DNA of 64,000 bases. Origin: Desulfuromonas sp. CSMB_57 (lineage in GTDB: Bacteria; Desulfobacterota; Desulfuromonadia; Desulfuromonadales; Syntrophotaleaceae). Below are positions 1 to 64,000 of this stretch, piece after piece (position 1 is the first letter of the stretch; every line of letters begins with the position of its first letter). The notes under the pieces were generated by a model that saw nothing but the letters and a program-made list of their open reading frames with translations, was not told the DNA's origin and did no database searches. The DNA is taken from NCBI RefSeq assembly GCF_020194955.2, contig NZ_JAFCIY020000006.1:124001-188000 (forward strand), in the 5' to 3' direction. The position numbers and the translations under genes were made by a program.

Positions 1-27
1 TCGGGACGCTCCCCGGTGGAGATGGGC

Positions 28-2535
28 TTACCGGGCCTGTAGCAGACCCATTAAATCTTCCAAGGATTGAGGTCGGCCGAACAGGTAGCCCTGCCCCAGG
101 GCGCAACCCAGTTGTTGCAGCACGGCCGACTGGGCGGCGGTTTCCACCCCTTCTGCGACGATCTCCATCCCCAGGGTCGTGCCTACGGAAATGAACGCCA
201 TAACCAGGCCGGCCTTCTGCGGGTCGGCTTCGATGCCGTTGATGAAGGAACGGTCGATCTTGAGTACATTCATGGGAAACCGGCGGAGATAATTCAGCGC
301 CGAATAACCCGTGCCAAAATCATCGATGGCGATGGAAATGCCCAAATCCCGAAAGGCCTCGAAGGTCGCCCGGATCTCCCGGTTGTCCTCAATCATCAGG
401 CTTTCGGTGATCTCGAATTCCAGCCATTCTCCACGACAGCCCGTCTCTTCCAGAATCCCTTTCACCTCTCCGGCCAGATCGTGCTGGATAAATTGCCGAG
501 AAGAAAGGTTGACCGCAATTTTAAAAGATGCGGCACCTTCCCGGTTGAACCGCACGGCCGCGCGGCAGGCGTTAGCCAGGATCCAGCGACCGATCCCGAT
601 GATGGCACCGCTCTCCTCGGCGAGAGTGATGAACCGATCGGGCATCAACATGCCGCGCTCCGGATGGTGCCAGCGTACCAGGGCTTCGGCGCCGACCACC
701 TGGCCGCTTTCCAACAGCACCTTAGGTTGGAAGTGAAGTTGCAGTTCCTCGTTCCTGCAGGCGTGCCGCAAGGCCGAGAGGAGGGACATCCGGTCAGCGG
801 CATGACGGGAAAGGGCCGGCGAATAACATTGAAAATTGTTGCGGCCCTGCCGTTTGGCGCTGTACAGGGCAGTGTCGGCAAAGGTGAACAATTCATTCAG
901 ATCGTTGCTGTCCCAAGGATGACAGGCGATGCCGATGCTACCGGAAACAAATATTTCCTGGCTGTCAATATGAAAGGGCCTACGTAGGGTATCCAGGATT
1001 CGGGCAGCTCCTTCGGTGGCGTCACCGACGGCCTGGATGCCGGTCATCAATATGGCGAATTCGTCGCCCCCCAGCCGGGCGATGGTATCGCATTCGCGTA
1101 TGCAGCGCGGCAGACGCATGGTCACCTGACGCAACAGTTCGTCGCCGGTCTGGTGACCGAGAGTATCATTGATGTCCTTGAAATGATCGATGTCGAGGAT
1201 CAGCAGGGCAAAGGGTTTGTCCGCCGCCTGCACCGGATCGGCCGCATCCCTGAACCGCTTTTCGAACAGGGCCCGGTTGGGCAGGCCGGTCAGGGTGTCG
1301 GTAAAGGCCAGGTGTCGAGCCAATTCCCGTTGCTCAACCATTTCGCTGATGTCGCGCACCACCACCAGTACCGATTGGACCTCCACGCCATCCTTGCCGA
1401 ATTCCGGTTGGAAGCGGGCATGGGCCCAGCGGGCCGGGTTCTCTGAGGGGCTTGGATTGAATTCGAGTTCCCGGGGCTGTCCGCTTTCAAGAGTTGCTTC
1501 GAGAGCGGCGCGATAGGTGGACAGATCAAAGGACGGGGAGTTTTCCAAAGGCCGGCCAAGCAGTGCGGTCTTGTTCTTGCCGACCAGGCGTTCGAAGGCG
1601 GGGTTGACGTAAAGCCGGCACAACTGCCGGTCATAACGAACGATGGCGTCGGGAAAATTTTCCGTCAGGCTGCGAAATTCCTGTTCGCGGGCCATCAACA
1701 ACCGTTCGGCTTGGTTGCGGGCGGTGACGTCGCGACAGACACAGATGTTAATGAACGATGCCATCGGGGTGCCGTTGATCTCCACCTCGCGAAAATCACC
1801 GTCCTTGCGACGCATGCAGGTTTCGAGAAACCGTTCCTCATCGGGCGGATGCGAATCCGCCATGGATTCTATCTCGGAACGGCTGAAACGAGCATCCCAG
1901 TCCCAGGGATGCATACCGATCATTTCCCCGGGCTCATAGCCGAGCATGTGGGCAAAAGCCGGATTAACTTCCAGGACCGAGTGGTTGCTGGGGTCGAAGA
2001 TCACTATACCGTCGTAGGAATGCTCCATCAACAGTTGCCAGCGTGCAAGCTCCTGCCGCAGGTTGTCCTGCTGGTGTTTGGCCTCGCTGATGTCCCTGAC
2101 CACGCAGAAACTCACCGGTTTTCCTTGCCACTGGATCTGCGTTGAGCTGATGGTCACATCCAAAATCCGGCCGTCCCTGCGCCGGTGGCGGGTTTCGAAT
2201 CGTCGTTCCGACCAGTCGTTGTCCGCGAACCGTTGTTCCAGTTCCTTTTGCGACCAGTGTGCATCCCAATCCCAGACCTTCATCCGGCACACTTCTTCCA
2301 CCGTATATCCGAGCATTTCGGCAAAGGCCGTGTTGGCATCGATCACGCCCGCCGTTTCCATGTCCATAATAACGATGCCGTCAATGGACTGCTCCATGAA
2401 GGTCCGATACAGGTCGGCGCTCAAGGCACCGACCAGCGGGGCCGCAATGGCATCGGGCCTTTCAACCGCCGGTTTAGGCTTGCCTGAAGCGTTTTCCGGT
2501 GGATGTTCAGAGAAGGGCTTATGGGAATCGCACAT
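28..2535 (-). CDS. Triple-PAS GGDEF-EAL protein (c-di-GMP turnover)
   Basis: This 835-residue protein should make and/or break down cyclic di-GMP in response to a sensed signal. Three PAS domains lie at about residues 40-155, 160-275 and 283-402, followed by a GGDEF domain (about 405-570) and an EAL domain (about 580-830). The GGDEF motif (489-493) and the EAL motif (617-619) are both intact. An RxxD inhibitory site (R480-D483) lies exactly five residues before GGDEF, so product inhibition is plausible. No membrane segment is visible, so it is probably cytoplasmic. The ATG has only a weak ribosome-binding site. The direction of net activity cannot be told from sequence. Confidence 0.95.
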   Translation of the reverse strand: MCDSHKPFSEHPPENASGKPKPAVERPDAIAAPLVGALSADLYRTFMEQSIDGIVIMDMETAGVIDANTAFAEMLGYTVEEVCRMKVWDWDAHWSQKELEQRFADNDWSERRFETRHRRRDGRILDVTISSTQIQWQGKPVSFCVVRDISEAKHQQDNLRQELARWQLLMEHSYDGIVIFDPSNHSVLEVNPAFAHMLGYEPGEMIGMHPWDWDARFSRSEIESMADSHPPDEERFLETCMRRKDGDFREVEINGTPMASFINICVCRDVTARNQAERLLMAREQEFRSLTENFPDAIVRYDRQLCRLYVNPAFERLVGKNKTALLGRPLENSPSFDLSTYRAALEATLESGQPRELEFNPSPSENPARWAHARFQPEFGKDGVEVQSVLVVVRDISEMVEQRELARHLAFTDTLTGLPNRALFEKRFRDAADPVQAADKPFALLILDIDHFKDINDTLGHQTGDELLRQVTMRLPRCIRECDTIARLGGDEFAILMTGIQAVGDATEGAARILDTLRRPFHIDSQEIFVSGSIGIACHPWDSNDLNELFTFADTALYSAKRQGRNNFQCYSPALSRHAADRMSLLSALRHACRNEELQLHFQPKVLLESGQVVGAEALVRWHHPERGMLMPDRFITLAEESGAIIGIGRWILANACRAAVRFNREGAASFKIAVNLSSRQFIQHDLAGEVKGILEETGCRGEWLEFEITESLMIEDNREIRATFEAFRDLGISIAIDDFGTGYSALNYLRRFPMNVLKIDRSFINGIEADPQKAGLVMAFISVGTTLGMEIVAEGVETAAQSAVLQQLGCALGQGYLFGRPQSLEDLMGLLQAR

Positions 2536-2775
2536 GGAGACGGATCCGGCCTTTCGTCACGGCGCAAAAGGATTTTCGGGCACTTTGATATATGCCAATA
2601 TTGTGCCAAGGTTTCGAGAAATAAGGGAAAGGTGCGATGCGGTTCGGCAAAAGGCGATAAAATGAGCCGTTGGGGATAGTCAAAAATAAAAAGTCTTAAT
2701 CGTTTTGTGTCAATTTTTTGATCATTACATTTCAAATAAGGCGTGAACCACGAAAGTGAACCTTCCAAACTCCCT

Positions 2776-3102
2776 TCATGGTTCGAGGGCCAGGCCCGCC
2801 GCCTTCCAGGCCGCTACCCCGCCCGCAAGCGCGCCGAGATTGCGATAGCCCTGCTCCCAAAGCTCGACTGCCCGACCGGCAGACGTGTTTTCATCCGTTC
2901 AATTGCAGTAGAAGATAATCTCCTGTTCCTTTGGGATTTCGGCCAGCCTGCTGCGAAAATGATGCAGCGATTCGGCTCCCTGCAAGTGCATGGACGCGAA
3001 CTTCTCGTCGGAATCATGAGCACAGACCAGAATCGCCTGGCCCGCATCCAGGCGGCGGCGGGTTTCAGCCGGGGTGACGCGCCTTACCTCGGACTTCTGC
3101 AT
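2776..3102 (-). CDS. Rhodanese-like selenoprotein (in-frame UGA read as Sec)
   Basis: A 108-residue rhodanese-like domain is split by one in-frame UGA (2899-2901), and the same frame resumes without shift on the other side. The first part ends ...IIFYCN. The second begins TDENTSAGRAVELWEQGY and ends with the usual rhodanese tail around GGVAAWKAAGL. Related rhodaneses have YCxCPxExTSA here, so UGA replaces the second Cys and gives a C66-x-U68 pair. A hairpin with a GGU loop follows the UGA (separate entry). The start has a near-perfect ribosome-binding site, AAGGAGGT, five bases upstream. The domain probably acts in sulfane-sulfur or selenium transfer or in redox. An ordinary gene caller would truncate it at residue 67. 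The alternative is a recent nonsense mutation, which the hairpin argues against. Confidence 0.85.
2866..2901 (-). promoter_or_regulatory. UGA codon and predicted bacterial SECIS hairpin
   Basis: On the coding strand the UGA is followed by a hairpin with stem CTGCC/GGCAG (2882-2878 and 2872-2868) closing the five-base loop GGTCG. The GGU of the loop lies about 22 nt after the UGA. Two further C-G/G-C pairs are possible below a T-T mismatch. Bacterial SECIS elements bind SelB through a G-U in a small apical loop at about this distance, as in fdhF. The structure was found by eye, not by a folding program. Confidence 0.75.
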
Positions 3103-3218
3103 GGCTTACCTCCTTGAAAAGGTTTCCGTCACCACAACTTTACCCGCCGCCCCCGCGAATGCCATGCCCGCCGCAAAAATAAGACAGATTTAGCGAGTTC
3201 GGGCGGCCGGACGGCCCG

Positions 3219-4517
3219 TCACTCTTCCTCCACCTCCTGCAACGCCGGTGGTTTCAGCAGAAACATGAACACGATACCGAGCACGGCGGCGGCCGAAGCG
3301 ATGATGAATGCCGGCTGCATTTTCGCCAGATCCGTACCCACCACCTTGTTGACGCCATCGACCACTTCCACGATATTGGCCAGGTTTCTATAATAACCGG
3401 CAATATACGAAGAAGCGATGGCTCCGACACCGAAGCCGAGCAGAACGATGCCGTAATTGACCCCCATGTTCCTCGGTCCCCAGAAATCCGCGGTCAGGGC
3501 CGGAAACACCCCCAGGAATCCGCCGTAGGCAAACCCCATGATACCGATGAGCACGAAGATCATCAGACCGGGCACGGCGCTGACAAACAGGCTGCTGACG
3601 GCCGTCGCCCCCAGCAGAATCAGGATGGTGTTTTTTCGGCCCAGTTTGTCCGACACGTAGCCCCAGAAAACCCGTCCGATGGAATTGAAAATCGCGATGA
3701 TCATGACCCCGACCGCGGCGACTTCGACGGTCAGACCCTTGGCCACGGCAATGGGCGAAGCAAAGCCGATCATCATCAGCCCCGACATGCAGGCCAGCAA
3801 CAGGGTCAGGGTCACCAGGTAGAACTGCCGGGTTTTCACCATCTGGCTGGGCTTGAAATCCTGATGATGCGCCATATTGCGCCGATTCGCCACCGGCCCG
3901 CTCCAGCCCTCCGGCTTGAACCCGACCGGCGGATTTTCCACGAACAGCGCTCCCAGGATGGTCACCACCAGGAAGATGACGCCCAGCCAGAAAAAGGTTT
4001 GCAATTCGCCGCGCTCGCCGAACCGAACAATCAGCGCACGGGCAATGGGCGTAAAAATTACGCCGCCGAAACCCAGGGCCGAGACGATGATCCCGGTGAT
4101 CAGCCCCCTTTTGTCCGGGAACCATTTCTGGCAGCAGGCGATGAGGGTGGAATAGATCATGCCCATGCCGAAGCCGCCCAGCACCCCGTAGGTGAGCCAC
4201 AGCAGCCACGGCGCCGCGGGGGTGGAAAAGGAGGCCAGAATGAACCCCAATCCCAGCATGGCGCCGCCGATCATGATAACCGGCCGCGGCGAGGTTTTGT
4301 CCTGCATCCGGCCGCCGATGGTGCTGCCGAAGGTCAGGACCCCCAGCAGCAGGGAAAAAGTCAGCGCGGCGGCCGCGTTGTTGCCGCCGAACAACTTGTT
4401 GGCGATGCCGGTCTGAAAAACCGACCAGATGTAGGCCGTACCCAGGCAAAACTGGATGACGACGCAGGCCACTACCGGAATCCAGCGGTTCCTGAGGATG
4501 ATCGGATGTTCACTCAT
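3219..4517 (-). CDS. OFA-family MFS transporter (oxalate/formate antiporter-like)
   Basis: A 432-residue major facilitator protein with about 12 hydrophobic segments, for carboxylate exchange across the inner membrane. It opens with the typical OFA pattern NRWIPVVACVVIQFCLGTAYIWSVF-like first helix and contains the loop TFGSTIGGRMQDKTSPRP between helices 2 and 3. The ATG at 4517 is preferred over the upstream one at 4565 because GGGAG lies five bases before it and the longer form adds a charged, non-family extension. The substrate is not determined by sequence: OFA proteins carry oxalate, formate, lactate or other monocarboxylates. It stands alone, downstream of nothing obviously related. Confidence 0.9.
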   Translation of the reverse strand: MSEHPIILRNRWIPVVACVVIQFCLGTAYIWSVFQTGIANKLFGGNNAAAALTFSLLLGVLTFGSTIGGRMQDKTSPRPVIMIGGAMLGLGFILASFSTPAAPWLLWLTYGVLGGFGMGMIYSTLIACCQKWFPDKRGLITGIIVSALGFGGVIFTPIARALIVRFGERGELQTFFWLGVIFLVVTILGALFVENPPVGFKPEGWSGPVANRRNMAHHQDFKPSQMVKTRQFYLVTLTLLLACMSGLMMIGFASPIAVAKGLTVEVAAVGVMIIAIFNSIGRVFWGYVSDKLGRKNTILILLGATAVSSLFVSAVPGLMIFVLIGIMGFAYGGFLGVFPALTADFWGPRNMGVNYGIVLLGFGVGAIASSYIAGYYRNLANIVEVVDGVNKVVGTDLAKMQPAFIIASAAAVLGIVFMFLLKPPALQEVEEE

Positions 4518-4755
4518 AATTGCTCCCTTTTTGCGCCAATGCCGAAAACGTTCAATCGAATTCAATCCCGCCTGTTGCCATATGCGAATAAAAAATCGTT
4601 TTACTGAGGGCTTCGGATATCAGGTATGGCGGCTTCGGTCAAGGGAATTCTTTGTTTCCGCTGTAATCAGGGGGGCCTTGCCTTGTTTCGAAAACCTGCG
4701 TTAGACTTGTTGCACATCCTGGATCCCGGTCACTTGCGAGAGGAGCCCGCTCTCT

Positions 4756-6234
4756 ATGAATAATTCCGGCAGGAACACCAGCCCCCGCCCCGGATGGCAT
4801 TTCGACAACAGCTACACCCGGCTGCCCGAGTACCTGTACGCCCGCCTGAACCCCGTGCCGGTGGCCGCGCCCAAAATGGTCATTTTCAACCGGGCCCTGG
4901 CCCAGGACCTGGGATTGGATGCCGGATTGCTGGCCGGGGAGGAAGGGGCCGCCGTGTTCTCCGGCAACCGTTTGCCGGCAGGCGCCGAACCCATTGCCCA
5001 GGCCTATGCCGGCCACCAGTTCGGACATTTCACCGTCCTCGGCGACGGCCGGGCCCTGCTGCTGGGGGAGCAGATCACTCCGCACGGCGAGCGCTTCGAC
5101 ATTCAGCTCAAAGGCTCGGGACGTACGCCCTATTCCCGCAACGGCGACGGGCGGGCCGCCCTGGGACCCATGCTGCGGGAATACCTCATCAGCGAAGCCA
5201 TGCAGGGCCTCGGCATCCCCACCACCCGCAGTCTGGCCGTCGTTCTCACCGGTGAACCGGTTTATCGGGAAACGACTCTTCCGGGAGCGATTCTCACCCG
5301 CGTGGCAGCCAGCCACATCCGCGTCGGCACCTTCGAATATCTCGCGGCCCATAAGAAGCCGGACGGACTCCGCATCCTGGCCGAATACACCCTGCGCCGC
5401 CATTTCCCCGACCAGATCGAAGCGGAAAATCCTTTCCTGGCCCTGCTGCAAGCCGTACAGGAACGGCAGGTGTCCCTGGTGGCCCGCTGGTTGCTGGTCG
5501 GCTTTATTCACGGCGTGATGAACACCGACAACATGGCCCTCAGCGGAGAAAGCATCGACTACGGTCCCTGCGCCTTCATGGACCGCTACGACCCCGCGAC
5601 GGTGTTCAGCTCCATCGACCACGGCGGGCGCTACGCCTACGGCCGCCAGCCCTTCATCGCCCAGTGGAACCTGAGCCGTTTCGCCGAAACTCTGCTGCCG
5701 CTGTTGAACGAGAATGAGGAAACAGCCGTCGAGCTCGCCAACAACTGCCTGAATGCGTTTCCTGAGCTGTTTCGCAAAACCTGGCTGTCGGGGATGCGGG
5801 CCAAACTGGGACTGTTCAACGAGGAGGAGGAAGACGCCGCGCTGGTCCATGATTTTCTGGCCTGCCTACAGCAGGCCCAAGCGGACTATACCAACACCCT
5901 GCGCGACCTGGCCCTGGAAACCCCGCCCGACGGCCCGCCCTTCCGCCACCCGGCCTTTATCGAATGGCAACAGCGCTGGCAACTGCGGCAGAGTCGGCAG
6001 CAGGAGCCGATCCAGGCCTCCCGGGAGCTCATGGATGCTCACAACCCGGCGGTGATTCCCCGCAATCACCGGGTCGAAGCCGCCCTCGAAGCCGCCGGAC
6101 GGGGCGATTACGCGGTATTGGAAACGCTCCTCGAGGTTGTGGCCCGGCCCTACGACCATCGCCCCGAATATGCCGCTTATCGCGAGCCGCCGCCTGCTTC
6201 CTCCCAGCCCTACCGGACTTTCTGTGGAACCTGA
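4756..6234 (+). CDS. selO: Protein adenylyltransferase SelO (YdiU/UPF0061)
   Basis: A pseudokinase-fold enzyme of 492 residues that transfers AMP to proteins in oxidative stress in the characterised homologues. Family hallmarks are clear: [18 protein letters not shown] near residue 80, [24 protein letters not shown] near 120, and [22 protein letters not shown] near 255, which holds the Asp/Asn active-site and metal residues. The C-terminus is the conserved YRTFCGT, with Cys where eukaryotic SelO has selenocysteine. Length is usual for the family. AGAGGAG lies about 11 bases before the ATG. Confidence 0.96.
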
Positions 6235-6379
6235 CGGGCGCCATGCATCCAAAGGCAGTAACGGGCGCGGCTGGTTGGATGGAAGGCAAAAACATAAGCA
6301 GGCCAGGGCCTGCATCATGGAAAGCACATCCCGTTACCACCGCTGCCATTCCCAACGAAGTGCCACCGGAACAATCCTG

Positions 6380-6403
6380 CCCAGCTGAACTTGTTCAGCT
6401 GGG
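6380..6403. repeat. Perfect inverted repeat downstream of selO
   Basis: CCCAGCTGAAC and GTTCAGCTGGG are separated by only two bases. There is no T-run, so this is not a classical terminator. It may form a cruciform or act as a transcript 3' end. Confidence 0.6.
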
Positions 6404-6410
6404 GCCGTTT

Positions 6411-6697
6411 GCCTCTGGCTGGATCGAAGACGTTTTCACGTAAGATGTGGACCCGTTGATAAAAGCCGCCGCCTCCCGCGAATGCCATGCACTCCGCAGG
6501 AGAAAGGCCCTTTTTGCTTACTTGTGGCCGCTTGGATAAAAAGAAAGGCGTCCTGCGGGACGCGACCCGCGATCTTGCTTTTGACCTTGGATACTATCCA
6601 CGTCAAAACCGGAAAACCAGGTTCGCCGGTCCCGGCCGGCAGCCGGGATCGTTGGCCTCTCGGTGATTCGAAGACGCTGCCAGGTAAGTCGTGAACC
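6411..6697 (+). repeat. Pair of diverged 43-bp direct repeats
   Basis: Units at 6411-6453 and 6655-6697 align without gaps with 32 of 43 identical bases, sharing TCGAAGACG and GTAAG in register. About 200 bp lie between them. Their origin is unknown. They may be remnants of a dispersed intergenic element. Confidence 0.5.
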
Positions 6698-6710
6698 TGG
6701 TTTTGCTGTG

Positions 6711-8072
6711 TCAGTTGGTCAGAGACTGAATCGGTGCCGGAATCCGACCGCCGCGGGCGATGAAGACCTCGGAGCTGAAATTGTGTACCGGCATCACCGG
6801 CGCGATGCCGAGGAGCCCCCCGAACTCCACCATATCCCCCACCTTCATCCCCGGCGCCGGAATGATGCGCACCGCCGTGGTTTTCTTGTTGATCATGCCG
6901 ATGGCCATCTCGTCGGCGATGATGGCCGAGATGGTGGCCGGCGAGGTATCGCCCGGCACGGCGATCATGTCGAGGCCCACGGAGCAGACGCAGGTCATGG
7001 CCTCCAGCTTGTCCAGGGTCAGGGAACCGCGCTGCACCGCCCGAATCATCCCCTCATCCTCGCTCACCGGAATGAAAGCCCCGCTCAGGCCGCCCACGGA
7101 CGACGAAGCCATGGCGCCGCCCTTCTTGACGGCGTCATTGAGCAGCGCCAGGGCGGCGGTGGTGCCGTGGGTCCCGCAGCTTTCCAGGCCCATGGCTTCG
7201 AGAATGGCGGCCACGCTGTCGCCTACCGCCGGGGTCGGCGCCAGGGACAGATCCAGCACCCCGAACTGGGCGCCAAGGCGTTGGGCGACCTCCCTGCCGA
7301 CCATCTCGCCCATGCGGGTGATCTTGAAGGCGGTCTTCTTGATGCATTCGGCAATCTCCCCGAGGGAAGGATTCCGCAACTCCCGCACGGCGTGGTTGAC
7401 CACCCCCGGCCCGCTGACCCCGACATTGATGACGCAGTCCGGTTCGCCGATGCCGTGGAAGGCGCCGGCCATGAAGGGATTGTCGTCGGGAGCGTTGGCG
7501 AAGACCACCAGTTTGGCGCAGCCGAGGCCGCCGGCATCCCGGGTCGCTTCCGCGGTCTGCTTGATGATGCGGCCCATGAGGGCCACCGCATCCATGTTGA
7601 TGCCGGCCTTGGTGGTCGCCACGTTGACGGAGGCGCAGACCTTGCGGGTGGTGGCCAGAGCCTGGGGAATGGACTGGATGAGACGCAGGTCGCCGGGCGT
7701 CATGCCCTTCTGCACCAAGGCGCTGAAACCGCCGACGAAATCGATGCCCACCTCGTGGGCGGCCCGATCGAGGGTGTGCGCCACGGAGACCAGATCCTCC
7801 GACTGACAGCTTTCCGCAACGATGGCGATGGGCGTTACGGAGATGCGTTTGTTGATGATGGGGATGCCGTACAGGTTCTGGATCTCTTCGGCGGTCCGGA
7901 CCAGGTTTTCGGCGCAGCGCAGGATGCGGTCGTAGACCCGGCTGTTGAAGGTTTCCAGATCCGGATGGCAGCAACCGCGCAGGTTGATGCCCATGGTGAC
8001 GGTGCGGATATCCAGATGCTGGGTGGTCACCATCTTGATGGTTTCAAGAATTTCCTCGGGATGAATCAGCAT
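6711..8072 (-). CDS. UPF0210 (DUF711) PFL-like fold protein
   Basis: A 453-residue protein of the UPF0210 family, whose fold resembles pyruvate formate-lyase but whose biochemical role is unestablished. Recognisable family segments are [18 protein letters not shown] near the N-terminus and [11 protein letters not shown] mid-protein. It follows the ACT-domain gene by 11 bp on the same strand, a pairing widely conserved in bacteria and suggesting that the ACT protein is its regulatory partner. GGAGG precedes the ATG. It is probably cytoplasmic. Confidence 0.93.
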
Positions 8073-8083
8073 GGCCGGCCTCC

Positions 8084-8362
8084 TCAGATGCGGTGCATGA
8101 AGCGGAAAACATCCTCATGCTGCACGATGACCTCCACACCCAGTTCCTTGCCGATGGCCTGCATGGCCTGCTGAAAAGCCGCCAGGTCAAAGTTCTCCCC
8201 CTTGGCTTCGGCCAGCATGATCATGGTGAACAGGTCATCCATGATGCTCTGCCGGATATCGGCGATATTGACCTGGTGTTCGGCCAGCACCCGGGTAATT
8301 CCGGCAACGATGCCGACCCGGTCCAGACCGATGACCGTAATGACGAAACGACTCGATGACAT
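8084..8362 (-). CDS. ACT domain protein (UPF0237)
   Basis: A 92-residue single ACT domain beginning [22 protein letters not shown], the usual ligand-binding helix-strand pattern of UPF0237 proteins. It probably senses an amino acid or related small molecule. The ATG at 8362 has AAGGA seven bases upstream. The longer reading from 8407 adds residues not seen in the family. It is translationally close to the UPF0210 gene downstream and likely works with it. Confidence 0.92.
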
Positions 8363-8514
8363 GGGCAATCCTTTTTGGTTATTCCTCATGCAAAATCTGC
8401 ACGGCAAAGGGTATCAGGTCCATTGCAAGGGCAAAGGTGGGACAAACGCACAATATGAAGATAAAGCACGACGAGGTCAAGACTGGAGGTGCTTCCTGTC
8501 GCAGAAAATCCGCC

Positions 8515-9480
8515 CTATGGAGAGGGTTTTAGACGCAAAATTGCCCCGACCGGAAAGTGATCAGAGCCGCCCGAATCTTTCAGGGTCCCGGCCTGGATGG
8601 CAACCAAGTTATCGTTGAAAAAAATGTGATCGATACGCGCCAGGGCCGGCAAGGGAATGCGGCCGCGAACTCTCAGCGAAGGGGAAGGATAGGTAAATCC
8701 GAACCCGAAGCCCGCCTGCCAATGAGCATTGGACAGATACTTGGAGAGCATGCCATAGGTTTGCGATTGATCGGTGGTGTTGAAGTCTCCGCCCAAAATT
8801 ACCGGCCCCTGTTTGTGGACGATGTCTTCCTGTAACAGCGTGGCAATCTGGAGGCGGCGGCGCTGCCACCCGCCCCGTCGCACAAAATGCGCGTTATAAA
8901 CCGTAATGCCGGCATCCGGAGACGCCAGAACCACCTTCTGCACGCGCCCCATCCCCTTCGTGATTTCTTTGGGTGCAAGCGGATATCTACTGATCACCGC
9001 CAGTAGAAACTTCGGCTCATAGGTATAGTAGAGGTCCTGCTTCTCATATAGGCCCTGGAGGCTATGTTTGAGTCTCTCGAATACCTTGGGTGTGATTTCC
9101 TGCAAAAGCAGCAGATCCGGCTGTTCCGTCCGCACCACATGGGCCATGCGGTCCACATGCGAATTTTTCGACCAGACGTTGTAACTGAGGACCTTGAGTT
9201 CCATGGCTCCCGGCACGGACACCGCCTTGCGCGGCCAGAACAAAGGGGCATAAGCGGCCATGATGATAACCACCGAAATCCCCAGCAAGGCGGCGAGAGC
9301 GCGTTGCTGCGCCAGCAGGCCCCACAGTGCTCCGGGCACCAATCCAAGCAGCAGCCAGGGCATGAGATAGCCCGTATAACGCGTCAGGACCAGTTGATCG
9401 CCAAAGATCCAGGACAGGATCAAGCCGGCCAACACCAGGTATCCAAAAAGCCACCAACCAGAAAAAAAAACCAATCGCAT
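8515..9480 (-). CDS. Membrane-anchored endonuclease/exonuclease/phosphatase-family protein
   Basis: A 321-residue protein with three N-terminal hydrophobic helices (about residues 5-25, 38-58 and 65-82), followed by an EEP domain. Metal and catalytic motifs are visible: SYNVW near 100, LLLQEI near 125, GDFNTT near 232 and the terminal GGSDHFPV. Members of this membrane-anchored group are annotated as hydrolases of nucleic acids or phospholipids. The substrate cannot be told here. The domain should face the periplasm if the N-terminus is inside. Confidence 0.85.
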   Translation of the reverse strand: MRLVFFSGWWLFGYLVLAGLILSWIFGDQLVLTRYTGYLMPWLLLGLVPGALWGLLAQQRALAALLGISVVIIMAAYAPLFWPRKAVSVPGAMELKVLSYNVWSKNSHVDRMAHVVRTEQPDLLLLQEITPKVFERLKHSLQGLYEKQDLYYTYEPKFLLAVISRYPLAPKEITKGMGRVQKVVLASPDAGITVYNAHFVRRGGWQRRRLQIATLLQEDIVHKQGPVILGGDFNTTDQSQTYGMLSKYLSNAHWQAGFGFGFTYPSPSLRVRGRIPLPALARIDHIFFNDNLVAIQAGTLKDSGGSDHFPVGAILRLKPSP

Positions 9481-9588
9481 GGTCCTTATCTTTTCCTTTT
9501 TCGCCTTGTCTTGAAATCCATGGCCGAGTAATGATACCTATCATCAGCCGCAGCAACCGCCCCAGCCCCGCCTGAGATCGGAGTGAAC

Positions 9589-10005
9589 ATGCCGTATTTA
9601 AAGGGTCAACTGATCAAAATCCTTGCCGATTTCTTCGAGAACGACTACCGCCGCATCCAGCATGCCGTGAATGTCCTGCAGCATGCCGAAATCCTCATGG
9701 AAACAGCTCCGCCCTGCGACGGCGATGTGGTGTTGGCTGCGGCCCTGCTCCACGATGTCGGCATTAAACCTTCGGAGCGGGAACTGGGCTACAACAACGG
9801 CAAGACCCAGGAACAGTACGGCCCGCCCATTGTCCGGGAATTGCTGACCGGTATCGGCCTTCCGTCCGAAAAAGTGCGGATGGTGGTCGACATCGTCGGC
9901 AATCACCATTCGCCGTCACGGTTCGATTATCCTGAATTGGCCATCCTCAAGGAAGCGGATCGTCGGGTCAATCGCCTGGAGGAGGGCTGCCGGGAAGGAT
10001 GTTGA
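9589..10005 (+). CDS. HD domain protein, short C-terminus
   Basis: A 138-residue HD-superfamily phosphohydrolase-like protein. The metal residues are H (HAVNVLQHAEIL), HD (LLHDVGIK) and H (NHHSP), with a D in KEADRRVNRLEE. The ATG at 9589 is chosen over GTG at 9583 because GGAG sits five bases before it. The reading frame ends soon after the last HD motif and overlaps the 3' end of the convergent oxidase gene by 38 bp. Homologues I know of usually continue for another short helical stretch, so the C-terminus may be truncated. Confidence 0.8.
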   Translation: MPYLKGQLIKILADFFENDYRRIQHAVNVLQHAEILMETAPPCDGDVVLAAALLHDVGIKPSERELGYNNGKTQEQYGPPIVRELLTGIGLPSEKVRMVVDIVGNHHSPSRFDYPELAILKEADRRVNRLEEGCREGC

Positions 10006-11407
10006 AGTTGCACCGCCAGATATTTTCCGGGTCGTAGCACTGCTTGACCGCCTGCAACCGGGCGAAGTTTTTATCGTAACACTCCTTGATGAGATCCGCC
10101 TGCGCGCCGGTTCCGCCGGGAAAGTTCAGATAGGCTCCGGCGCGCGAGGCAGGACGCAGGGCCTCCACAAAGTCTCCCACCCAGGCCACGTTGGCCGTCG
10201 CATGCTCCCGCCCCTCCCAGTTGGCCTCCACCGCCACCATGAATTGGCAATCCCGCTTGCAGAAGGCGGTTTCCGACGGGCTTACCCGGTTCATGGCCCC
10301 GCCCAGCGCCCAGATGTTCACCGAGGACAAGGACGATGGTCCGCTTCCGGCGTAATGCACGATTTGCTCGATGGTCGCCGCATCGAGGTCGTTGAAAAAC
10401 AGGGAATTCCAGTAATAGCAACGGCCCGCCGGATAATCCTTGTCGAACATGCGCTGCACGCCGAGGTGATAATCCATGGGGGCTGAAAGATCGGCGATGG
10501 GCTGGTCCCATTCCCGCAGGGGCCGGATGACTTCTTCGCCCCGTTCAAAGGGCCCGGAATAGCAGGCCAGAAACGCCACCACCGGTTGGCGGACAACCTT
10601 TCCGGCAGCTTGCATGGGGCGGCCGCGCAATACGCAGAAGGAGCTGAGTTCGTCCGGTGCGTCGGCCATGAACTGGCGCCAAAAACGAATGGCCTGCTGC
10701 GCCTTGGAATAGGGGTAGAGCACGGTGGCAAACCAGACCTGACGGCCAACCGGCCGCAGGCGATAGGTGAAGGAGGTCACCACGCCGAAATTGCCGCCGC
10801 CGCCACGCAGGGCCCAGAACAGGTCGGCATGCTCCCCGGGGCCGGCCGTGATGGATTCTCCCTGCGCCGTGACCACATCCAGAGCCAGCAGGTTGTCGAC
10901 CGTCAAGCCATCGCGGCGCAGCAGCCAGCCCATACCGCCATGCAGGGTGAGCCCGCCGATGCCGGTACGGCTGACCACCCCGACAGGGACGGCAAGCCCG
11001 AAGGGTCGGGCCGCCGCATCGACATCGCCCAAGCGGGCACCGGCCTCGACCCGGGCCGTCAATAACGCGGAATCGACCTGGACACGGTTCATGCGACCGA
11101 GGTCGATGACCAGGCCGCCGTCGCACAAGGCCTTTCCGGCCACGTTATGCCCCCCGCCCCGTACCGAAGCACGTAATCCATGGGCACGCATGAACTTGAC
11201 CGCCGCCACGACATCGGAAACCTGGGCACAGCGCACGACCAGGGCCGGCCGCCGATCGATCATGCCGTTCCAGATTTGGCGTTCCGTTTCATATTCCGGA
11301 TCCCCCATCCGTACCAGGTCACCGCGCAATTGCGCGGCCAAATCCCCCAACTGGCTGTCGGCGAGGGAGGTCCAGTCATCTTCCAAGGTGGCAATTCTCA
11401 AAGGCAT
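9968..11407 (-). CDS. FAD-linked oxidase, berberine-bridge-enzyme family
   Basis: A 479-residue VAO-type flavoprotein. The PP-loop SVRGGGHNVAG near residue 80 contains the His expected to bind FAD covalently. The second Cys of bicovalent members is a Thr here (RTGIGGLTLHGG near 150), so single attachment is predicted. The C-terminal BBE segment CYDPENIWRCNFNI is present. There is no secretion signal. The substrate is unknown: family members oxidise alcohols, sugars or secondary metabolites. GGAGA precedes the ATG. The neighbours give no pathway clue. Confidence 0.9.
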   Translation of the reverse strand: MPLRIATLEDDWTSLADSQLGDLAAQLRGDLVRMGDPEYETERQIWNGMIDRRPALVVRCAQVSDVVAAVKFMRAHGLRASVRGGGHNVAGKALCDGGLVIDLGRMNRVQVDSALLTARVEAGARLGDVDAAARPFGLAVPVGVVSRTGIGGLTLHGGMGWLLRRDGLTVDNLLALDVVTAQGESITAGPGEHADLFWALRGGGGNFGVVTSFTYRLRPVGRQVWFATVLYPYSKAQQAIRFWRQFMADAPDELSSFCVLRGRPMQAAGKVVRQPVVAFLACYSGPFERGEEVIRPLREWDQPIADLSAPMDYHLGVQRMFDKDYPAGRCYYWNSLFFNDLDAATIEQIVHYAGSGPSSLSSVNIWALGGAMNRVSPSETAFCKRDCQFMVAVEANWEGREHATANVAWVGDFVEALRPASRAGAYLNFPGGTGAQADLIKECYDKNFARLQAVKQCYDPENIWRCNFNILPGSPPPGD

Positions 11408-11749
11408 GGGTCTCCACTTTCTTCCAAGGATGCCAAATTATCAAACCAAGTCCATTGTAACGCGAATAAACGGGTGTCACCATCCAAGGCTGACGGGAAA
11501 AATGCCGGATGGATGTGCTAAACCGGGGGCGGTGATAAGACAGGTATTCTGGGCGGGGCTCCTGCAACCGGGCGCAGAGGAGGGGCTGCCGAGGGGATTG
11601 CAAGAGTTGGCCGGCTGGCGAAAGCGGGAAATCGCCACCGCGGATGGAGAGCGACACGGTCGACCCTACCTGCCGGAAATACAGCGAAGCGGTTTGGGTC
11701 AAGCAACCGTTACGCGATGCTGAAAGGATTCTTCAGGCGATAATCCGGA
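11408..11749. other. Interval upstream of the FAD oxidase with no recognised gene
   Basis: Several short frames exist on both strands, but none has a ribosome-binding site or recognisable motif. The oxidase promoter probably lies here, but I could not pick a convincing one. Confidence 0.4.
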
Positions 11750-11872
11750 CTACTGATTCCTGTCACGGAAATATCGCCATGTTTCCTTCAAGGAAAACCC
11801 TAATCCAATCAGCGCAAGAGAAAAAGTACCGAGAAGAAAACCATGCCAAAGGACAAGATTGACACTTCCCAT
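11750..11872 (-). CDS. 40-residue single-span membrane peptide
   Basis: The frame starts MGSVNLVLWHGF, continues with one hydrophobic helix (about residues 6-27, rich in L, F, G) and ends with a charged tail, KETWRYFRDRNQ. The evidence for translation is an excellent ribosome-binding site, AAAGGAGG, six bases before the ATG. A 12-bp palindrome lies just upstream. I do not recognise the family. Peptides of this size often stabilise or regulate a larger membrane complex, but no partner gene is adjacent. Homology was not tested. Confidence 0.6.
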   Translation of the reverse strand: MGSVNLVLWHGFLLGTFSLALIGLGFSLKETWRYFRDRNQ

Positions 11873-12192
11873 TGTCTTCCTCCTTTGAAAATTACATAAC
11901 AATATTGTTTGCTTACACCGCATCCGGTTACAGAATCTTCCGGAGCGGACTGGGGCAACCAAAAAATACACATGTCATATTTGGCATTTTACAACTTCAG
12001 GACTGCAAATCAAATAAAATTTGAGCATACGATGAACCATCCAATGAAATTTCCATGGCGGAGCGAGATAATGCACACCATTTTCAAATCTTCGGCAAGT
12101 ATCGCTGGAGAAAAAAGGAAATCACAAAAAAAACCCGACACTGTTTGACGTGCAGCATCGGGCTTTGAACGACAAGTGGGCCTGGGGCCGCA
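11873..12192. other. AT-rich interval with palindrome and terminator
   Basis: It contains the upstream region of the 40-residue peptide, including the perfect palindrome AACAATATTGTT at 11898-11909, about 26 bases before its start. It also holds the terminator of the flavodoxin-like gene. A 79-residue frame (11909-12148, plus) has no ribosome-binding site and is not called. Confidence 0.5.
12126..12162 (-). terminator. Rho-independent terminator of the flavodoxin-like gene
   Basis: On the minus strand CCCGATGCTG pairs with CAGTGTCGGG over nine bases of loop, with two G-T wobbles, and is followed by eight T. It ends transcription about 30 bp after the stop codon at 12193. Confidence 0.85.
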
Positions 12193-12828
12193 TCAACGAA
12201 TAAAATTCATAAAACGTTTCTTTTCCCTCTCCGGCGGCACAATTTTTCCTTGTCCGTTTTCCACGATTTTCATCAACCATGCCATGTTTTTTCCAAGTAC
12301 CCGCATGATCTGCACACCCTCTTCATCCTGAACGGCTTCACCGGGAAGAGTACCATGGATCACATTCCAGTAATTCGATGTTGCTATCAACATCTCGGAA
12401 TAGCAAAGATAATTGTTCAGCTGATCAAAGGTCGGAAGGCCGCCGGAACGGCGCACGGCCACCACCGAAGCACCGACCTTGTGTCGCAACATGCCGTTGT
12501 TGAAACTGGTCACATAAAAGGCTCGGTCGAGGAAGGCTTTCATGGTACCCCCGATGGCCGAATAATGAACCGGTGAGCCCAGGATGATACCATCCGCCTG
12601 CTTCATCTTCTGGATCCACTCGTTGACCTCGTCACCAGGGAGGACGCATTCCTCATTCTTATTTTTGATACACTGAGCGCAGGCGATGCACCCCCTGATC
12701 GTTTTATCGCCAACGTGGAAAATTTCTGTCTCTATTCCCTCAGTTTCCAGTTCTTTGGCAACGATTGTTATTGCATAATAAGTATTGCCTTCTTTGTTGG
12801 GGCTTCCATTAAAAGCTGCAACCTTCAT
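12193..12828 (-). CDS. Flavodoxin-like NAD(P)H-dependent FMN reductase / iron-sulfur flavoprotein
   Basis: A 211-residue flavodoxin-fold protein. The N-terminus KVAAFNGSPNKEGNTYYAI is the FMN phosphate loop. A Cys cluster CIACAQCIKNKNEEC at about residues 47-61 resembles the [4Fe-4S] motif of archaeal iron-sulfur flavoproteins. GSPVHYSAIGGTMKAFLDR near 85 is the second flavin-binding segment. It is probably a cytoplasmic electron-transfer flavoprotein or quinone/disulfide reductase. AAGGAG precedes the ATG, and a terminator follows, so it is monocistronic. Confidence 0.9.
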   Translation of the reverse strand: MKVAAFNGSPNKEGNTYYAITIVAKELETEGIETEIFHVGDKTIRGCIACAQCIKNKNEECVLPGDEVNEWIQKMKQADGIILGSPVHYSAIGGTMKAFLDRAFYVTSFNNGMLRHKVGASVVAVRRSGGLPTFDQLNNYLCYSEMLIATSNYWNVIHGTLPGEAVQDEEGVQIMRVLGKNMAWLMKIVENGQGKIVPPEREKKRFMNFIR

Positions 12829-12894
12829 AAGCTATTTCTCCTTTTTAAAAAGTGGTCTCGACTTCCAACCCGGCTTCCTCAGTTTTCAACTGCC

Positions 12895-12998
12895 ATGCGT
12901 TCATCTGTTGCCATAGAGGAGATACTCCAAGAGTGAAACTTGCTATCATCGGTGCTGGCGCTGTAGACTTTTTCCTATTAAAACCCCTTCGGGTTTGA
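12895..12998 (+). pseudogene. Remnant of an operon junction with a Rossmann-type N-terminus
   Basis: A short frame, MRSSVAIEEILQE, stops at 12936, and the overlapping GTG (12933) opens VKLAIIGAGAV, a textbook NAD(P)-binding N-terminus. It is preceded by GAGGAG about 11 bases upstream. After 11 residues the family-like sequence is lost and the frame stops at 12998, inside a small hairpin. I read this as the tail of one gene and the head of a dehydrogenase or ketopantoate-reductase-like gene left by a deletion. The family cannot be named. Confidence 0.4.
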
Positions 12999-13208
12999 AA
13001 GAAGTTTACCACGCTTACCTGAAATTGATAACAGTCGATCGGTACAGTCGCTACCACCCAAAACGAAGCCTTCCGCCCACCGGAAACCGCGTCCTCCAAG
13101 CCTGGATGGCCCCCCGCCTCTGCTTAAATATTCACCATGGATGTCTGCTGAATGCCCTGGTCGCCGCATGACAAACGGCTATATCGGGGTTTTGAGGCCT
13201 TTTCAGAT

Positions 13209-13224
13209 TGGTGAGCCTTTTGCA
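13209..13224 (+). promoter_or_regulatory. Candidate sigma-54 (-24/-12) promoter for the NifQ-like gene
   Basis: TGGTGAGCCTTTTGCA has GG and GC at the right spacing, the TTGCA box and the R at position 7, but not the CAC of the consensus TGGCACRNNNNTTGCW. It is 132 bp before the start codon. No clear NifA site was found upstream. Support is moderate to weak. Confidence 0.35.
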
Positions 13225-13355
13225 GAACCACATAAAGAAATTACCTACCCTTACAGCCCGTCATTGACTGGTAGCGTGTTTTCGGAGAATAACTGGCTGG
13301 CGAGACGGCCAGCGATGACTTCAGCAGCCCAATTAATCCCCAAGGAGGCACATCA

Positions 13356-14369
13356 ATGCAGGGCTATACCGAAACCATGCGGCGTTGGGCCACGGATTAC
13401 AGGCGGGTCGGTGTGTTGCCGGATGCCGATGGCACCGGCGAAGTCGGCTTGGGAGCCGAGGAAGCCGGCCGAAAGATAGCGGTGCGCTTCACCATTGCCG
13501 TTCGTGAGCAACATATTACCGCGATTCGCTACCAGGTATTCGGTTGTGGTTACTCCATGGCCACCTGTGCCGCGGTCGCCGAACTGGCTACCGGTACCGA
13601 AATTGACCGGGCGCAACGAATCGAGGCCGCGCAGGTGGACGCTTTGCTAGCAGGTTTGCCACCCGACCGCGGTTATTGTGCCGACCTGGCCGTGGCAGCC
13701 CTGCATGCGGCCATCGCTAGTGCCGACAGCCGGACCGGAACGGTGCGTTCCTTGTACGCGCCTTCGCCTGCAGAACATGGCCCGAAGGTGAATGACCAGG
13801 ACCCGATCTTCCGTGCATTGATGGCAGCGACCGGGCCACCTGGAACCACGGAGGAGGATCGCCACCTGTTTACCTGCCTGATGGCTGTGGCATCACAAGA
13901 ACCCGGTCCGCCCCATGAGGCCTTGGGATTGCAACGGGAAGAATTGGTATTCCTGAAGCGGCATTTTTTCCCGGGCAGCGATACCGGAATCGCTCAAGGC
14001 ACCGACACGACAGGCACCAATAGTTCCCCAGAGCCAAACCAGGAGGTGCGCGGCATTCTGCTATCCCATGTGCCCCTGCTGCCATCGGGTGAACCGGATC
14101 CGATTGCCTTGCTCCTGGCCAAAATCATTGCCGCCCGGACTGCCCATCCCGGGCACCTCTGGGTCGCCATGGGCCTGTTTGAGCGGTCCCAGTTGAGCGC
14201 GGCAATCCGCCGCCATCTGCCGAGCCTGTTCACAGCCAACCATCGCAAAATGCGATGGAAGCGGTTCCTGTTCAAAGAGGTTTGCAACCAAAATGGCGGC
14301 TTCATGTGCAAATCCCCCAACTGCGGAGAGTGCAGCGACTATGCCTTGTGCTTCAGCGGGGACGAGTGA
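13356..14369 (+). CDS. nifQ: NifU-N/NifQ fusion, nitrogenase molybdenum-cofactor protein
   Basis: A 337-residue two-domain protein. Residues 25-120 resemble the NifU/IscU scaffold, with VFGCG (C64) and RGYC (C108) matching the second and third scaffold cysteines. The first, usually in a CGD motif, is replaced by AEE at 34-36. Residues about 145-337 are NifQ-like, ending with the signature C-x4-C-x2-C-x5-C (C318, C323, C326, C332). NifQ supplies molybdenum for FeMo-cofactor, apparently on an Fe-S cluster. The scaffold half may hand over or hold that cluster. AAGGAGG lies eight bases before the ATG. No other nif structural gene is in the window. Confidence 0.82.
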   Translation: MQGYTETMRRWATDYRRVGVLPDADGTGEVGLGAEEAGRKIAVRFTIAVREQHITAIRYQVFGCGYSMATCAAVAELATGTEIDRAQRIEAAQVDALLAGLPPDRGYCADLAVAALHAAIASADSRTGTVRSLYAPSPAEHGPKVNDQDPIFRALMAATGPPGTTEEDRHLFTCLMAVASQEPGPPHEALGLQREELVFLKRHFFPGSDTGIAQGTDTTGTNSSPEPNQEVRGILLSHVPLLPSGEPDPIALLLAKIIAARTAHPGHLWVAMGLFERSQLSAAIRRHLPSLFTANHRKMRWKRFLFKEVCNQNGGFMCKSPNCGECSDYALCFSGDE

Positions 14370-14396
14370 GAGGCCGTAGCGCCCTGCCTCGGCTCA

Positions 14397-14552
14397 GTGT
14401 CCCGTGCGGTTAGTCGTGTCGAGAAATTCTGAGCGATTTGGGTTGCTGGCAAGGCGCGCCGATGCAGGCCTAGCCAGAGTCAAGTCGAGCAGGCGGAACG
14501 TAGCCAGCGACCAAAAGGGCCGGAATTTGAGGACAAGAACCGCACGGGACAC
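14397..14552. mobile_element. 156-bp element with 15-bp perfect terminal inverted repeats
   Basis: The ends are GTGTCCCGTGCGGTT (14397-14411) and AACCGCACGGGACAC (14538-14552). The interior is non-coding. Size and ends are those of a MITE-like, non-autonomous element. The right end abuts the stop codon of the glyoxalase gene. No target-site duplication is clear. Confidence 0.65.
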
Positions 14553-14956
14553 TATCCCACCTGGATCAACTCAATCTTGTAGCCGTCCGGGTCTTCAATG
14601 AAGGCGATATGGGTCGTGCCGTGCTTCATCGGGCCCGGCTCGCGTACCACCTTGCCGCCGGCTTTCTTCAACCGGTCGCAAAGGGCATAGATATCACGAG
14701 CGCCGATGGCGATGTGGCCGAAGCCGTCGCCCATGGCGTACGCTTCCTTACGCCCCCAGTTATAGGTCAGTTCGATCACCGCCTGCGACTTCTCGTCGCC
14801 ATAGCCGACAAACGCCAAGGTGAATTCGCCGCCAGGATAGTCGTTCTTGCGGAGCAGTTTCATCCCGAGAATACGGGTGTAGAAGTCAATGCTGCGTTCC
14901 AGGTCCAAGACCCTGATCATGGTGTGCAAAACGCGAAATTCCATCTCGTCGGCCAT
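14552..14956 (-). CDS. gloA: Lactoylglutathione lyase (glyoxalase I)
   Basis: A 134-residue enzyme that converts the methylglyoxal-glutathione hemithioacetal to S-lactoylglutathione in the cytoplasm. The paired beta-alpha-beta modules start VLHTMIRVLDLERSIDFYTRILGM-like and GFGHIAIG. The metal residues H (LHTMIRV), E (VIELTYN), H (FGHIAIG) and E (YKIELIQ) are all present, typical of the Ni/Co class. AAGGAGT lies six bases before the ATG. The stop codon touches the terminal repeat of the element described above. Confidence 0.95.
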   Translation of the reverse strand: MADEMEFRVLHTMIRVLDLERSIDFYTRILGMKLLRKNDYPGGEFTLAFVGYGDEKSQAVIELTYNWGRKEAYAMGDGFGHIAIGARDIYALCDRLKKAGGKVVREPGPMKHGTTHIAFIEDPDGYKIELIQVG

Positions 14957-14979
14957 AATGGACTCCTTGGATTGTTAGG

Positions 14980-15906
14980 CTACGCCTGGTTGGTTATCCC
15001 GAAAGGAATGTGCACTGAAGGCAATACGCTGGCGGCCGATTCCAGATGCAATTTTTGATCGTCGAAAAAGATATGGGGGTTGAGGACCTCCAGCACCTTT
15101 TTCTTTTCGATGCCCCCCAAAAAAAAAGCATCGTTGATGTTGATCCCCCAATGCCGCATAGTATTGATGACGCGCCGATGAGCCGGGGCGCTGCGTGCCG
15201 TAACGATGGCGATGCGCAGTTTTTTGACGTAGGCGCTGTCCGCTTCGGCTCGTTGCTCCTCCATCAGCTGGATTCCGGCCACCTTTTCGAGGAAGGTCTT
15301 CAGAGGCCCCGGGCTGTGGGGCACCAAAGCCTTCTCCAATTCGTGCATCTGGAAAGCCACCAGATTCTCGGTCTGAAACACCGACTCCGCTTCATCATCG
15401 GCCAGCACGCCGTCGAAGTCGAAGGCGATGCGCAGCTCCCGGTCATCATCCAGATCGGAAAACTGCGATTGGAGTACCTGGCCGGCGGGCATGCCGGCAT
15501 GAATGGCCTGCCGGACATCGGCTTCGTTGGCCGACAGAAACAGGCTGATGTTCAAGGCCGGAATATACCGATGCGGGGTTCCCCCTTCCAGAAACACCGC
15601 CCGCGTCATGCCCAGCCGATAATGCTCGATGGAGTTCATTACCCGCAACCCGGTATCCGGGCTATTGCGGGACAGCAGCACGACCTCCACCGGCGGATTT
15701 TCCAGATCGAGTTCGTTGAGGGAAAGCAACCGCCGGATAAAAGGAAATGCGACCCCCTGGCTCAAAGGAACATCCTGCTTCTCGCGCTGAAACTCGCGAT
15801 ATCGAATGGGCCCCCGAGTGCGGTAAATGGCGTCGGACTCCTCAAGGTCGAACAGGGCACTTGAGGCCAGGCCGACGACAAGACGGTTATCAAGGATGTA
15901 GGGCAT
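14980..15906 (-). CDS. Cytosolic 5'-nucleotidase, NT5C1-type
   Basis: A 308-residue member of the 5'-nucleotidase family related to eukaryotic cytosolic IA enzymes, which dephosphorylate nucleoside monophosphates. Family marks are NRLVVGLASSALFDLEESD at the N-terminus, VVLLSRNSPDTGLRVMNSI near 75 and the HAD-like acid pair in IAFDFDGVLADDEAE near 160. FFDDQKLHLE near the end is also conserved. AAGGAAAC precedes the ATG. It may be co-transcribed with gloA, 23 bp downstream, though no shared pathway is evident. Confidence 0.88.
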   Translation of the reverse strand: MPYILDNRLVVGLASSALFDLEESDAIYRTRGPIRYREFQREKQDVPLSQGVAFPFIRRLLSLNELDLENPPVEVVLLSRNSPDTGLRVMNSIEHYRLGMTRAVFLEGGTPHRYIPALNISLFLSANEADVRQAIHAGMPAGQVLQSQFSDLDDDRELRIAFDFDGVLADDEAESVFQTENLVAFQMHELEKALVPHSPGPLKTFLEKVAGIQLMEEQRAEADSAYVKKLRIAIVTARSAPAHRRVINTMRHWGININDAFFLGGIEKKKVLEVLNPHIFFDDQKLHLESAASVLPSVHIPFGITNQA

Positions 15907-15962
15907 GTTTCCTTCCTGGCTGGTTTAAGGTTCACCAGTACTGTGATTGGTCGTGGAAAGCG

Positions 15963-16480
15963 TCATGGCTGCTTTTTCAGGCTGACGTCCTGAACATGAT
16001 ACCCATTGGAGTAAATGGCGCCCCGCAAGTGCTTGGGATCGACGATGTTGAGTTCGAACCGGATATCGAAAGAATCCGTCAGCACCCCCGGAACGATCAA
16101 GCGGCTGCGAAAGGAAAATTGGACCTTCTGTCCTTCGATATCCACATGAAGTCGCTGCGGATCGATGGCCACTCCGGGGTTGGCATTCCACCCGGTCAAC
16201 AGTTCCACGGAAACCCGGCCGTCCTTCCATTGGTAAAAACGCAGATCCGATCTGTTCCCGCCGCCGAAGCCCATGAGGCCCTTCCATGCCCCTTCAAGCA
16301 GGGCCGGGACGCGAAGCTGTTCCGCCTGTTTGTCGCGCTGGTATTCCAACTTGTTGATTTGACTTCTCACCGCTCCAGCGTCGGGGGCCTGGGGCGCCAG
16401 CTCCAAATAGCGGCGAGTGGAGTCTGGTCATACCGGAGCATTCTTCCACATCGCCGCCAGTTGTAAAGAAATAATTGGCC
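15963..16480 (-). pseudogene. Decayed gene: C-terminal part of an unidentified protein
   Basis: An open frame of about 147 codons (to 16406) has no ATG or ribosome-binding site at its 5' end. It starts inside RYLELAPQAPDAG, which looks like the end of a TPR-type helix. The same frame continues upstream of an in-frame TGA (16428-16430) as LAAMWKNAPV, so a stop mutation and loss of the real 5' end are likely. Downstream the protein has alternating hydrophobic strands and ends LKKQP. No family is recognised. It could still be expressed as a fragment. Confidence 0.5.
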
Positions 16481-16784
16481 CCGACCGTCTTCGCTCCGCT
16501 ACGCCACAAATTTTCCGATTGCCGGCAGATTATCGCTCCAAGGCCTCTCCCCCAATCATTTTTGCAGGATCATGGGCTGAATTGCACCATAACCCCTGTG
16601 GCGAATCCCAATGGATAGCCGCCTCAATATTTTGACAATTACTTTCATTTTCTTCTTGACCATTCCCTGCAGATTTGGTTAGGTTTGAAAACCGTTTTCA
16701 GTTTCACCATATCCTTTACCGGGGCGACGCCAGCCGGGTCATCCCGCCAAGGTTCGATAGCCAGCGCTCAGGGAGGCAGCAAAA
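16481..16784. other. Upstream region of feoA
   Basis: No gene is seen. It contains a weak sigma-70-like promoter, TTGACC (16656-16661), 17 bp, TTAGGT (16679-16684), overlapped or followed by the Fur-like palindrome at 16686-16700. Confidence 0.5.
16686..16700 (+). promoter_or_regulatory. Fur-box-like 7-1-7 palindrome upstream of feoAB
   Basis: TGAAAAC-C-GTTTTCA is a perfect 7-1-7 inverted repeat, matching the Fur-box architecture. It lies just after the likely -10 region and about 85 bp before feoA. Iron-dependent repression of feoA-feoB is inferred. Confidence 0.7.
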
Positions 16785-17021
16785 ATGTTAAAACTCAGCA
16801 TGCGGCAGATGAAGGAGAATCAACGGGGGGTCATCGCGGCGGTTCGGGCCGGAGGGGAACTCGGCAAAAGAATCCGCGACATGGGACTGGTTCCCGGCAC
16901 CGAAATCAAGATTCAGGGTCGGGCGCCCCTGTACGATCCGGTGGCGATCCGGCTTATGGGCTTCACCCTTACCCTGCGCAACAATGAAGCCGATTATATC
17001 GACGTGACAGTGGAGGACTGA
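16785..17021 (+). CDS. feoA: Ferrous iron transport protein A
   Basis: A 78-residue SH3-like FeoA protein with the typical GELGKRIRDMGLVPGTEI turn and a C-terminal strand RLMGFTLTLRNNEADYIDV. FeoA supports FeoB-mediated ferrous iron uptake at the inner membrane. A GGGAGG ribosome-binding site precedes the ATG. It is separated from feoB by two bases, so the two are translationally coupled. It lies downstream of a Fur-like operator. Confidence 0.95.
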   Translation: MLKLSMRQMKENQRGVIAAVRAGGELGKRIRDMGLVPGTEIKIQGRAPLYDPVAIRLMGFTLTLRNNEADYIDVTVED

Positions 17022-17023
17022 CC

Positions 17024-19180
17024 ATGAGTACGACCATAGCACTGGCCGGCAACCCGAACTCCGGCAAAACCACGCTCTTCAACGCCCTGACCGGCGCGCG
17101 GCAGCACGTCGGCAACTATCCGGGGGTCACTGTGGAGCGGAAGGAAGGCTCCTATGTCGAAAACGGGCAGACCTTCAAGCTCATCGATCTGCCCGGCATG
17201 TATTCCCTGACCGCCTATTCCCTGGAGGAAGTGGTTGCCAGGGACTTTCTGGTTCAGGAGAGACCGGCGGCCATCGTCAACATCATCGATGCCTCCAACC
17301 TGGAGCGCAATCTCTACCTGACCGTCCAGTTCATGGAGTTGGGGGTGCCGGTCTGCATCGCCCTGAACATGATCGATGCAGCCCAAAAGCGGGGCATTGA
17401 AATAAATGGCGCGAAGCTTTCGGAGTTGATGGGCGTGCCGGTGGTGCCGACGGTGGCCCGTAGCGGGCAGGGCAAGTCGGAACTCATGCAGGCCACCGGC
17501 CAACTGATAATGGCCGGGAAGAAAATGCCTCCCCTCGTCATCTCCTACGGGGAGGATGTCGATCTTGCCTTGCAGGAGATGGAGCAGGAAATCGTCACCG
17601 GCTTTTCGAACTGCGCCTACCCTCCCCGCTGGCTGGCCCTGAAGATTCTCGAGAATGACGAGCAGATCCTCGATTTCTGCCAGAAGGAAAACCCGGAGCT
17701 GTATAACCGGCTGGAGGCCATCAAGGCCCGCCTCGCCCGGCATATCTCCTCCACCCTGGACACCTGCCCCGAGGCGGTTATTGCCGACCATCGCTACGGC
17801 TATATCAAGGCCATCCTGAAACAGGGGGTCATCTCCCACAATCAGGATCAGGACCGGCTGTTCATCTCCGACCGCATCGACCAGGTGGTGACCAACCGGT
17901 TTGCCGGGCCGCTGATCATGCTCGCGGTGATCATGGGTCTGTACCATTTTACCTTTACCTACAGCGAGCTGCCTGTGGCCTGGCTGGAGGGCCTGTTCGG
18001 CTGGCTGAGCGGTGTCGCCGAGGCCGGCCTGCCCGACGGCCTTCTGAAATCCCTGATCATTGCCGGCGTCATCGACGGCGCGGGCGGCGTGCTCGGCTTT
18101 GCGCCGATCATCATGTTCATGTTCTTCGGCATCGCCATCCTGGAAGATTCGGGCTACCTGGCGCGGGTCGCCTTCATGCTCGACCGGGTATTCCGCAGCT
18201 TCGGCCTGCACGGTGCGTCGGTGATGCCCTTCATCGTCTCCGGCGGTATCGCCGGCGGCTGCGCGGTGCCCGGTGTCATGGCCACCCGCACCCTCAAATC
18301 GCCGCGTGAACGCCTGGCAACCCTGCTGACCGCTCCCTTCATGAACTGCGGCGCCAAGCTGCCGGTATTCGCCCTGCTGGTGGGGGCCTTCTTCGCCCAA
18401 AACGAAGCCCGGGTCATGCTCATCATCACCCTGATTGCCTGGTGCGGCGCCCTGTTGTCCGCCAAGCTTTTGCGCTCCACGGTCATCCGGGGGGAGTCGA
18501 CCCCCTTCGTCATGGAGTTGCCGCCCTACCGTCTGCCGACCTTTCGCGGCCTGCTAATCCACACCTGGGAGCGGACCTGGCAGTACGTCAAGAAAGCCGG
18601 CACCATTATCCTGGCCATTTCCATCCTGCTGTGGGCCCTGATGACTTTCCCGGGCCTGCCGGAAACCCGGCAGGAGGCCTTCGAGCAACAGCGGGAAACC
18701 GTCACCGCCGCCGCGGCCGAGGACATGGAGGAGCAGCTGCTGCGCATCGATGCGCAAGAGGCCGAAGCGGCCCTGCGCCACTCCATCGCCGGCCAAATCG
18801 GCACCGCCATGGAAAGCGTCACCTCCCTGGCCGGTTTCGACTGGCGCACCAACATCGCCCTGGTCGGCGGCTTTGCCGCCAAGGAAGTGGTGGTTTCCAC
18901 CCTGGGTACCGCCTATTCCCTGGGCGAGGTGGACCCCGAGGAGACCGGCTCCCTGGCCGCCACCCTGGCCAAGGACCCGAATTGGAATCCGGTGGTCGCC
19001 TTTGCCCTGATCGTCTTCACCATTTTCTATGCACCCTGCTTTGTCACGGTGGTCTGCATCGCCCGTGAAGCCGGCTCCTGGAAATGGGGCGCCTTTTCCA
19101 TCGTCTTCAACACCGCCATCGCCTTCGGGTTGGCGGTCCTGGTCTACCAGATCGGCTCCCGCGGCATCTTCGGAGCGTAA
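17024..19180 (+). CDS. feoB: Ferrous iron transporter B
   Basis: A 718-residue inner-membrane Fe(II) transporter. The N-terminal G domain has G1 GNPNSGKTTLFNALTG (residues 8-23), G3 DLPGMYS, and G4 NMID near 117. A helical linker follows, then the membrane part with two Gate motifs (ASVMPFIVSGGIAGGCAVPG near 405 and AGFDWRTNIALVGGFAAKEVVVS near 605). Length and domains are complete. It is co-transcribed with feoA. Confidence 0.97.
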   Translation: MSTTIALAGNPNSGKTTLFNALTGARQHVGNYPGVTVERKEGSYVENGQTFKLIDLPGMYSLTAYSLEEVVARDFLVQERPAAIVNIIDASNLERNLYLTVQFMELGVPVCIALNMIDAAQKRGIEINGAKLSELMGVPVVPTVARSGQGKSELMQATGQLIMAGKKMPPLVISYGEDVDLALQEMEQEIVTGFSNCAYPPRWLALKILENDEQILDFCQKENPELYNRLEAIKARLARHISSTLDTCPEAVIADHRYGYIKAILKQGVISHNQDQDRLFISDRIDQVVTNRFAGPLIMLAVIMGLYHFTFTYSELPVAWLEGLFGWLSGVAEAGLPDGLLKSLIIAGVIDGAGGVLGFAPIIMFMFFGIAILEDSGYLARVAFMLDRVFRSFGLHGASVMPFIVSGGIAGGCAVPGVMATRTLKSPRERLATLLTAPFMNCGAKLPVFALLVGAFFAQNEARVMLIITLIAWCGALLSAKLLRSTVIRGESTPFVMELPPYRLPTFRGLLIHTWERTWQYVKKAGTIILAISILLWALMTFPGLPETRQEAFEQQRETVTAAAAEDMEEQLLRIDAQEAEAALRHSIAGQIGTAMESVTSLAGFDWRTNIALVGGFAAKEVVVSTLGTAYSLGEVDPEETGSLAATLAKDPNWNPVVAFALIVFTIFYAPCFVTVVCIAREAGSWKWGAFSIVFNTAIAFGLAVLVYQIGSRGIFGA

Positions 19181-19303
19181 TTCGACCAGAAAGAGAATTC
19201 AGTTCATCCGGCGGAAAGCACTGCGGCGACGGGTGCCGCAGCAGCAAAAAGCCGGCAAACCAGAAGGAGAAGTATTGATATGCATTCCAAGATGGAGATT
19301 AAG

Positions 19304-20395
19304 ATGAAAAAATCCGCAAAGGCCTGGTCGTCGGTGCTGGCACTGGGCCTGTGCCTGGCTCTGCCCCCCCTGTCCCACGCCACCGAACCCGAGGCGGAAA
19401 CCGGACTCGCCGAAAGGGTCGATAAACTGGAAAAATCCCTGGTCAAGGGCGGCATGAGTCGCTGGCTCGACCGCATCAGCCTGTCCGGACTCATCGAGGT
19501 GGAGGCCAATTACGAGAAATTCAAGGAATCCGGAGCCGGCAGCGAGAGTTCCAGCGACCTGACCCTGGCCACCGTGGAACTGGGCATCGATGTCGATTTC
19601 GTCAAACACGTCTCCGGCCACGTGGTGCTGCTGTGGGAGGAGGATGAAACCGAACCGCTGGACGTCGACGAAGCCTATATCCGCCTCGACGGCGAGGATG
19701 TGGTGCCGCTCTATCTGCAGGCCGGCAAGATGTATGTCCCCTTCGGCACCTTCGAAAGCCATTTCATCAGCGATCCCAACACCCTGGAACTGGGTGAAAC
19801 CCGCGAATCGGCGGCGGTGATCGGCTACGCCAACGACCAGCTCGAACTGTCCTTCGGCGTCTTCAAAGGCGACACCAAAGGGCGTCACCTCAACACCTTT
19901 GTCGCCGGCGGCGCCTATACCCTGCCGGAAGAAGCGGTTCCCGGCCTGGCCCTGACCGCCGGCGCCTCCTGGATCTCCAACCTCGCCGACAGCGACGTGC
20001 TGAGCGACGAAATCGTCAGCCTCGACGACAAGATCAACGGCATCCACGCCTTTGTCATGGCCACCCTTAACGATCGCTGGACCTTGATCGCCGAATACCT
20101 GGGTGCCCTCGACAGATTTAAGGCCGGCGAACTGGCCTTCGACGGCGGGAATGCCTTAAAGCCCAAAACCTGGAATTTCGAACTTGGTTGCGCCGTCACC
20201 GACGCCCTGACCATTGCGGCCAAGTACGAAGGCGGCGACGATCTCGGCGAATTGCTCCCGGACCGCCAATACGGCGCCGTGGCCAGCTACGCCCTGTTCA
20301 AAAACACCACGCTGTCCCTCGAGTACCTGCACGGCAAATTCGAGACCGGCGACAAGCGGGATCTGGTTACCGCCCAGCTCGCCTTCGAGTTCTAA
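19304..20395 (+). CDS. LbtU-like outer-membrane beta-barrel protein
   Basis: A 363-residue exported protein with a Sec signal peptide (MKKSAKAW then a hydrophobic run to SHA|TEPE). A short coiled-coil LAERVDKLEKSL follows, and then alternating strands end in the aromatic signature LAFEF of outer-membrane barrels. It resembles LbtU-family siderophore receptors/porins. Its place just behind feoAB suggests an iron-related passage role. ATG 19304 has GGAG at six-base spacing. An upstream ATG at 19280 is also possible, but lengthens the signal peptide. Confidence 0.85.
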   Translation: MKKSAKAWSSVLALGLCLALPPLSHATEPEAETGLAERVDKLEKSLVKGGMSRWLDRISLSGLIEVEANYEKFKESGAGSESSSDLTLATVELGIDVDFVKHVSGHVVLLWEEDETEPLDVDEAYIRLDGEDVVPLYLQAGKMYVPFGTFESHFISDPNTLELGETRESAAVIGYANDQLELSFGVFKGDTKGRHLNTFVAGGAYTLPEEAVPGLALTAGASWISNLADSDVLSDEIVSLDDKINGIHAFVMATLNDRWTLIAEYLGALDRFKAGELAFDGGNALKPKTWNFELGCAVTDALTIAAKYEGGDDLGELLPDRQYGAVASYALFKNTTLSLEYLHGKFETGDKRDLVTAQLAFEF

Positions 20396-20427
20396 CTCCC
20401 CTCCCCACCCTTATCATGGAATTTCGC

Positions 20428-20455
20428 AGGGCGGCCGCAAGGCCGCCCTTTCTTT
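20428..20455 (+). terminator. Terminator of the feoAB-LbtU region
   Basis: AGGGCGGCC pairs with GGCCGCCCT around a GCAA tetraloop and is followed by a T-rich run. Confidence 0.9.
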
Positions 20456-20655
20456 TTCTTTCCGGATGTGTCTTCCCGAGTAATTCATACCAAGGAAAGC
20501 ACCCGCTTTCGTCCTCGTTTTGTGGCCTATGCGTCAAAACCTTTTTAGTGATCATAGGAAAATAATTCTTTTGGTAAAGCTAATCGCGGTGGAAAAAAAG
20601 TGGCTTGCATAAACAACAGGGGAATTTCAGTCGACTGAAATCCGGAAAAAACCGG

Positions 20656-21327
20656 TTAAAGAAGCCTTTCTTCTGAAGGTTTTTTGGTGACGGACTTTAA
20701 GGAATAGAGTGTAAAATATGTGAGCCAGCTTGTTATGCCGAACAATTTAAATCCATCTTCGAAAAGGTGATAATCAACAATAATCTGGGAAAATTCCGAA
20801 TAGTTGTCCACAATAATGTCAATAATTAATGATAACGAGAAGAATATAATTGAAAGCATTATAAAAAAGAAGTCGCTTTCGATTATCACATTTTTGAATA
20901 TAAGAAAATAAATACATGTAATTGCAAGGTAGAAAAAAAGAACATACTTTTGATCTAAATTAAAATAAACAGGGAAAATCCATTCATGTACAAGAAAAAA
21001 ATCATCTATCATTAAAATAGTTGTCAAGATGGCAGACGCAAGTAAAAAAAATTTTTGCAAAGGATTGCACATTTGTTTCATAGAAATCAAGAATGTAAAG
21101 AAACAGATGGTAGCCGCAGCGCACCATAAAAGAATGCCTATGTTGGAGATTGCTCCTACAAAGGGGGAGACTTGACTAATGTCTGCAGGATCTCTGGTCA
21201 GCATCCATAGAGGAATCTGTTTTTTCTTACTTACAACATATCCTGCCAGCATTAGCAGTGCCGCTGGGGTGTGAACCAAAAAGGCCAGCATCAGCCTTTT
21301 TCGAATTGGAACAACAGGATCCATCAT
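20656..21327 (-). CDS. Six-helix membrane protein of the PEP mutase operon
   Basis: A 223-residue integral membrane protein with about six hydrophobic segments (near 12-32, 58-82, 90-107, 126-145, 153-173 and 196-212). I do not recognise the family. Acidic/His residues inside or near helices are notable: D108-D109 with H114-E115, D170/D174, and E190-D191 with K194. This pattern could form a metal or substrate site in a membrane enzyme, or a transport path. It is the last gene of the operon, 78 bp after PEP mutase, and is much more AT-rich than the flanking chromosome. Confidence 0.8.
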   Translation of the reverse strand: MMDPVVPIRKRLMLAFLVHTPAALLMLAGYVVSKKKQIPLWMLTRDPADISQVSPFVGAISNIGILLWCAAATICFFTFLISMKQMCNPLQKFFLLASAILTTILMIDDFFLVHEWIFPVYFNLDQKYVLFFYLAITCIYFLIFKNVIIESDFFFIMLSIIFFSLSLIIDIIVDNYSEFSQIIVDYHLFEDGFKLFGITSWLTYFTLYSLKSVTKKPSEERLL

Positions 21328-21405
21328 GATTCTCCCTGTTTGGTAATGGTTCTTTCAATGGAGCAATCATCTATAAAATTAGAAAACGCCACAAAAGAAC
21401 CTCAA

Positions 21406-22287
21406 TTATCGGTGATGTGGTGGCAGATATTTTCGTTCGGCCTGTTGTAGTTCTTCGTTGTCAAGCAGTCGGAAGACTTCCTGGACCGAACTAATGGTGT
21501 TTTCAACAGTTACCAAAGACTGTTTTTGAAAAAGTTCCGCAGCCGTTTTCTGCATGGCTGCGATTCCGGAACGCAAAAGATGGTTGGCCCAGATGACCAT
21601 ACTGATTCCGGCTTCCCGAAACTGCACGGTCGGGGTCTGGTAATACTTGGTTGGTACGATCACAACCGGACAGGTTCCTTGCCAGGCCTTCATGAAGTTA
21701 AAAATTTCCTCGGGCGTGGATTTTTTGCTGTGCATCAGGATTGCATCGGCCCCGGCATCGCAATAGGCGGTTGCCCGCCGCAAGGCTTCCTCAATGCCCC
21801 ACCCGGCTATGAACGCTTCGACACGCGCTATCAGGCAAAAATCCGGATCTTGCTGACTATCTTTGGCGGCCTTGATCTTGCCGACGAACACTTCCGTTTC
21901 TTCCAGTGGTTGGGGGATACCTTCTAGCAGGGAGTTGTTTTTGGGGAACAATTTGTCCTCGATGCAAACTGCGGCAATACCCCTTTGCTCCAGTTTCCGA
22001 ATGAGGCGTCGGACGTTGTTGAAATTGCCATATCCGGTATCACCGTCGAGCATGATTGGGACAGTGGTCGCATCGCTCATGAATTCGGCAACATCCAGCA
22101 CCTGCGTCCAACTGGCTTCGTTGCTATCGCGCACACCCAGTGAGGCGGAGATAGCCAAACCGCTTGCCCAGATTCCCTGGAAGCCGGCTTCCTCAGCAAT
22201 TCGGGCACTCAGGCCATTGTGGGCCTCCATGATAAATTCGAGTTGAGGGGACTTAAGCAAGGCTTTGAATTGACTTGTTTTTTTCAT
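21406..22287 (-). CDS. pepM: Phosphoenolpyruvate mutase
   Basis: A 293-residue isocitrate-lyase-superfamily enzyme that rearranges PEP to phosphonopyruvate, forming the C-P bond that opens nearly all phosphonate pathways. The true-mutase signature [10 protein letters not shown] (EDK-x5-NS) is present near residue 119, with [17 protein letters not shown] and [16 protein letters not shown] before it. The start at 22287 matches the family N-terminus [14 protein letters not shown]. The longer frame is an extension into the spacer. The reaction favours PEP, so a downstream pulling step is expected. No decarboxylase gene is present, and the preceding dehydrogenase gene may serve. Confidence 0.95.
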
Positions 22288-22324
22288 TGTTTCCCCGGTT
22301 CCTGTTAAAATGTTGGGCTTTTCG

Positions 22325-23272
22325 TCACTGCCCCGGCACGGCATGGATGTTTTGTTGAACCGGGAAATTGTCGACAATTTCAATTATCCGCCGGCCGATT
22401 TCACGTTGTGAATCGACCGTCATGGCACCGATATGGGGTGTCAGGACCACGTTAGGCAGGTCTGCTAGAGGAGAAATGCGGTTTTCGCCCTCCTTCTGAT
22501 GTACGTCCAAGGCGGCTCCCGCCAGCCTGTTCCGGCGCAAGGCGTTGGATAGGGCTATCTCGTCGACGATGCCACCCCTGGCCATGTTAAGGAGGAAAGC
22601 TGTTGGTTTGAGCAGGGCCAGTTCCCGCTCGCCGATGAGGCTGTTGGTGGAGGTTTTCAAAGGAACGCAAATACATAGGTAGTCAGCGGATAAGAGCACT
22701 TCCTCAAAGCTTACAAGGTGCAGTCCGTCCTTCAGAAAATTTACAGCCCGCTCGGCGGACGGATGCTCGACACAACCCTTGACCTGCATTTTCCATGCGG
22801 CTCCCATCCGTCCGAGAAGAGAACCAATGTTTCCCATGCCGACAACGCCAAGGGTTTTTTGGGCCAATAAAAAGCCGGTCAGTTGGTGCTTCGCCCAACG
22901 ACCCTGCCGAAGCAGGCGATCAGCGACCAGGATCTGTCTCGAAAGAGCCAGCATAAGTCCAAAGGCCAATTCCGCTACGGCCTGTGCACCTGGTTCAGGA
23001 ATGCGCAACAAGGGCAGTTGCCGCCGCTGCAAGTTTTCGAGGTCGATATTGTCCAGGCCCGAACCGGCGCGTATGAGCAGTTTTAACTCGGGCGCAGCGG
23101 CCAAAAGGCGCCCGGTAATGGAAACGCCGCTACGAAAAACCAGAACCTCACAGTCGACAATCCGGCGCTCCAGTTCCCGGTCTTCGCAATTGGTGGCGTC
23201 AATAATGTCGTGCCGGGACCGCAGAACTTCAATTGTCTGTTGATCGATAGGGCTCGCCAGAAGAATTTTCAT
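22325..23272 (-). CDS. D-isomer-specific 2-hydroxyacid dehydrogenase
   Basis: A 315-residue NAD(H)-dependent dehydrogenase. The Rossmann motif [13 protein letters not shown] lies near 143. The catalytic triad is intact: Arg in [12 protein letters not shown], Glu in DVHQKEGE and His in LTPHIGAMT. Relatives include phosphoglycerate dehydrogenase. The start codon overlaps the ATP-grasp stop codon (ATGA), so the two are coupled, and PEP mutase follows 37 bp later. From context I infer reduction of phosphonopyruvate to phosphonolactate. Sequence alone proves only a 2-oxoacid/2-hydroxyacid oxidoreductase. Confidence 0.9.
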
Positions 23273-24507
23273 GTCTTTCCTTTGAGATGGGGCAGAAGGG
23301 TGCACGACAAGTCTTTTAGTTCAAATAACTTTTTTTTCAGCGTTCGGTAAATGGGCGGCAGGAGATCCGCCCAGAAGGGCAACGGATCTCGCCAAGAAAA
23401 GATGGCATAGGCTTTTCGGCCACGCACTGATGATAACCATTGTTTCAATGAAAGTTGGCCACAGCGCCGGTATTGGTAGGCGGCCTGAAGGTCCTGTCGA
23501 AGATAAATCCATTTTACGCCTGTGTAGTGTTGTACACGGGTTTCGGGTAACGGCCGGCCCAGCAAGTCACAATACATGGTATAAAGCAGATCTACACCGC
23601 CAGCCTCGGCGATGGCCGACCTGCCGGTCGGTCGGCAAATGTTCGGTTCAACAATGAAATACTCCCCCGATTTTTCATCGAGCTTCATTTCTAGGTATCC
23701 GAGCCCACGAAAATTCACAGCCCGGTAAAGACGCAGGGTTTCATTTAATACCAGGTCGTTGCGGCATTCCACGCCCAGTGAACTTCTACCCATTTCCGGA
23801 GGCCATTGACGCAGTTTTTTAGCTACAAATGTCGCCAAGGGTTTGGACTCGGCATCAAAATATACATTGCAGGAATACAGATTGGAATCCGGGCCCTCTA
23901 TCCAGTCTTGCAAAATGAAACACTCCGTGGCCTCTTTGAGTTTTTCATAAAGTAGTTGGAGGTCTTTTGGAGAAGAAACCTTGAACGCCTTGACATTAGA
24001 AAGACTATACCAAAGAGGGGTAATAAAATGAGGTTTAAAAACACAAGGGAACCGCAAATTCTCAATCGCTTCATCAAGATCCGATTGACTATAAATAAAA
24101 AAGGTGTTTGGAATTTTGAAACCATATTTTTGGGCATACTTATAAAAACTCAGCTTATCAATCATCATTTCCACAACTTCTGGTTGCGGTAGTTGAAAAT
24201 AGAAGAATTCTTTTAAAATTTCGCGGTTTTTTGAAACAAGCAACACATCTTCTTCTCTACAAGTGTATAAAACGGATTTTTTTTGATTTTTTTTGCCAAT
24301 TGATATTAAGGTTTCAAGATAATTGTCATTTTCGAGTTTAACTTTTTTGCAGCAATTTGTTCGATAAAAAGGATGATTTTGGCGATCTACAATAGAAACA
24401 ACAGGTAATTTGTGTCGAAATGAAAGAATACGAGCCGCCTGAAGACTTTGAAACTCGTCAAGATTAGTCAAAACTGCAAATGGATTAACATTCGCATTGA
24501 ATAACAT
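23269..24507 (-). CDS. ATP-grasp ligase
   Basis: A 412-residue ATP-grasp protein of the carboxylate-amine ligase type. Visible marks are an N-terminal pre-ATP-grasp region, the nucleotide-binding strand FPCVFKPHF near 155, FILQDWIEG near 200, and the metal-binding FIVEPNICRPTGRSA near 290. Such enzymes join a carboxylate to an amine through an acyl-phosphate. As first gene of the PEP mutase operon it may attach an amino acid or other group to the phosphonate. It is AT-rich, particularly in its 5' half. AAGGAA precedes the ATG. The substrate is unknown. Confidence 0.85.
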   Translation of the reverse strand: MLFNANVNPFAVLTNLDEFQSLQAARILSFRHKLPVVSIVDRQNHPFYRTNCCKKVKLENDNYLETLISIGKKNQKKSVLYTCREEDVLLVSKNREILKEFFYFQLPQPEVVEMMIDKLSFYKYAQKYGFKIPNTFFIYSQSDLDEAIENLRFPCVFKPHFITPLWYSLSNVKAFKVSSPKDLQLLYEKLKEATECFILQDWIEGPDSNLYSCNVYFDAESKPLATFVAKKLRQWPPEMGRSSLGVECRNDLVLNETLRLYRAVNFRGLGYLEMKLDEKSGEYFIVEPNICRPTGRSAIAEAGGVDLLYTMYCDLLGRPLPETRVQHYTGVKWIYLRQDLQAAYQYRRCGQLSLKQWLSSVRGRKAYAIFSWRDPLPFWADLLPPIYRTLKKKLFELKDLSCTLLPHLKGKT

Positions 24508-24594
24508 ATATGTTTTCCTTAGTTCCTGTATTGAAAACGGATATGGTTAAATTTTCTGAAACCATTGCTTGAATTGATAATTTAATTGAATTTA

Positions 24595-24622
24595 AATATA
24601 TCGACAACAATTCAACTGTCAA
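24595..24622 (-). promoter_or_regulatory. Sigma-70 promoter of the PEP mutase operon
   Basis: On the minus strand TTGACA (24622-24617), 16 bp, then TATATT (24600-24595), about 88 bp before the ATP-grasp start. It is a near-consensus match in an AT-rich leader. Confidence 0.7.
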
Positions 24623-24854
24623 CTGGATGGTTTCGAAATATTTACAGATGCTTGAGAGCGCGACTGACCGACAGCATTTTCTTGGTGGGGGAAAAACGCC
24701 AGGGCGTAATCAGAGCACCTTTTCCCAACTGCAATTAATCTCGAATAGGGGTATGCCTGCGTTGAGGCGACTTGGATCAGCAGAGCGCTAGTTTTTTGGC
24801 AATGCCGCGCATCGGCGGGCTAGGCAGTGATCTTGGCATGCGTCAACCCGACGC
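24623..24854. other. Spacer between the PEP mutase operon and tRNA-Leu
   Basis: Nothing recognisable is seen beyond the operon promoter on its left and the tRNA terminator on its right. No copy of the tRNA-Leu 3' end was found here or at the far end of the operon. Confidence 0.4.
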
Positions 24855-24899
24855 AACAAAAACAGAAAGGGCCTGTAATCCCTTAAGATTACAGGCCCT
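24855..24899 (-). terminator. Terminator of tRNA-Leu
   Basis: On the minus strand a 13-bp perfect stem AGGGCCTGTAATC / GATTACAGGCCCT is followed by TTCTGTTTTTG. Confidence 0.9.
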
Positions 24900-24908
24900 C
24901 ATAATTTC

Positions 24909-24995
24909 TGGTGCCGAAGGCGAGACTCGAACTCGCATGGGCTTTCGCCCGCCACCCCCTCAAGATGGTGTGTCTACCAGTTCCACCACTTCGGC
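24909..24995 (-). tRNA. tRNA-Leu(GAG)
   Basis: An 87-nt class II tRNA with encoded CCA. The acceptor stem is GCCGAAG/CTTCGGC, the anticodon stem CCATC/GGTGG with loop TTGAGGG giving anticodon GAG, and the variable arm is long (GGGCGAAAGCCC). The T loop is TTCGAGT. It reads CUC and CUU codons. Confidence 0.95.
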
Positions 24996-25062
24996 TTGCA
25001 ACGCAGGGAAACTTATACTGATTTCAGCTCGTCCTGTCAATAGCAAATACGCGCGGACTGGA

Positions 25063-25401
25063 TTACTCAGCGGCCGGGGCGGTTTCCGGGGCCGGAACCG
25101 GGGCCGGCCGCTGCTCGGCCGATTCCGTAGCGGGTGCCCCCACCTGCTGGGGCATGATGCTTTCAATGCCGGGACGGGCATAGACGAAGGCGAGAACGAG
25201 GCTGGTAATCATGAAGACGGTAGCGGCCCAGGTGGTGAGGCGGCTCATGAAGTTCTTGCCGCCGGACGCGCCAAAAACGGTCTGGCTGCCGCCGGCACCA
25301 AAGGTTGCGCCGATTTCGGCGCCTTTGCCGCCCTGCAGCAGGACAATGGCGATGAGAGCCAGACATACCAACACGTGAACTATCAGCAACAGAGTAACCA
25401 T
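25063..25401 (-). CDS. secG: Preprotein translocase subunit SecG
   Basis: A 112-residue protein with two membrane helices (about 2-22 and 54-74) around the conserved loop LLQGGKGAEIGATFGAGGSQTVFG-like region, which identifies SecG of the SecYEG channel. The C-terminal tail is Pro/Ala-rich. AAGGAGTGG precedes the ATG. It follows tpiA, a linkage common in bacteria, and is probably the last protein gene of the gap-pgk-tpiA-secG operon. Confidence 0.95.
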   Translation of the reverse strand: MVTLLLIVHVLVCLALIAIVLLQGGKGAEIGATFGAGGSQTVFGASGGKNFMSRLTTWAATVFMITSLVLAFVYARPGIESIMPQQVGAPATESAEQRPAPVPAPETAPAAE

Positions 25402-25509
25402 TTTGAATCCACTCCTTGAATTTTCGTATGGCGATCAACTGCGGGACTTTACCACACCTGGCAGTGCCTGAAAAGAGGTTGCACGCCAAAAAGTGCGCTC
25501 AGAAACAAT

Positions 25510-26268
25510 TCACAGGTTCTGAAAGGCGGCGATGCGGACAAATTCGTCGGCCTTCAGACTGGCGCCGCCGACCAGAGCCCCGTCCACATCGGGCTGGGCC
25601 ATGAGAGCGTCGATGTTGTCGGCCTTGACGCTGCCGCCGTAAAGGATGCGGATCTCCTGCGCCAGGACATCGCCAAACATTTCCGCCAGCAGACCCCGGA
25701 TGAAGCCATGGGCTTCCTGGGCCTGTCCGGTGGTGGCAGTGCGTCCGGTGCCGATGGCCCAGACCGGTTCGTAGGCGACGATCACGTGCTGCATGGACGT
25801 CGCATCCAGACCGTTGAGACCGATGCGCACCTGATGCTCCAGCACGCTGAAGGTCCGCTCCTCTTCGCGTTCCGCAAGGGTTTCGCCGATGCAGAAGATG
25901 GCCGTCAATCCGGCACCGACCACGGCCTTGACCTTGGTGTTGATGAAGCCGTCCGTTTCACCGAACAGCTGGCGGCGCTCGGAGTGGCCGACAATGACAT
26001 GGCGGCAGCCCACATCCTTGAGCAGATAGGGGGACACCTCGCCGGTGAAGGCTCCCTGGGCTTCCGGATAGCAGTTCTGCCCGGCCAGGGCGACAGGGCT
26101 TTCGGACAGAACCGCGGCGACGGACGCCAGGGCCGTGAAGGCCGGTGCGACGGCCACATCCCGCTCCTTCACATCGGCCAGACCATGGGCCAGTTCCCTG
26201 GCCAGGGCCACGGATTCGGCGACGGTTTTGTGCAGCTTCCAATTGCCGGCAATGAATGGTTTGCGCAT
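25510..26268 (-). CDS. tpiA: Triosephosphate isomerase
   Basis: A 252-residue TIM barrel that interconverts dihydroxyacetone phosphate and glyceraldehyde-3-phosphate. The substrate Lys is in [10 protein letters not shown], the catalytic His in VGHSERR and the catalytic Glu in [12 protein letters not shown]. The phosphate loop is LYGGSVK. The start at 26268 matches the family N-terminus and has GGGAG nine bases upstream. The longer frame reaches into the repeat element between pgk and tpiA. Confidence 0.97.
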
Positions 26269-26327
26269 GCGGAGACTCCCTCGTTTTCCGGTTGCCAGCG
26301 GCGCGCGGAAAATCCTTCTGATTGAAT

Positions 26328-26466
26328 AACTGTTCAGCACCGGGACTCGGGTCGCCCACCCCGAGGGTTTCTGGCGCCCGGATGGCGCCGGCCAAGCCCC
26401 AGGGATGGGTTCATGCGGCCCTCGGGATGGGCGGCGCGAGACCCTGCTCCATGCTGCTGAATAGTT
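26328..26466. repeat. Palindromic repeat element, copy A (pgk-tpiA spacer)
   Basis: A 139-bp sequence bounded by inverted ends AACTGTTCAGCA and TGCTGAATAGTT, with long internal complementarity (for example CGCCCACCCCGAGGG against CCCTCGGGATGGGCG). It is closely related to copy B at 27804-27938 in the same orientation. It would form a large hairpin in the operon transcript. Confidence 0.75.
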
Positions 26467-26561
26467 GCCTGATTGAATTTAATAGTCAATGAACAACCCG
26501 ATTCTCTCTGCTGCAGGCCGGCGCCCCACCCGGGAGAATCGGGTTTGGATGCAGACTTCGG

Positions 26562-27752
<1,191 letters not shown>

Positions 27753-27803
27753 GGCAGAACCTCCCGAATGCAGGGTGTAATAAATGGAACACTATGCCTC
27801 ACC

Positions 27804-27938
27804 GTTCAGCACAGGGGCTCGGGACGTCCTCCCCGAGGGTGTCTGGCACCCTGGTGGCGCCGGCCAAGCCCCAGGGATGGGTTCATGGGGTCCTCGGGGT
27901 GGGCGGCGCGGCCCCCTGCTCCACGATGCTGAATAATT
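27804..27938. repeat. Palindromic repeat element, copy B (gap-pgk spacer)
   Basis: A 135-bp relative of copy A, bounded by GTTCAGCA and TGCTGAATAATT. It shares an exact run through GGCGCCGGCCAAGCCCC and the following AGGGATGGGTTCATG. Its right end reaches the stop codon of gap. Confidence 0.75.
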
Positions 27939-28956
27939 ACCACGATGCTTGATTTTCGCGTCCGGCTACAAAGCGCACCAGGTCGACGACCCGATTGGAG
28001 TAGCCCCATTCGTTGTCGTACCAGGAAAGCACCTTGACCATGTTGCCGCCGATGACATTGGTGGACAGGGCATCGATGGTGGAGGAAGCCGGATTACCGT
28101 TGAAGTCTACCGACACCAGGGGCTCCTCGCAATAGTCCAGGATGCCTTTGAGTCGCCCTTCGGCGGCGCTTCGAAATGCGCTGTTGACCTCGTCGATGGT
28201 CACTGAACGGCCCAGTTCGGCCACCAGGGAAATCAGGGACACGTTGGGGGTCGGCACCCGTACCGCCAGACCGTCGAGGCGCCCTTCCAGTTCCGGCAGC
28301 ACCTTGGCCACGGCCCGCGCCGCGCCGGTGGTGGTGGGAATCATGCTCAGGGCCGCGGCCCGGGCCCGGCGCAGGTCCTGGGCCGGATAATCCAGCACGT
28401 GCTGGCCGTTGGTGTAGGCGTGGACCGTGGTCATCATGCCCTTGACCAGGCCGAACTCCTCCAATAGCACCTTGGCCACCGGGGCCAGGCAGTTGGTGGT
28501 GCAGGAGGCATTGGAAATGACCCGGTGACGGACCGGATCGTAGCGATCCTGGTTGACGCCCAGGCACAGGGTGATGTCCTCGTTGTCCCCCGGGGCGGTG
28601 ATGATGACCCGTGCGGCGCCGGCCGCAAGATGTCGGGCGGCCTGTTCCCGTTGAGTGAATTTGCCCGTCGCCTCGAGAACGAGGTCCACGCCGAGATCCC
28701 GCCAGGGCAACTGGGCCGGGTCCTGGCATTCGAACACCGGAATTTCGCGCCCGGCGACCTCCAGGGCGCCATTCGACCCGGACACGGGTTCCGGAAAGGC
28801 ACCGCGCACGGAATCGTATTTCAACAGGTGGGCCAGCACCGGAGCCGGATTCAAATCGTTGATGGCAACTACATGCAGATCCTGCGCCTGCCGGCAGGCC
28901 CGGAAAATATTGCGGCCGATGCGCCCGAATCCGTTGATGGCAATTTTTACAGTCAT
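27937..28956 (-). CDS. gap: Glyceraldehyde-3-phosphate dehydrogenase, type I
   Basis: A 339-residue phosphorylating dehydrogenase. The NAD-binding N-terminus is VKIAINGFGRIGRNIFRA, and the active-site segment SNASCTTNCLAP holds the catalytic Cys near 152. YDNEWGYSNR lies close to the end. It is the first gene of the glycolytic operon, with its own promoter 106-134 bp upstream. GGGAG precedes the ATG. Confidence 0.98.
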   Translation of the reverse strand: MTVKIAINGFGRIGRNIFRACRQAQDLHVVAINDLNPAPVLAHLLKYDSVRGAFPEPVSGSNGALEVAGREIPVFECQDPAQLPWRDLGVDLVLEATGKFTQREQAARHLAAGAARVIITAPGDNEDITLCLGVNQDRYDPVRHRVISNASCTTNCLAPVAKVLLEEFGLVKGMMTTVHAYTNGQHVLDYPAQDLRRARAAALSMIPTTTGAARAVAKVLPELEGRLDGLAVRVPTPNVSLISLVAELGRSVTIDEVNSAFRSAAEGRLKGILDYCEEPLVSVDFNGNPASSTIDALSTNVIGGNMVKVLSWYDNEWGYSNRVVDLVRFVAGRENQASW

Positions 28957-29061
28957 GAATCCAAACTCCCGGTCCCTCGGCCAAAAAACTCCCGACAGGA
29001 CGAAATTCGTCTTTATTTACAACAAGTTACAAATCTTTACCCCAAGGCTTGTTAACGCTTG

Positions 29062-29090
29062 ATAATAGCCAATACAGGTCGAGGCGTCAA
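29062..29090 (-). promoter_or_regulatory. Sigma-70 promoter of gap-pgk-tpiA-secG
   Basis: On the minus strand TTGACG (29090-29085), 17 bp, TATTAT (29067-29062). Confidence 0.75.
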
Positions 29091-29321
29091 CTGCTTTCCC
29101 CCTTGAAGGGGATTTTGCCCGGTTGAGATTTCACCATCGATATGCTATTTTCCGTGCCATGAAACAGGACCTTGAGGCATTGGACAAAATTGGGTGGTCC
29201 GTTTCCGCATTCCAAGCCCGTCGGGCACTCCCGCGGCGCTACCGGATGCCGTCTCTTCCCTGCCCCACGTCGGGTTCCGGTTACCTATTGATTTAAATGC
29301 GGTCAGCGCAGCGGTTTTGCC

Positions 29322-29350
29322 TTGCGGACAGCGTGGAATTCCGCTATAAA
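29322..29350 (+). promoter_or_regulatory. Sigma-70-like promoter of the MBL hydrolase/pur genes
   Basis: TTGCGG (29322-29327), 17 bp, TATAAA (29345-29350), 32 bp before the GTG start. Confidence 0.6.
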
Positions 29351-29382
29351 AACGGCGCCCCGCATGGGGGTGAGGAGCACTC

Positions 29383-30153
29383 GTGCGCATCTGTCTGCTG
29401 GCCAGCGGTAGCAAAGGCAACGCCATCTACCTGGAAACCCGGGAAACCCGCCTGCTCATCGATGCCGGCCTGTCCGCCCGTGAACTGGAGCGGCGCATGG
29501 CCGCTATCGGTGCCGACCCCGGCGCCCTGAATGCCCTGCTGGTCAGCCATGAGCACAGCGACCATTGCCGCGGCATCGGTCCCATGGCACGCCGCTGGTC
29601 CTTGCCGGTTTACCTTCACCACGCGACCCACGATGCCTTGGCAGGCGCCGGTCGCCTGGATCGGATCAGCCTGTTCGACAGCGGCGAACCCATCTCGCTG
29701 CGCGATCTGCAAATAGAAGCCGTTCCCCTGACCCACGATGCCGCGGCACCGGTGGGCTTTATTGTTCATACCCAGGCCGGCCGACTCGGCATTGCCACGG
29801 ATCTGGGCCTGGGCACGCGCCTGGTCGCCGATCGCTACCAGGGTTGCCGGGCGTTGATCCTGGAGGCCAACCATGACGAAGAGATGTTGCGCGACGGCCC
29901 CTACCCCTGGCACCTGAAACAACGGATTCGCAGCCGGCACGGCCACCTGAGCAACCGGGAGTCGGCCGAATTGCTGAAGCAGCTGCTCTGGGACGGCCTG
30001 GAAGCCGTCTTTCTGGCCCATCTGAGCGAAACCAACAACCGGCCGCAGTTGGCCAAGGCGTGCGCCGAGCAGGTGCTGGCCGGACAGACGGCCTGCAATC
30101 CGCATTTGATTATGGGCTGTCAGGAGCGGCCGAGCGCCTGTTTCAACCTTTAG
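29383..30153 (+). CDS. MBL-fold metallohydrolase, YycJ/WalJ type
   Basis: A 256-residue metallo-beta-lactamase-fold protein with the metal motif SHEHSDH at about 55-61, further ligands in LTHDA and TDLG, and HLSETNN near the end. The N-terminus RICLLASGSKGNAIYLE is characteristic of the YycJ/WalJ group of cytoplasmic phosphodiesterases or exonucleases. The substrate is not established. The start is GTG with GAGGAG upstream. It precedes purL by 62 bp on the same strand and may be co-transcribed. Confidence 0.92.
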   Translation: MRICLLASGSKGNAIYLETRETRLLIDAGLSARELERRMAAIGADPGALNALLVSHEHSDHCRGIGPMARRWSLPVYLHHATHDALAGAGRLDRISLFDSGEPISLRDLQIEAVPLTHDAAAPVGFIVHTQAGRLGIATDLGLGTRLVADRYQGCRALILEANHDEEMLRDGPYPWHLKQRIRSRHGHLSNRESAELLKQLLWDGLEAVFLAHLSETNNRPQLAKACAEQVLAGQTACNPHLIMGCQERPSACFNL

Positions 30154-30215
30154 CGGAATTTTGAAAAACCGCCTGTAACCGCTTCAACAATTGGATTTTT
30201 TGCCGAGGAGAAGAC

Positions 30216-33197
30216 ATGGCCTGGAGAATCGAAGTAGCGCTCAAAGAGGGCATTCGCGATGCGCGCGGCGAACGCGTTCGCCGCGAGATCCGCGAGCACC
30301 TCGGAATCGAGCTGGAAGAGGTACGCACCCTGGATGTGTACACCGTCGACGCCGCCCTGACCGAGGCCGAAATCGAGGCCGCCGCCACCGGCCCCTGCTC
30401 CGACCCCGTCATCCAGCAAGCGGCGGTCAACCGTCCCCTGGCGGATCACTTCGACATGCTCATCGAAGTGGGTTTCCGGCCGGGCGTCACGGATAACGTC
30501 GGCCGCACCGCCCGCGAAGCCATCCAGTATCTGACCGGTCGTCCCTTCGCCCCGGGCGAAGGGGTCTATACTTCGGTGCAATACCTGCTGCGCGGCCACA
30601 TCGATGTCGCCGCGGCGGAACGCATCGCCGCCGGCTTTCTCGGCAACGGCCTGATTCAACGCTGGACCATCATTCCCGCCGTCGATTTCGACCGGGCTCG
30701 CGGGGTGCCGGTACAGGTGCCCAAGGTGGTGAGCAGCGCCGAACCGCGGGTGATGGCCATCGACCTCGAAGTGTCGGACGAGGAACTGCTGCGCATCAGC
30801 CGGGAGGGGGTTCTGGCCCTGAACCTGGAGGAGATGAAGGCCATCCAGTCCTTCGCCGCCAACGAGAACAACCAGGCCCGGCGTGCTGCCGTGGGCCTGA
30901 GCAACCGCCTCACGGACGTGGAACTGGAAGCTCTCGCCCAGACCTGGAGTGAGCACTGCAAGCACAAGATCTTCGCCGCCAAGGTGCATTACGATGACGG
31001 CACCGGCAGGACGGAAGTCATCGACTCCCTGTTCAAATCCTTTATCGTCCGGGTCACCCGGGACGTGCGGGCCGCCAAGGGCGAGCAGGATTTCTGCCTC
31101 TCGGTGTTCAAGGACAACGCCGGGGTCATCCGCTTCAACGACGAGTGGAGCCTGGTGTTCAAGGTCGAAACCCACAATTCGCCGAGCGCTCTGGACCCCT
31201 ACGGCGGTGCCCTGACCGGCATCGTCGGCGTCAACCGCGATCCCTTCGGGACCGGCATGGGCGCCCGGCTGATTTTCAACACCGACGTGTTCTGCTTTGC
31301 CTCGCCCTTCTACGATCAACCCCTGCCGCCGCGCCTGCTGCATCCGCGCCGCATCTTCGAGGGGGTGGTCGAGGGGGTCGAGCACGGCGGCAACAAGAGT
31401 GGCGTTCCCACGGTCAACGGTTCCCTCGTCTTCGACGATCGATTTGCCGGCAAGCCTCTGGTCTACTGCGGCACCGCGGCTCTCATGCCGGCCCGCATCC
31501 ACGGCCGGCCGGGCCACGTCAAGCGCGCCCTGACGGGCGACCGCATCCTCATGGTCGGCGGCCGCATCGGCAAGGACGGCATCCACGGCGCCACCTTTTC
31601 CTCGGAAGAATTGCATGAGGGATCGCCGGCCACGGCAGTGCAGATCGGCGACCCCATCACCCAGCGCCGCATGTTCGACTTTTTGCTGGTGGCCCGGGAT
31701 CGCGGCCTGTACAACTCCATCACCGACAACGGCGCCGGCGGCCTGTCCTCCTCCGTCGGGGAGATGGCCGAGGATACGGGCGGTTTCGAACTGCACCTGG
31801 ATCGAGCGCCCCTCAAGTATCCCGGTCTGCAGCCCTGGGAAATCCTCATCTCCGAGGCCCAGGAGCGCATGACCGTGGCGGTACCGCCCGAGAAGGTGGA
31901 CGAGTTCATCACCCTGGCCCGGGAAATGGACGTGGAAGCCACGGACCTCGGCCAGTTCACCGACTCCGGCTATTATCACTGCCTCTACGGGGGCCAAACC
32001 GTCTGCTACCTGCCCATGGAGTTTCTGCACCAGGGGGTGCCCCAGCTGCAACTGCAGGCCCGTTGGCAGCCGCCGGTGCTGCAGGAGCCGGAACTCAGTC
32101 AACCCCTGGACATGGACGCAACCCTGCGGCACCTCCTCGGCAGTCTCAACATCTGCTCCAAGGAGAGCGTGGTGCGCCGCTACGATCACGAGGTCCAGGG
32201 CGCGACGGTCCTCAAGCCCCTGGTCGGCATCGCCAACGACGGGCCGGCGGACGCCGCCATGATTCGGCCCCTGCCGGACTCCTTTGAAGGAGTCGTGGTG
32301 GCTCACGGCATCTGCCCGCGTTACAGCGATATCGACACCTACCACATGATGGCCTGCGCCATCGACGAAGGCCTGCGCAACTACGTGGCCGTGGGCGGCG
32401 ACATCGAGCATGTGGCGGGTCTGGACAACTTCTGCTGGTGCGACCCGGTCCAGAGCGATCGGACGCCGGACGGCGAATACAAGGCCGCCCAGCTGGTGCG
32501 GGCCAACCAGGCGCTCTACGATTACTGCCTGGCCTTCGGTGTGCCCCTCATCTCGGGCAAGGACTCCATGAAGAACGACTACCAGATCGGCGACACCAAG
32601 ATCTCCATCCCGCCGACGGTGCTGTTCTCGGTCATCGGCAAGATCGACGACATCCGGCGCGGGGTGACCATGGACGCCAAGCGCCCCGGCGATCTGGTCT
32701 ATCTGCTGGGCGTCACCCACGATGAACTGGGCGGTTCCGAATACTATGCCATGCGCGGCCACCTGGGGCGCAATGTGCCCCGGGTCGATGCCGCCGGTGC
32801 CCTGCAGCGTTACCGGACCGTGAACCGGGCCCAGCAACGGGGCCTGCTGGCCTCCTGCCACGATCTGTCCGACGGTGGTCTCGGCGTCGCCCTGGCGGAA
32901 ACGGCCTTTGCCGGCGGCCTCGGCCTGCATGTGGATCTGCGCCGGGTGCCGGTGGCCGCCGAGCTGCGCGAGGAGGCGCTGCTGTTCAGCGAGTCCGCCA
33001 GCCGCCTGCTGGTCACGGTCCGCCCCGAGCAGCAGGCCGCATTCGAGGAACTGTTCACCGGCCAGAGCTGCGCCCTGCTCGGCGAAGTGACCGCCGACCA
33101 GGAACTGCGCGTTGTCGGCTTGCGCGGCGAAATCCTGATTCGCTCGGCCATCGATGATCTCAAAGAGGCGTGGCAGTCGCCGTTAAGGGAGATGTAG
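30216..33197 (+). CDS. purL: Phosphoribosylformylglycinamidine synthase, PurS-PurL fusion
   Basis: A 993-residue subunit catalysing the ATP-dependent amidation of FGAR in purine synthesis. The first ~170 residues are PurS-like repeats (WRIEVALKEGIRDARG; FDMLIEVGFRPGVTDN). The catalytic PurL part follows, with TWSEHCKHK near 247, KVETHNSPSALDPYGG near 323 and two AIRS-type halves. Glutaminase activity comes from the next gene, purQ, two codons later. The ribosome-binding site is GAGGAG. Confidence 0.97.
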   Translation: MAWRIEVALKEGIRDARGERVRREIREHLGIELEEVRTLDVYTVDAALTEAEIEAAATGPCSDPVIQQAAVNRPLADHFDMLIEVGFRPGVTDNVGRTAREAIQYLTGRPFAPGEGVYTSVQYLLRGHIDVAAAERIAAGFLGNGLIQRWTIIPAVDFDRARGVPVQVPKVVSSAEPRVMAIDLEVSDEELLRISREGVLALNLEEMKAIQSFAANENNQARRAAVGLSNRLTDVELEALAQTWSEHCKHKIFAAKVHYDDGTGRTEVIDSLFKSFIVRVTRDVRAAKGEQDFCLSVFKDNAGVIRFNDEWSLVFKVETHNSPSALDPYGGALTGIVGVNRDPFGTGMGARLIFNTDVFCFASPFYDQPLPPRLLHPRRIFEGVVEGVEHGGNKSGVPTVNGSLVFDDRFAGKPLVYCGTAALMPARIHGRPGHVKRALTGDRILMVGGRIGKDGIHGATFSSEELHEGSPATAVQIGDPITQRRMFDFLLVARDRGLYNSITDNGAGGLSSSVGEMAEDTGGFELHLDRAPLKYPGLQPWEILISEAQERMTVAVPPEKVDEFITLAREMDVEATDLGQFTDSGYYHCLYGGQTVCYLPMEFLHQGVPQLQLQARWQPPVLQEPELSQPLDMDATLRHLLGSLNICSKESVVRRYDHEVQGATVLKPLVGIANDGPADAAMIRPLPDSFEGVVVAHGICPRYSDIDTYHMMACAIDEGLRNYVAVGGDIEHVAGLDNFCWCDPVQSDRTPDGEYKAAQLVRANQALYDYCLAFGVPLISGKDSMKNDYQIGDTKISIPPTVLFSVIGKIDDIRRGVTMDAKRPGDLVYLLGVTHDELGGSEYYAMRGHLGRNVPRVDAAGALQRYRTVNRAQQRGLLASCHDLSDGGLGVALAETAFAGGLGLHVDLRRVPVAAELREEALLFSESASRLLVTVRPEQQAAFEELFTGQSCALLGEVTADQELRVVGLRGEILIRSAIDDLKEAWQSPLREM

Positions 33198-33200
33198 AAC

Positions 33201-34028
33201 ATGTCGAAACACGTACGCGCCATTGTCATCGCCGGCAACGGCACCAACTGTGAACGGGAAACGGCCCATGCCATGCGCCTGGGCGGTGCCGAGGTGGCGG
33301 ACATCGTCCACATCTCCGAACTACTGGCCGGACGGGTGCTGCTGGAGGACTATCATTTCCTGCACCTGGCCGGAGGCTTTCTGGACGGCGACGACCTGGG
33401 CAGCGCCAAGGCCGGCGCCAACCGCCTGCTGCACGCGCCGGTCAAGGGCAGCGGCGAGCACCTCAGCGATCACCTGCGGCGCTTCATCGCCGACGGCAAA
33501 CTGGTCATGGGGGTCTGCAACGGTTTTCAGCTGATGGTCAAGATGGGCCTGCTGCCCGCCCTGGACGGCGATTTCCGGCAGACCACCACCCTGACCTTCA
33601 ACGACTGCGGCCGTTTTCAGGATCGCTGGGTCTATCTCAAAGCCGATCCCGCCTCCCCCTGCATCTTCACCCGCGGCCTGCAGGGCATCTATCTGCCCAT
33701 GCGGCACGGCGAAGGCAAACTGGTGGTGGACAGCGAGGAAACCCTGGCGCGCATCGAGAATCAGCATCTCGGCGTGTTGAAATACAGCGACTCCGAGTAC
33801 CTGGCGCCGACCATGGAATTTCCCCTCAACCCCAACGGTTCGACGGCGGCCATCGCCGGTCTGTGCGATGCGACGGGACGCCTGTTCGGCCTGATGCCCC
33901 ACCCCGAGGCCTACGTGCACCGGACCCAGCATCCGCGCTGGACCCGGGAGGAAAACCTGCCTGAAGCAGGCATGGGCTTGTGGCTGTACCAGAATGCCAT
34001 CCGTTTTATTCGGGAGGAATTGCTCTAA
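33201..34028 (+). CDS. purQ: FGAM synthase glutaminase subunit
   Basis: A 275-residue class I glutamine amidotransferase that supplies ammonia to PurL. The nucleophile Cys lies in MGVCNGFQLMVKMGLLP near 104. The other triad members are in LMPHPEAYVHRTQHPRW near 235. The N-terminus AIVIAGNGTNCERET is typical. It starts three bases after purL with GGGAG just before the ATG. It is slightly longer than Bacillus PurQ, as expected for partners of long PurL chains. Confidence 0.95.
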   Translation: MSKHVRAIVIAGNGTNCERETAHAMRLGGAEVADIVHISELLAGRVLLEDYHFLHLAGGFLDGDDLGSAKAGANRLLHAPVKGSGEHLSDHLRRFIADGKLVMGVCNGFQLMVKMGLLPALDGDFRQTTTLTFNDCGRFQDRWVYLKADPASPCIFTRGLQGIYLPMRHGEGKLVVDSEETLARIENQHLGVLKYSDSEYLAPTMEFPLNPNGSTAAIAGLCDATGRLFGLMPHPEAYVHRTQHPRWTREENLPEAGMGLWLYQNAIRFIREELL

Positions 34029-34181
34029 GCCGAGGCGCCAACGGACCTTTTACGGTCCCTAAGGTCAAAAAATCGTCGGGAGGTGCTTCTTTCAAACTTG
34101 ACGATTATGCTATAGTACAACTTTCGGCGGCGATAACCCTTGGCGCCGTCCAACCCAAGCTCCCTGGAGTACCGTTGTCCT

Positions 34182-35588
34182 ATGTTCGACAAATTCAACG
34201 ATGAATGCGGTGTTTTCGGCATATACGGCCATCCGGAAGCCGCCAACATGACCTATCTCGGCCTCTACGCCCTGCAGCATCGCGGCCAGGAAAGCTGCGG
34301 CATCGCGGCGTCCGACGGCACCCGCCTGAAGACCCACCTGGGCCGCGGCCTGGTGGCCGACGTGTTCAAGGATGATGAAATCTTCCGTCAACTGCCCGGC
34401 CAGGCGGCCATCGGCCACGTGCGCTACTCCACCGCCGGCGGCAACGACATCCGCAACTGTCAGCCCATCGCGGTCTCCTACGCCCGCGGCAGCGTCGCGG
34501 TAGCCCATAACGGCAACCTGGTCAATGCCCAGGAAGTGCGCAACGAACTGGAAGCGCGCGGGTCCATCTTCTCCACCACCGCCGACACGGAAGTCATCAT
34601 CCACCTGCTGGCCCATTCCCAGAGCGACGCCCTGCCCGACCGCATCGCCGAGGCCCTGCGCCAGGTGCGCGGCGCCTACAGCCTGGTGTTCCTCACCGAA
34701 ACCCGCATGGTGGCGGTGCGCGATCCCCACGGCTTCCGACCCCTGGTGCTGGGCCAACTCGGGGACGCCTTCGTGGTCGCCTCCGAGACCTGCGCCCTGG
34801 ATCTCATCGAAGCCAAATTCGTGCGGGAAGTTGAAGCGGGCGAAATGCTGGTCTTCGATCAGAACGGCATGACGTCCTTCCGACCCTTCGAGCCCCAGCC
34901 CTACACCCCCTGCATCTTCGAGTTCGTCTACTTCGCCCGCCCGGACAGCACCGTCTTCGGCCGGCAGGTGTACGGCATGCGCAAGGGCTTCGGCCGCCAG
35001 TTGGCCCGGGAACACGGGGTGGAGGCGGACATTGTCATACCGGTTCCCGACTCCGGCGTGCCGGCCGCCATCGGCTATGCGGAGGAATCGGGAATTCCCT
35101 TCGAAATGGGCCTGATTCGCAACCATTACATCGGCCGCACCTTCATCGAACCGCAGCAATCCATCCGCCATTTCGGCGTCAAAATCAAGCTCAACGCCAT
35201 TCGCGAGGTTTTGGCCGGCAAGCGGGTGGTGGTCATCGACGACTCGGTGGTGCGCGGCACCACCTCCCGGAAGATCATCAAGATGATCCGCCAGGCCGGC
35301 GCCAAGGAAATTCACATGCGGGTCTCCTCGCCGCCGACCAGTTACCCCTGTTTCTACGGCATCGATACTCCCACCCGCAAGGAGCTCATCGCCTCATCCC
35401 ATACCAATGCGGAAATCTGCCGTTACATTACCGCCGACACCCTCGGCTACCTGTCCCTGGAAGGCATGCTGAAAGAAGCCGGTGCCCTGGAAGGCGCCCT
35501 CGGCAAATGCTGCGAGGCCTGTTTCAGCGGCAATTATCCGGTCAAATTTCCCCGCTTGAAAGCGGACACCCAACTCGGCCTGTTTTAA
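34182..35588 (+). CDS. purF: Amidophosphoribosyltransferase
   Basis: A 468-residue enzyme for the first committed step of purine synthesis (PRPP plus glutamine to phosphoribosylamine). The start at 34182 gives [16 protein letters not shown], in which a short propeptide precedes the N-terminal nucleophile Cys. The PRPP loop is [16 protein letters not shown] near 350. Cysteines in [10 protein letters not shown] and [12 protein letters not shown] fit the Fe-S-containing Bacillus-type enzyme. TGGAG lies 12 bases upstream. It follows purQ by 153 bp. Confidence 0.96.
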
Positions 35589-35711
35589 ATCCGTACCCAC
35601 CCTTACCTTTGTCCTGCTACTCTGAACCCTATGCCGGGACCGTCACCCGAGACCAAACCGGGCGGCGGTCCGCGGCATCATCCGCCACATCGGCAGCGAG
35701 GAGAGACCAGT

Positions 35712-36269
35712 TTGTCCAGCGAACGTGAAGAACTCAGGCAGATTATCCGGCAGCTTTCCTATGAAGAGCGGGAAGTGACCCTGGCTTCGGGCCGGAAGAG
35801 CAACTTTTATTTTGACGGCAAGCAGACCACCCTGCACCCGCGCGGTGCGTTGTTGGTGGGCAAGGCGTTCCTGGCGGAACTGGCGCACTTTTCCGGTCCG
35901 ATACAGGGCGTCGGGGGCCTGACCCTGGGCGCCGACCCCATCGCCACGGCGGTGGCCATCGCCAGTTCCCTGGCCGACAGCCCGGTGCCGGGCTTCATTA
36001 TTCGCAAGGAACCCAAGGGGCACGGCACCGGCCAGTGGCTGGAAGGCCGCAAGAATCTGCCGGCGGGTGCCCGGGTGGTCATTGTGGAGGATGTCTTGAC
36101 CACCGGCGGCTCCGCCCTGAAGGCGGTGGATCGGGCCCGCGAGGAAGGTCTCGAGGTGGTGGGCATCATCACCCTGGTGGATCGCCAGGAGGGCGGCCGG
36201 GAAATCGTCGAGGCGACCGGCCTGTCCCTGCGCTCGGTGTTCACCAAGGCCGAAATCACGGCGGCGTAA
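35712..36269 (+). CDS. pyrE: Orotate phosphoribosyltransferase
   Basis: A 185-residue enzyme that joins orotate and PRPP to form OMP. The PRPP-binding signature VVIVEDVLTTGGSALKAV lies near 120, and the N-terminal LASGRKSNFYFDGKQTTLHP is diagnostic. I place the start at TTG 35712, with GAGGAG eight bases upstream. The longer frame from 35631 has a low-complexity extension. It is followed at once by a strong terminator. Confidence 0.93.
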   Translation: MSSEREELRQIIRQLSYEEREVTLASGRKSNFYFDGKQTTLHPRGALLVGKAFLAELAHFSGPIQGVGGLTLGADPIATAVAIASSLADSPVPGFIIRKEPKGHGTGQWLEGRKNLPAGARVVIVEDVLTTGGSALKAVDRAREEGLEVVGIITLVDRQEGGREIVEATGLSLRSVFTKAEITAA

Positions 36270-36276
36270 ATGAACC

Positions 36277-36302
36277 AAAAGGGGGCCTTTCGGCCCCCTT
36301 TT
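36277..36302. terminator. Bidirectional terminator between pyrE and the nadB operon
   Basis: AAAAGGGGGCC pairs with GGCCCCCTTTT around a TTTC loop, giving T-runs on both strands between convergent transcription units. Confidence 0.9.
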
Positions 36303-36328
36303 CCATAGCATCAACGTGTTTTTTCAAC

Positions 36329-36535
36329 CTACTCGTCAGGAATCTTGAAAGCCGCCAGAACACCGGGCAGGCGGCGCAGTTCGTCAATATCCAGGCGGGC
36401 CGTATCGCCGATGACGCCGATGATGACCCGGTTGGCGCCGGTAGACTGGTGAAAATCGAAATCGCGCTCGACCAGGTATTCCTTGACGGCCTGGCGCTGC
36501 TCTTCGGTGGAGTCTCTGCGCATCACCAACAGCAT
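36329..36535 (-). CDS. Free-standing ferredoxin-like domain of DAHP synthase
   Basis: A 68-residue protein matching the regulatory N-terminal domain of type I-beta DAHP synthases: MLLVMRRDSTEEQRQAV, then TGANRVIIGVIGDTARLD and LPGVLAAFKIPDE. The catalytic barrel is absent. It starts three bases after the chorismate mutase stop codon, so the two are coupled. It may act in trans as a feedback sensor of the aromatic pathway. That role is inference. Confidence 0.85.
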   Translation of the reverse strand: MLLVMRRDSTEEQRQAVKEYLVERDFDFHQSTGANRVIIGVIGDTARLDIDELRRLPGVLAAFKIPDE

Positions 36536-36538
36536 GTC

Positions 36539-36811
36539 TCATTCCCCTTTCGACCGCAGCCGTTCCAGCCGTCGGCTTTCATCGATGACCCGTTCGAACA
36601 GGCGCTGGATGGCTCCATCATCCAGGGGTCCCGGATTGGCCTGTTGCATGCGGGCGAAGATTTGTTGCTCCCGGCGCCCGTCGTAAACCGCCAGCCCCCG
36701 CGCCTGCTTGATTTTGCCGATGGCCAAAGCCAGGGCGGCACGCCGGTTGAAGATGTCCAGCAATTGATCGTCCAAGGCGTCGATCTGGTCTCTGATTTCA
36801 TCGATATCCAA
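36539..36811 (-). CDS. aroQ: Chorismate mutase, AroQ type
   Basis: A 90-residue all-helical domain that converts chorismate to prephenate. It begins IDEIRDQIDALDDQLLDIFNRRAALALAIGKIK-like, with the Arg and Lys of the active site and a C-terminal FERVIDESRRLER helix. The start is TTG with GGGAG eight bases upstream. It is not fused to prephenate dehydratase or DAHP synthase. It lies 21 bp after nadB on the same strand. Confidence 0.9.
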   Translation of the reverse strand: MDIDEIRDQIDALDDQLLDIFNRRAALALAIGKIKQARGLAVYDGRREQQIFARMQQANPGPLDDGAIQRLFERVIDESRRLERLRSKGE

Positions 36812-36832
36812 AGTCTTGCTCCCGTCCGACCG

Positions 36833-38428
36833 TTAGAATCGTTTGCGCACAACCGTGTCCTGCTTCCAGTGCAGGTCATCCGTGTCCGGGTGATCAATGG
36901 TGTAGTGCAGCCCGCGGCTTTCCTTGCGCTGCTGCGCGCAGCGCACGATGAGTTTGGCCACGGTGGTGATGTTGCGCAATTCGATGAGATCCGAGGTCGG
37001 GTAGAAATCCCAATAGTACTCGGATATCTCCTCGTCGATGAGTTGCAGGCGGCGCCAGGCCCGGTCGAGGCGCTTGTCAGACCGGACGATGCCGACATAG
37101 TTCCACATGCAGCGCCGGATTTCGTCCCAGTTGTGCGCCACCACCACCTCTTCATCGCTGTCCGTGGCGCGGCCGTAATCCCATGGGGTGATTTCCGGCA
37201 GCGGCTGCGCCCCTTCGGCCAGACGGGCCAGGCAGCGCTGGGCGACCCGATCGGCGAATACCACCCCTTCCAGCAGGCTGTTGCTGGCCAGACGGTTGGC
37301 GCCGTGCAGACCGGTGCAGGCCACTTCGCCGATGGCGAACAGGTTGGCGAGATCCGATTCGCCCCAGATATCCACCTGCACGCCGCCGCACAGGTAATGG
37401 GCCGCCGGCACCACGGGAATGGGCTCGAGGGTCATGTCGATGCCGAAGGACAGGCAGGTTTTATAGATGTGCGGAAAGCGATCCTTGACGAAATCGGGGT
37501 CTTTGTGGGTGATATCCAGATAGACGCAATCGTCGCCGTGGACCTTCAGTTCGTTGTCGATGGCGCGGGCCACCACGTCGCGCGGCGCCAGGTCCTTGAG
37601 GGGATGATACTGGGTCATGAACGCCGTCCCGTCGCTGCGCCGGAGAATGGCCCCCTCACCCCGCACCGCTTCGGAAATGAGGAACGACTTGGCATTGGGG
37701 TGAAACAGGGTGGTGGGGTGAAACTGCATGAATTCCATGTTGGCGATGCTGGCGCCGGCACGATAGGCCATGGCCACGCCGTCGCCGGTGGCGACATCGG
37801 GATTGCAGGTGTACAGATAGACCTTGCCGGCGCCGCCGGTGGCCAGCACGGTGATTTGCGCTCCCAGGGTGAGCACCTGGCGCTTGCGGATGTCCAGGAC
37901 ATGGGCACCCAGGCAGCGCTGGGGACGGCCGCCGCCGCCCACCTTGGCATCGGTGATGAGATCGATGGCGATGTGGTGCTCGTAGATGGTGATGTTGGGG
38001 TGGCTGCGGACCGCTTCCACCAGGGCCCGCTCGATCTCCTGACCGGTCATATCCTTGGCATGCAGGATGCGGCGCTTGCTGTGCCCACCCTCCCGGCCCA
38101 GATCGTAGCTGTCGTCGGCGCGCTTGGTGAAGCGCACTCCCCAATTGATCAGATCGCAGATGGCCTGGGGTCCGCTTTCCACCACCATCTGTACGACATC
38201 TTCGTGGGACAGGTAGACCCCGGCCACCATGGTATCGCGCACGTGGGAGGCGAAGGAATCCTCCGACGAGATGACCGAGGCGATGCCGCCTTGCGCCAGA
38301 TTGGTCGCGGTTTCGGAGATTTCACGCTTGGTGACCACGGCAACCCGGCCGTGGTCGGCCACCTTCAAGGCATAGGACAAGCCGGCGATACCACTGCCAA
38401 CGACAAGAAATTCAGTTGTGATTTTCAC
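36833..38428 (-). CDS. nadB: L-aspartate oxidase
   Basis: A 531-residue flavoenzyme that oxidises aspartate to iminoaspartate for NAD synthesis. In anaerobes fumarate can replace oxygen as acceptor. The FAD motif is FLVVGSGIAGLSYALK. Other markers are ETATNLAQGGIA, the substrate loop EGGHSKRRILHAKD, and GLHGANRLASNSLLEG near 365. The start is GTG with GAGG five bases upstream. It heads a three-gene unit with chorismate mutase and the small DAHP-synthase-type domain. Confidence 0.97.
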   Translation of the reverse strand: MKITTEFLVVGSGIAGLSYALKVADHGRVAVVTKREISETATNLAQGGIASVISSEDSFASHVRDTMVAGVYLSHEDVVQMVVESGPQAICDLINWGVRFTKRADDSYDLGREGGHSKRRILHAKDMTGQEIERALVEAVRSHPNITIYEHHIAIDLITDAKVGGGGRPQRCLGAHVLDIRKRQVLTLGAQITVLATGGAGKVYLYTCNPDVATGDGVAMAYRAGASIANMEFMQFHPTTLFHPNAKSFLISEAVRGEGAILRRSDGTAFMTQYHPLKDLAPRDVVARAIDNELKVHGDDCVYLDITHKDPDFVKDRFPHIYKTCLSFGIDMTLEPIPVVPAAHYLCGGVQVDIWGESDLANLFAIGEVACTGLHGANRLASNSLLEGVVFADRVAQRCLARLAEGAQPLPEITPWDYGRATDSDEEVVVAHNWDEIRRCMWNYVGIVRSDKRLDRAWRRLQLIDEEISEYYWDFYPTSDLIELRNITTVAKLIVRCAQQRKESRGLHYTIDHPDTDDLHWKQDTVVRKRF

Positions 38429-38605
38429 TCAGGCCTCACTGGTGGGAGGATGCGACCCCGGGCATGACACAGGCCGAACAAAACGGCACAAATACTGCAA
38501 ATAGAAATGCATCTTCATGACAAGACGATGCGTCCCGGACGGCAACGCCCGGCCATTATCCGGCCCGTTCCGGACCATGTCAAGCTTTTGCTGCAGGTAA
38601 ATAGG

Positions 38606-38634
38606 TTGAAATACTCTTCCTTTCACGGTATAGT
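38606..38634 (+). promoter_or_regulatory. Sigma-70 promoter of the lytic transglycosylase
   Basis: TTGAAA (38606-38611), 17 bp, TATAGT (38629-38634). Its closeness to ATG 38644 argues for translation from ATG 38656. Confidence 0.75.
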
Positions 38635-38655
38635 CTGGGCTGTATGAGGATCCAT

Positions 38656-39240
38656 ATGAGTTATTTGACACGAAAAACATCCCTGGCTCCCCTGCTCATC
38701 GCCGGATTGCTGTGGGTCAATGCCGTGCCGGCTGCCGCCGACATCTACAAATACGTCGATGAAGACGGCGTGATGCATTTTACCAACACCCCCACCGGAT
38801 CCGAATACCGCCTCTATCTCAAGGAGTCCACTCCCAGCCGGCCGCGCACCGCGGTTTCATCCGCCGTGGAAGATCTCATCGCCCATTATGCCAGCACCTA
38901 CCGCTTGGAGAAGGCGCTGGTGAAGGCCGTGATCCGGGTGGAAAGCAATTACAATCCCCGCGCGGTCTCGCCCAAGGGGGCCCAGGGAATGATGCAGCTC
39001 ATCCCCTCGACGGCCCGTGACATGCAGGTCAGCGATCCCTTCGACCCCGAAGACAACATCCGCGGCGGCACCCGCTACCTGCGTCTGATGCTCGATCAGT
39101 TCAACGACAACATTGACCTGGCCCTGGCGGCTTACAACGCCGGCCCCAATGCGGTGCGCCGTCATGGAGGGATCCCCCCCTTCGCCGAGACGCGTAATTA
39201 TGTGCGGAAGGTCAAGGAATTCATCCATCACTACCGGTAA
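38656..39240 (+). CDS. Periplasmic lytic transglycosylase (DUF4124 + SLT)
   Basis: A 194-residue secreted muramidase. A signal peptide (to about AAA|DIYK) precedes a small DUF4124 domain (DIYKYVDEDGVMHFTNTP). A GH23 Slt domain follows, with the catalytic Glu in VIRVESNYNP, the GAQGMMQLIPSTA segment and ALAAYNAGPNAV. It cleaves peptidoglycan to anhydromuropeptides. ATG 38656 is preferred to 38644, because it has GAGG at the right distance and leaves room for a transcript leader. Confidence 0.94.
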   Translation: MSYLTRKTSLAPLLIAGLLWVNAVPAAADIYKYVDEDGVMHFTNTPTGSEYRLYLKESTPSRPRTAVSSAVEDLIAHYASTYRLEKALVKAVIRVESNYNPRAVSPKGAQGMMQLIPSTARDMQVSDPFDPEDNIRGGTRYLRLMLDQFNDNIDLALAAYNAGPNAVRRHGGIPPFAETRNYVRKVKEFIHHYR

Positions 39241-39395
39241 TCGCTGCAGGTCGTCCCCGGGCCTTATCTCTTCCCAGCATTGCGGAACTTCCGTCCGCGG
39301 CGGCCTTTTCCCGCCCACCGTACAGGCGTCGGAATTATTTGATCTTTCAAATTTTTCACCCGGCCGCATAAGAATTTTCCGGATGGAATTTTTTA

Positions 39396-39424
39396 TTGAC
39401 TTGGCCGGAACCTTTTGATATTTA
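39396..39424 (+). promoter_or_regulatory. Promoter of the first tRNA-Gly
   Basis: TTGACT (39396-39401), 17 bp, TATTTA (39419-39424), 35 bp before the tRNA. Confidence 0.65.
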
Positions 39425-39458
39425 TAAGCCCGCTCGCGACGGTGAGCGAAAAAATGCT

Positions 39459-39533
<75 letters not shown>

Positions 39534-39543
39534 TGATTATCAG

Positions 39544-39575
39544 GCCCCGGCGCTTGATTCGGGGCTTTCGTTTTT
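39544..39575 (+). terminator. Terminator after tRNA-Gly copy 1
   Basis: GCCCCG/CGGGGC with a 10-base loop, followed by TTTCGTTTTT. Confidence 0.75.
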
Positions 39576-39631
39576 AAACCGCTGCGACATCACGGGCGGA
39601 CACAGTTCAAGCGGTAACATCATGCCGCCAG

Positions 39632-39706
<75 letters not shown>

Positions 39707-39710
39707 GCTA

Positions 39711-39744
39711 AAAAGGCCCCGCATCAACCGATGCGGGGCCTTTT
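39711..39744 (+). terminator. Terminator after tRNA-Gly copy 2
   Basis: AAAAGGCCCCGCATC pairs perfectly with GATGCGGGGCCTTTT around AACC. It is bidirectional and also faces rsmA. Confidence 0.9.
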
Positions 39745-39852
39745 GCTATTCAGCAATTCATGATTAAGACAACGACAACCGTTCCGCTAGCACGTCACCG
39801 ACAACGAGCCCGTTCGATCCGGGGTTATTCCCTTCCCTACCCTGCCAGGTCC

Positions 39853-40680
39853 TCATTCCGACGCTGCCGTACATCCTCCCTCAAAATTCGCCTGATTTTT
39901 CCAGAGGGCTTCGGTCAAGGCCCCGAACTCCTGCAGGGACAGGGTTTCGGCCCGACGCCGCGGATCGATGCCGATGCCTTCGAGCATGCCATCCAGATCG
40001 GCAAATCCCAATCCGGCCGCCGCGAGGCTGTTGCGCAAGGTCTTGCGCCGCTGGGAAAAAGCACCCTTGACCACCCTGCGGAAGAACCGCTCATCCCTCA
40101 GGGCCAAGCGGGGCTGCGGCAGAGTTTCGAACAACAACACCACCGAATGTACCTTGGGTGCCGGATAAAAGGCGCCGGGCGGGACCCGCAGAACCCGGCG
40201 AATGTCGAACCCGTTGCGGCACAAAACGCTCAAAATGCCGTAATCCCTGCCGCCCGGCGGTGCACAAAGCCGATCTCCGACCTCCTTCTGGAACATGAGG
40301 ACCAGGCGACTGAACAGGTGGCGGTGATCGAGAATTTTGAAGAGAATCTGACTGGATATGTTGTAGGGCAGATTCGCCACCAATTTGTAGGGCGGCTCAA
40401 CCAGCAGAGCCGGCCAATCCAAGCGCAGGGCATCGCCGGCATGCACCCGCAGCTGGGGTTCCGGACGGTCTTCGAGACGCGCGACCAGTTCGCGATCGAG
40501 TTCCATGACGTGCAGGCTGTGCACCATCGGCAGCATGCGATCCGTAAGTGCTCCGAGGCCGGGACCGATCTCCAGCACCCGATCCCTTGGCTCCAGGGCG
40601 GCCGCCGCCAAGATTTCCTCCACGACGTGGATATCGGTCAGAAAGTTCTGGCCGAAACGTTTTTTAGGACGATGTTCCAA
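39853..40680 (-). CDS. rsmA: 16S rRNA dimethyladenosine transferase
   Basis: A 275-residue KsgA-family methylase that dimethylates A1518/A1519 of 16S rRNA. It begins KKRFGQNFLTD, has the SAM loop LEIGPGLGALT (about 42-52) and the catalytic NLPYNISS near 104. The C-terminal helical domain (FFRRVVKGAFSQRRKTLRNSL) is intact. The start codon is TTG with GGAG upstream. It is followed closely in the reverse direction by tRNA genes. Confidence 0.96.
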   Translation of the reverse strand: MEHRPKKRFGQNFLTDIHVVEEILAAAALEPRDRVLEIGPGLGALTDRMLPMVHSLHVMELDRELVARLEDRPEPQLRVHAGDALRLDWPALLVEPPYKLVANLPYNISSQILFKILDHRHLFSRLVLMFQKEVGDRLCAPPGGRDYGILSVLCRNGFDIRRVLRVPPGAFYPAPKVHSVVLLFETLPQPRLALRDERFFRRVVKGAFSQRRKTLRNSLAAAGLGFADLDGMLEGIGIDPRRRAETLSLQEFGALTEALWKNQANFEGGCTAASE

Positions 40681-40696
40681 GAGGCGAATGCTCCAT

Positions 40697-41182
40697 TCAT
40701 GGCCGCCGGGGACGGCGCGGCCAGCGGGGAATGCGATGGTTTTTCAACAAGGGCACCAACCGGACCGCAAGCAGGTAGGCCGCGAAAGCCCCGAGACTGC
40801 CGATAATCAGGCTGCCGAGGGTCAGCGGCAGCAGCACTTCCCAACTCAGGGTGCGCAAGGCGGACAGGCTGAATTCCCCCGGCAACTGCACCAGATCCAT
40901 GCCGAGCATGATGCGCCCCAACTCATATTCGGCAGCATAGATGAAGGGTGCGGTAAGGGGGTTGGTGACCCAGACGCCCAGGGCGGCACTGAGCTTGTTT
41001 TCGCCCAGCAGCATGGCGCAGAACACCGCCAGAACAATCTGCACGCCAAAGGTGGGTGTCAGCCCGATAAAGACCCCCAGGGCAAACCCTTTGGCGATCT
41101 CCTCGGGCGAACCCTGCAGACGCACGAAACGCAACAGATTGAGCTTGAATTGACGGACCAGAGGCCAGCGCCGGTAGTACAT
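40697..41182 (-). CDS. DUF2062 membrane protein
   Basis: A 161-residue protein with an amphipathic N-terminus, the DUF2062 core GSPEEIAKGFALGVFIGLTPTFGVQ and about three membrane segments. The domain is common and often linked to glycosyltransferases or other envelope genes, but its function is unknown. ATG 41182 has GGAG at eight bases, better than the upstream GTG at 41197. It lies between tsaD and rsmA, with spacers under 30 bp. Confidence 0.88.
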   Translation of the reverse strand: MYYRRWPLVRQFKLNLLRFVRLQGSPEEIAKGFALGVFIGLTPTFGVQIVLAVFCAMLLGENKLSAALGVWVTNPLTAPFIYAAEYELGRIMLGMDLVQLPGEFSLSALRTLSWEVLLPLTLGSLIIGSLGAFAAYLLAVRLVPLLKNHRIPRWPRRPRRP

Positions 41183-41208
41183 GGGCAATCTCCGCACTCG
41201 TACGGCAA

Positions 41209-42234
41209 TCAGGCGGCAGTGTTTGCCTCAACCTGGTCCAGGGGCCAACTGGCCCGGGCGTTGAGGTCCAGTCCGGCACGGACGCCCTGCTCGAGGTAGG
41301 CATTGCCCGCCACGGCCAGCATGGCGGCATTGTCGGCACAAAGGGCCGGGGAAGGAAAAGTGACCTGCAGGCCCGCCGCCTGCGCCTGCGCGGTCATGGC
41401 CTGGCGCAGGCCCCGATTGCAGGCCACGCCGCCGGCCACGACGATGCGCTTGAGGCCGGTGCGGGCGGCGGCACGCAGGGTCTTGGCGCACAGCACCTCG
41501 ACCACCGCTGCCTGAAAGCTGGCCGCCACATCCTGCAGATGCTGCCCTTCGATGGGGCCGGTCTGCCCCTGCACATAATAGAGCAGCGCCGTCTTAATGC
41601 CGCTGAAGCTGAAGTCGAGGTTGTCCTTTTTCAGCAACGGCCGGGGAAAGTCGAAGGCCCGGGGATTGCCCTGGGCCGCCAGCCGGTCCATGACCGCACC
41701 CCCGGGATAGCCGAGTCCCAACAGTTTGGCCACCTTGTCGAAGGCCTCCCCGGCGGCATCATCCAGGGTGCGACCGAGGGTGGAGTAACGGCCGATGCCG
41801 TCCACCCGGTAGAGGTGGGTATGGCCCCCGGAAACGGCCAGGGCCAGATAAGGAAAGTCTATTTCCTGCTCCAGCAGCGGTGCCAGGATGTGTCCCTCCA
41901 TGTGATGCACCCCGACCAGGGGCCGCTGCAGGGCGAAGGCCAGGGATTTGGCCATGGACAGCCCGACCAGCAACGCCCCGACCAGACCGGGTCCACGGGT
42001 CACGGCCAGCCCCTCGATGCGGTCCAGGGTGACGCCGGCGCGGTCCAGGGCTTCGGCCACCACCGGCACCACCGCTTCAAGATGCTTGCGGGAGGCCAGT
42101 TCCGGCACCACCCCGCCGTAGCGGGCATGCACATCCACCTGCGAAGCCACGACATTGGACAGCACCTGCCGGCCGTCGCGAACCACGGCCGCGGAGGTTT
42201 CGTCACAGGAGGATTCCAGGGTCAACAGCAACAT
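41209..42234 (-). CDS. tsaD: tRNA threonylcarbamoyladenosine transferase subunit TsaD
   Basis: A 341-residue ASKHA-fold enzyme that transfers threonylcarbamoyl to A37 of ANN-decoding tRNAs. It begins LLTLESSCDETSAAVV, with the iron-binding HHMEGH near 112. VSGGHTHLY and GGVACNRGLR, the nucleotide-binding segments, are present. Length is standard. Its modification is the substrate of MtaB, encoded at 48.7-49.9 kb in this window. Confidence 0.97.
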   Translation of the reverse strand: MLLLTLESSCDETSAAVVRDGRQVLSNVVASQVDVHARYGGVVPELASRKHLEAVVPVVAEALDRAGVTLDRIEGLAVTRGPGLVGALLVGLSMAKSLAFALQRPLVGVHHMEGHILAPLLEQEIDFPYLALAVSGGHTHLYRVDGIGRYSTLGRTLDDAAGEAFDKVAKLLGLGYPGGAVMDRLAAQGNPRAFDFPRPLLKKDNLDFSFSGIKTALLYYVQGQTGPIEGQHLQDVAASFQAAVVEVLCAKTLRAAARTGLKRIVVAGGVACNRGLRQAMTAQAQAAGLQVTFPSPALCADNAAMLAVAGNAYLEQGVRAGLDLNARASWPLDQVEANTAA

Positions 42235-42288
42235 AGCGTATACTCTTCTTCAGACGGTCGGGGCCTCATGTGCGGCCGCCGCCGGACA

Positions 42289-43605
42289 TTACAGGAGGTT
42301 GGCAGCCAGTTCCGCCAGGGGCGAACGCTCGCCGCGGAACAGGGTAATGTGACCGGCGATATCCTGCCCCTTGAACTTCTCCACGGTATAGGTCAGGCCG
42401 TTGCTGGAGGAGTCGACATAGGGGTTGTCGATCTGGTAGGGGTCGCCGGTCAGGACGATCTTGGTGCCTTCGCCGGCCCGGGTGATGATGGTCTTGATTT
42501 CGTGGGGAGTCAGGTTCTGGGCTTCGTCGACGATCATGAACTGCTTGGGTATGGAACGGCCGCGGATATAGGTCAGCGCCTCGATCTCCAGCAGTCCCAT
42601 GTCGACCAGTTCCTTGTAGCCGCGCTTGCGTTTGCCCCGTTCGTCGACCATGCCCAGCAGCAGTTCGACATTGTCGAAAATGGGCTGCATCCAGGGCGCC
42701 AGCTTTTCCCCGACGTCGCCCGGCAAAAAACCCAAGTCGCGGCCGAGGGGAAAGATGGGCCGGGAGACCAGCAACCGGCTGAAACTGGCCTCGTCCGCCG
42801 ACTTGGCCAGACCGGCGGCAATGGCCAACAGGGTCTTGCCGGTACCGGCCTTGCCGACCAGGGTCACCAGTTGGATGTCATCGTTGAGGAGCAGGTCGAA
42901 GGCGAACTGCTGTTCCCGGTTGCGGGGGTTGATGCCCCAGAGTCCCTCTTTCGGAGCCCGAATCAAGGGCACGATCCGACCCAGGGTCTTGTGATAGCGG
43001 CCGATGGCCGTATGGGACGGGTTGCCGGCATCCGCCAGGGTCACGTACTGGTTGGGGAAAAAATCGCCCTCGATATCCAGGTAGCCCTGGCCGTAAAACC
43101 GATCGACTTCCTCCCTGCCGACCTGAACTTCCGCCGTGCCGGGATAAAGCTCTTCGATGGCAACCTTGTCCGATTCATAATCCTGGGCCGTCAAGCCCAC
43201 GGCATCGGCCTTGATGCGCAGATTGGTGTCCTTGGTCACGAAAATGACCGGGCACTGGCAGTCGTCCTTCATCTGCATGGCAACGGCCAGAATGCGGTTG
43301 TCGCCGCGGTCGCTGCGCAATTCCGGCGGCAGACGTTTCATGGCCGGTTCCGTATAAAGCACCACCTGCAGTTTGCCGCCGCCCTCGAGGGTCACCCCAT
43401 CGATGAGATGCGCGCTGGCTCGGAAGGAATCCAGCAGGCGGGAAACCTGGCGGGCGTTGCGTCCGATCTCGCTGAGATCCTTTTTAAAGGTATCGATCTC
43501 TTCGATGACGGTGATGGGGATGACCACATCGTTATCTTCGAATTTGAGCATCGCCTGGGGATCGTGCAGCAACACATTGGTATCGAGAATGAAGACTTTT
43601 TTCAT
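42289..43605 (-). CDS. PIN-PhoH family ATPase
   Basis: A 438-residue cytoplasmic protein with an N-terminal PIN nuclease domain (MKKVFILDTNVLLHDP, acids in TVIEEIDTFKK) and a C-terminal PhoH domain. The PhoH domain has Walker A LVGKAGTGKT near 247 and Walker B FMIVDEAQNLTP near 358. PhoH2-type proteins have been linked to RNA unwinding and cleavage. GGAGAGCA precedes the ATG. It is probably monocistronic. Confidence 0.93.
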   Translation of the reverse strand: MKKVFILDTNVLLHDPQAMLKFEDNDVVIPITVIEEIDTFKKDLSEIGRNARQVSRLLDSFRASAHLIDGVTLEGGGKLQVVLYTEPAMKRLPPELRSDRGDNRILAVAMQMKDDCQCPVIFVTKDTNLRIKADAVGLTAQDYESDKVAIEELYPGTAEVQVGREEVDRFYGQGYLDIEGDFFPNQYVTLADAGNPSHTAIGRYHKTLGRIVPLIRAPKEGLWGINPRNREQQFAFDLLLNDDIQLVTLVGKAGTGKTLLAIAAGLAKSADEASFSRLLVSRPIFPLGRDLGFLPGDVGEKLAPWMQPIFDNVELLLGMVDERGKRKRGYKELVDMGLLEIEALTYIRGRSIPKQFMIVDEAQNLTPHEIKTIITRAGEGTKIVLTGDPYQIDNPYVDSSSNGLTYTVEKFKGQDIAGHITLFRGERSPLAELAANLL

Positions 43606-44029
43606 TGCTCTCCGTTTCCGAACGAAAGGCTGTGCGCAACAATGAAACAGGTTCGCGCAGGATTCCGTTGCAGGTCCTCACCGGGAAAAAGGCTGGGATG
43701 AGATGTTTCGAACTTCAGCCGAAACCAGCAGGAAGTTACCATCGGGGCGCCCTGTTTGGCAACCGAATTCTCTGTCCCCGCTCCGGCCCCGAAGGGGTTC
43801 GCAAGGGCGGCCAAGGGCGAGCGTCCCAGTGGTTTTTAGGTACAATACAGCCAAGAAGAGGAATCCGGGCCAAGCACCTCCCCGGCCGTCCGCCACTTGG
43901 TTTGCAATCCGAAGCACCGCTTGACAGGACACAACATGTTGTGCTTTATAGACCTTCTGGACCCATCATATTGAAAAAAACGCCAGCCAGTCCATGTTTG
44001 GCCCGACCCGTTGAAAAGGAACCAAGCCC
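43606..44029. other. Divergent region between the PhoH-like gene and nrdJ
   Basis: No gene is seen. It holds the nrdJ promoter with an embedded palindrome at 43921-43950. I looked for a cobalamin riboswitch, because nrdJ needs B12, and saw none. Confidence 0.5.
43921..43950 (+). promoter_or_regulatory. nrdJ promoter with NrdR-box-like palindrome
   Basis: TTGACA (43921-43926), 18 bp, TTTATA (43945-43950). The spacer contains the perfect 14-bp palindrome CACAACATGTTGTG (43930-43943), close to the NrdR consensus ACACNATATNTNGTGT-like box. NrdR sites usually occur in pairs about 31 bp apart. A clear second box was not found. Confidence 0.6.
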
Positions 44030-46261
44030 ATGTCCATCGCCCTTACCGAAGCCTCCCTCAGTCCCAATGCCCTCACCGTTCTCAAACGCCGCTACCTGAA
44101 ACGGGACAGGGAAGGGCAAATTCTGGAATCCCCCCAGGACATGTTCCGCCGGGTCGCCGAAGCGGTGGCCGGCGCCGAGGCCCATTTCGAAGGCGGCCGG
44201 GATATGGAGACCCTGGCCGAAGAGTTCTACCGGCTCATGGCCGGCCTGGAATTTTTGCCCAACTCCCCCACCCTCATGAACGCCGGCCGGGAACTGGGCC
44301 AATTGTCGGCCTGTTTCGTGCTGCCGGTGGATGACTCCATGGAGAGCATTTTCGAGGCCATCAAGCAGACCGCCCTGATTCACAAAAGCGGCGGCGGCAC
44401 CGGCTTCTCCTTCAGCCGCATCCGTCCGGCCAACGATGTGGTACTTTCCACCAAGGGCATTTCCTCCGGTCCCATCAGCTTCATGAAGGTGTTCGACGCC
44501 GCCACCGAAACCATCAAGCAGGGCGGTACCCGGCGCGGCGCCAACATGGCCATTCTGCGGGTGGACCATCCCGACATCATGGACTTTATCATGGCCAAGC
44601 ACGATCAGAAGGTGCTGACCAACTTCAACCTGTCCGTGGGTCTGACGGAAGACTTCATGCGCGCCGTCGAAGAAGGGCTGGAATACGACCTGACCAATCC
44701 CCGCACCGGTGAACCGGTAAAAAAAATGGATGCCCGCAAGGTGTTCGACCGCATCGTGGAAATGGCCTGGACCAACGGCGAACCCGGCATCATCTTCCTC
44801 GATCGTCTCAACCGCGACAACCCGACCCCCCAAGTAGGCGAAATCGAAGCCACCAATCCCTGCGGCGAACAACCCCTGCTGCCCTACGAATCCTGCAACC
44901 TGGGCTCCATCAACCTGGTGCGCCTGGTCGGCGCCGACGGCACTCTGGATTGGGACAAACTGCGTCGTATCGTGACCCTGGCGGTACGCTTTCTGGACAA
45001 CGTCATCGAGATCAACCGTTATCCCCTGCCGGAAATCGGCGAGATGACCCGCGCCAACCGCAAGATCGGTCTGGGTGTCATGGGTTGGGCCGACCTCCTT
45101 ATCCGGCTCGAACTGCCCTACAACTCCGCCGCCGCCCTCGAACTGGCGGACCGGTTGATGGCGACCATCACCGAAACGGCCCGCGACGCCTCCCGGCAAC
45201 TGGCGGTGGAACGGGGCCCCTTCCCCAATTTTGCCGGCAGCCGCTATCAGCAGCGCGGCGAGGCGCCCCTGCGCAACGCCACCTGCACCACCATCGCGCC
45301 AACCGGCACCATTTCCATCATCGCCAACGCCTCCAGCGGCATCGAACCGATCTTCGCCGTTTCCTACGTGCGCCAGGTGCTGGACAACGACCAACTGGTG
45401 GAGGTCCATCCCCTGTTCGAGGAACTGGCCCGACAGGAGGGTTTCTATTCTCCGGAACTGATGAAACGCATTGCCGAGCACGGCGGCGTCCAGGATCTGG
45501 CCGAGGTCCCCGAAGCCATCCGGCGCCTGTTCGTGACGGCCCACGACATCACGCCGGAAGACCACATCCGCATGCAGGCGGCCTTTCAGCGCCACACGGA
45601 CAACGCCGTATCCAAGACGGTCAATTTCCCCAACGATGCCACCCGCGAGGAAGTCGCCGAGGTCTACCGCCTGGCCTACCAGCAGGGATGCAAAGGGGTG
45701 ACCATCTATCGGGACGGTTCCCGCGACCTGCAGGTGCTTTCCGTTGGCAAGCCGCCGGCGGATGCGGCCGCACCGGCCCTGCCCGTGGAAGCCGGCAAGG
45801 CCGGCCGCAAGCGGGAACGGCCCCGGGCCCTGGCCGGGAAGACCTATCAGATGACGACCGGCTGCGGTCCTCTGTATGTCACCATCAACCAGGACAGCAG
45901 CGGACTGTTCGAGCTGTTCACCACCATGGGCAAGGCCGGCGGTTGCGCCGCCAGCCAATGCGAGGCCATCGGCCGGCTGGTGTCCCTGGCCTGGCGCAGC
46001 GGCGTGCAGGCCCGCCAGACCATCAAGCAGCTCATCGGCATCACCTGCCACAAGCCGGCCGGATTCGGCGACAACCGCGTCACCTCCTGCGCCGACGCCG
46101 TGGCCAGGGCCATCCAAATGCACATGCTGGCGGAAAGCGACGGCGATCCTTCCCTGCTGTTCGTCAACAGCGGCGGTGCCTGTCCGGAATGCGGCGGCCC
46201 CGTGGAGCATGAGGGCGGCTGCTGCGTCTGCCATGCCTGCGGCTACTCGGAATGCGCCTGA
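44030..46261 (+). CDS. nrdJ: Adenosylcobalamin-dependent ribonucleotide reductase (class II)
   Basis: A 743-residue B12-dependent enzyme making deoxyribonucleotides. Active-site landmarks are FLPNSPTLMNAG near 78, SACFVLPVDDSMESIF near 92, the radical Cys/Glu motif NPCGEQPLLPYESCNLGS near 280 and PTGTISIIANASSGIEP near 430. The C-terminal tail has a zinc-ribbon-like cluster CPECGG...CCVCHACGYSEC used for re-reduction. It works with or without oxygen. AAGGAA precedes the ATG. Confidence 0.97.
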   Translation: MSIALTEASLSPNALTVLKRRYLKRDREGQILESPQDMFRRVAEAVAGAEAHFEGGRDMETLAEEFYRLMAGLEFLPNSPTLMNAGRELGQLSACFVLPVDDSMESIFEAIKQTALIHKSGGGTGFSFSRIRPANDVVLSTKGISSGPISFMKVFDAATETIKQGGTRRGANMAILRVDHPDIMDFIMAKHDQKVLTNFNLSVGLTEDFMRAVEEGLEYDLTNPRTGEPVKKMDARKVFDRIVEMAWTNGEPGIIFLDRLNRDNPTPQVGEIEATNPCGEQPLLPYESCNLGSINLVRLVGADGTLDWDKLRRIVTLAVRFLDNVIEINRYPLPEIGEMTRANRKIGLGVMGWADLLIRLELPYNSAAALELADRLMATITETARDASRQLAVERGPFPNFAGSRYQQRGEAPLRNATCTTIAPTGTISIIANASSGIEPIFAVSYVRQVLDNDQLVEVHPLFEELARQEGFYSPELMKRIAEHGGVQDLAEVPEAIRRLFVTAHDITPEDHIRMQAAFQRHTDNAVSKTVNFPNDATREEVAEVYRLAYQQGCKGVTIYRDGSRDLQVLSVGKPPADAAAPALPVEAGKAGRKRERPRALAGKTYQMTTGCGPLYVTINQDSSGLFELFTTMGKAGGCAASQCEAIGRLVSLAWRSGVQARQTIKQLIGITCHKPAGFGDNRVTSCADAVARAIQMHMLAESDGDPSLLFVNSGGACPECGGPVEHEGGCCVCHACGYSECA

Positions 46262-46533
46262 CGGTGGAAGAACGGGAATGGGAAGCGCTGTGCCGCTGCT
46301 GCGGGCGCTGCTGCTTTGAAAAAGGCCTCGACAGCCGGGGGCGCTGGCGGGAGACCGCCGTGGCCTGCCGTTACCTGGACATCCAGACGCGGCGCTGCAA
46401 GGTCTATGCACATCGTTTCGAGGTCGGCGAGGACTGCGTGCGCCTCACACCTGAAGTCGTGGCGGCAGCCGATTGGCTGCCGGCGGACTGCGCCTACGTG
46501 CAGTATCTGCACAACCACCGCGAACTGCCATGA
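46252..46533 (+). CDS. YkgJ/YcgN-type cysteine-cluster protein
   Basis: A 93-residue protein of the zinc/iron-chelating cysteine-cluster family (UPF0260-like). Motifs are LCRCCGRCCFEK at 13-24, VACRYLD, RRCKVY, DCVRLTP and DCAYVQ, giving the family spacing of Cys residues. Its function is unknown, and metal binding is inferred. It overlaps the 3' end of nrdJ by 10 bp, so translation is probably coupled. Confidence 0.88.
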   Translation: MRLTVEEREWEALCRCCGRCCFEKGLDSRGRWRETAVACRYLDIQTRRCKVYAHRFEVGEDCVRLTPEVVAAADWLPADCAYVQYLHNHRELP

Positions 46534-46600
46534 ATTGCCATGTCGCCTTGGCCGGCGGCACGGCACCAACCGGCCTCCGGGCCGCTCAGCAGGAGGTGCC

Positions 46601-47416
46601 ATGACCAACAACTACCTGACCGGGCCCCGTCCGCGACTTTTCGGCCATCGCGGCAGCGCCGCCACCCATCCGGAAAACACCCTGCCCGCCTTTGCCGCCG
46701 CCCTGGAGGCCGGTGTCCCCTATCTGGAACTGGACGTGCACGCCACGGCGGACGGCGAGGTGGTGGTGCTGCATGACGACACCCTGTTGCGCACCTGCGG
46801 TGTCGACCGAGCGGTTTCCCATCTCGCCCTGCGGGAACTCAAACAGTACGATGCCGGCTTCACCTTCACCCCCGACGGGGGTGGCAGCTTTCCCTTTCGG
46901 GAGCGCGGCATCACGGTGCCGACCCTGGCCGAAGTCCTGGAGGCTTTCCCCCAAGCCCTATTCAACATCGAAATCAAGCAGGAGGCACCCGGCATCGAGG
47001 GCCGCACCCTGGACATCCTCGCCGCGACGGGTCGCTCCGAGTCCGTGCTGCTGGCCGCGGAACAGGACCTCATCATGGCACGCCTGCGTCCGCGGTGCGG
47101 GGCCATTCCCACCAGTTTCAGCTTCCAGGAACTGGTCGCCTTTTTCACCTGGCTCGGCACCCAGGACCCACCGGACTATCGGCCGCCCGCCCGGGTTTTG
47201 CAGATCCCCGAAGTCTGGCAGGGACGCACTCTGGTCACCGAGGAAATGCTGGCGGCGACCCGCCATCTGGGCCTGGAAGTGCATGTCTGGACCGTCAATG
47301 CCGCCGCCGACATGAGGAGACTGCTGACCATGGGAGTCGACGGCCTGATGAGCGACGATCCGGCTTTGCTGGTGCGCATGGCGGCACAGTCGGGGCCGGA
47401 TGAAAATAAACCTTGA
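46601..47416 (+). CDS. Glycerophosphodiester phosphodiesterase
   Basis: A 271-residue TIM-barrel GDPD. Catalytic motifs are FGHRGSAATHPENT near 14, LELDVHATADGEVVVLHDDTL near 40 and FNIEIKQE near 116. VHVWTVNAAADMRRLL near the end is also conserved. It hydrolyses glycerophosphodiesters to glycerol-3-phosphate and an alcohol. No signal peptide is seen, so it is cytoplasmic. AGGAGG lies four bases before ATG 46601. The open frame upstream of it is not part of the protein. Confidence 0.94.
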   Translation: MTNNYLTGPRPRLFGHRGSAATHPENTLPAFAAALEAGVPYLELDVHATADGEVVVLHDDTLLRTCGVDRAVSHLALRELKQYDAGFTFTPDGGGSFPFRERGITVPTLAEVLEAFPQALFNIEIKQEAPGIEGRTLDILAATGRSESVLLAAEQDLIMARLRPRCGAIPTSFSFQELVAFFTWLGTQDPPDYRPPARVLQIPEVWQGRTLVTEEMLAATRHLGLEVHVWTVNAAADMRRLLTMGVDGLMSDDPALLVRMAAQSGPDENKP

Positions 47417-47441
47417 CATATATAACCAAACGAGTTATATA
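47413..47441 (+). promoter_or_regulatory. Strong promoter with operator-like inverted repeat
   Basis: TTGACA (47413-47418), 17 bp, TATATA (47436-47441). TATATAAC-N7-GTTATATA (47419-47441) fills the spacer and -10 as an inverted repeat, suggesting a repressor site. The -35 overlaps the stop codon of the preceding gene. Confidence 0.7.
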
Positions 47442-47496
47442 TTGAAACGCATTCAAAAACCGTAATCCGACAACCTACAGCACCAAGGAGGGAACC

Positions 47497-47619
47497 ATGT
47501 CTACCGGTAAAAAATGGCAGTGTACCGTCTGTGGTTTGACCCAGGAAGGTCAGGCGCCCCCGAAAACCTGTCCCAAGTGCGGCGTCGACAGTTCCAAGTT
47601 CATCGGACTGCGCAAGTAA
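47497..47619 (+). CDS. Rubredoxin-like 40-residue protein
   Basis: A 40-residue single-domain iron or zinc ribbon with paired CxxC motifs (C9-x2-C12 and C25-x2-C28): KWQCTVCGLTQEG then PPKTCPKCGVD. This is the short rubredoxin-like domain seen at the C-terminus of rubrerythrins or as a free peptide. It is a possible electron carrier in oxidative-stress defence. AAGGAGGG lies four bases before the ATG. It has its own strong promoter and a terminator, so it is monocistronic. Confidence 0.85.
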   Translation: MSTGKKWQCTVCGLTQEGQAPPKTCPKCGVDSSKFIGLRK

Positions 47620-47669
47620 ATACGCCCGAGGGTGGACTTCAAAAATTAAGAAGGCACCTGAAGAAAATA

Positions 47670-47700
47670 AAAAAACCCCGCGATAATTCGGGGTTTTTTT
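47670..47700. terminator. Bidirectional terminator
   Basis: AAAAAACCCCG pairs with CGGGGTTTTTT around an eight-base loop. It serves both the rubredoxin-like gene and the convergent cysE-to-rluA operon. Confidence 0.9.
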
Positions 47701-48661
47701 ATTTTAGCAGATGGCAACCCTGGTCCTCGGCCGGAAACAGTTCCAGGACCCGGCGGAAATCATCGGGCGCCCCTGCCTCCAGGGTCATGATTTCGCTTGA
47801 CGCCGGGTGCCGGAAGGTCAGTTGCCTGGAATGCAGCAACGGCCGGGCTATGGCAATCCGGGTCTGGCCGCTGGTCACCACGCTGGAGCCGCCGTACAGG
47901 GTGTCGCCCAGCAGGGGAAAACCGCTGGCAGCCAGATGCACTCGAATCTGGTGGGTTCTTCCGGTATGCGGCCTCGCTTCCACCAAGGCCATGTCGGGTC
48001 CCCGCTGCAGCACCCGAAAGGATGTGCAAGCGTTCCAGCCACCCTCGCCGGCGACAATTTTCATCCTTCCGCCGCGACCAGGCTGCAGGGCCCAGTCCAC
48101 TTCGAAGCTATCCCGTGGCCGGCCGGCAACCAGGGCCAGGTAAATTTTCCGCACCTCGCGGCGGGCAAACTGGTGTCCGAGATCAACCGCCGCCTGACGC
48201 TGCCGGGCAAGCAGCAGCAGGCCGCTGGTGCCCGTGTCGAGGCGATGCAGCAGATAGGGGCCGCCATCCGTCCCTGCCGGGTCGCAGAGCGCTGCAGCCT
48301 GCGCCAAGGCATGGGAGCCTCCGGCACCGTCGTCGTGGCACAGCAACCCGGCCGGCTTGTCGACGGCCATCAGCCAGGCATCCCGATAAATCTCCTTGAT
48401 CTGCGCGGCAGGCGTGACAGCGACCCCGGAGGAGCAAGCCACATCAAGAGTCAGGCAGATCTCCTCCCCGCCCTGCAGAATCATTCCGGCCCGCGTCGCC
48501 GGCCGCCCGTCGAGGTGCACCCGGCCGGCATCCAGGGCCGTCTTCACGGTGCGCCGCGAGACGCCGTCCAAGGCCGCGACCAGAAACCGGTCGAGCCGCT
48601 GACCGGCCTGCGCGGCGGCCACCCGCAGTCGTTCCCGACGCCCCTTGACGGCTTCCTTCAC
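47699..48661 (-). CDS. RluA-family 23S rRNA/tRNA pseudouridine synthase
   Basis: A 320-residue enzyme that isomerises uridine in RNA. An N-terminal S4 domain (GQRLDRFLVAALDGVSRRTVKTAL) precedes the catalytic domain with motif II LLHRLDTGTSGLLLLAR (catalytic Asp) and motif III RPHTGRTHQIRVHLA. The exact target site is not predictable. The GTG start at 48661 overlaps the mtaB stop codon (GTGA). It is the last gene of the sulfur/tRNA operon. Confidence 0.93.
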   Translation of the reverse strand: MKEAVKGRRERLRVAAAQAGQRLDRFLVAALDGVSRRTVKTALDAGRVHLDGRPATRAGMILQGGEEICLTLDVACSSGVAVTPAAQIKEIYRDAWLMAVDKPAGLLCHDDGAGGSHALAQAAALCDPAGTDGGPYLLHRLDTGTSGLLLLARQRQAAVDLGHQFARREVRKIYLALVAGRPRDSFEVDWALQPGRGGRMKIVAGEGGWNACTSFRVLQRGPDMALVEARPHTGRTHQIRVHLAASGFPLLGDTLYGGSSVVTSGQTRIAIARPLLHSRQLTFRHPASSEIMTLEAGAPDDFRRVLELFPAEDQGCHLLK

Positions 48662-49944
48662 ACCCGCCTCCCCCGCAATCCCTGTTCGGTCCACTCCGTA
48701 ACCTGAACCTGCACGGTGCGGCCCGCCAGTTTCTCCCCGGCCTCGAAGGAGACGGTCAGATACTGCCGGCTCAAACCCTGCTGCCATCCTCCCCGATTGC
48801 GGCCTTCCACCACCAACTCCAGGGTGTCGCCGATCACCCTGCGGGAAAAGGCCTGCAGTTTGGCCTCACCGAGGGCGCGCAACTCCGCCGCCCGCTCACG
48901 GGCCAGGGGCCCCGGCACCTGTCCGCCCATACGTGCGGCAGGCGTTCCGGGACGGCGGCTGAAGGGGAACACATGCAGATGGCTGACCGGGAGTTCCTCG
49001 ATGAGGGTCAGGGTGCGTCGAAAGGCCTCGTCCGTCTCGCCGGGGAAACCGGTGATGACATCCAACCCGATGGCCGCACCGGGCAGGCCGGCATGAATGG
49101 CCGCCACCTGGCGACGGAAAAAATCCGCCGTATAGTGCCGATTCATGCGCTGCAAAACCTCGTCGTCCCCGGACTGCAGGGGCAGGTGCAGATGCGGACA
49201 GACCACTTTCGAGGCGACCACGGCCTCCAGCAATTCCGGCGACAGTTCCTGGGGTTCCAGGGAGCCCAGACGCAGACGCCGGACCGCCGTTTCCCCCTCG
49301 ATGCGCCGGACCAGGGCCAACAGCGAATCGGCCGGGTTCAGATCCAGGCCATAGGCGCCGATGTGAATGCCGGTCAGCACCAGCTCCGGATACCCCGCGG
49401 CGCACAGATCGCGGATCTGACCGAGCACCTGTTCGGCTGCCACGGAGCGACTGGGTCCCCGGGCATAGGGGATGATGCAGTAGGAGCAGAAGGCGTCACA
49501 GCCGTTCTGAATCTGGACGAAGGCCCGACTGCGGCCGCTGAAGGTCGACAGGCTCATGGCTGCACCCTTGGCCTGGCGAATGTCCGAGACGGCGACGCCG
49601 CGGCGATCCTCCGCCAACAGACCGATGAGCTGTTGTTTTTCTTCGTTGCCGAGCACCAGGGACACGCCGGGAATAGCCGCCAGGGACTGGGGATCGATTT
49701 GGGCGTAACAGCCCGTCACCACCACCCGGCAGGCAGGATTGATCCGGCGGGCTCGCCGGATCAGGTTGCGCGATTGGGCATCGGTCGTCGCCGTCACGGT
49801 GCAGGTGTTGACGATCACCAGGTCGGCACCCGCACCGTAGTTGACCTGCCGATAACCGGCGGCCCGCAACTGTTCAATCAAGGCGGCCGATTCGAACTGG
49901 TTGGTCTTGCAACCCAGGGTGGCGATGGCAAAGGTTCCAGTCAC
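48658..49944 (-). CDS. mtaB: tRNA t6A37 methylthiotransferase MtaB
   Basis: A 428-residue radical-SAM enzyme that adds methylthio to C2 of t6A37 in tRNA. The UPF0004 domain supplies three cluster cysteines (LGCKTNQFES, NTCTVT, TGCYAQ). The radical-SAM cluster is CDAFCSYC near 150, and a TRAM domain ends the protein. It overlaps mnmA by 4 bp (ATGA). Its substrate modification is made by TsaD, and its sulfur needs fit the NifS/IscU operon. Confidence 0.95.
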   Translation of the reverse strand: MTGTFAIATLGCKTNQFESAALIEQLRAAGYRQVNYGAGADLVIVNTCTVTATTDAQSRNLIRRARRINPACRVVVTGCYAQIDPQSLAAIPGVSLVLGNEEKQQLIGLLAEDRRGVAVSDIRQAKGAAMSLSTFSGRSRAFVQIQNGCDAFCSYCIIPYARGPSRSVAAEQVLGQIRDLCAAGYPELVLTGIHIGAYGLDLNPADSLLALVRRIEGETAVRRLRLGSLEPQELSPELLEAVVASKVVCPHLHLPLQSGDDEVLQRMNRHYTADFFRRQVAAIHAGLPGAAIGLDVITGFPGETDEAFRRTLTLIEELPVSHLHVFPFSRRPGTPAARMGGQVPGPLARERAAELRALGEAKLQAFSRRVIGDTLELVVEGRNRGGWQQGLSRQYLTVSFEAGEKLAGRTVQVQVTEWTEQGLRGRRV

Positions 49945-50993
49945 GCGATCCGGCCTCCTCCCAGAACCTGGTCGCCGTCATAAAACACCGCCGCCTGGCC
50001 GGGACTGACCCCGGTCTGGACATGGTCGAAGCGCACCTCGACCCGACCGCCGCCAAGAGGGACCAGGGTCGCCGGCGCTTCCCGATGGCGATAGCGGATG
50101 CGACAGGCGGCCCGCACCGGAAGGGCCGGTTCCGGGATCAGCCAGTTGACTTCCGTCGCAACCAGAGAGCTCACCTCCAAGTGCCGCTTTTCGCCGACCA
50201 CCACCTGCCGGCGTTGTGCATCGATGGCCACGACGTACAGGGGTTCCGGCCAGGCGATGCCCAGGCCGCGGCGTTGGCCGACGGTAAAACGGTAAGTGCC
50301 CGCATGTTTCCCGACAACTCGGCCCGAAACATGAACGATGGCTCCCGGCCTGCAGCGTTCCGGGCATTCGCGCTCGAGAAACCCGGCATAATCCTGATCC
50401 GGAATAAAGCAGATATCCTGGCTGTCGCCCTTGTCGGCGACGGCCAACCCCAGAGCCGCAGCCTTGGCCCGCACCTGGCTTTTCTCCATTTCGCCGAGGG
50501 GAAAACAGACCCGGGACAGCTGTTGCCGAGGCAGGACGAAGAGAAAATAGCTCTGGTCCTTGTGGGCATGACTGCCCTTGACCAGCCGGCAGTCATCGCC
50601 GCCGCCCAGAATACGGGCATAATGTCCGGTGGCCAGGGCATCGCCGCCCAAGCGGTCGGCCTCGTCGAGCAGCAGGCGAAACTTGAACAACCGGTTGCAG
50701 AGCACACAGGGGTTGGGGGTTTGGCCGGAAAAATACTCCTCGCAGAAGGGCTGCACCACCCGCTGGCGAAAAGCCTCGCGGACATCTATGAGATGCCAGG
50801 CGATCCCGAGACGCTCCGCCATGCGCCGGGCATCGGCCATGGGCTCGGCATCGCCGACGACGGATGGGTGGTCCCAGATGCGCATGGTGAGGCCGATGAC
50901 CTCATGTCCCTGCTCCTGCAGCAACGCCGCGGTCACGGTGGAATCCACCCCGCCGCTCATGGCTACGACAATCCGCTGTTTTGCTTGTGACAT
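49941..50993 (-). CDS. mnmA: tRNA-specific 2-thiouridylase MnmA
   Basis: A 350-residue enzyme that thiolates U34 of tRNA-Lys, -Glu and -Gln. The PP-loop is VAMSGGVDSTVTAAL. The catalytic cysteines are in TPNPCVLCNRLFKF near 95 and SQDICFIPD near 195. Sulfur is expected from the cysteine desulfurase encoded upstream. It follows iscU after a hairpin spacer (51010-51047), so expression may be partly separated from the Fe-S genes. Confidence 0.97.
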   Translation of the reverse strand: MSQAKQRIVVAMSGGVDSTVTAALLQEQGHEVIGLTMRIWDHPSVVGDAEPMADARRMAERLGIAWHLIDVREAFRQRVVQPFCEEYFSGQTPNPCVLCNRLFKFRLLLDEADRLGGDALATGHYARILGGGDDCRLVKGSHAHKDQSYFLFVLPRQQLSRVCFPLGEMEKSQVRAKAAALGLAVADKGDSQDICFIPDQDYAGFLERECPERCRPGAIVHVSGRVVGKHAGTYRFTVGQRRGLGIAWPEPLYVVAIDAQRRQVVVGEKRHLEVSSLVATEVNWLIPEPALPVRAACRIRYRHREAPATLVPLGGGRVEVRFDHVQTGVSPGQAAVFYDGDQVLGGGRIA

Positions 50994-51009
50994 GTATTGC
51001 GCTCCAATA

Positions 51010-51047
51010 CATCAGGGGCCACCTGCGACGACAGATGGCCCCTGATG
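51010..51047. terminator. Strong hairpin in the iscU-mnmA spacer
   Basis: CATCAGGGGCCA pairs perfectly (12 bp) with TGGCCCCTGATG. There is no T-run, so it may act as a partial terminator, an RNA-processing or a stability element rather than a full stop. Confidence 0.6.
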
Positions 51048-51069
51048 CGCAACATTCATCGGAAAAGGC

Positions 51070-51438
51070 TCAGCCGCGGTTCGCCTGATAGTTTTTGATG
51101 GCTTCGTGCAGGGCGTCGGCCGCCAAGTTGGAACAGTGCAGCTTGGGGGCCGGCAGGCCGTCGAGGGCTTCGGCCACTTCGTCGTTGGTCAGCACCAGGG
51201 CTTCTTCGATGGTTTTGCCGACCACCAGTTCCGTCATCATGGAGGAGGAGGCGATGGCGGCCCCGCAGCCATAGGTCTGAAACTTGATGTCCTTGATGAT
51301 GTTGTCTTCCACCTTGAGAAACACCTTCATCCGGTCGCCACAGGAACTGCTGACCTTTTCGCCAACGCCGTCGGCATTTTCGATTTCTCCGACATTGCGC
51401 GGATTGGTAAAGTGATCGATGACCTTCTCGGAATACAT
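51070..51438 (-). CDS. iscU: Fe-S cluster scaffold IscU/NifU N-type
   Basis: A 122-residue scaffold on which [2Fe-2S]/[4Fe-4S] clusters are built. The three cluster cysteines are in SSSCGDRM (33), TYGCGAA (57) and KLHCSNL (101), together with the conserved Asp of CGD. It begins MYSEKVIDHFTNPRNVG, as NifU-type scaffolds do. AAGGAGCGG precedes the ATG. It lies 28 bp after nifS. Confidence 0.95.
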   Translation of the reverse strand: MYSEKVIDHFTNPRNVGEIENADGVGEKVSSSCGDRMKVFLKVEDNIIKDIKFQTYGCGAAIASSSMMTELVVGKTIEEALVLTNDEVAEALDGLPAPKLHCSNLAADALHEAIKNYQANRG

Positions 51439-51465
51439 GGACCGCTCCTTTTGAGGCTAGTATTA

Positions 51466-52656
51466 TTAAGAGTTGACCGTCGCCCGTGACGGCGTCCGTT
51501 CATGATAAAAAGGACTCATGTCCCGCAGCTTCTGCACGATGGGCGGCAAAATGGACAGCAGATGATCCACGTCTGCCTCAGTGTTGTCCGGACCGAGGCC
51601 GAAACGGATGGCCGAGTTGGCCATCATGGGGTCGATGCCCATGGCGGAGATCACGTGGGACTGGCTGAAGGCATCGGACATGCAGGCCGAACCCGAGGAG
51701 GCCGCCACCCCCTGCATATCCAGGAACAACAGCACCGCCTCCCCTTCGATGTAGGCGAAACTGAGATTGAGGGTGTTGGGCAGGCGCTGGCTGGGATGAC
51801 CGTTGACCTGGCATTCGGGAATTGCCGCCAGGATGCCCTGTTCCAGACGATCACGCAGGGTCCGCAGGCGCTCGCTGCCCGTCTCCAGTTCCGCCGCGGC
51901 CAATTCACAGGCCTTGCCGAGGCCGACGATGCCCGGCAGATTATGGGTACCGGCGCGCCGCCCAAGTTCCTGGTGGCCGCCGTGAATCAGAGCTGTCAGC
52001 TTGGTGCCGCGACGTACATACAGGGCGCCGACGCCTTTGGGCGCCCCGAACTTGTGGCCGGAAATGGCCAGCAGGTCGATGCCGGCAGCCTGGACATCGA
52101 CGGGCAGACGCCCGATGGCCTGCACCGCGTCGGTATGCAACCGCACCTTGTGACGGCGGGCGATGGCGCCGATCTCCTGCAGGGGAAACACGGTCCCGGT
52201 TTCGTTGTTGGCCCACATGACCGAGATCAGGATGGTACGCTCGGTAATGGCCGCTTCCAGTTGCCGCAGATCGAACATGCCGTACCCGTCGACCGGCAGG
52301 TAGGTGACCTCGAAACCCCTCTTCTCCAGGTACTTGCAGGGATTGAGCACGGACGGATGTTCCACGGCGGTGGTGATGATGTGATTGCCGCGCGACTGCA
52401 AGGCTTCGGCCGTGCCCTTGATGGCAAGGTTGTTGCTCTCGCTGGCACAGCTGGTAAAAATGATTTCCGCCGGTTCGCAATTGAGCAAATCCGCCACCTG
52501 CCGGCGGGCCTGATCCAGAGCCGATCCGACCTCCCGGCCGGCCCAGTGCAGGCTGGAAGGATTGCCGAAGTGCTCCCGGTAGTAGGGTAGCATGGCTTCC
52601 AGTACCGCCGGTCGCACGGCTGTGGTGGCGTTGTTGTCCATGTAGATGCGTTTCAC
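51466..52656 (-). CDS. nifS: Cysteine desulfurase NifS/IscS
   Basis: A 396-residue PLP enzyme that takes sulfur from cysteine for Fe-S clusters and tRNA thiolation. It begins IYMDNNATTAVRPAV. The PLP Lys is in AISGHKFGAPKG near 205, and the mobile-loop Cys is in ASSGSACMSD near 327. The GTG start overlaps the iscR stop (GTGA). Gene order suits delivery both to IscU and to MnmA. Confidence 0.96.
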   Translation of the reverse strand: MKRIYMDNNATTAVRPAVLEAMLPYYREHFGNPSSLHWAGREVGSALDQARRQVADLLNCEPAEIIFTSCASESNNLAIKGTAEALQSRGNHIITTAVEHPSVLNPCKYLEKRGFEVTYLPVDGYGMFDLRQLEAAITERTILISVMWANNETGTVFPLQEIGAIARRHKVRLHTDAVQAIGRLPVDVQAAGIDLLAISGHKFGAPKGVGALYVRRGTKLTALIHGGHQELGRRAGTHNLPGIVGLGKACELAAAELETGSERLRTLRDRLEQGILAAIPECQVNGHPSQRLPNTLNLSFAYIEGEAVLLFLDMQGVAASSGSACMSDAFSQSHVISAMGIDPMMANSAIRFGLGPDNTEADVDHLLSILPPIVQKLRDMSPFYHERTPSRATVNS

Positions 52657-53096
52657 TGCTGTTCCTCCCCCATGCTGAATATATTCGCGCCCCGGGCTTC
52701 ACTGGTCAGATCGGCCAGGGACATGGATGCCAAAAAGTTACGGATGCGCTGCGCCAGGCCGGCCCAGACCAAGTGGGTCAGACATTGGTCGCCGCAGTTG
52801 CAGCGCCCGTTTTCATCCATGCAGGCCACGGGCACCAAGGATTCCTCTACGCATTCGATGATCTCGTGCATGCGGATATCCGCCGCCGGCCGTGCCAGCA
52901 CGAAACCGCCGCCGGGCCCGCGCACGCTTTCAATAATGCGGCCGCGACGCAGTTTGGCCAGAATCTGTTCCAAAAAGGACAGGGAAATGTCCTCCAGTTC
53001 GGCCAGGGTCTTGCTGGAAACCGGATTCCCCTCTCCTTCCAGACAGAGACGGGTCATGGCTCGAACTGCATACTGGGCCTTGGTCGAGATGCGCAT
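52653..53096 (-). CDS. iscR: Rrf2-family regulator, IscR type
   Basis: A 147-residue winged-helix repressor. It begins RISTKAQYAVRAMTRL, with the Rrf2 recognition region RRGRIIESVRGPGGGF. A Cys cluster C-x6-C-x-C-x3-C (CMDENGRCNCGDQC, residues about 92-105) should carry the sensing [2Fe-2S] cluster. It probably represses its own operon when clusters are sufficient. It sits between cysE and nifS with almost no spacing. Confidence 0.93.
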   Translation of the reverse strand: MRISTKAQYAVRAMTRLCLEGEGNPVSSKTLAELEDISLSFLEQILAKLRRGRIIESVRGPGGGFVLARPAADIRMHEIIECVEESLVPVACMDENGRCNCGDQCLTHLVWAGLAQRIRNFLASMSLADLTSEARGANIFSMGEEQQ

Positions 53097-53097
53097 G

Positions 53098-53787
53098 TCA
53101 ATTGGCCTCCCGCTTTTCGACCGGGGAACCGGTCACCGCCCCCGTGCCCTGTTCCAGTTCCTTGACCCGGCGCTCCAGGCTGCGCAACTGATCCATGAGG
53201 CAGGAGATGGCCTTTTCGTCGGGGTCTGGCAACTGACCGTGTTCCAGATCGGTCTGGGCTCCGACCCGTACGCCGTTGGCATACACCACTCGTCCCGGCA
53301 CACCGACTACCGTCGCGTTGAGGGGCACTTCCTTGACCACCACCGCATTGGAACCGATCTTGCTGTTGTCACCGACCTTGAAGGGTCCGAGAATCTTGGC
53401 ACCGGAGCCGACAACGACGTTGTTGCCGAGGGTGGGATGGCGCTTCTCCTTGGCCCAGGAGGTGCCGCCAAGGGTCACGCCGTGGTAGAGGGTACAGTCA
53501 TCCCCGATTTCCGCTGTCTCGCCGATGACGACACCCATGCCATGATCGATGAAGAAACGTCGCCCGATGGTCGCCCCGGGGTGGATTTCAATGCCGGTCA
53601 GAAAACGGCACAGATGGGACAGGAAGCGGGCCGCCCAGAACCAGCGGCGGCGCCACAGCCTGTGGCTCAGACGGTAGATGAGCAAAGCATGAAAACCGGG
53701 ATAGCAGGTCAGAATCTCCACCACGCTGCGCGCTGCCGGGTCCCGTTCGAATACGGTCTGAATGTCTTCCTTGATGGTCTTGAACAC
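53098..53787 (-). CDS. cysE: Serine O-acetyltransferase
   Basis: A 229-residue EpsC/CysE-type enzyme that acetylates serine, the first step to cysteine. A short helical N-terminus precedes left-handed beta-helix hexapeptide repeats ([36 protein letters not shown]). The catalytic His/Asp pair lies in [12 protein letters not shown], and the loop [15 protein letters not shown] is conserved. The C-terminal tail could bind cysteine synthase. The start is GTG with GGGAG. It heads the operon that goes on to iscR, nifS and iscU. Confidence 0.95.
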
Positions 53788-53805
53788 AGCCTACTCCCTT
53801 GTTTG

Positions 53806-53832
53806 AGCGGTTCGCATGAATGGCGAACCGCT
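53806..53832. promoter_or_regulatory. Hairpin in the cysE upstream region
   Basis: AGCGGTTCGC and GCGAACCGCT form a 10-bp perfect stem around seven bases, about 20 bp before cysE. It lacks T-box or known riboswitch motifs. The T-run lies on the plus-strand side only. Confidence 0.5.
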
Positions 53833-53894
53833 TTTACAGGAGCAGGGATAACATGTCTGAGCGTTTTTGTCAACTATTATCCTGCCCGACGCTC

Positions 53895-54083
53895 CTACCG
53901 AATCGGGTAGGCCGGCCCGGCCAGAGGCGTGCGCCGCGTCACGCTGACCATCCAGCCGGGTTCATAGGACTGGCCGCAATCCGGGCAGATGAGAATGATG
54001 CTGTGGCCCTCCTCGACGGCCTTGAAGGAGACATGAAAGCCACGCCCATAGCGACAACTGGGACAAACGCGAAAATCATGCAT
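53895..54083 (-). CDS. Small zinc-ribbon protein, function unknown
   Basis: A 62-residue protein beginning MHDFRVCPSCRYGRGFHV, with a second pair in LICPDCGQSY, giving CxxC-x22-CxxC. Zinc binding is inferred. Similar short proteins occur in delta-proteobacteria as I recall, without an assigned function. Translation is supported by AGGAGG four bases before the ATG. It lies 33 bp after the thioesterase gene and may share its transcript. Confidence 0.75.
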   Translation of the reverse strand: MHDFRVCPSCRYGRGFHVSFKAVEEGHSIILICPDCGQSYEPGWMVSVTRRTPLAGPAYPIR

Positions 54084-54116
54084 GGGACCTCCTGGTGCTG
54101 GTTGGTTGACACCCGG

Positions 54117-54533
54117 TTATCCGGGTAATTCCTCGAACCGGGCCACGGCGCGCCGAAAGCCCTCCGGCAAGCGCACCGGCCGCCGGGTCTGGTAATCGAA
54201 GGCGACCAGGGCGGTGGTTCCTTCGGCCACCACCTGCCCCTCCCGGTCGATGCGATAGGCCATCATCATGGAGGAATTTTTCATGGATTCGATGCGCACC
54301 CCGATAAGCAGCGGATCGCCATGGAACATCTCGGCCCGGTAACGCACTTGAGCTTCCGGAAGGATGATGCCGCAGCCGCCCAGGTCCAATTCGCTGAAAG
54401 GACCCAGTTGACCGAGATAGGCGATGCGGGCCTCCTGGAAAAAATTCAGCACCGCCGAGTTGGCGACGTGACCGCCGTAGTTGATGTCGGCGATGCGCAC
54501 GGTGTAGGGCATGGTAAAGCGGAAACCTTCCAT
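54117..54533 (-). CDS. Acyl-CoA thioesterase, 4HBT hotdog family
   Basis: A 138-residue hotdog-fold protein with the 4HBT pattern VRIADINYGGHVANSAVLNFFQEAR near residues 12-36 and RAEMFHGDPLLI, VAEGTTALVAFD later. It likely hydrolyses an acyl-CoA thioester in the cytoplasm. Chain-length preference is unknown. ATG 54533 has GGAGG six bases upstream. The earlier ATG lies at the edge of a repeat element. Confidence 0.9.
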   Translation of the reverse strand: MEGFRFTMPYTVRIADINYGGHVANSAVLNFFQEARIAYLGQLGPFSELDLGGCGIILPEAQVRYRAEMFHGDPLLIGVRIESMKNSSMMMAYRIDREGQVVAEGTTALVAFDYQTRRPVRLPEGFRRAVARFEELPG

Positions 54534-54561
54534 GACGGAACCTCCAAGACAATTCATGTAT

Positions 54562-54744
54562 TCTGGTTATGCACCTGACTCCAGTAGCGGCCGTTCGTTG
54601 TCGTTGTCTTAATCGTAATAGTTTCATGGGCCGATTACGATTACGATTACGATTACGACAAGCGTTCGCTATCGCTTCACTGACTGTGAGGCGAGCTTCT
54701 TGCGCCTCCGAATACACATAACATGAGTGAAGTGCATAACCAGA
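54562..54744. mobile_element. 183-bp element with 13-bp perfect terminal inverted repeats
   Basis: The ends are TCTGGTTATGCAC (54562-54574) and GTGCATAACCAGA (54732-54744). ACTC follows both inside after three mismatches. The interior is non-coding and carries four tandem GATTAC units (54633-54656) that can pair with TCGTAAT upstream. It is MITE-like, sitting between mutM and the thioesterase gene. Confidence 0.65.
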
Positions 54745-54781
54745 TTCAGTATTTACACTTTCCCAAAAACGCGCGGCAGGG

Positions 54782-55600
54782 CTAACCCCGTTGACAGTGC
54801 GGGCAGAAATAACTGCTGCGCTGGCCGATGCGAAGCTGCCGGATTTGGGCGCCGCAACGGAGACAGGGTCGGCCGGCCCGACCGTAGACGGCCAACTGGC
54901 GGCTGAAATAGCCCGGGCGGCCCTGCTCATCGGCAAAATCCCGCAGGGTCGTCCCGCCGGCCTCGATGGCGGCATTCAGCACCTGGCGCACAGCTTCCGC
55001 CAGGCGCCGGTAACCCTCCTTGCCGATGCGCCCGGCCGGCGTGTTCGGCCGGATCCCGGCCTGAAACAGGGCCTCGCTGGCATAGATGTTGCCGACCCCG
55101 ACCACGATGCGGGAATCCATGAGAAAGTTTTTGACGGCCACACGACGGCCGCGGGAACGCTGAAACAGCATCTCGCCGCTGAACTCCTCGCCCAGGGGCT
55201 CGGGTCCCAGATTTGCCAGCAGGGGATGCCGGGCCGGATCCGCTTCGGTCCAGAGCAGGGCGCCGAAGCGACGCGGATCGTTCAACCGCAGGCAGTTGCC
55301 GTCGGCAAGGACGATATCCACGTGGTCATGGGGGCCGGCGGGAATGTGGGCCGGAATCACCCGCACATGGCCGCTCATGCCCAGATGCAGAATCAAACAG
55401 CCGCCTTCGTTGGACAGCAGCAGGTATTTTCCTCGCCGCGCCACCTCCCGGAACGGGCGCCCGACCAGAACCTGGTTCAGTTCGGGCGGGAAAGGCCATC
55501 GCAACCCGGCAGTGCGTAACACCACCTGGTCGACGGGCCGGCCCAGAATCAGGGGCGCGATGCCGCGGCGCACCGTTTCGACTTCAGGCAACTCGGGCAT
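54782..55600 (-). CDS. mutM: Formamidopyrimidine-DNA glycosylase
   Basis: A 272-residue Fpg enzyme that removes 8-oxoguanine and nicks the DNA. The catalytic Pro2 and Glu3 are in MPELPEVET, and Lys lies in RRGKYLLL near 58. The helix-two-turn-helix is GVGNIYASEALF. The C-terminal zinc finger CLRCG...YFCPHCQRG is complete. It directly follows the YchJ-like gene on the same strand. Confidence 0.97.
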   Translation of the reverse strand: MPELPEVETVRRGIAPLILGRPVDQVVLRTAGLRWPFPPELNQVLVGRPFREVARRGKYLLLSNEGGCLILHLGMSGHVRVIPAHIPAGPHDHVDIVLADGNCLRLNDPRRFGALLWTEADPARHPLLANLGPEPLGEEFSGEMLFQRSRGRRVAVKNFLMDSRIVVGVGNIYASEALFQAGIRPNTPAGRIGKEGYRRLAEAVRQVLNAAIEAGGTTLRDFADEQGRPGYFSRQLAVYGRAGRPCLRCGAQIRQLRIGQRSSYFCPHCQRG

Positions 55601-55602
55601 GG

Positions 55603-56055
55603 TTAGAAAAACGGCTCTTCGTCAAGAGGCTCGAACAGTTCAAAGCCAGGTTCCCGGACAGCCTCCAGCCCAGACTCGAGGGGTCGCCGGGTTGCGGAAT
55701 GGAAACGCCAGCCCTGCGGGGTGCGCCGCACCCGGGCCAGTTCAAGACTGGTCTGCCGTTCACCGCGGACCAGCAATTCCAGGACCAAGAGGACCTGGGT
55801 CTCGTCGACGGTGGGAGCACGCTGCGCCAGGATGCTGCAGGCCAGGATCGCGAAATTCCCGGCGAGTTCCCGGGCGGCATAATCCAGATACTCCTGTTGT
55901 TGGGGAAAAACCTGCAAAAACGGCGCGTCCGGATGGTAGCTGGCGTAAATGAATGGGAAGTCGCCCTCCTGAAAGGCCGCCACCCGTTCCAGGATCAAGG
56001 CGCTCGGCGTCAAAGCATCCCAATGCAGCCGGTTGCTGGTTCCGCTTCGAATCAT
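55603..56055 (-). CDS. YchJ-like (NTF2-fold) protein
   Basis: A 150-residue protein resembling the central NTF2-like domain of YchJ/UPF0225: LTPSALILERVAAFQEGDFPFIYASYHPDAPFL. The flanking SEC-C zinc motifs of full YchJ are absent. Its function is unknown. ATG 56055 overlaps the permease stop codon (ATGA), so the two are coupled. The longer frame to 56157 lies within the permease gene. Confidence 0.75.
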   Translation of the reverse strand: MIRSGTSNRLHWDALTPSALILERVAAFQEGDFPFIYASYHPDAPFLQVFPQQQEYLDYAARELAGNFAILACSILAQRAPTVDETQVLLVLELLVRGERQTSLELARVRRTPQGWRFHSATRRPLESGLEAVREPGFELFEPLDEEPFF

Positions 56056-56900
56056 TGCCGCAACCGGGGATCGAGGGCATCGCGCAACCCCTCGCCGAGA
56101 AGATTGTAGCCCAGCACCGTCACCAGGATCGCCAATCCTGGAAACACGGACAGCCACCAGGCCGAACCCAGGGTCTGCTTGCCGGCGATGAGCATGTTGC
56201 CCCAGGACGGCGTAGGCGGCTGCACGCCGATGCCGAGAAAGGACAGAGCGCTTTCGGTCAGAATCGCCCCGGCCACCCCCAGAGTCACGGAGACCAGCAG
56301 CGGCGAAAGGGCATTGGGCAAAATGTGGCGAAAAATGATGCGCCGATCGCGGGCCCCAAGAGCCCGCGCCGCCTGGACGAAATCTCGTTCGCGCAGGGAC
56401 AGAAATTCAGCCCGCACCAGACGCGCCACCCCCATCCAGCCGGTCAAACCGATGACGATCATGATGTTCCAGATGGAGGGTTCCAAAAAAGCGACCACCG
56501 CCAGGATCAGGAAAAAGGTCGGAAAACACAGCATGATATCGACAAAGCGCATGACCACGGCATCCACCCAGCCGCCGTAATAGCCGGCCAGGGCTCCGAA
56601 CAGGGTGCCGATGGCCGCCGCCAGACCGACGGCGACGAACCCCACCAACAGGGAAATACGCGCTCCGTACATGATGCGGGCCAGGACGTCCCGCCCCAGG
56701 TCGTCGGTGCCGAGGGGATATTGCCAGTTGGGCGGCTGCAGACGCAGGGCGATTTCAATCTGGCCGGGATCCCGCCCCGTCAGAGGCGCTGCCAGGGCCA
56801 AAGCGAACATGAGCAGCACAATGGCACCGCCGGCCAATGCCAGACGATTCTGGCCCAGCCGGGCCATGAATTCCCCCCGTTGCGAAGGATTATGAATCAC
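56052..56900 (-). CDS. Peptide/nickel ABC transporter permease, DppC type
   Basis: A 282-residue inner-membrane permease with about six helices and the inner-membrane loop ALGARDRRIIFRHILPNALSPLLV that docks the ATPase. The N-terminal segment LTGRDPGQIE...PLGTDDLGRDVLARIMYGARISL is characteristic of DppC/OppC. I choose GTG 56900, with AAAAGGAG nine bases upstream, rather than the ATG at 56933, which overlaps the preceding gene. It is the partner of the DppB-type permease. Confidence 0.92.
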   Translation of the reverse strand: MIHNPSQRGEFMARLGQNRLALAGGAIVLLMFALALAAPLTGRDPGQIEIALRLQPPNWQYPLGTDDLGRDVLARIMYGARISLLVGFVAVGLAAAIGTLFGALAGYYGGWVDAVVMRFVDIMLCFPTFFLILAVVAFLEPSIWNIMIVIGLTGWMGVARLVRAEFLSLRERDFVQAARALGARDRRIIFRHILPNALSPLLVSVTLGVAGAILTESALSFLGIGVQPPTPSWGNMLIAGKQTLGSAWWLSVFPGLAILVTVLGYNLLGEGLRDALDPRLRQ

Positions 56901-56916
56901 CCCTGATGGCTCCTTT

Positions 56917-57501
56917 TCAAATGAAACGATCAAAATCGCTGCGGGTCAGAATACCCTTTTCCAGCAGCACTTCCAGTAACTGCAGAAAGCGATCGGCCAG
57001 ATCCTGACGCGGCAGGCCGCCCAGGCTGGAGCAGGCTTCGGCACCGACATCCAGCTGCACTCCGTAACAACGCTCGATGGCGCGCCGGATATCCTCCTCG
57101 GCCGCCAGAACCGGTTCGATACGGCAGCCGGTCAGAAAAGCCAGAGCGTCCACGGTGCGTAGATTGGTGGGATCCGCCATGGCCACCTGCAGCGCCGGGC
57201 TGCCGTGGGCCAGGCTCCGGCCAATGGGCAGTACCGTGTATTCCATGGCCCGTTCCAAAGGAATGTATGCCAACAATTCACCACCGATGCGGCGCCGCCG
57301 CAGATCGACCAGGGGCATTTCCAGCTTTTGTTCCAAAAACTCCAGCAACCGATCTTCCGACACGTAACCGAGCTTTACCAGGGACGAGCCCAACAAGCAA
57401 CGGCGATTCTTCTGGTGGCACAGGGCCGACCTGAGCTGCTGTCGGGAGATGACCCCTGCCGTCACCAGCATTTCCCCGAGCTTCTGCTGTTTCTCCATCA
57501 T
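56917..57501 (-). CDS. MshEN (GspE N-terminal) domain protein
   Basis: A 194-residue protein beginning MMEKQQKLGEMLVTAGVISRQQLRSALCHQK and continuing LGYVSEDRLLEFLEQKLEMPLVDL, the pattern of GspE/MshEN domains, some of which bind c-di-GMP. The ATPase part of GspE is absent. It stands between two ABC permease genes. AGGAGG precedes a GTG-ATG-ATG cluster, and ATG 57501 is chosen. A role in regulating the transporter, or a free signalling domain, is inference. Confidence 0.8.
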   Translation of the reverse strand: MMEKQQKLGEMLVTAGVISRQQLRSALCHQKNRRCLLGSSLVKLGYVSEDRLLEFLEQKLEMPLVDLRRRRIGGELLAYIPLERAMEYTVLPIGRSLAHGSPALQVAMADPTNLRTVDALAFLTGCRIEPVLAAEEDIRRAIERCYGVQLDVGAEACSSLGGLPRQDLADRFLQLLEVLLEKGILTRSDFDRFI

Positions 57502-57640
57502 CACGAAGCCATCCCTCCTGGTCCGCCCAAGCACTCCATGGCACTCCGGCCGCCATCCCTTGCGGCCCCGTCGAAAGACCCTGCATAATTCCGGCGACCC
57601 GCGAACGACGCAGGGTGGCCGACCCCCGCCTGCAAAAACC

Positions 57641-58618
57641 TCAGGAACGACGCCGAATGCGCGGATCGGCCAGGGCGTAGGCCACATCGGCCAACAGATT
57701 GCCCAGCAGGGTCAGAACGGCGCCGATGACCAGCACGCCCATGATGAGAGGATAATCACGCATCATGACCCCGTCGAAAAACAGCTTGCCCATGCCGGGA
57801 ATGGCAAAAATGGTTTCAAAAATGACGCTGCCGCCAATCAACCCCGGAATCGACAGGCCGAGGATGGTGATCACCGGCAAAAGCGCGTTGCGCAAGGCAT
57901 GGCGCCCGATGACGGTCCGTTCCGGCAGGCCCTTGGCCCGCGCGGTGAGGATGTAGTCCTGGCGAATCACCTCCAGCATGTTGCCGCGCATGTAGCGGGA
58001 AAAGCCGGCCAGGCCCCCGAAGGCGGAGACAAAAACCGGCAGCACCAGGTGCCGGAGCAGATCCTGCAACTGGCGCCCCCAGTCCAGATATTCATACCCG
58101 AAGGAGCGCAGACCGGCAATGGGCAACCAGCCGAGACGCACTCCGAACAGATCCATCAGCAACAGGGCCAGCCAGAAAGAGGGGGTGGCAAAACCAATGA
58201 ACACCCCGACGGTGGTCAGGCGGTCGAAGGTCGAATTGCGCCACACCGCGGACAGAATGCCGATGGGCACGGCGACCATCAGGATCAGGCCGATGGAGAG
58301 CAGATTGATGCTGATGGTCACGGGCAGTCGTTCGGCGATTTTTTCGGCCACCGGGCGGCGATCCTGGGCGAAGGATTCGCCGAAGTCGAGTCGCGCCAGA
58401 CGTCCCAACCATCTGCCGTATTGCACCAGCAGGGGTTGGTCCAGATCGTACTGGGCCCGCAGGCGTTCGCGCAGTTCGGCGCTGACCTCGGGATTGAGCT
58501 GGGTCTGAAGATCCGTCGGCTCCCCGGGAGCGAGGTGGATGACGGTGAAGGAGATCAGGGTGATGCCGAGCAGCAAGGGCACCATCATCACGATCCGTCT
58601 GGCAATTTCAGCAACCAT
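57641..58618 (-). CDS. Peptide/nickel ABC transporter permease, DppB type
   Basis: A 325-residue permease with a first helix [26 protein letters not shown], about six helices, and the ATPase-docking loop [33 protein letters not shown]. This order is diagnostic of DppB/OppB. It starts nine bases after the binding-protein gene. The MshEN gene separates it from the DppC-type permease. Confidence 0.94.
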
Positions 58619-58627
58619 GATTCTGTC

Positions 58628-60250
58628 CTAACGCTGATACTTCTGTTCCTGGGGCGGAACCTGCCAGTGAATGAAATTATGCATGATGCCCGCCGGGGCC
58701 GGATCGATACCGCGAAACCGGGCGGCCACCGCCGGCAGGGAATCGGGAACGAACAGGAACAGGTAGGGCTGCTCCTCGGCCAGGATTTCCTGAAAGCGGT
58801 GATAGTGGCGTTGCCGTGCCTGCTCGTCGAGGGTATGCCGCCCCTGCTCCAGCAGTCGGTCGACCTCCTTGTTTCGGAAGCCGATGAAATTCAGCTCGCC
58901 GGGCCGCGTCTGGCTGGAATGCCAGACATTGAAGGCGTCCGGGTCGATGGGAATGGTCCAGCCCATGATGGTGGCGTCGAAATTGCCCGGATTGAGAAAT
59001 TCCTTGAGGAAGGTGGCCCATTCCAGCACCCGCAGGCGGACATCCACGCCGATCTCGCGGAACCGGCGCTGGATGATTTCTCCGGCCTTGATGCGCTGAT
59101 CGTTGCCCTGGTTGGTCAGGATGGTGAAGGCGAAGGGGCGGCCGTCCCGGTCGAGAATACCGTCGCCGTCCGTATCCCGCCAGCCGGCTTCGGCCAGCAG
59201 TTGCCGGGCCCGCTCGGGGTCGTAGGGGTAGCGGCGCACGTCGGGATTGTGGGGCCAGGTGCCGGGCTTGTAGGGACCCGTGGCCTCCTGGCCCAGTCCC
59301 AGCAGGACGCCGTCGATGAGTTCCTGCTTGTCGACGGCGTGGGCCAGGGCCTGGCGTACCCGCCGGTCCTGAAACAGGGGCCGGCGCAGATTGAAGCCGA
59401 GATAGGTGTAGCTGAAGGACGGATAGCGATACTTGTTGAAGGCGCGACGAAAAGCCGGGGTATCGGTCTGCATGGCGTACTGGATAGGAGAGAGGCCCAT
59501 GAAATCAAGCCCCCCGGAGCGCAGTTCGAGAAACATGGTGGAAGGATCGGGGACGATGCGATACACCACCCGATGCAGACCGGGCGCTCCTTCGAAGTAA
59601 TCGGGATTGGCTTCCAGGACGATTTTCTGGCCGGGGACCCATTCTACGAACCGGAAGGGTCCCGTGCCGACGGGCGCCCGGCTCAAGGGGCTGCGCAAGA
59701 CATCCCGGCCTGCCAAAAGATGGCGCGGATGAATGGGAAAGCCCCAGCTGATGAGAGCACTGGCCAGGGGCTGGGCGTAGTGGACGCGAAAAGTGTGGGG
59801 ATCGGGAGCTTCGGCGCGCTGCACCTGGAGGTAGCGGTCGGCGTAGGCGGTGGGAACCTTCGGATCGACCAGCAGTTGATAGGTAAACAGCACGTCGGCG
59901 GAGGTGAAGGGCGTCCCGTCATGCCATCTGACACCGCGCCGCAGGTGAAAGGTGATGGTCCGGTTGTCCGGCGAAACGGACCAGGATTCGGCCAGTTCCC
60001 CCTCCAATTGGAGATTCTTGTCATAGCGCACCAGGCCGTTGTAAACCAGTCCGCTGATATCGGAAGAAGCCGAATCCGAGGCCAGCACCGGCAGCAGGTT
60101 GCTGGCATCACCGATGGTCCCCATCAGAATGGTATCCCCGACCACCCGCTCGGCGGCCGGCTCGGACGCGCCGCGACGGCACCCGGGAAAAATGGAGAAC
60201 GACAAAAAAATAATTATAAAAAAAGACCGCATATCAATATGATTTCCCAT
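58628..60250 (-). CDS. Extracellular solute-binding lipoprotein, family 5
   Basis: A 540-residue periplasmic peptide-binding protein. The signal ends in a lipobox, IFPGC (C24), so it is lipid-anchored. Family 5 landmarks are LVYNGLVRYDKNLQLEGELAESW and RTITFHLRRGVRWHDGTPFTSADVLFTYQLL. It delivers oligopeptides or similar ligands to the DppB/DppC pair. An ATG at 60232 (MRSFF...) is an alternative start. It is the first of the transporter genes. Confidence 0.94.
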   Translation of the reverse strand: MGNHIDMRSFFIIIFLSFSIFPGCRRGASEPAAERVVGDTILMGTIGDASNLLPVLASDSASSDISGLVYNGLVRYDKNLQLEGELAESWSVSPDNRTITFHLRRGVRWHDGTPFTSADVLFTYQLLVDPKVPTAYADRYLQVQRAEAPDPHTFRVHYAQPLASALISWGFPIHPRHLLAGRDVLRSPLSRAPVGTGPFRFVEWVPGQKIVLEANPDYFEGAPGLHRVVYRIVPDPSTMFLELRSGGLDFMGLSPIQYAMQTDTPAFRRAFNKYRYPSFSYTYLGFNLRRPLFQDRRVRQALAHAVDKQELIDGVLLGLGQEATGPYKPGTWPHNPDVRRYPYDPERARQLLAEAGWRDTDGDGILDRDGRPFAFTILTNQGNDQRIKAGEIIQRRFREIGVDVRLRVLEWATFLKEFLNPGNFDATIMGWTIPIDPDAFNVWHSSQTRPGELNFIGFRNKEVDRLLEQGRHTLDEQARQRHYHRFQEILAEEQPYLFLFVPDSLPAVAARFRGIDPAPAGIMHNFIHWQVPPQEQKYQR

Positions 60251-60287
60251 AAAAGCTCACATCGGATCTCATCTTTGCCAAGACCGC

Positions 60288-61052
60288 TTATGGCAGGGGT
60301 TCCACATTGACACCGGCCGGAGGCGTCAACCGGAACCGCTCTGCCGGCAGGGTGGTGTTGATTTTCACCTCGGACAACTGCAGTTGCACGTCGGTTTCGG
60401 CACTCGGCCATTCCAGCCGCATGCTGAGGGGCAGATCATCCTCCGGGCGGAAATCGTCATAGCCGACCCGCCACAGCAACACCCCGTTGCGTTCGAACTG
60501 TGCCGTGCGCAAGCGTTTCCGGCCGTCCAGAAGCAGGCTCTGCAGGCCGCCGCCGGCGGTCGGCAGCACCAATAGGTAGCGGTCTTCCCGCACCTCGACG
60601 CGCGCCGCCGAGGCATCCGCCAGGGGTACGTCGTGCAGCATCAGGCGCACCAGTTCGGCCGGTGCCAGGGGCACTCGAATCAGGCGCTGCAGATTATCCG
60701 GCGTTGCGGCGCCGGTGAGAAAGCGTTTTTCCCCTGGCAGAAAAGCTGTCAGGATGCCCTCTCCCGCAGCGACGGTCAGCACCGTCTGCCCCAGGGGACC
60801 GAGAACCTCGGCCCGCAGGCGATCGGGACGCGTCACCAGCAGTACCTGCCGGGCCGACTGAGTGCGACCGGCGACGGTCACCCGAATTCGTCCCAGGCCC
60901 TGCAACGCTTCGAAGCGCCCGGCCCGCAGTTCCAGACCGTGCAGCAGCTCCTGTGCCGATACCGCCGGCAAGGGTTCCACGGGCGGTTTCGCCGGCACCG
61001 CGCACCCCCCCAGCACGAAAACCAGCAGCCAGCCAACCAGATAGCACCCCAT
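60288..61052 (-). CDS. DUF4292/LolB-like lipoprotein
   Basis: A 254-residue lipoprotein beginning MGCYLVGWLLVFVLGGCAVPA, with lipobox LGGC. The rest is predicted beta-rich, with ALQGLGRIRVTVAGRTQSARQVLLVTRPDRLRAEVLGPLGQ, the pattern of DUF4292, which resembles LolA/LolB folds. A role in outer-membrane lipoprotein handling is possible but unproven. ATG 61052 has GGAG eight bases upstream. It lies 37 bp after the TPR gene. Confidence 0.83.
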   Translation of the reverse strand: MGCYLVGWLLVFVLGGCAVPAKPPVEPLPAVSAQELLHGLELRAGRFEALQGLGRIRVTVAGRTQSARQVLLVTRPDRLRAEVLGPLGQTVLTVAAGEGILTAFLPGEKRFLTGAATPDNLQRLIRVPLAPAELVRLMLHDVPLADASAARVEVREDRYLLVLPTAGGGLQSLLLDGRKRLRTAQFERNGVLLWRVGYDDFRPEDDLPLSMRLEWPSAETDVQLQLSEVKINTTLPAERFRLTPPAGVNVEPLP

Positions 61053-61089
61053 GGATAGGCTCCGGCATCGGCATCGCCTGGGGATGGTT

Positions 61090-62790
61090 TCAGGACCCGG
61101 GCAGGGCATCGAGTTTCTGTTTGACTTGTTCGGCATCGGGTTTCAGTTCCAAAACGCGGCGATAGCTGCTGCGGGCGCGATCATACAATTTCAGGGCCCG
61201 ATACAGATCGCCGAGATGTTCGAGGATGACGGGATCGTTAGGCAGCAGGGCGGCGGCGGCCTCGAGCTCGCCGCGGGCCTCGGCATAGCGTCCCAGGCGG
61301 AAATAGACCCAGCCGAGGGTATCCAGGATATGGCCTTCATTGTTGAGTGCCACCGCCTTGCGCGCCAGAATCAGGGCTTCCTCGAGATTAACGCCCTGCT
61401 CGGCATAGGTATAGGCGATGAAATTCATGGCTTCGGCATGTTCCGGGTCGAATTGCAGGGCTTTGCGCATGGCAGCCATGGCCCCATCCCGGTCACCCCG
61501 TTTTTCCTGCAGCAGCCCTATGTGATAGATCAAATCGGCATTTTCCGTAAATCGGGCCTGCCCTTGTTCCAGCCACCGGGCCGCCTTGTCCAACTCTCCC
61601 CGGGACTCGTACAGGCCGGAAAGAAAAATGAACAGCTGCGGGTGCCCCGGGTGCTGCTTCAGCCGCTCTTCCAGCAAAGTGATCGCTTCGTCACTGCGCT
61701 GCTGGGCGTAAAGCAGATAAGCCAGATGGCTGGTAGCATCGGCAAACAGCTCGGAGCCTTCCGGAACCTGACGAAAAGCGTCCAGAGCGGCCGGGAAGTT
61801 TTCCTGCCGCTCCAGTGCCAATCCATAGTAAAACCAGCTTTCCCGCACCTCCGGCGCCAGCTCCAGCAAGAGTTGAAAAGCCCCGGCGGCAGCCGCCCAA
61901 TCGCCCCGATCGAGATACAGCAACCCGGCCAGGCGCTGTACCGCCGCCTCGTCGGGGGCCAGCCGCAACAGCTCCTGCATTTCGGCCAGCGCCTCATCAC
62001 TGCGATTCAAGCGTACCAGCAGACGCACCAGTTGCTGCCTGAATACACTCTCCTCGGGGTTGTTGCGAATGCCCATCCGGAAAACTTCGACGGCTTGGTT
62101 CGGCGCCCCCTGCTGCAGGTGAAGATTGCCCAACTCGACATAACCGGCCACCATCTCGGGGTGCAGCCGGATCATCTCCTGGTAGGCCTCCTTGGCCAGC
62201 ACGGTCAAGCCGATGCGATGATACAGCCGGCCCAAGGCCAGTCGGCCGGTCACGGACTCGGGCTGTTGCTGCAACAGGCGTTTCAACACCTCGGTGGCCG
62301 CCGCGGCGTCGTCATTGCGCAGGTGGGCGACACTCAGTTCCAAATAGACCTGTTCCTGGGAGGGGTCCAATTCCAGAGCGCGTTGCAGCTTTTCAATGGC
62401 TTGCGGGTATTTTCCCTGATTAAAAAAGATATTGCCGAGAAAAAGATGTCCCTCCAGATAATCCGGCTGCTGTACCAGAGCCTCCTCCGCTGACCGGACC
62501 GCCCTCCGTTCGTCATCCTGCACCAGATATAATTCGGCCAGACCCAGACGCAGGTATGCGGAACGGGGATCGGCCGCAACCGCCGCTTCCAGGGCCTTGG
62601 CCGCGGCAGGAAAATTGCCTTCAAGGGCCAGCAGCCGAGCGACGGAAAAATGCAGCAGGGCCGCTTCCTGGTTGCCGGACCGCTGGCTGCGGACCAAGGG
62701 CCGGGAAGCGGCCGTGGCAGAGTTGACAGGGGTGGCACATCCGGGCAAACAGAGCAACACCGCGGAACAGAGGACAAGTCTGGTAAGCAT
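61090..62790 (-). CDS. Tetratricopeptide-repeat lipoprotein
   Basis: A 566-residue lipoprotein (lipobox LPGC after MLTRLVLCSAVLL) consisting almost wholly of TPR units, about 14, from residue 40 on. Typical units are AAKALEAAVAADPRSAYLRLGLAELYL and AIEKLQRALELDPSQEQVYLEL. It should act as a periplasmic scaffold, perhaps with the next lipoprotein in envelope assembly. ATG 62790 gives a clean signal peptide. The frame extends further upstream without support. Confidence 0.88.
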   Translation of the reverse strand: MLTRLVLCSAVLLCLPGCATPVNSATAASRPLVRSQRSGNQEAALLHFSVARLLALEGNFPAAAKALEAAVAADPRSAYLRLGLAELYLVQDDERRAVRSAEEALVQQPDYLEGHLFLGNIFFNQGKYPQAIEKLQRALELDPSQEQVYLELSVAHLRNDDAAAATEVLKRLLQQQPESVTGRLALGRLYHRIGLTVLAKEAYQEMIRLHPEMVAGYVELGNLHLQQGAPNQAVEVFRMGIRNNPEESVFRQQLVRLLVRLNRSDEALAEMQELLRLAPDEAAVQRLAGLLYLDRGDWAAAAGAFQLLLELAPEVRESWFYYGLALERQENFPAALDAFRQVPEGSELFADATSHLAYLLYAQQRSDEAITLLEERLKQHPGHPQLFIFLSGLYESRGELDKAARWLEQGQARFTENADLIYHIGLLQEKRGDRDGAMAAMRKALQFDPEHAEAMNFIAYTYAEQGVNLEEALILARKAVALNNEGHILDTLGWVYFRLGRYAEARGELEAAAALLPNDPVILEHLGDLYRALKLYDRARSSYRRVLELKPDAEQVKQKLDALPGS

Positions 62791-63025
62791 CAAAAGCCCC
62801 CATCGGGCAAGGGAGGAAAACCGGAGGCAGTGACTTTTGGAAAATGCCTTGGCTGCAGACCCGGCAGCATGGCTGTCCATCGCACCGGACCGTTGGTTGA
62901 TTGTGAAGTTAACATACCATACCTGGAGCGTCAATGTCCTTGCCGGACACAAAAAGCTTTCCCATCCCCCCCGGTCATGTGCTAAAGTCTAGTGCAATAT
63001 CGACTATTTACAATCAGGAGTCGGA
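62791..63025. other. Divergent promoter region
   Basis: Lies between the TPR gene (minus) and the kinase-like gene (plus). No strong promoter match was found on either strand. Confidence 0.4.
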
Positions 63026-64000
63026 ATGGACCCGCAGACCTTGCATCGCGCCATGCTGCTGCCACGCACCTATCCCGGCGAACCGGGACCGGTCCGGTTT
63101 CGGGAAACGCATGTTTCCCGTCTCTACTTTGTCGGCGATCTGGTTTACAAGGTAAAAAAACCCGTCGATTTCGGATTTCTCAATTTCACCAGCCTGGATC
63201 GCCGCAAATTCTACTGTCATGAAGAAGTGCGTCTCAACCGGCGTTTCAGCCCCGGCGTTTATCTTGACGTGGTCGAGATCCGTTTGAACGGCAGGCGCAT
63301 CTGCGTGGGCGGTTCGGGCCGCATCATCGATTATGCGGTACGCATGAAACGGCTGCCCGAGGCGGCCATGCTGTCCTATCTGCTGGAACGTCAGGACCCG
63401 TCTCTGCCGGAACGCATGACCAGGCTGGCCGGCCATCTGGCCGCCCTGCACGCCGGCCTGGAGCCCCATCGCGAACCATCGGGGTCGTCCCACCTGGATG
63501 TAGTCAACCACAACTGGGAGGAGAATTTCACCCAGACAGAGCCGTTTATCGGGCGCACCCTTACCGCCGCAACTCACTCCCGGCTGTCGGCCCATATCCG
63601 GGAGTTCCTCGCCCGGCAGGCGAATCTCATCCTCAACCGTGAGCAACAGGGCTGGGTTCGGGACGGCCACGGGGACCTGCATTGCGAGCATATCTGCTTT
63701 CTCGATCCGGACATCGTCATCTACGATTGCATCGAGTTCAATCGACGCTTCCGGATCGCGGACGTTCTCGCCGATCTGGCCTTTTTGCTCATGGACCTGG
63801 AATATCGGGGCCGTCCCGACCTGGCCGACCTGGTCCGACGGAACTATCTCGGCGTCGAGGCGCAACAGGATGCCGACATCCGTTCTCTGCTGCGATTTTA
63901 CCAGATCTACCGGGCCTACGTGCGCGGCAAGGTGGAGTCTTTTCTGTTCGCCGACCCCAATGCCGGCGAACCCGCCCGCCAGGTCGCCGCGGCACGTGCC
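63026..64000 (+). CDS. COG2187-type aminoglycoside-phosphotransferase-like protein (incomplete)
   Basis: The first 325 residues are in the window and the gene continues beyond it. The sequence opens MDPQTLHRAMLLPRTYPGEPG, then HVSRLYFVGDLVYKVKKPVDFGFLNFTSLDRR, a kinase-like ATP site with Lys. The catalytic region is VRDGHGDLHCEHICFL near 213, with IYDCIEFNRRFRIADVLADLAFLLMDLE. This is the COG2187 family, often fused to a C-terminal P-loop kinase, which would lie outside. The substrate is unknown. AGGAG lies five bases before the ATG. Confidence 0.85.
   Translation, partial: MDPQTLHRAMLLPRTYPGEPGPVRFRETHVSRLYFVGDLVYKVKKPVDFGFLNFTSLDRRKFYCHEEVRLNRRFSPGVYLDVVEIRLNGRRICVGGSGRIIDYAVRMKRLPEAAMLSYLLERQDPSLPERMTRLAGHLAALHAGLEPHREPSGSSHLDVVNHNWEENFTQTEPFIGRTLTAATHSRLSAHIREFLARQANLILNREQQGWVRDGHGDLHCEHICFLDPDIVIYDCIEFNRRFRIADVLADLAFLLMDLEYRGRPDLADLVRRNYLGVEAQQDADIRSLLRFYQIYRAYVRGKVESFLFADPNAGEPARQVAAARA

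What the first reader, a model, noticed from the sequence alone, without database searches (positions are those of the whole stretch)
20656..24507. Unusual phosphonate operon: ATP-grasp, 2-hydroxyacid dehydrogenase, PEP mutase, membrane protein, no decarboxylase
PEP mutase carries the full EDK-x5-NS signature, so C-P bond formation is likely. The common next enzyme, phosphonopyruvate decarboxylase, is absent from the window. Instead a complete 2-hydroxyacid dehydrogenase is translationally coupled to an ATP-grasp ligase. Reduction of phosphonopyruvate to phosphonolactate would pull the mutase reaction, as reported for the valinophos-type route. The ligase could then conjugate the product. The product may be a phosphonate natural product or a cell-surface modification.
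Basis: partly seen in the sequence, partly recalled or inferred. Interest (0 to 1): 0.85.

Follow-up and report, generated by a model that had tools for sequence, protein, structure and literature searches.

The report
Phosphonate cassette for surface sugars
Four neighbouring bacterial genes very probably make a carbon-phosphorus compound, phosphonolactate, by a less common route and join it to something else, most likely a cell-surface sugar polymer, because the same enzyme trio sits inside polysaccharide gene clusters in unrelated bacteria.

Summary
On the minus strand, 24507 to 20656, lie an ATP-grasp ligase, a D-2-hydroxyacid dehydrogenase (DH) overlapping it by ATGA, a PEP mutase, and a 5-6-helix membrane protein. 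The mutase is 68% identical to the solved Mytilus enzyme and keeps every catalytic residue checked. No phosphonopyruvate decarboxylase reaches its family cut-off anywhere in the genome. The same order occurs in four other species of the family, followed there by a GNAT-like transferase gene. The DH-PepM-ATP-grasp trio recurs, in other orders, in a distant family of the phylum and in Ignavibacterium, both times inside exopolysaccharide loci. The dehydrogenases form one clade, separate from the genome's two SerA enzymes, yet keep SerA's phosphate-binding arginines and catalytic triad. Best reading: PEP to phosphonopyruvate to phosphonolactate, then ATP-driven conjugation, probably onto a surface glycan. 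The first two steps are well supported by homology and linkage; the ligase's substrate and the destination are inferred. One genome has the ligase and membrane protein but no good PepM. The dehydrogenase route is already published (valinophos); the compact, surface-glycan-linked cassette with its own ligase appears to be a new variant. The primary papers could not be read, so prior description is not excluded.

The parts
24595..24622 (-). sigma-70-like promoter, TTGACA-16-TATATT, about 88 bp upstream of the ligase start
   Evidence: consensus scan, 11 of 12 matches; not evidence of function by itself
23269..24507 (-). ATP-grasp ligase (412 aa), carbamoyl-phosphate-synthase-like branch
   Evidence: NCBIfam PRK12767 E 2.8e-17; 45-58% identical to six homologues in other genomes, with K158, E273, E287 and N289 invariant
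22325..23272 (-). D-2-hydroxyacid dehydrogenase, predicted phosphonopyruvate reductase; start corrected to ATG 23272 (ATGA overlap with ligase stop)
   Evidence: Pfam PF02826 and PF00389; nearest solved sequences are phosphoglycerate dehydrogenases; catalytic R/E/H and two phosphate-site Arg kept
21406..22287 (-). phosphoenolpyruvate mutase (PepM, 293 aa), start corrected to ATG 22287
   Evidence: TIGR02320 above cut-off; 68% identity to Mytilus PepM with all catalytic residues checked
21931..21960 (-). EDK-x5-NS catalytic motif of PepM ([10 protein letters not shown])
   Evidence: read directly; E114/K120/N122 of Mytilus PepM
20656..21327 (-). membrane protein of 223 aa, unknown family, conserved T-x-D, SN, DDxxxxHE, D and E-x-G-x-K positions
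   Evidence: no Pfam or NCBIfam hit; 42-44% identity to the gene in the same place in four relatives; five hydropathy peaks, six long helices in the model
20622..20643 (-). terminator-like hairpin 13 bp past the membrane-protein stop
   Evidence: pattern scan, 9 pairs; number of such sites in the region is near the shuffled mean

Best explanation
This is a phosphonate-making and -conjugating operon. PepM turns PEP into phosphonopyruvate (shown by homology and full active site). The SerA-like dehydrogenase then reduces phosphonopyruvate with NAD(H) to phosphonolactate, which pulls the unfavourable mutase reaction forward in place of a decarboxylase (inferred from strict linkage, separate clade and kept phosphate-binding residues). 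The ATP-grasp ligase activates a carboxylate, most likely that of phosphonolactate, and joins it to an amine or hydroxyl (inferred from enzyme class). The product most likely ends up on a surface polysaccharide, with a GNAT/FemAB-like transferase (fifth gene in four relatives; two paralogues in this genome's polysaccharide locus about 34-49 kb upstream of the window) taking part in the transfer (inferred from context). The membrane protein may handle the product at the membrane, but it is not essential to the idea.
For: PepM complete. Only one PepM in the genome. No Ppd over cut-off in any of six cassette genomes checked, while PepM of other families in the same phylum (L082, L083, L085) is followed directly by Ppd. 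Same order of ligase, DH, PepM and membrane protein in five species of the family. Trio with rearranged order in G419 (DH-PepM-ligase) and Ignavibacterium (DH-PepM-2 genes-ligase), at 46-51% (ligase, DH) and 66-67% (PepM) identity. These two are inside surface-polysaccharide loci: Wza/Wzc-like, UDP-GlcNAc 2-epimerase, FemAB, glycosyltransferases, Wzx/Wzy-like. DHs form one clade at 100/100 support apart from the two SerA copies of the genome, with R54, R75 and the R/E/H triad kept. DH-linked PepMs group together with Mytilus at 99/96. Ligase and fifth-gene paralogues are adjacent inside polysaccharide loci of relatives. Distant relatives of the ligase sit directly beside Acetyltransf_6 or polysaccharide deacetylase genes. 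No C-P lyase PhnJ in seven genomes, against a degradative role.
Against: In the window's own lineage the operon is not inside a polysaccharide locus; its neighbours are secG/tpiA/pgk on one side and a porin on the other. The Anaerolineae genome that has a 49% identical ligase followed by the membrane protein shows no good PepM (best match 26%, E 1e-5), so ligase and membrane protein can exist without phosphonate. The membrane protein also occurs alone in other genomes. The fifth gene's transferase identity is weak and it is missing from the window's operon. Substrates cannot be read from sequence.
Confidence: 0.5

Rival explanations
1. The operon makes a small diffusible phosphonate (a phosphonolactate amide or ester, or short peptide), as in valinophos or pantaphos clusters, not a polymer decoration.
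For: ATP-grasp enzymes join amino acids to phosphonates in known clusters: VlpF esterifies valine in valinophos (PMC12723261); pantaphos clusters carry ATP-grasp and N-acetyltransferase genes (PMC7858074). In the window the operon stands alone, outside any polysaccharide locus.
Against: No exporter of MFS or ABC type in the operon and no further tailoring enzymes. In two other lineages the trio is inside polysaccharide loci.
Confidence: 0.27
2. PepM makes phosphonopyruvate, but the dehydrogenase works on another 2-oxoacid (for instance a 3-phosphohydroxypyruvate-like compound) and the phosphonate follows an unknown route.
For: The DH's best family and structure matches are phosphoglycerate dehydrogenases, and it keeps their phosphate-binding arginines.
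Against: The genome already has two other SerA-like genes; the PepM-linked DHs are a separate clade with their own DVHxxEG loop. The DH is next to PepM in all seven cassette genomes, and no other pulling enzyme (Ppd) is present.
Confidence: 0.12
3. The genes run in the degradative direction: a conjugated phosphonolactate is taken up, oxidised to phosphonopyruvate and converted by PepM to PEP, the thermodynamically easy direction.
For: PepM equilibrium favours PEP by more than 500-fold (PMC12871164).
Against: An ATP-consuming ligase and no uptake system in the operon; the polysaccharide context in other lineages; no PhnJ in the genomes. No organism is known to me that grows this way.
Confidence: 0.05
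4. The ligase and membrane protein are an older surface-polymer pair unrelated to phosphonate, and PepM-DH merely happens to be inserted between them.
For: Anaerolineae L048 has the pair without a good PepM; the membrane protein occurs alone elsewhere.
Against: Ligase plus DH plus PepM is kept without the membrane protein in G419 and Ignavibacterium, with different orders, so the ligase tracks PepM-DH independently. Both genomes with the close ligase, out of 395 in the phylum sample, are among the 11 with true PepM (chance about 7e-4, though one of the two is the query genome itself).
Confidence: 0.06

Closest known systems
Valinophos pathway (Streptomyces durhamensis; PepM, phosphonopyruvate reductase VlpB, ATP-grasp VlpF)
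   Same: PepM with a 2-hydroxyacid dehydrogenase in place of a decarboxylase, plus an ATP-grasp ligase (route cited in PMC12871164; VlpF in PMC12723261).
   Different: The kinase and reductase that carry phosphonolactate on to dihydroxypropylphosphonate in valinophos (from my knowledge) are not in this operon; Gram-negative host; polysaccharide context in sister loci.
AEP phosphonoglycan pathways (Ppd, AEP transaminase, CMP activation by PntC)
   Same: PepM-dependent phosphonate destined for surface glycans (PMC6697681).
   Different: No Ppd in the genome; PepM not fused to a nucleotidyltransferase as it is in other members of the phylum; a ligase is present, which suggests carboxyl activation, not CMP activation.
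Pantaphos (hvr) clusters
   Same: PepM with ATP-grasp and N-acetyltransferase genes (PMC7858074).
   Different: Pantaphos pulls the mutase with a condensation with acetyl-CoA; none of those genes is here.
3-Phosphoglycerate dehydrogenase (SerA)
   Same: Closest solved relatives of the DH, shared catalytic triad and phosphate-site arginines.
   Different: Far below the SerA equivalog cut-off (248 against 454 bits), shorter, separate clade, DVHxxEG loop in place of DVFxxEP.

Membership tests
PEP mutase (PepM, TIGR02320) | Score above the curated equivalog cut-off | tested here: met
   394.9 bits, cut-off 319.55; phosphonopyruvate hydrolase model 245 against its cut-off 374.4
PEP mutase (PepM, TIGR02320) | EDK-x5-NS motif and catalytic D58, D85, D87, E114, K120, N122, R159, H190 (Mytilus numbering) | tested here: met
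   all identical
PEP mutase (PepM, TIGR02320) | Mutase activity | not testable with these tools
   needs enzyme assay
Phosphonopyruvate reductase (VlpB-type) | 2-hydroxyacid dehydrogenase fold with intact R/E/H triad and NAD site | tested here: met
   Pfam PF02826/PF00389; triad aligned; acidic residue in the GCVE stretch after the GxGxxG in four of five homologues
Phosphonopyruvate reductase (VlpB-type) | Genetic linkage to pepM | tested here: met
   adjacent in seven genomes
Phosphonopyruvate reductase (VlpB-type) | Sequence relationship to VlpB | not tested
   VlpB sequence and paper not available here
Valinophos pathway | Phosphonolactate kinase and acyl-phosphate reductase in the cluster | tested here: not met
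   the four operon genes are ligase, DH, PepM and an unassigned membrane protein; genome not searched for distant copies
AEP / Ppd phosphonate pathway | Phosphonopyruvate decarboxylase | tested here: not met
   no match over cut-off in six genomes; positive contrast in other genomes of the phylum
ATP-grasp superfamily | Family score and conserved ATP/Mg residues | tested here: met
   PRK12767 models in all seven members, invariant K158, E273, E287, N289; no Pfam match over cut-off
SerA phosphoglycerate dehydrogenase | Equivalog cut-off | tested here: not met
   248.3 against 454 bits
FemAB/GNAT transferase (fifth gene of relatives) | Profile similarity to FemAB/GNAT | tested here: inconclusive
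   Pfam Acetyltransf_1 at best E 0.012; hhalign 49% probability against FemAB set; model unreliable, pLDDT 37

The most novel reading that the evidence does not exclude
A class of bacterial surface glycans carries phosphonolactate attached through its carboxyl group (amide or ester made by an ATP-grasp ligase with FemAB/GNAT-like transferases), leaving the phosphonate free, in contrast to known phosphonoglycans built from CMP-activated aminoethylphosphonate. The DH-PepM-ligase trio is its portable precursor cassette, shared between distant phyla.
Probability: 0.33. Interest if true: 0.72.

Novelty: new variant of a known kind. Interest (0 to 1): 0.52.

Why it matters
Most PepM-bearing bacteria are thought to put phosphonates on their surfaces, but few tailoring routes beyond aminoethylphosphonate are worked out. 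This cassette offers a short, testable one: reduction in place of decarboxylation, carboxyl ligation in place of CMP activation. It gives sequence markers (the DH clade with DVHxxEG next to PepM, and its ligase) for spotting it in other genomes, and it would add a source of polymer-bound C-P compounds from organisms related to MAGs labelled Pelobacter.

Tried and rejected
Structure of the membrane protein: AlphaFold2 gave a helical model (pLDDT 71, pTM 0.72), but Foldseek found nothing with E below 3.6 and the second aligner only middling helical-bundle matches with Z up to 7.4, so no fold is claimed. A link to the ceramidase-like (CREST) group, suggested to me by its conserved D and H residues, could not be supported. 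Structure of the fifth gene failed (pLDDT 37, two sequences) and was not searched. The two key papers (valinophos; inventory of early branch points) are not in the library. Literature searches for PEP mutase with ATP-grasp and exopolysaccharide found no description of this cassette. ATP-grasp profile against solved structures: nothing at E 0.01. Direct repeats that would mark an integration event at the tRNA-Leu beside the operon: none found. Plasmid search found only distant ligases (30%), e.g. in a Priestia locus with a glycosyltransferase and a PIG-L deacetylase. A search of the genome with the general nucleotidyltransferase model PF12804 gave ten ordinary matches and was not informative.
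Full report
What is there. The operon is read on the minus strand. A promoter-like site at 24622-24595 precedes an ATP-grasp ligase (24507-23269). The dehydrogenase follows with a 4-bp ATGA overlap, if the start conserved among its relatives is taken (ATG at 23272). PepM follows after 37 bp (start ATG 22287), then, after 78 bp, a 223-aa membrane protein (21327-20656), and a terminator-like hairpin. Upstream lie a tRNA-Leu (24909-24995) and the secG, tpiA and pgk genes (my reading of the ORFs); downstream, on the other strand, an LbtU-type porin. The ligase's first half and the membrane gene are AT-rich (34-35% G+C) against 60% for the window, which suggests that at least these parts came from elsewhere.

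PepM is a real mutase by every test available. It passes the TIGR02320 cut-off, and falls well below the hydrolase cut-off. It is 68% identical to Mytilus PepM over 290 residues, with nine of nine active-site positions checked identical. It is the only PF13714 match in the genome.

No decarboxylase. No phosphonopyruvate decarboxylase reaches its cut-off in this genome, in four relatives with the operon or in the Ignavibacterium genome; only weak TPP-enzyme matches appear. The method does find Ppd where it exists: in L082, L083 and L085, PepM of other families of the phylum is directly followed by a protein that passes the Ppd cut-off by more than 100 bits.

The dehydrogenase. It is a D-2-hydroxyacid dehydrogenase whose nearest solved relatives are phosphoglycerate dehydrogenases, but it misses the SerA cut-off by 200 bits. 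The genome has two other, longer SerA-like genes at 32% identity. In a tree, PepM-linked DHs from seven genomes form one clade (100/100), apart from those SerA copies and from human and Pyrococcus SerA. They keep the catalytic Arg, Glu and His and the arginines that align with human R54 and R75, which I recall as binding the substrate's phosphate, and share a loop DVHxxEG where SerA has DVFxxEP or similar. A phosphonate analogue of the SerA-type substrate is therefore chemically reasonable. That a 2-hydroxyacid dehydrogenase can pull PepM by making phosphonolactate is published (cited in PMC12871164).

Conservation of the set. Order ligase, DH, PepM, membrane protein is kept in G001, G004, G007 and G013, from another genus of the family, with a fifth gene following in all four. 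The operon lies next to different genes in the two genera. A scan of 11.3 million genome contigs with the ligase returned, besides these, Anaerolineae HKST-UBA12 and Ignavibacterium bin94. A sample of 395 genomes of the phylum gave one more close case, G419. In G419 the order is DH-PepM-ligase; in Ignavibacterium DH-PepM, two other genes, ligase. Keeping three genes together while their order changes is the strongest evidence here for a shared function. In a sample of 345 genomes of the Ignavibacterium's phylum no other close ligase appeared, so the cassette is rare there.

Where the set sits. In Ignavibacterium it is between Wza- and Wzc-like genes and a UDP-GlcNAc 2-epimerase, with FemAB/Acetyltransf_6 proteins on both sides. 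In G419 it is among DegT-like aminotransferase, FemAB, glycosyltransferase and Wzx/Wzy-like genes (only one FemAB-like protein tested by Pfam, the rest named by eye). Distant relatives of the ligase in another phylum sit directly beside Acetyltransf_6 genes (four loci) or polysaccharide deacetylases (two loci), and a Priestia relative is beside a glycosyltransferase and near a PIG-L deacetylase. In two relatives with the operon, a second ligase and a second copy of the fifth gene are adjacent inside a polysaccharide locus. In the window's genome two paralogues of the fifth gene lie in a polysaccharide locus at C60:69-96 kb, about 34-49 kb upstream of the window start.

The fifth gene and the membrane protein. 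The fifth gene is probably a GNAT/FemAB-like transferase, but the evidence is weak: Pfam Acetyltransf_1 at best E 0.012 and a 49% hhalign match ending at the shared 'GL..YK' region. The membrane protein has no family and no fold match. Its conserved DDxxxxHE, D and E-x-G-x-K positions could be an active or binding site, but it also occurs alone in other genomes.

Mechanism and confidence. My separate estimates: PepM makes phosphonopyruvate, 0.95; DH reduces it to phosphonolactate, 0.85; ligase acts on phosphonolactate's carboxyl group, 0.55; destination a surface glycan, 0.6. The first rests on homology with all active-site residues, the second on homology, linkage and a published precedent, the last two on enzyme class and context only.

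What speaks against it. The Anaerolineae genome has the ligase and membrane protein, inside a surface-polysaccharide-like locus, but no good PepM in 9.8 Mb, though it is a MAG and its ligase contig is only 10 kb. So the ligase family is wider than phosphonate. The operon in the window is not itself in a polysaccharide locus. Small-molecule phosphonate clusters also use ATP-grasp ligases (PMC7858074, PMC12723261). The tree of PepM contains long branches and draws its comparison rows mostly from one phylum.

Novelty. PepM plus dehydrogenase is a known route (valinophos, described by its authors as broadly conserved, from the title cited), and surface phosphonates are known (PMC6697681). A compact trio of PepM, SerA-like DH and ligase shared by distant phyla and lodged in polysaccharide loci was not found in the papers searched, but the two most relevant papers were not available. 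I file it as a new variant of a known kind.

Noticed in passing
own genome G000:C60:68984-95627 (L042, L043), outside the window: A large surface-polysaccharide locus with glycosyltransferases, a PglC-like sugar transferase, a DegT-like aminotransferase, two paralogues of the fifth gene, a FemAB-like protein and another ATP-grasp gene directly beside a PLP decarboxylase-like gene (names by eye).
   Followed up: partly
window 24909-24995 and 20656-24507: tRNA-Leu (GAG) directly upstream of the operon, whose outer genes are much more AT-rich than the rest of the window; no direct repeats that would mark an integrated element were found.
   Followed up: partly
window 19280-20395: LbtU-family siderophore porin (267 bits, cut-off 90) convergent with the operon.
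   Followed up: no
L048:5031-7102: Anaerolineae locus with ligase and membrane protein side by side, among UDP-glucose dehydrogenase-like, sulfotransferase-like and FemAB genes, with no good PepM in the genome: the pair may conjugate another acid.
   Followed up: partly
L049:9241-9945 and L116:6987-7856: A P-loop kinase (thymidylate-kinase-like by Pfam in L049; the L116 protein looks alike by eye) accompanies the trio in both polysaccharide loci but not in the window's lineage; role unknown.
   Followed up: no
L087:562-2352, L086:664-2325: PepM of other families in the phylum is fused to a C-terminal nucleotidyltransferase-like domain (weak Arch_glmU match), a different phosphonate architecture.
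   Followed up: no
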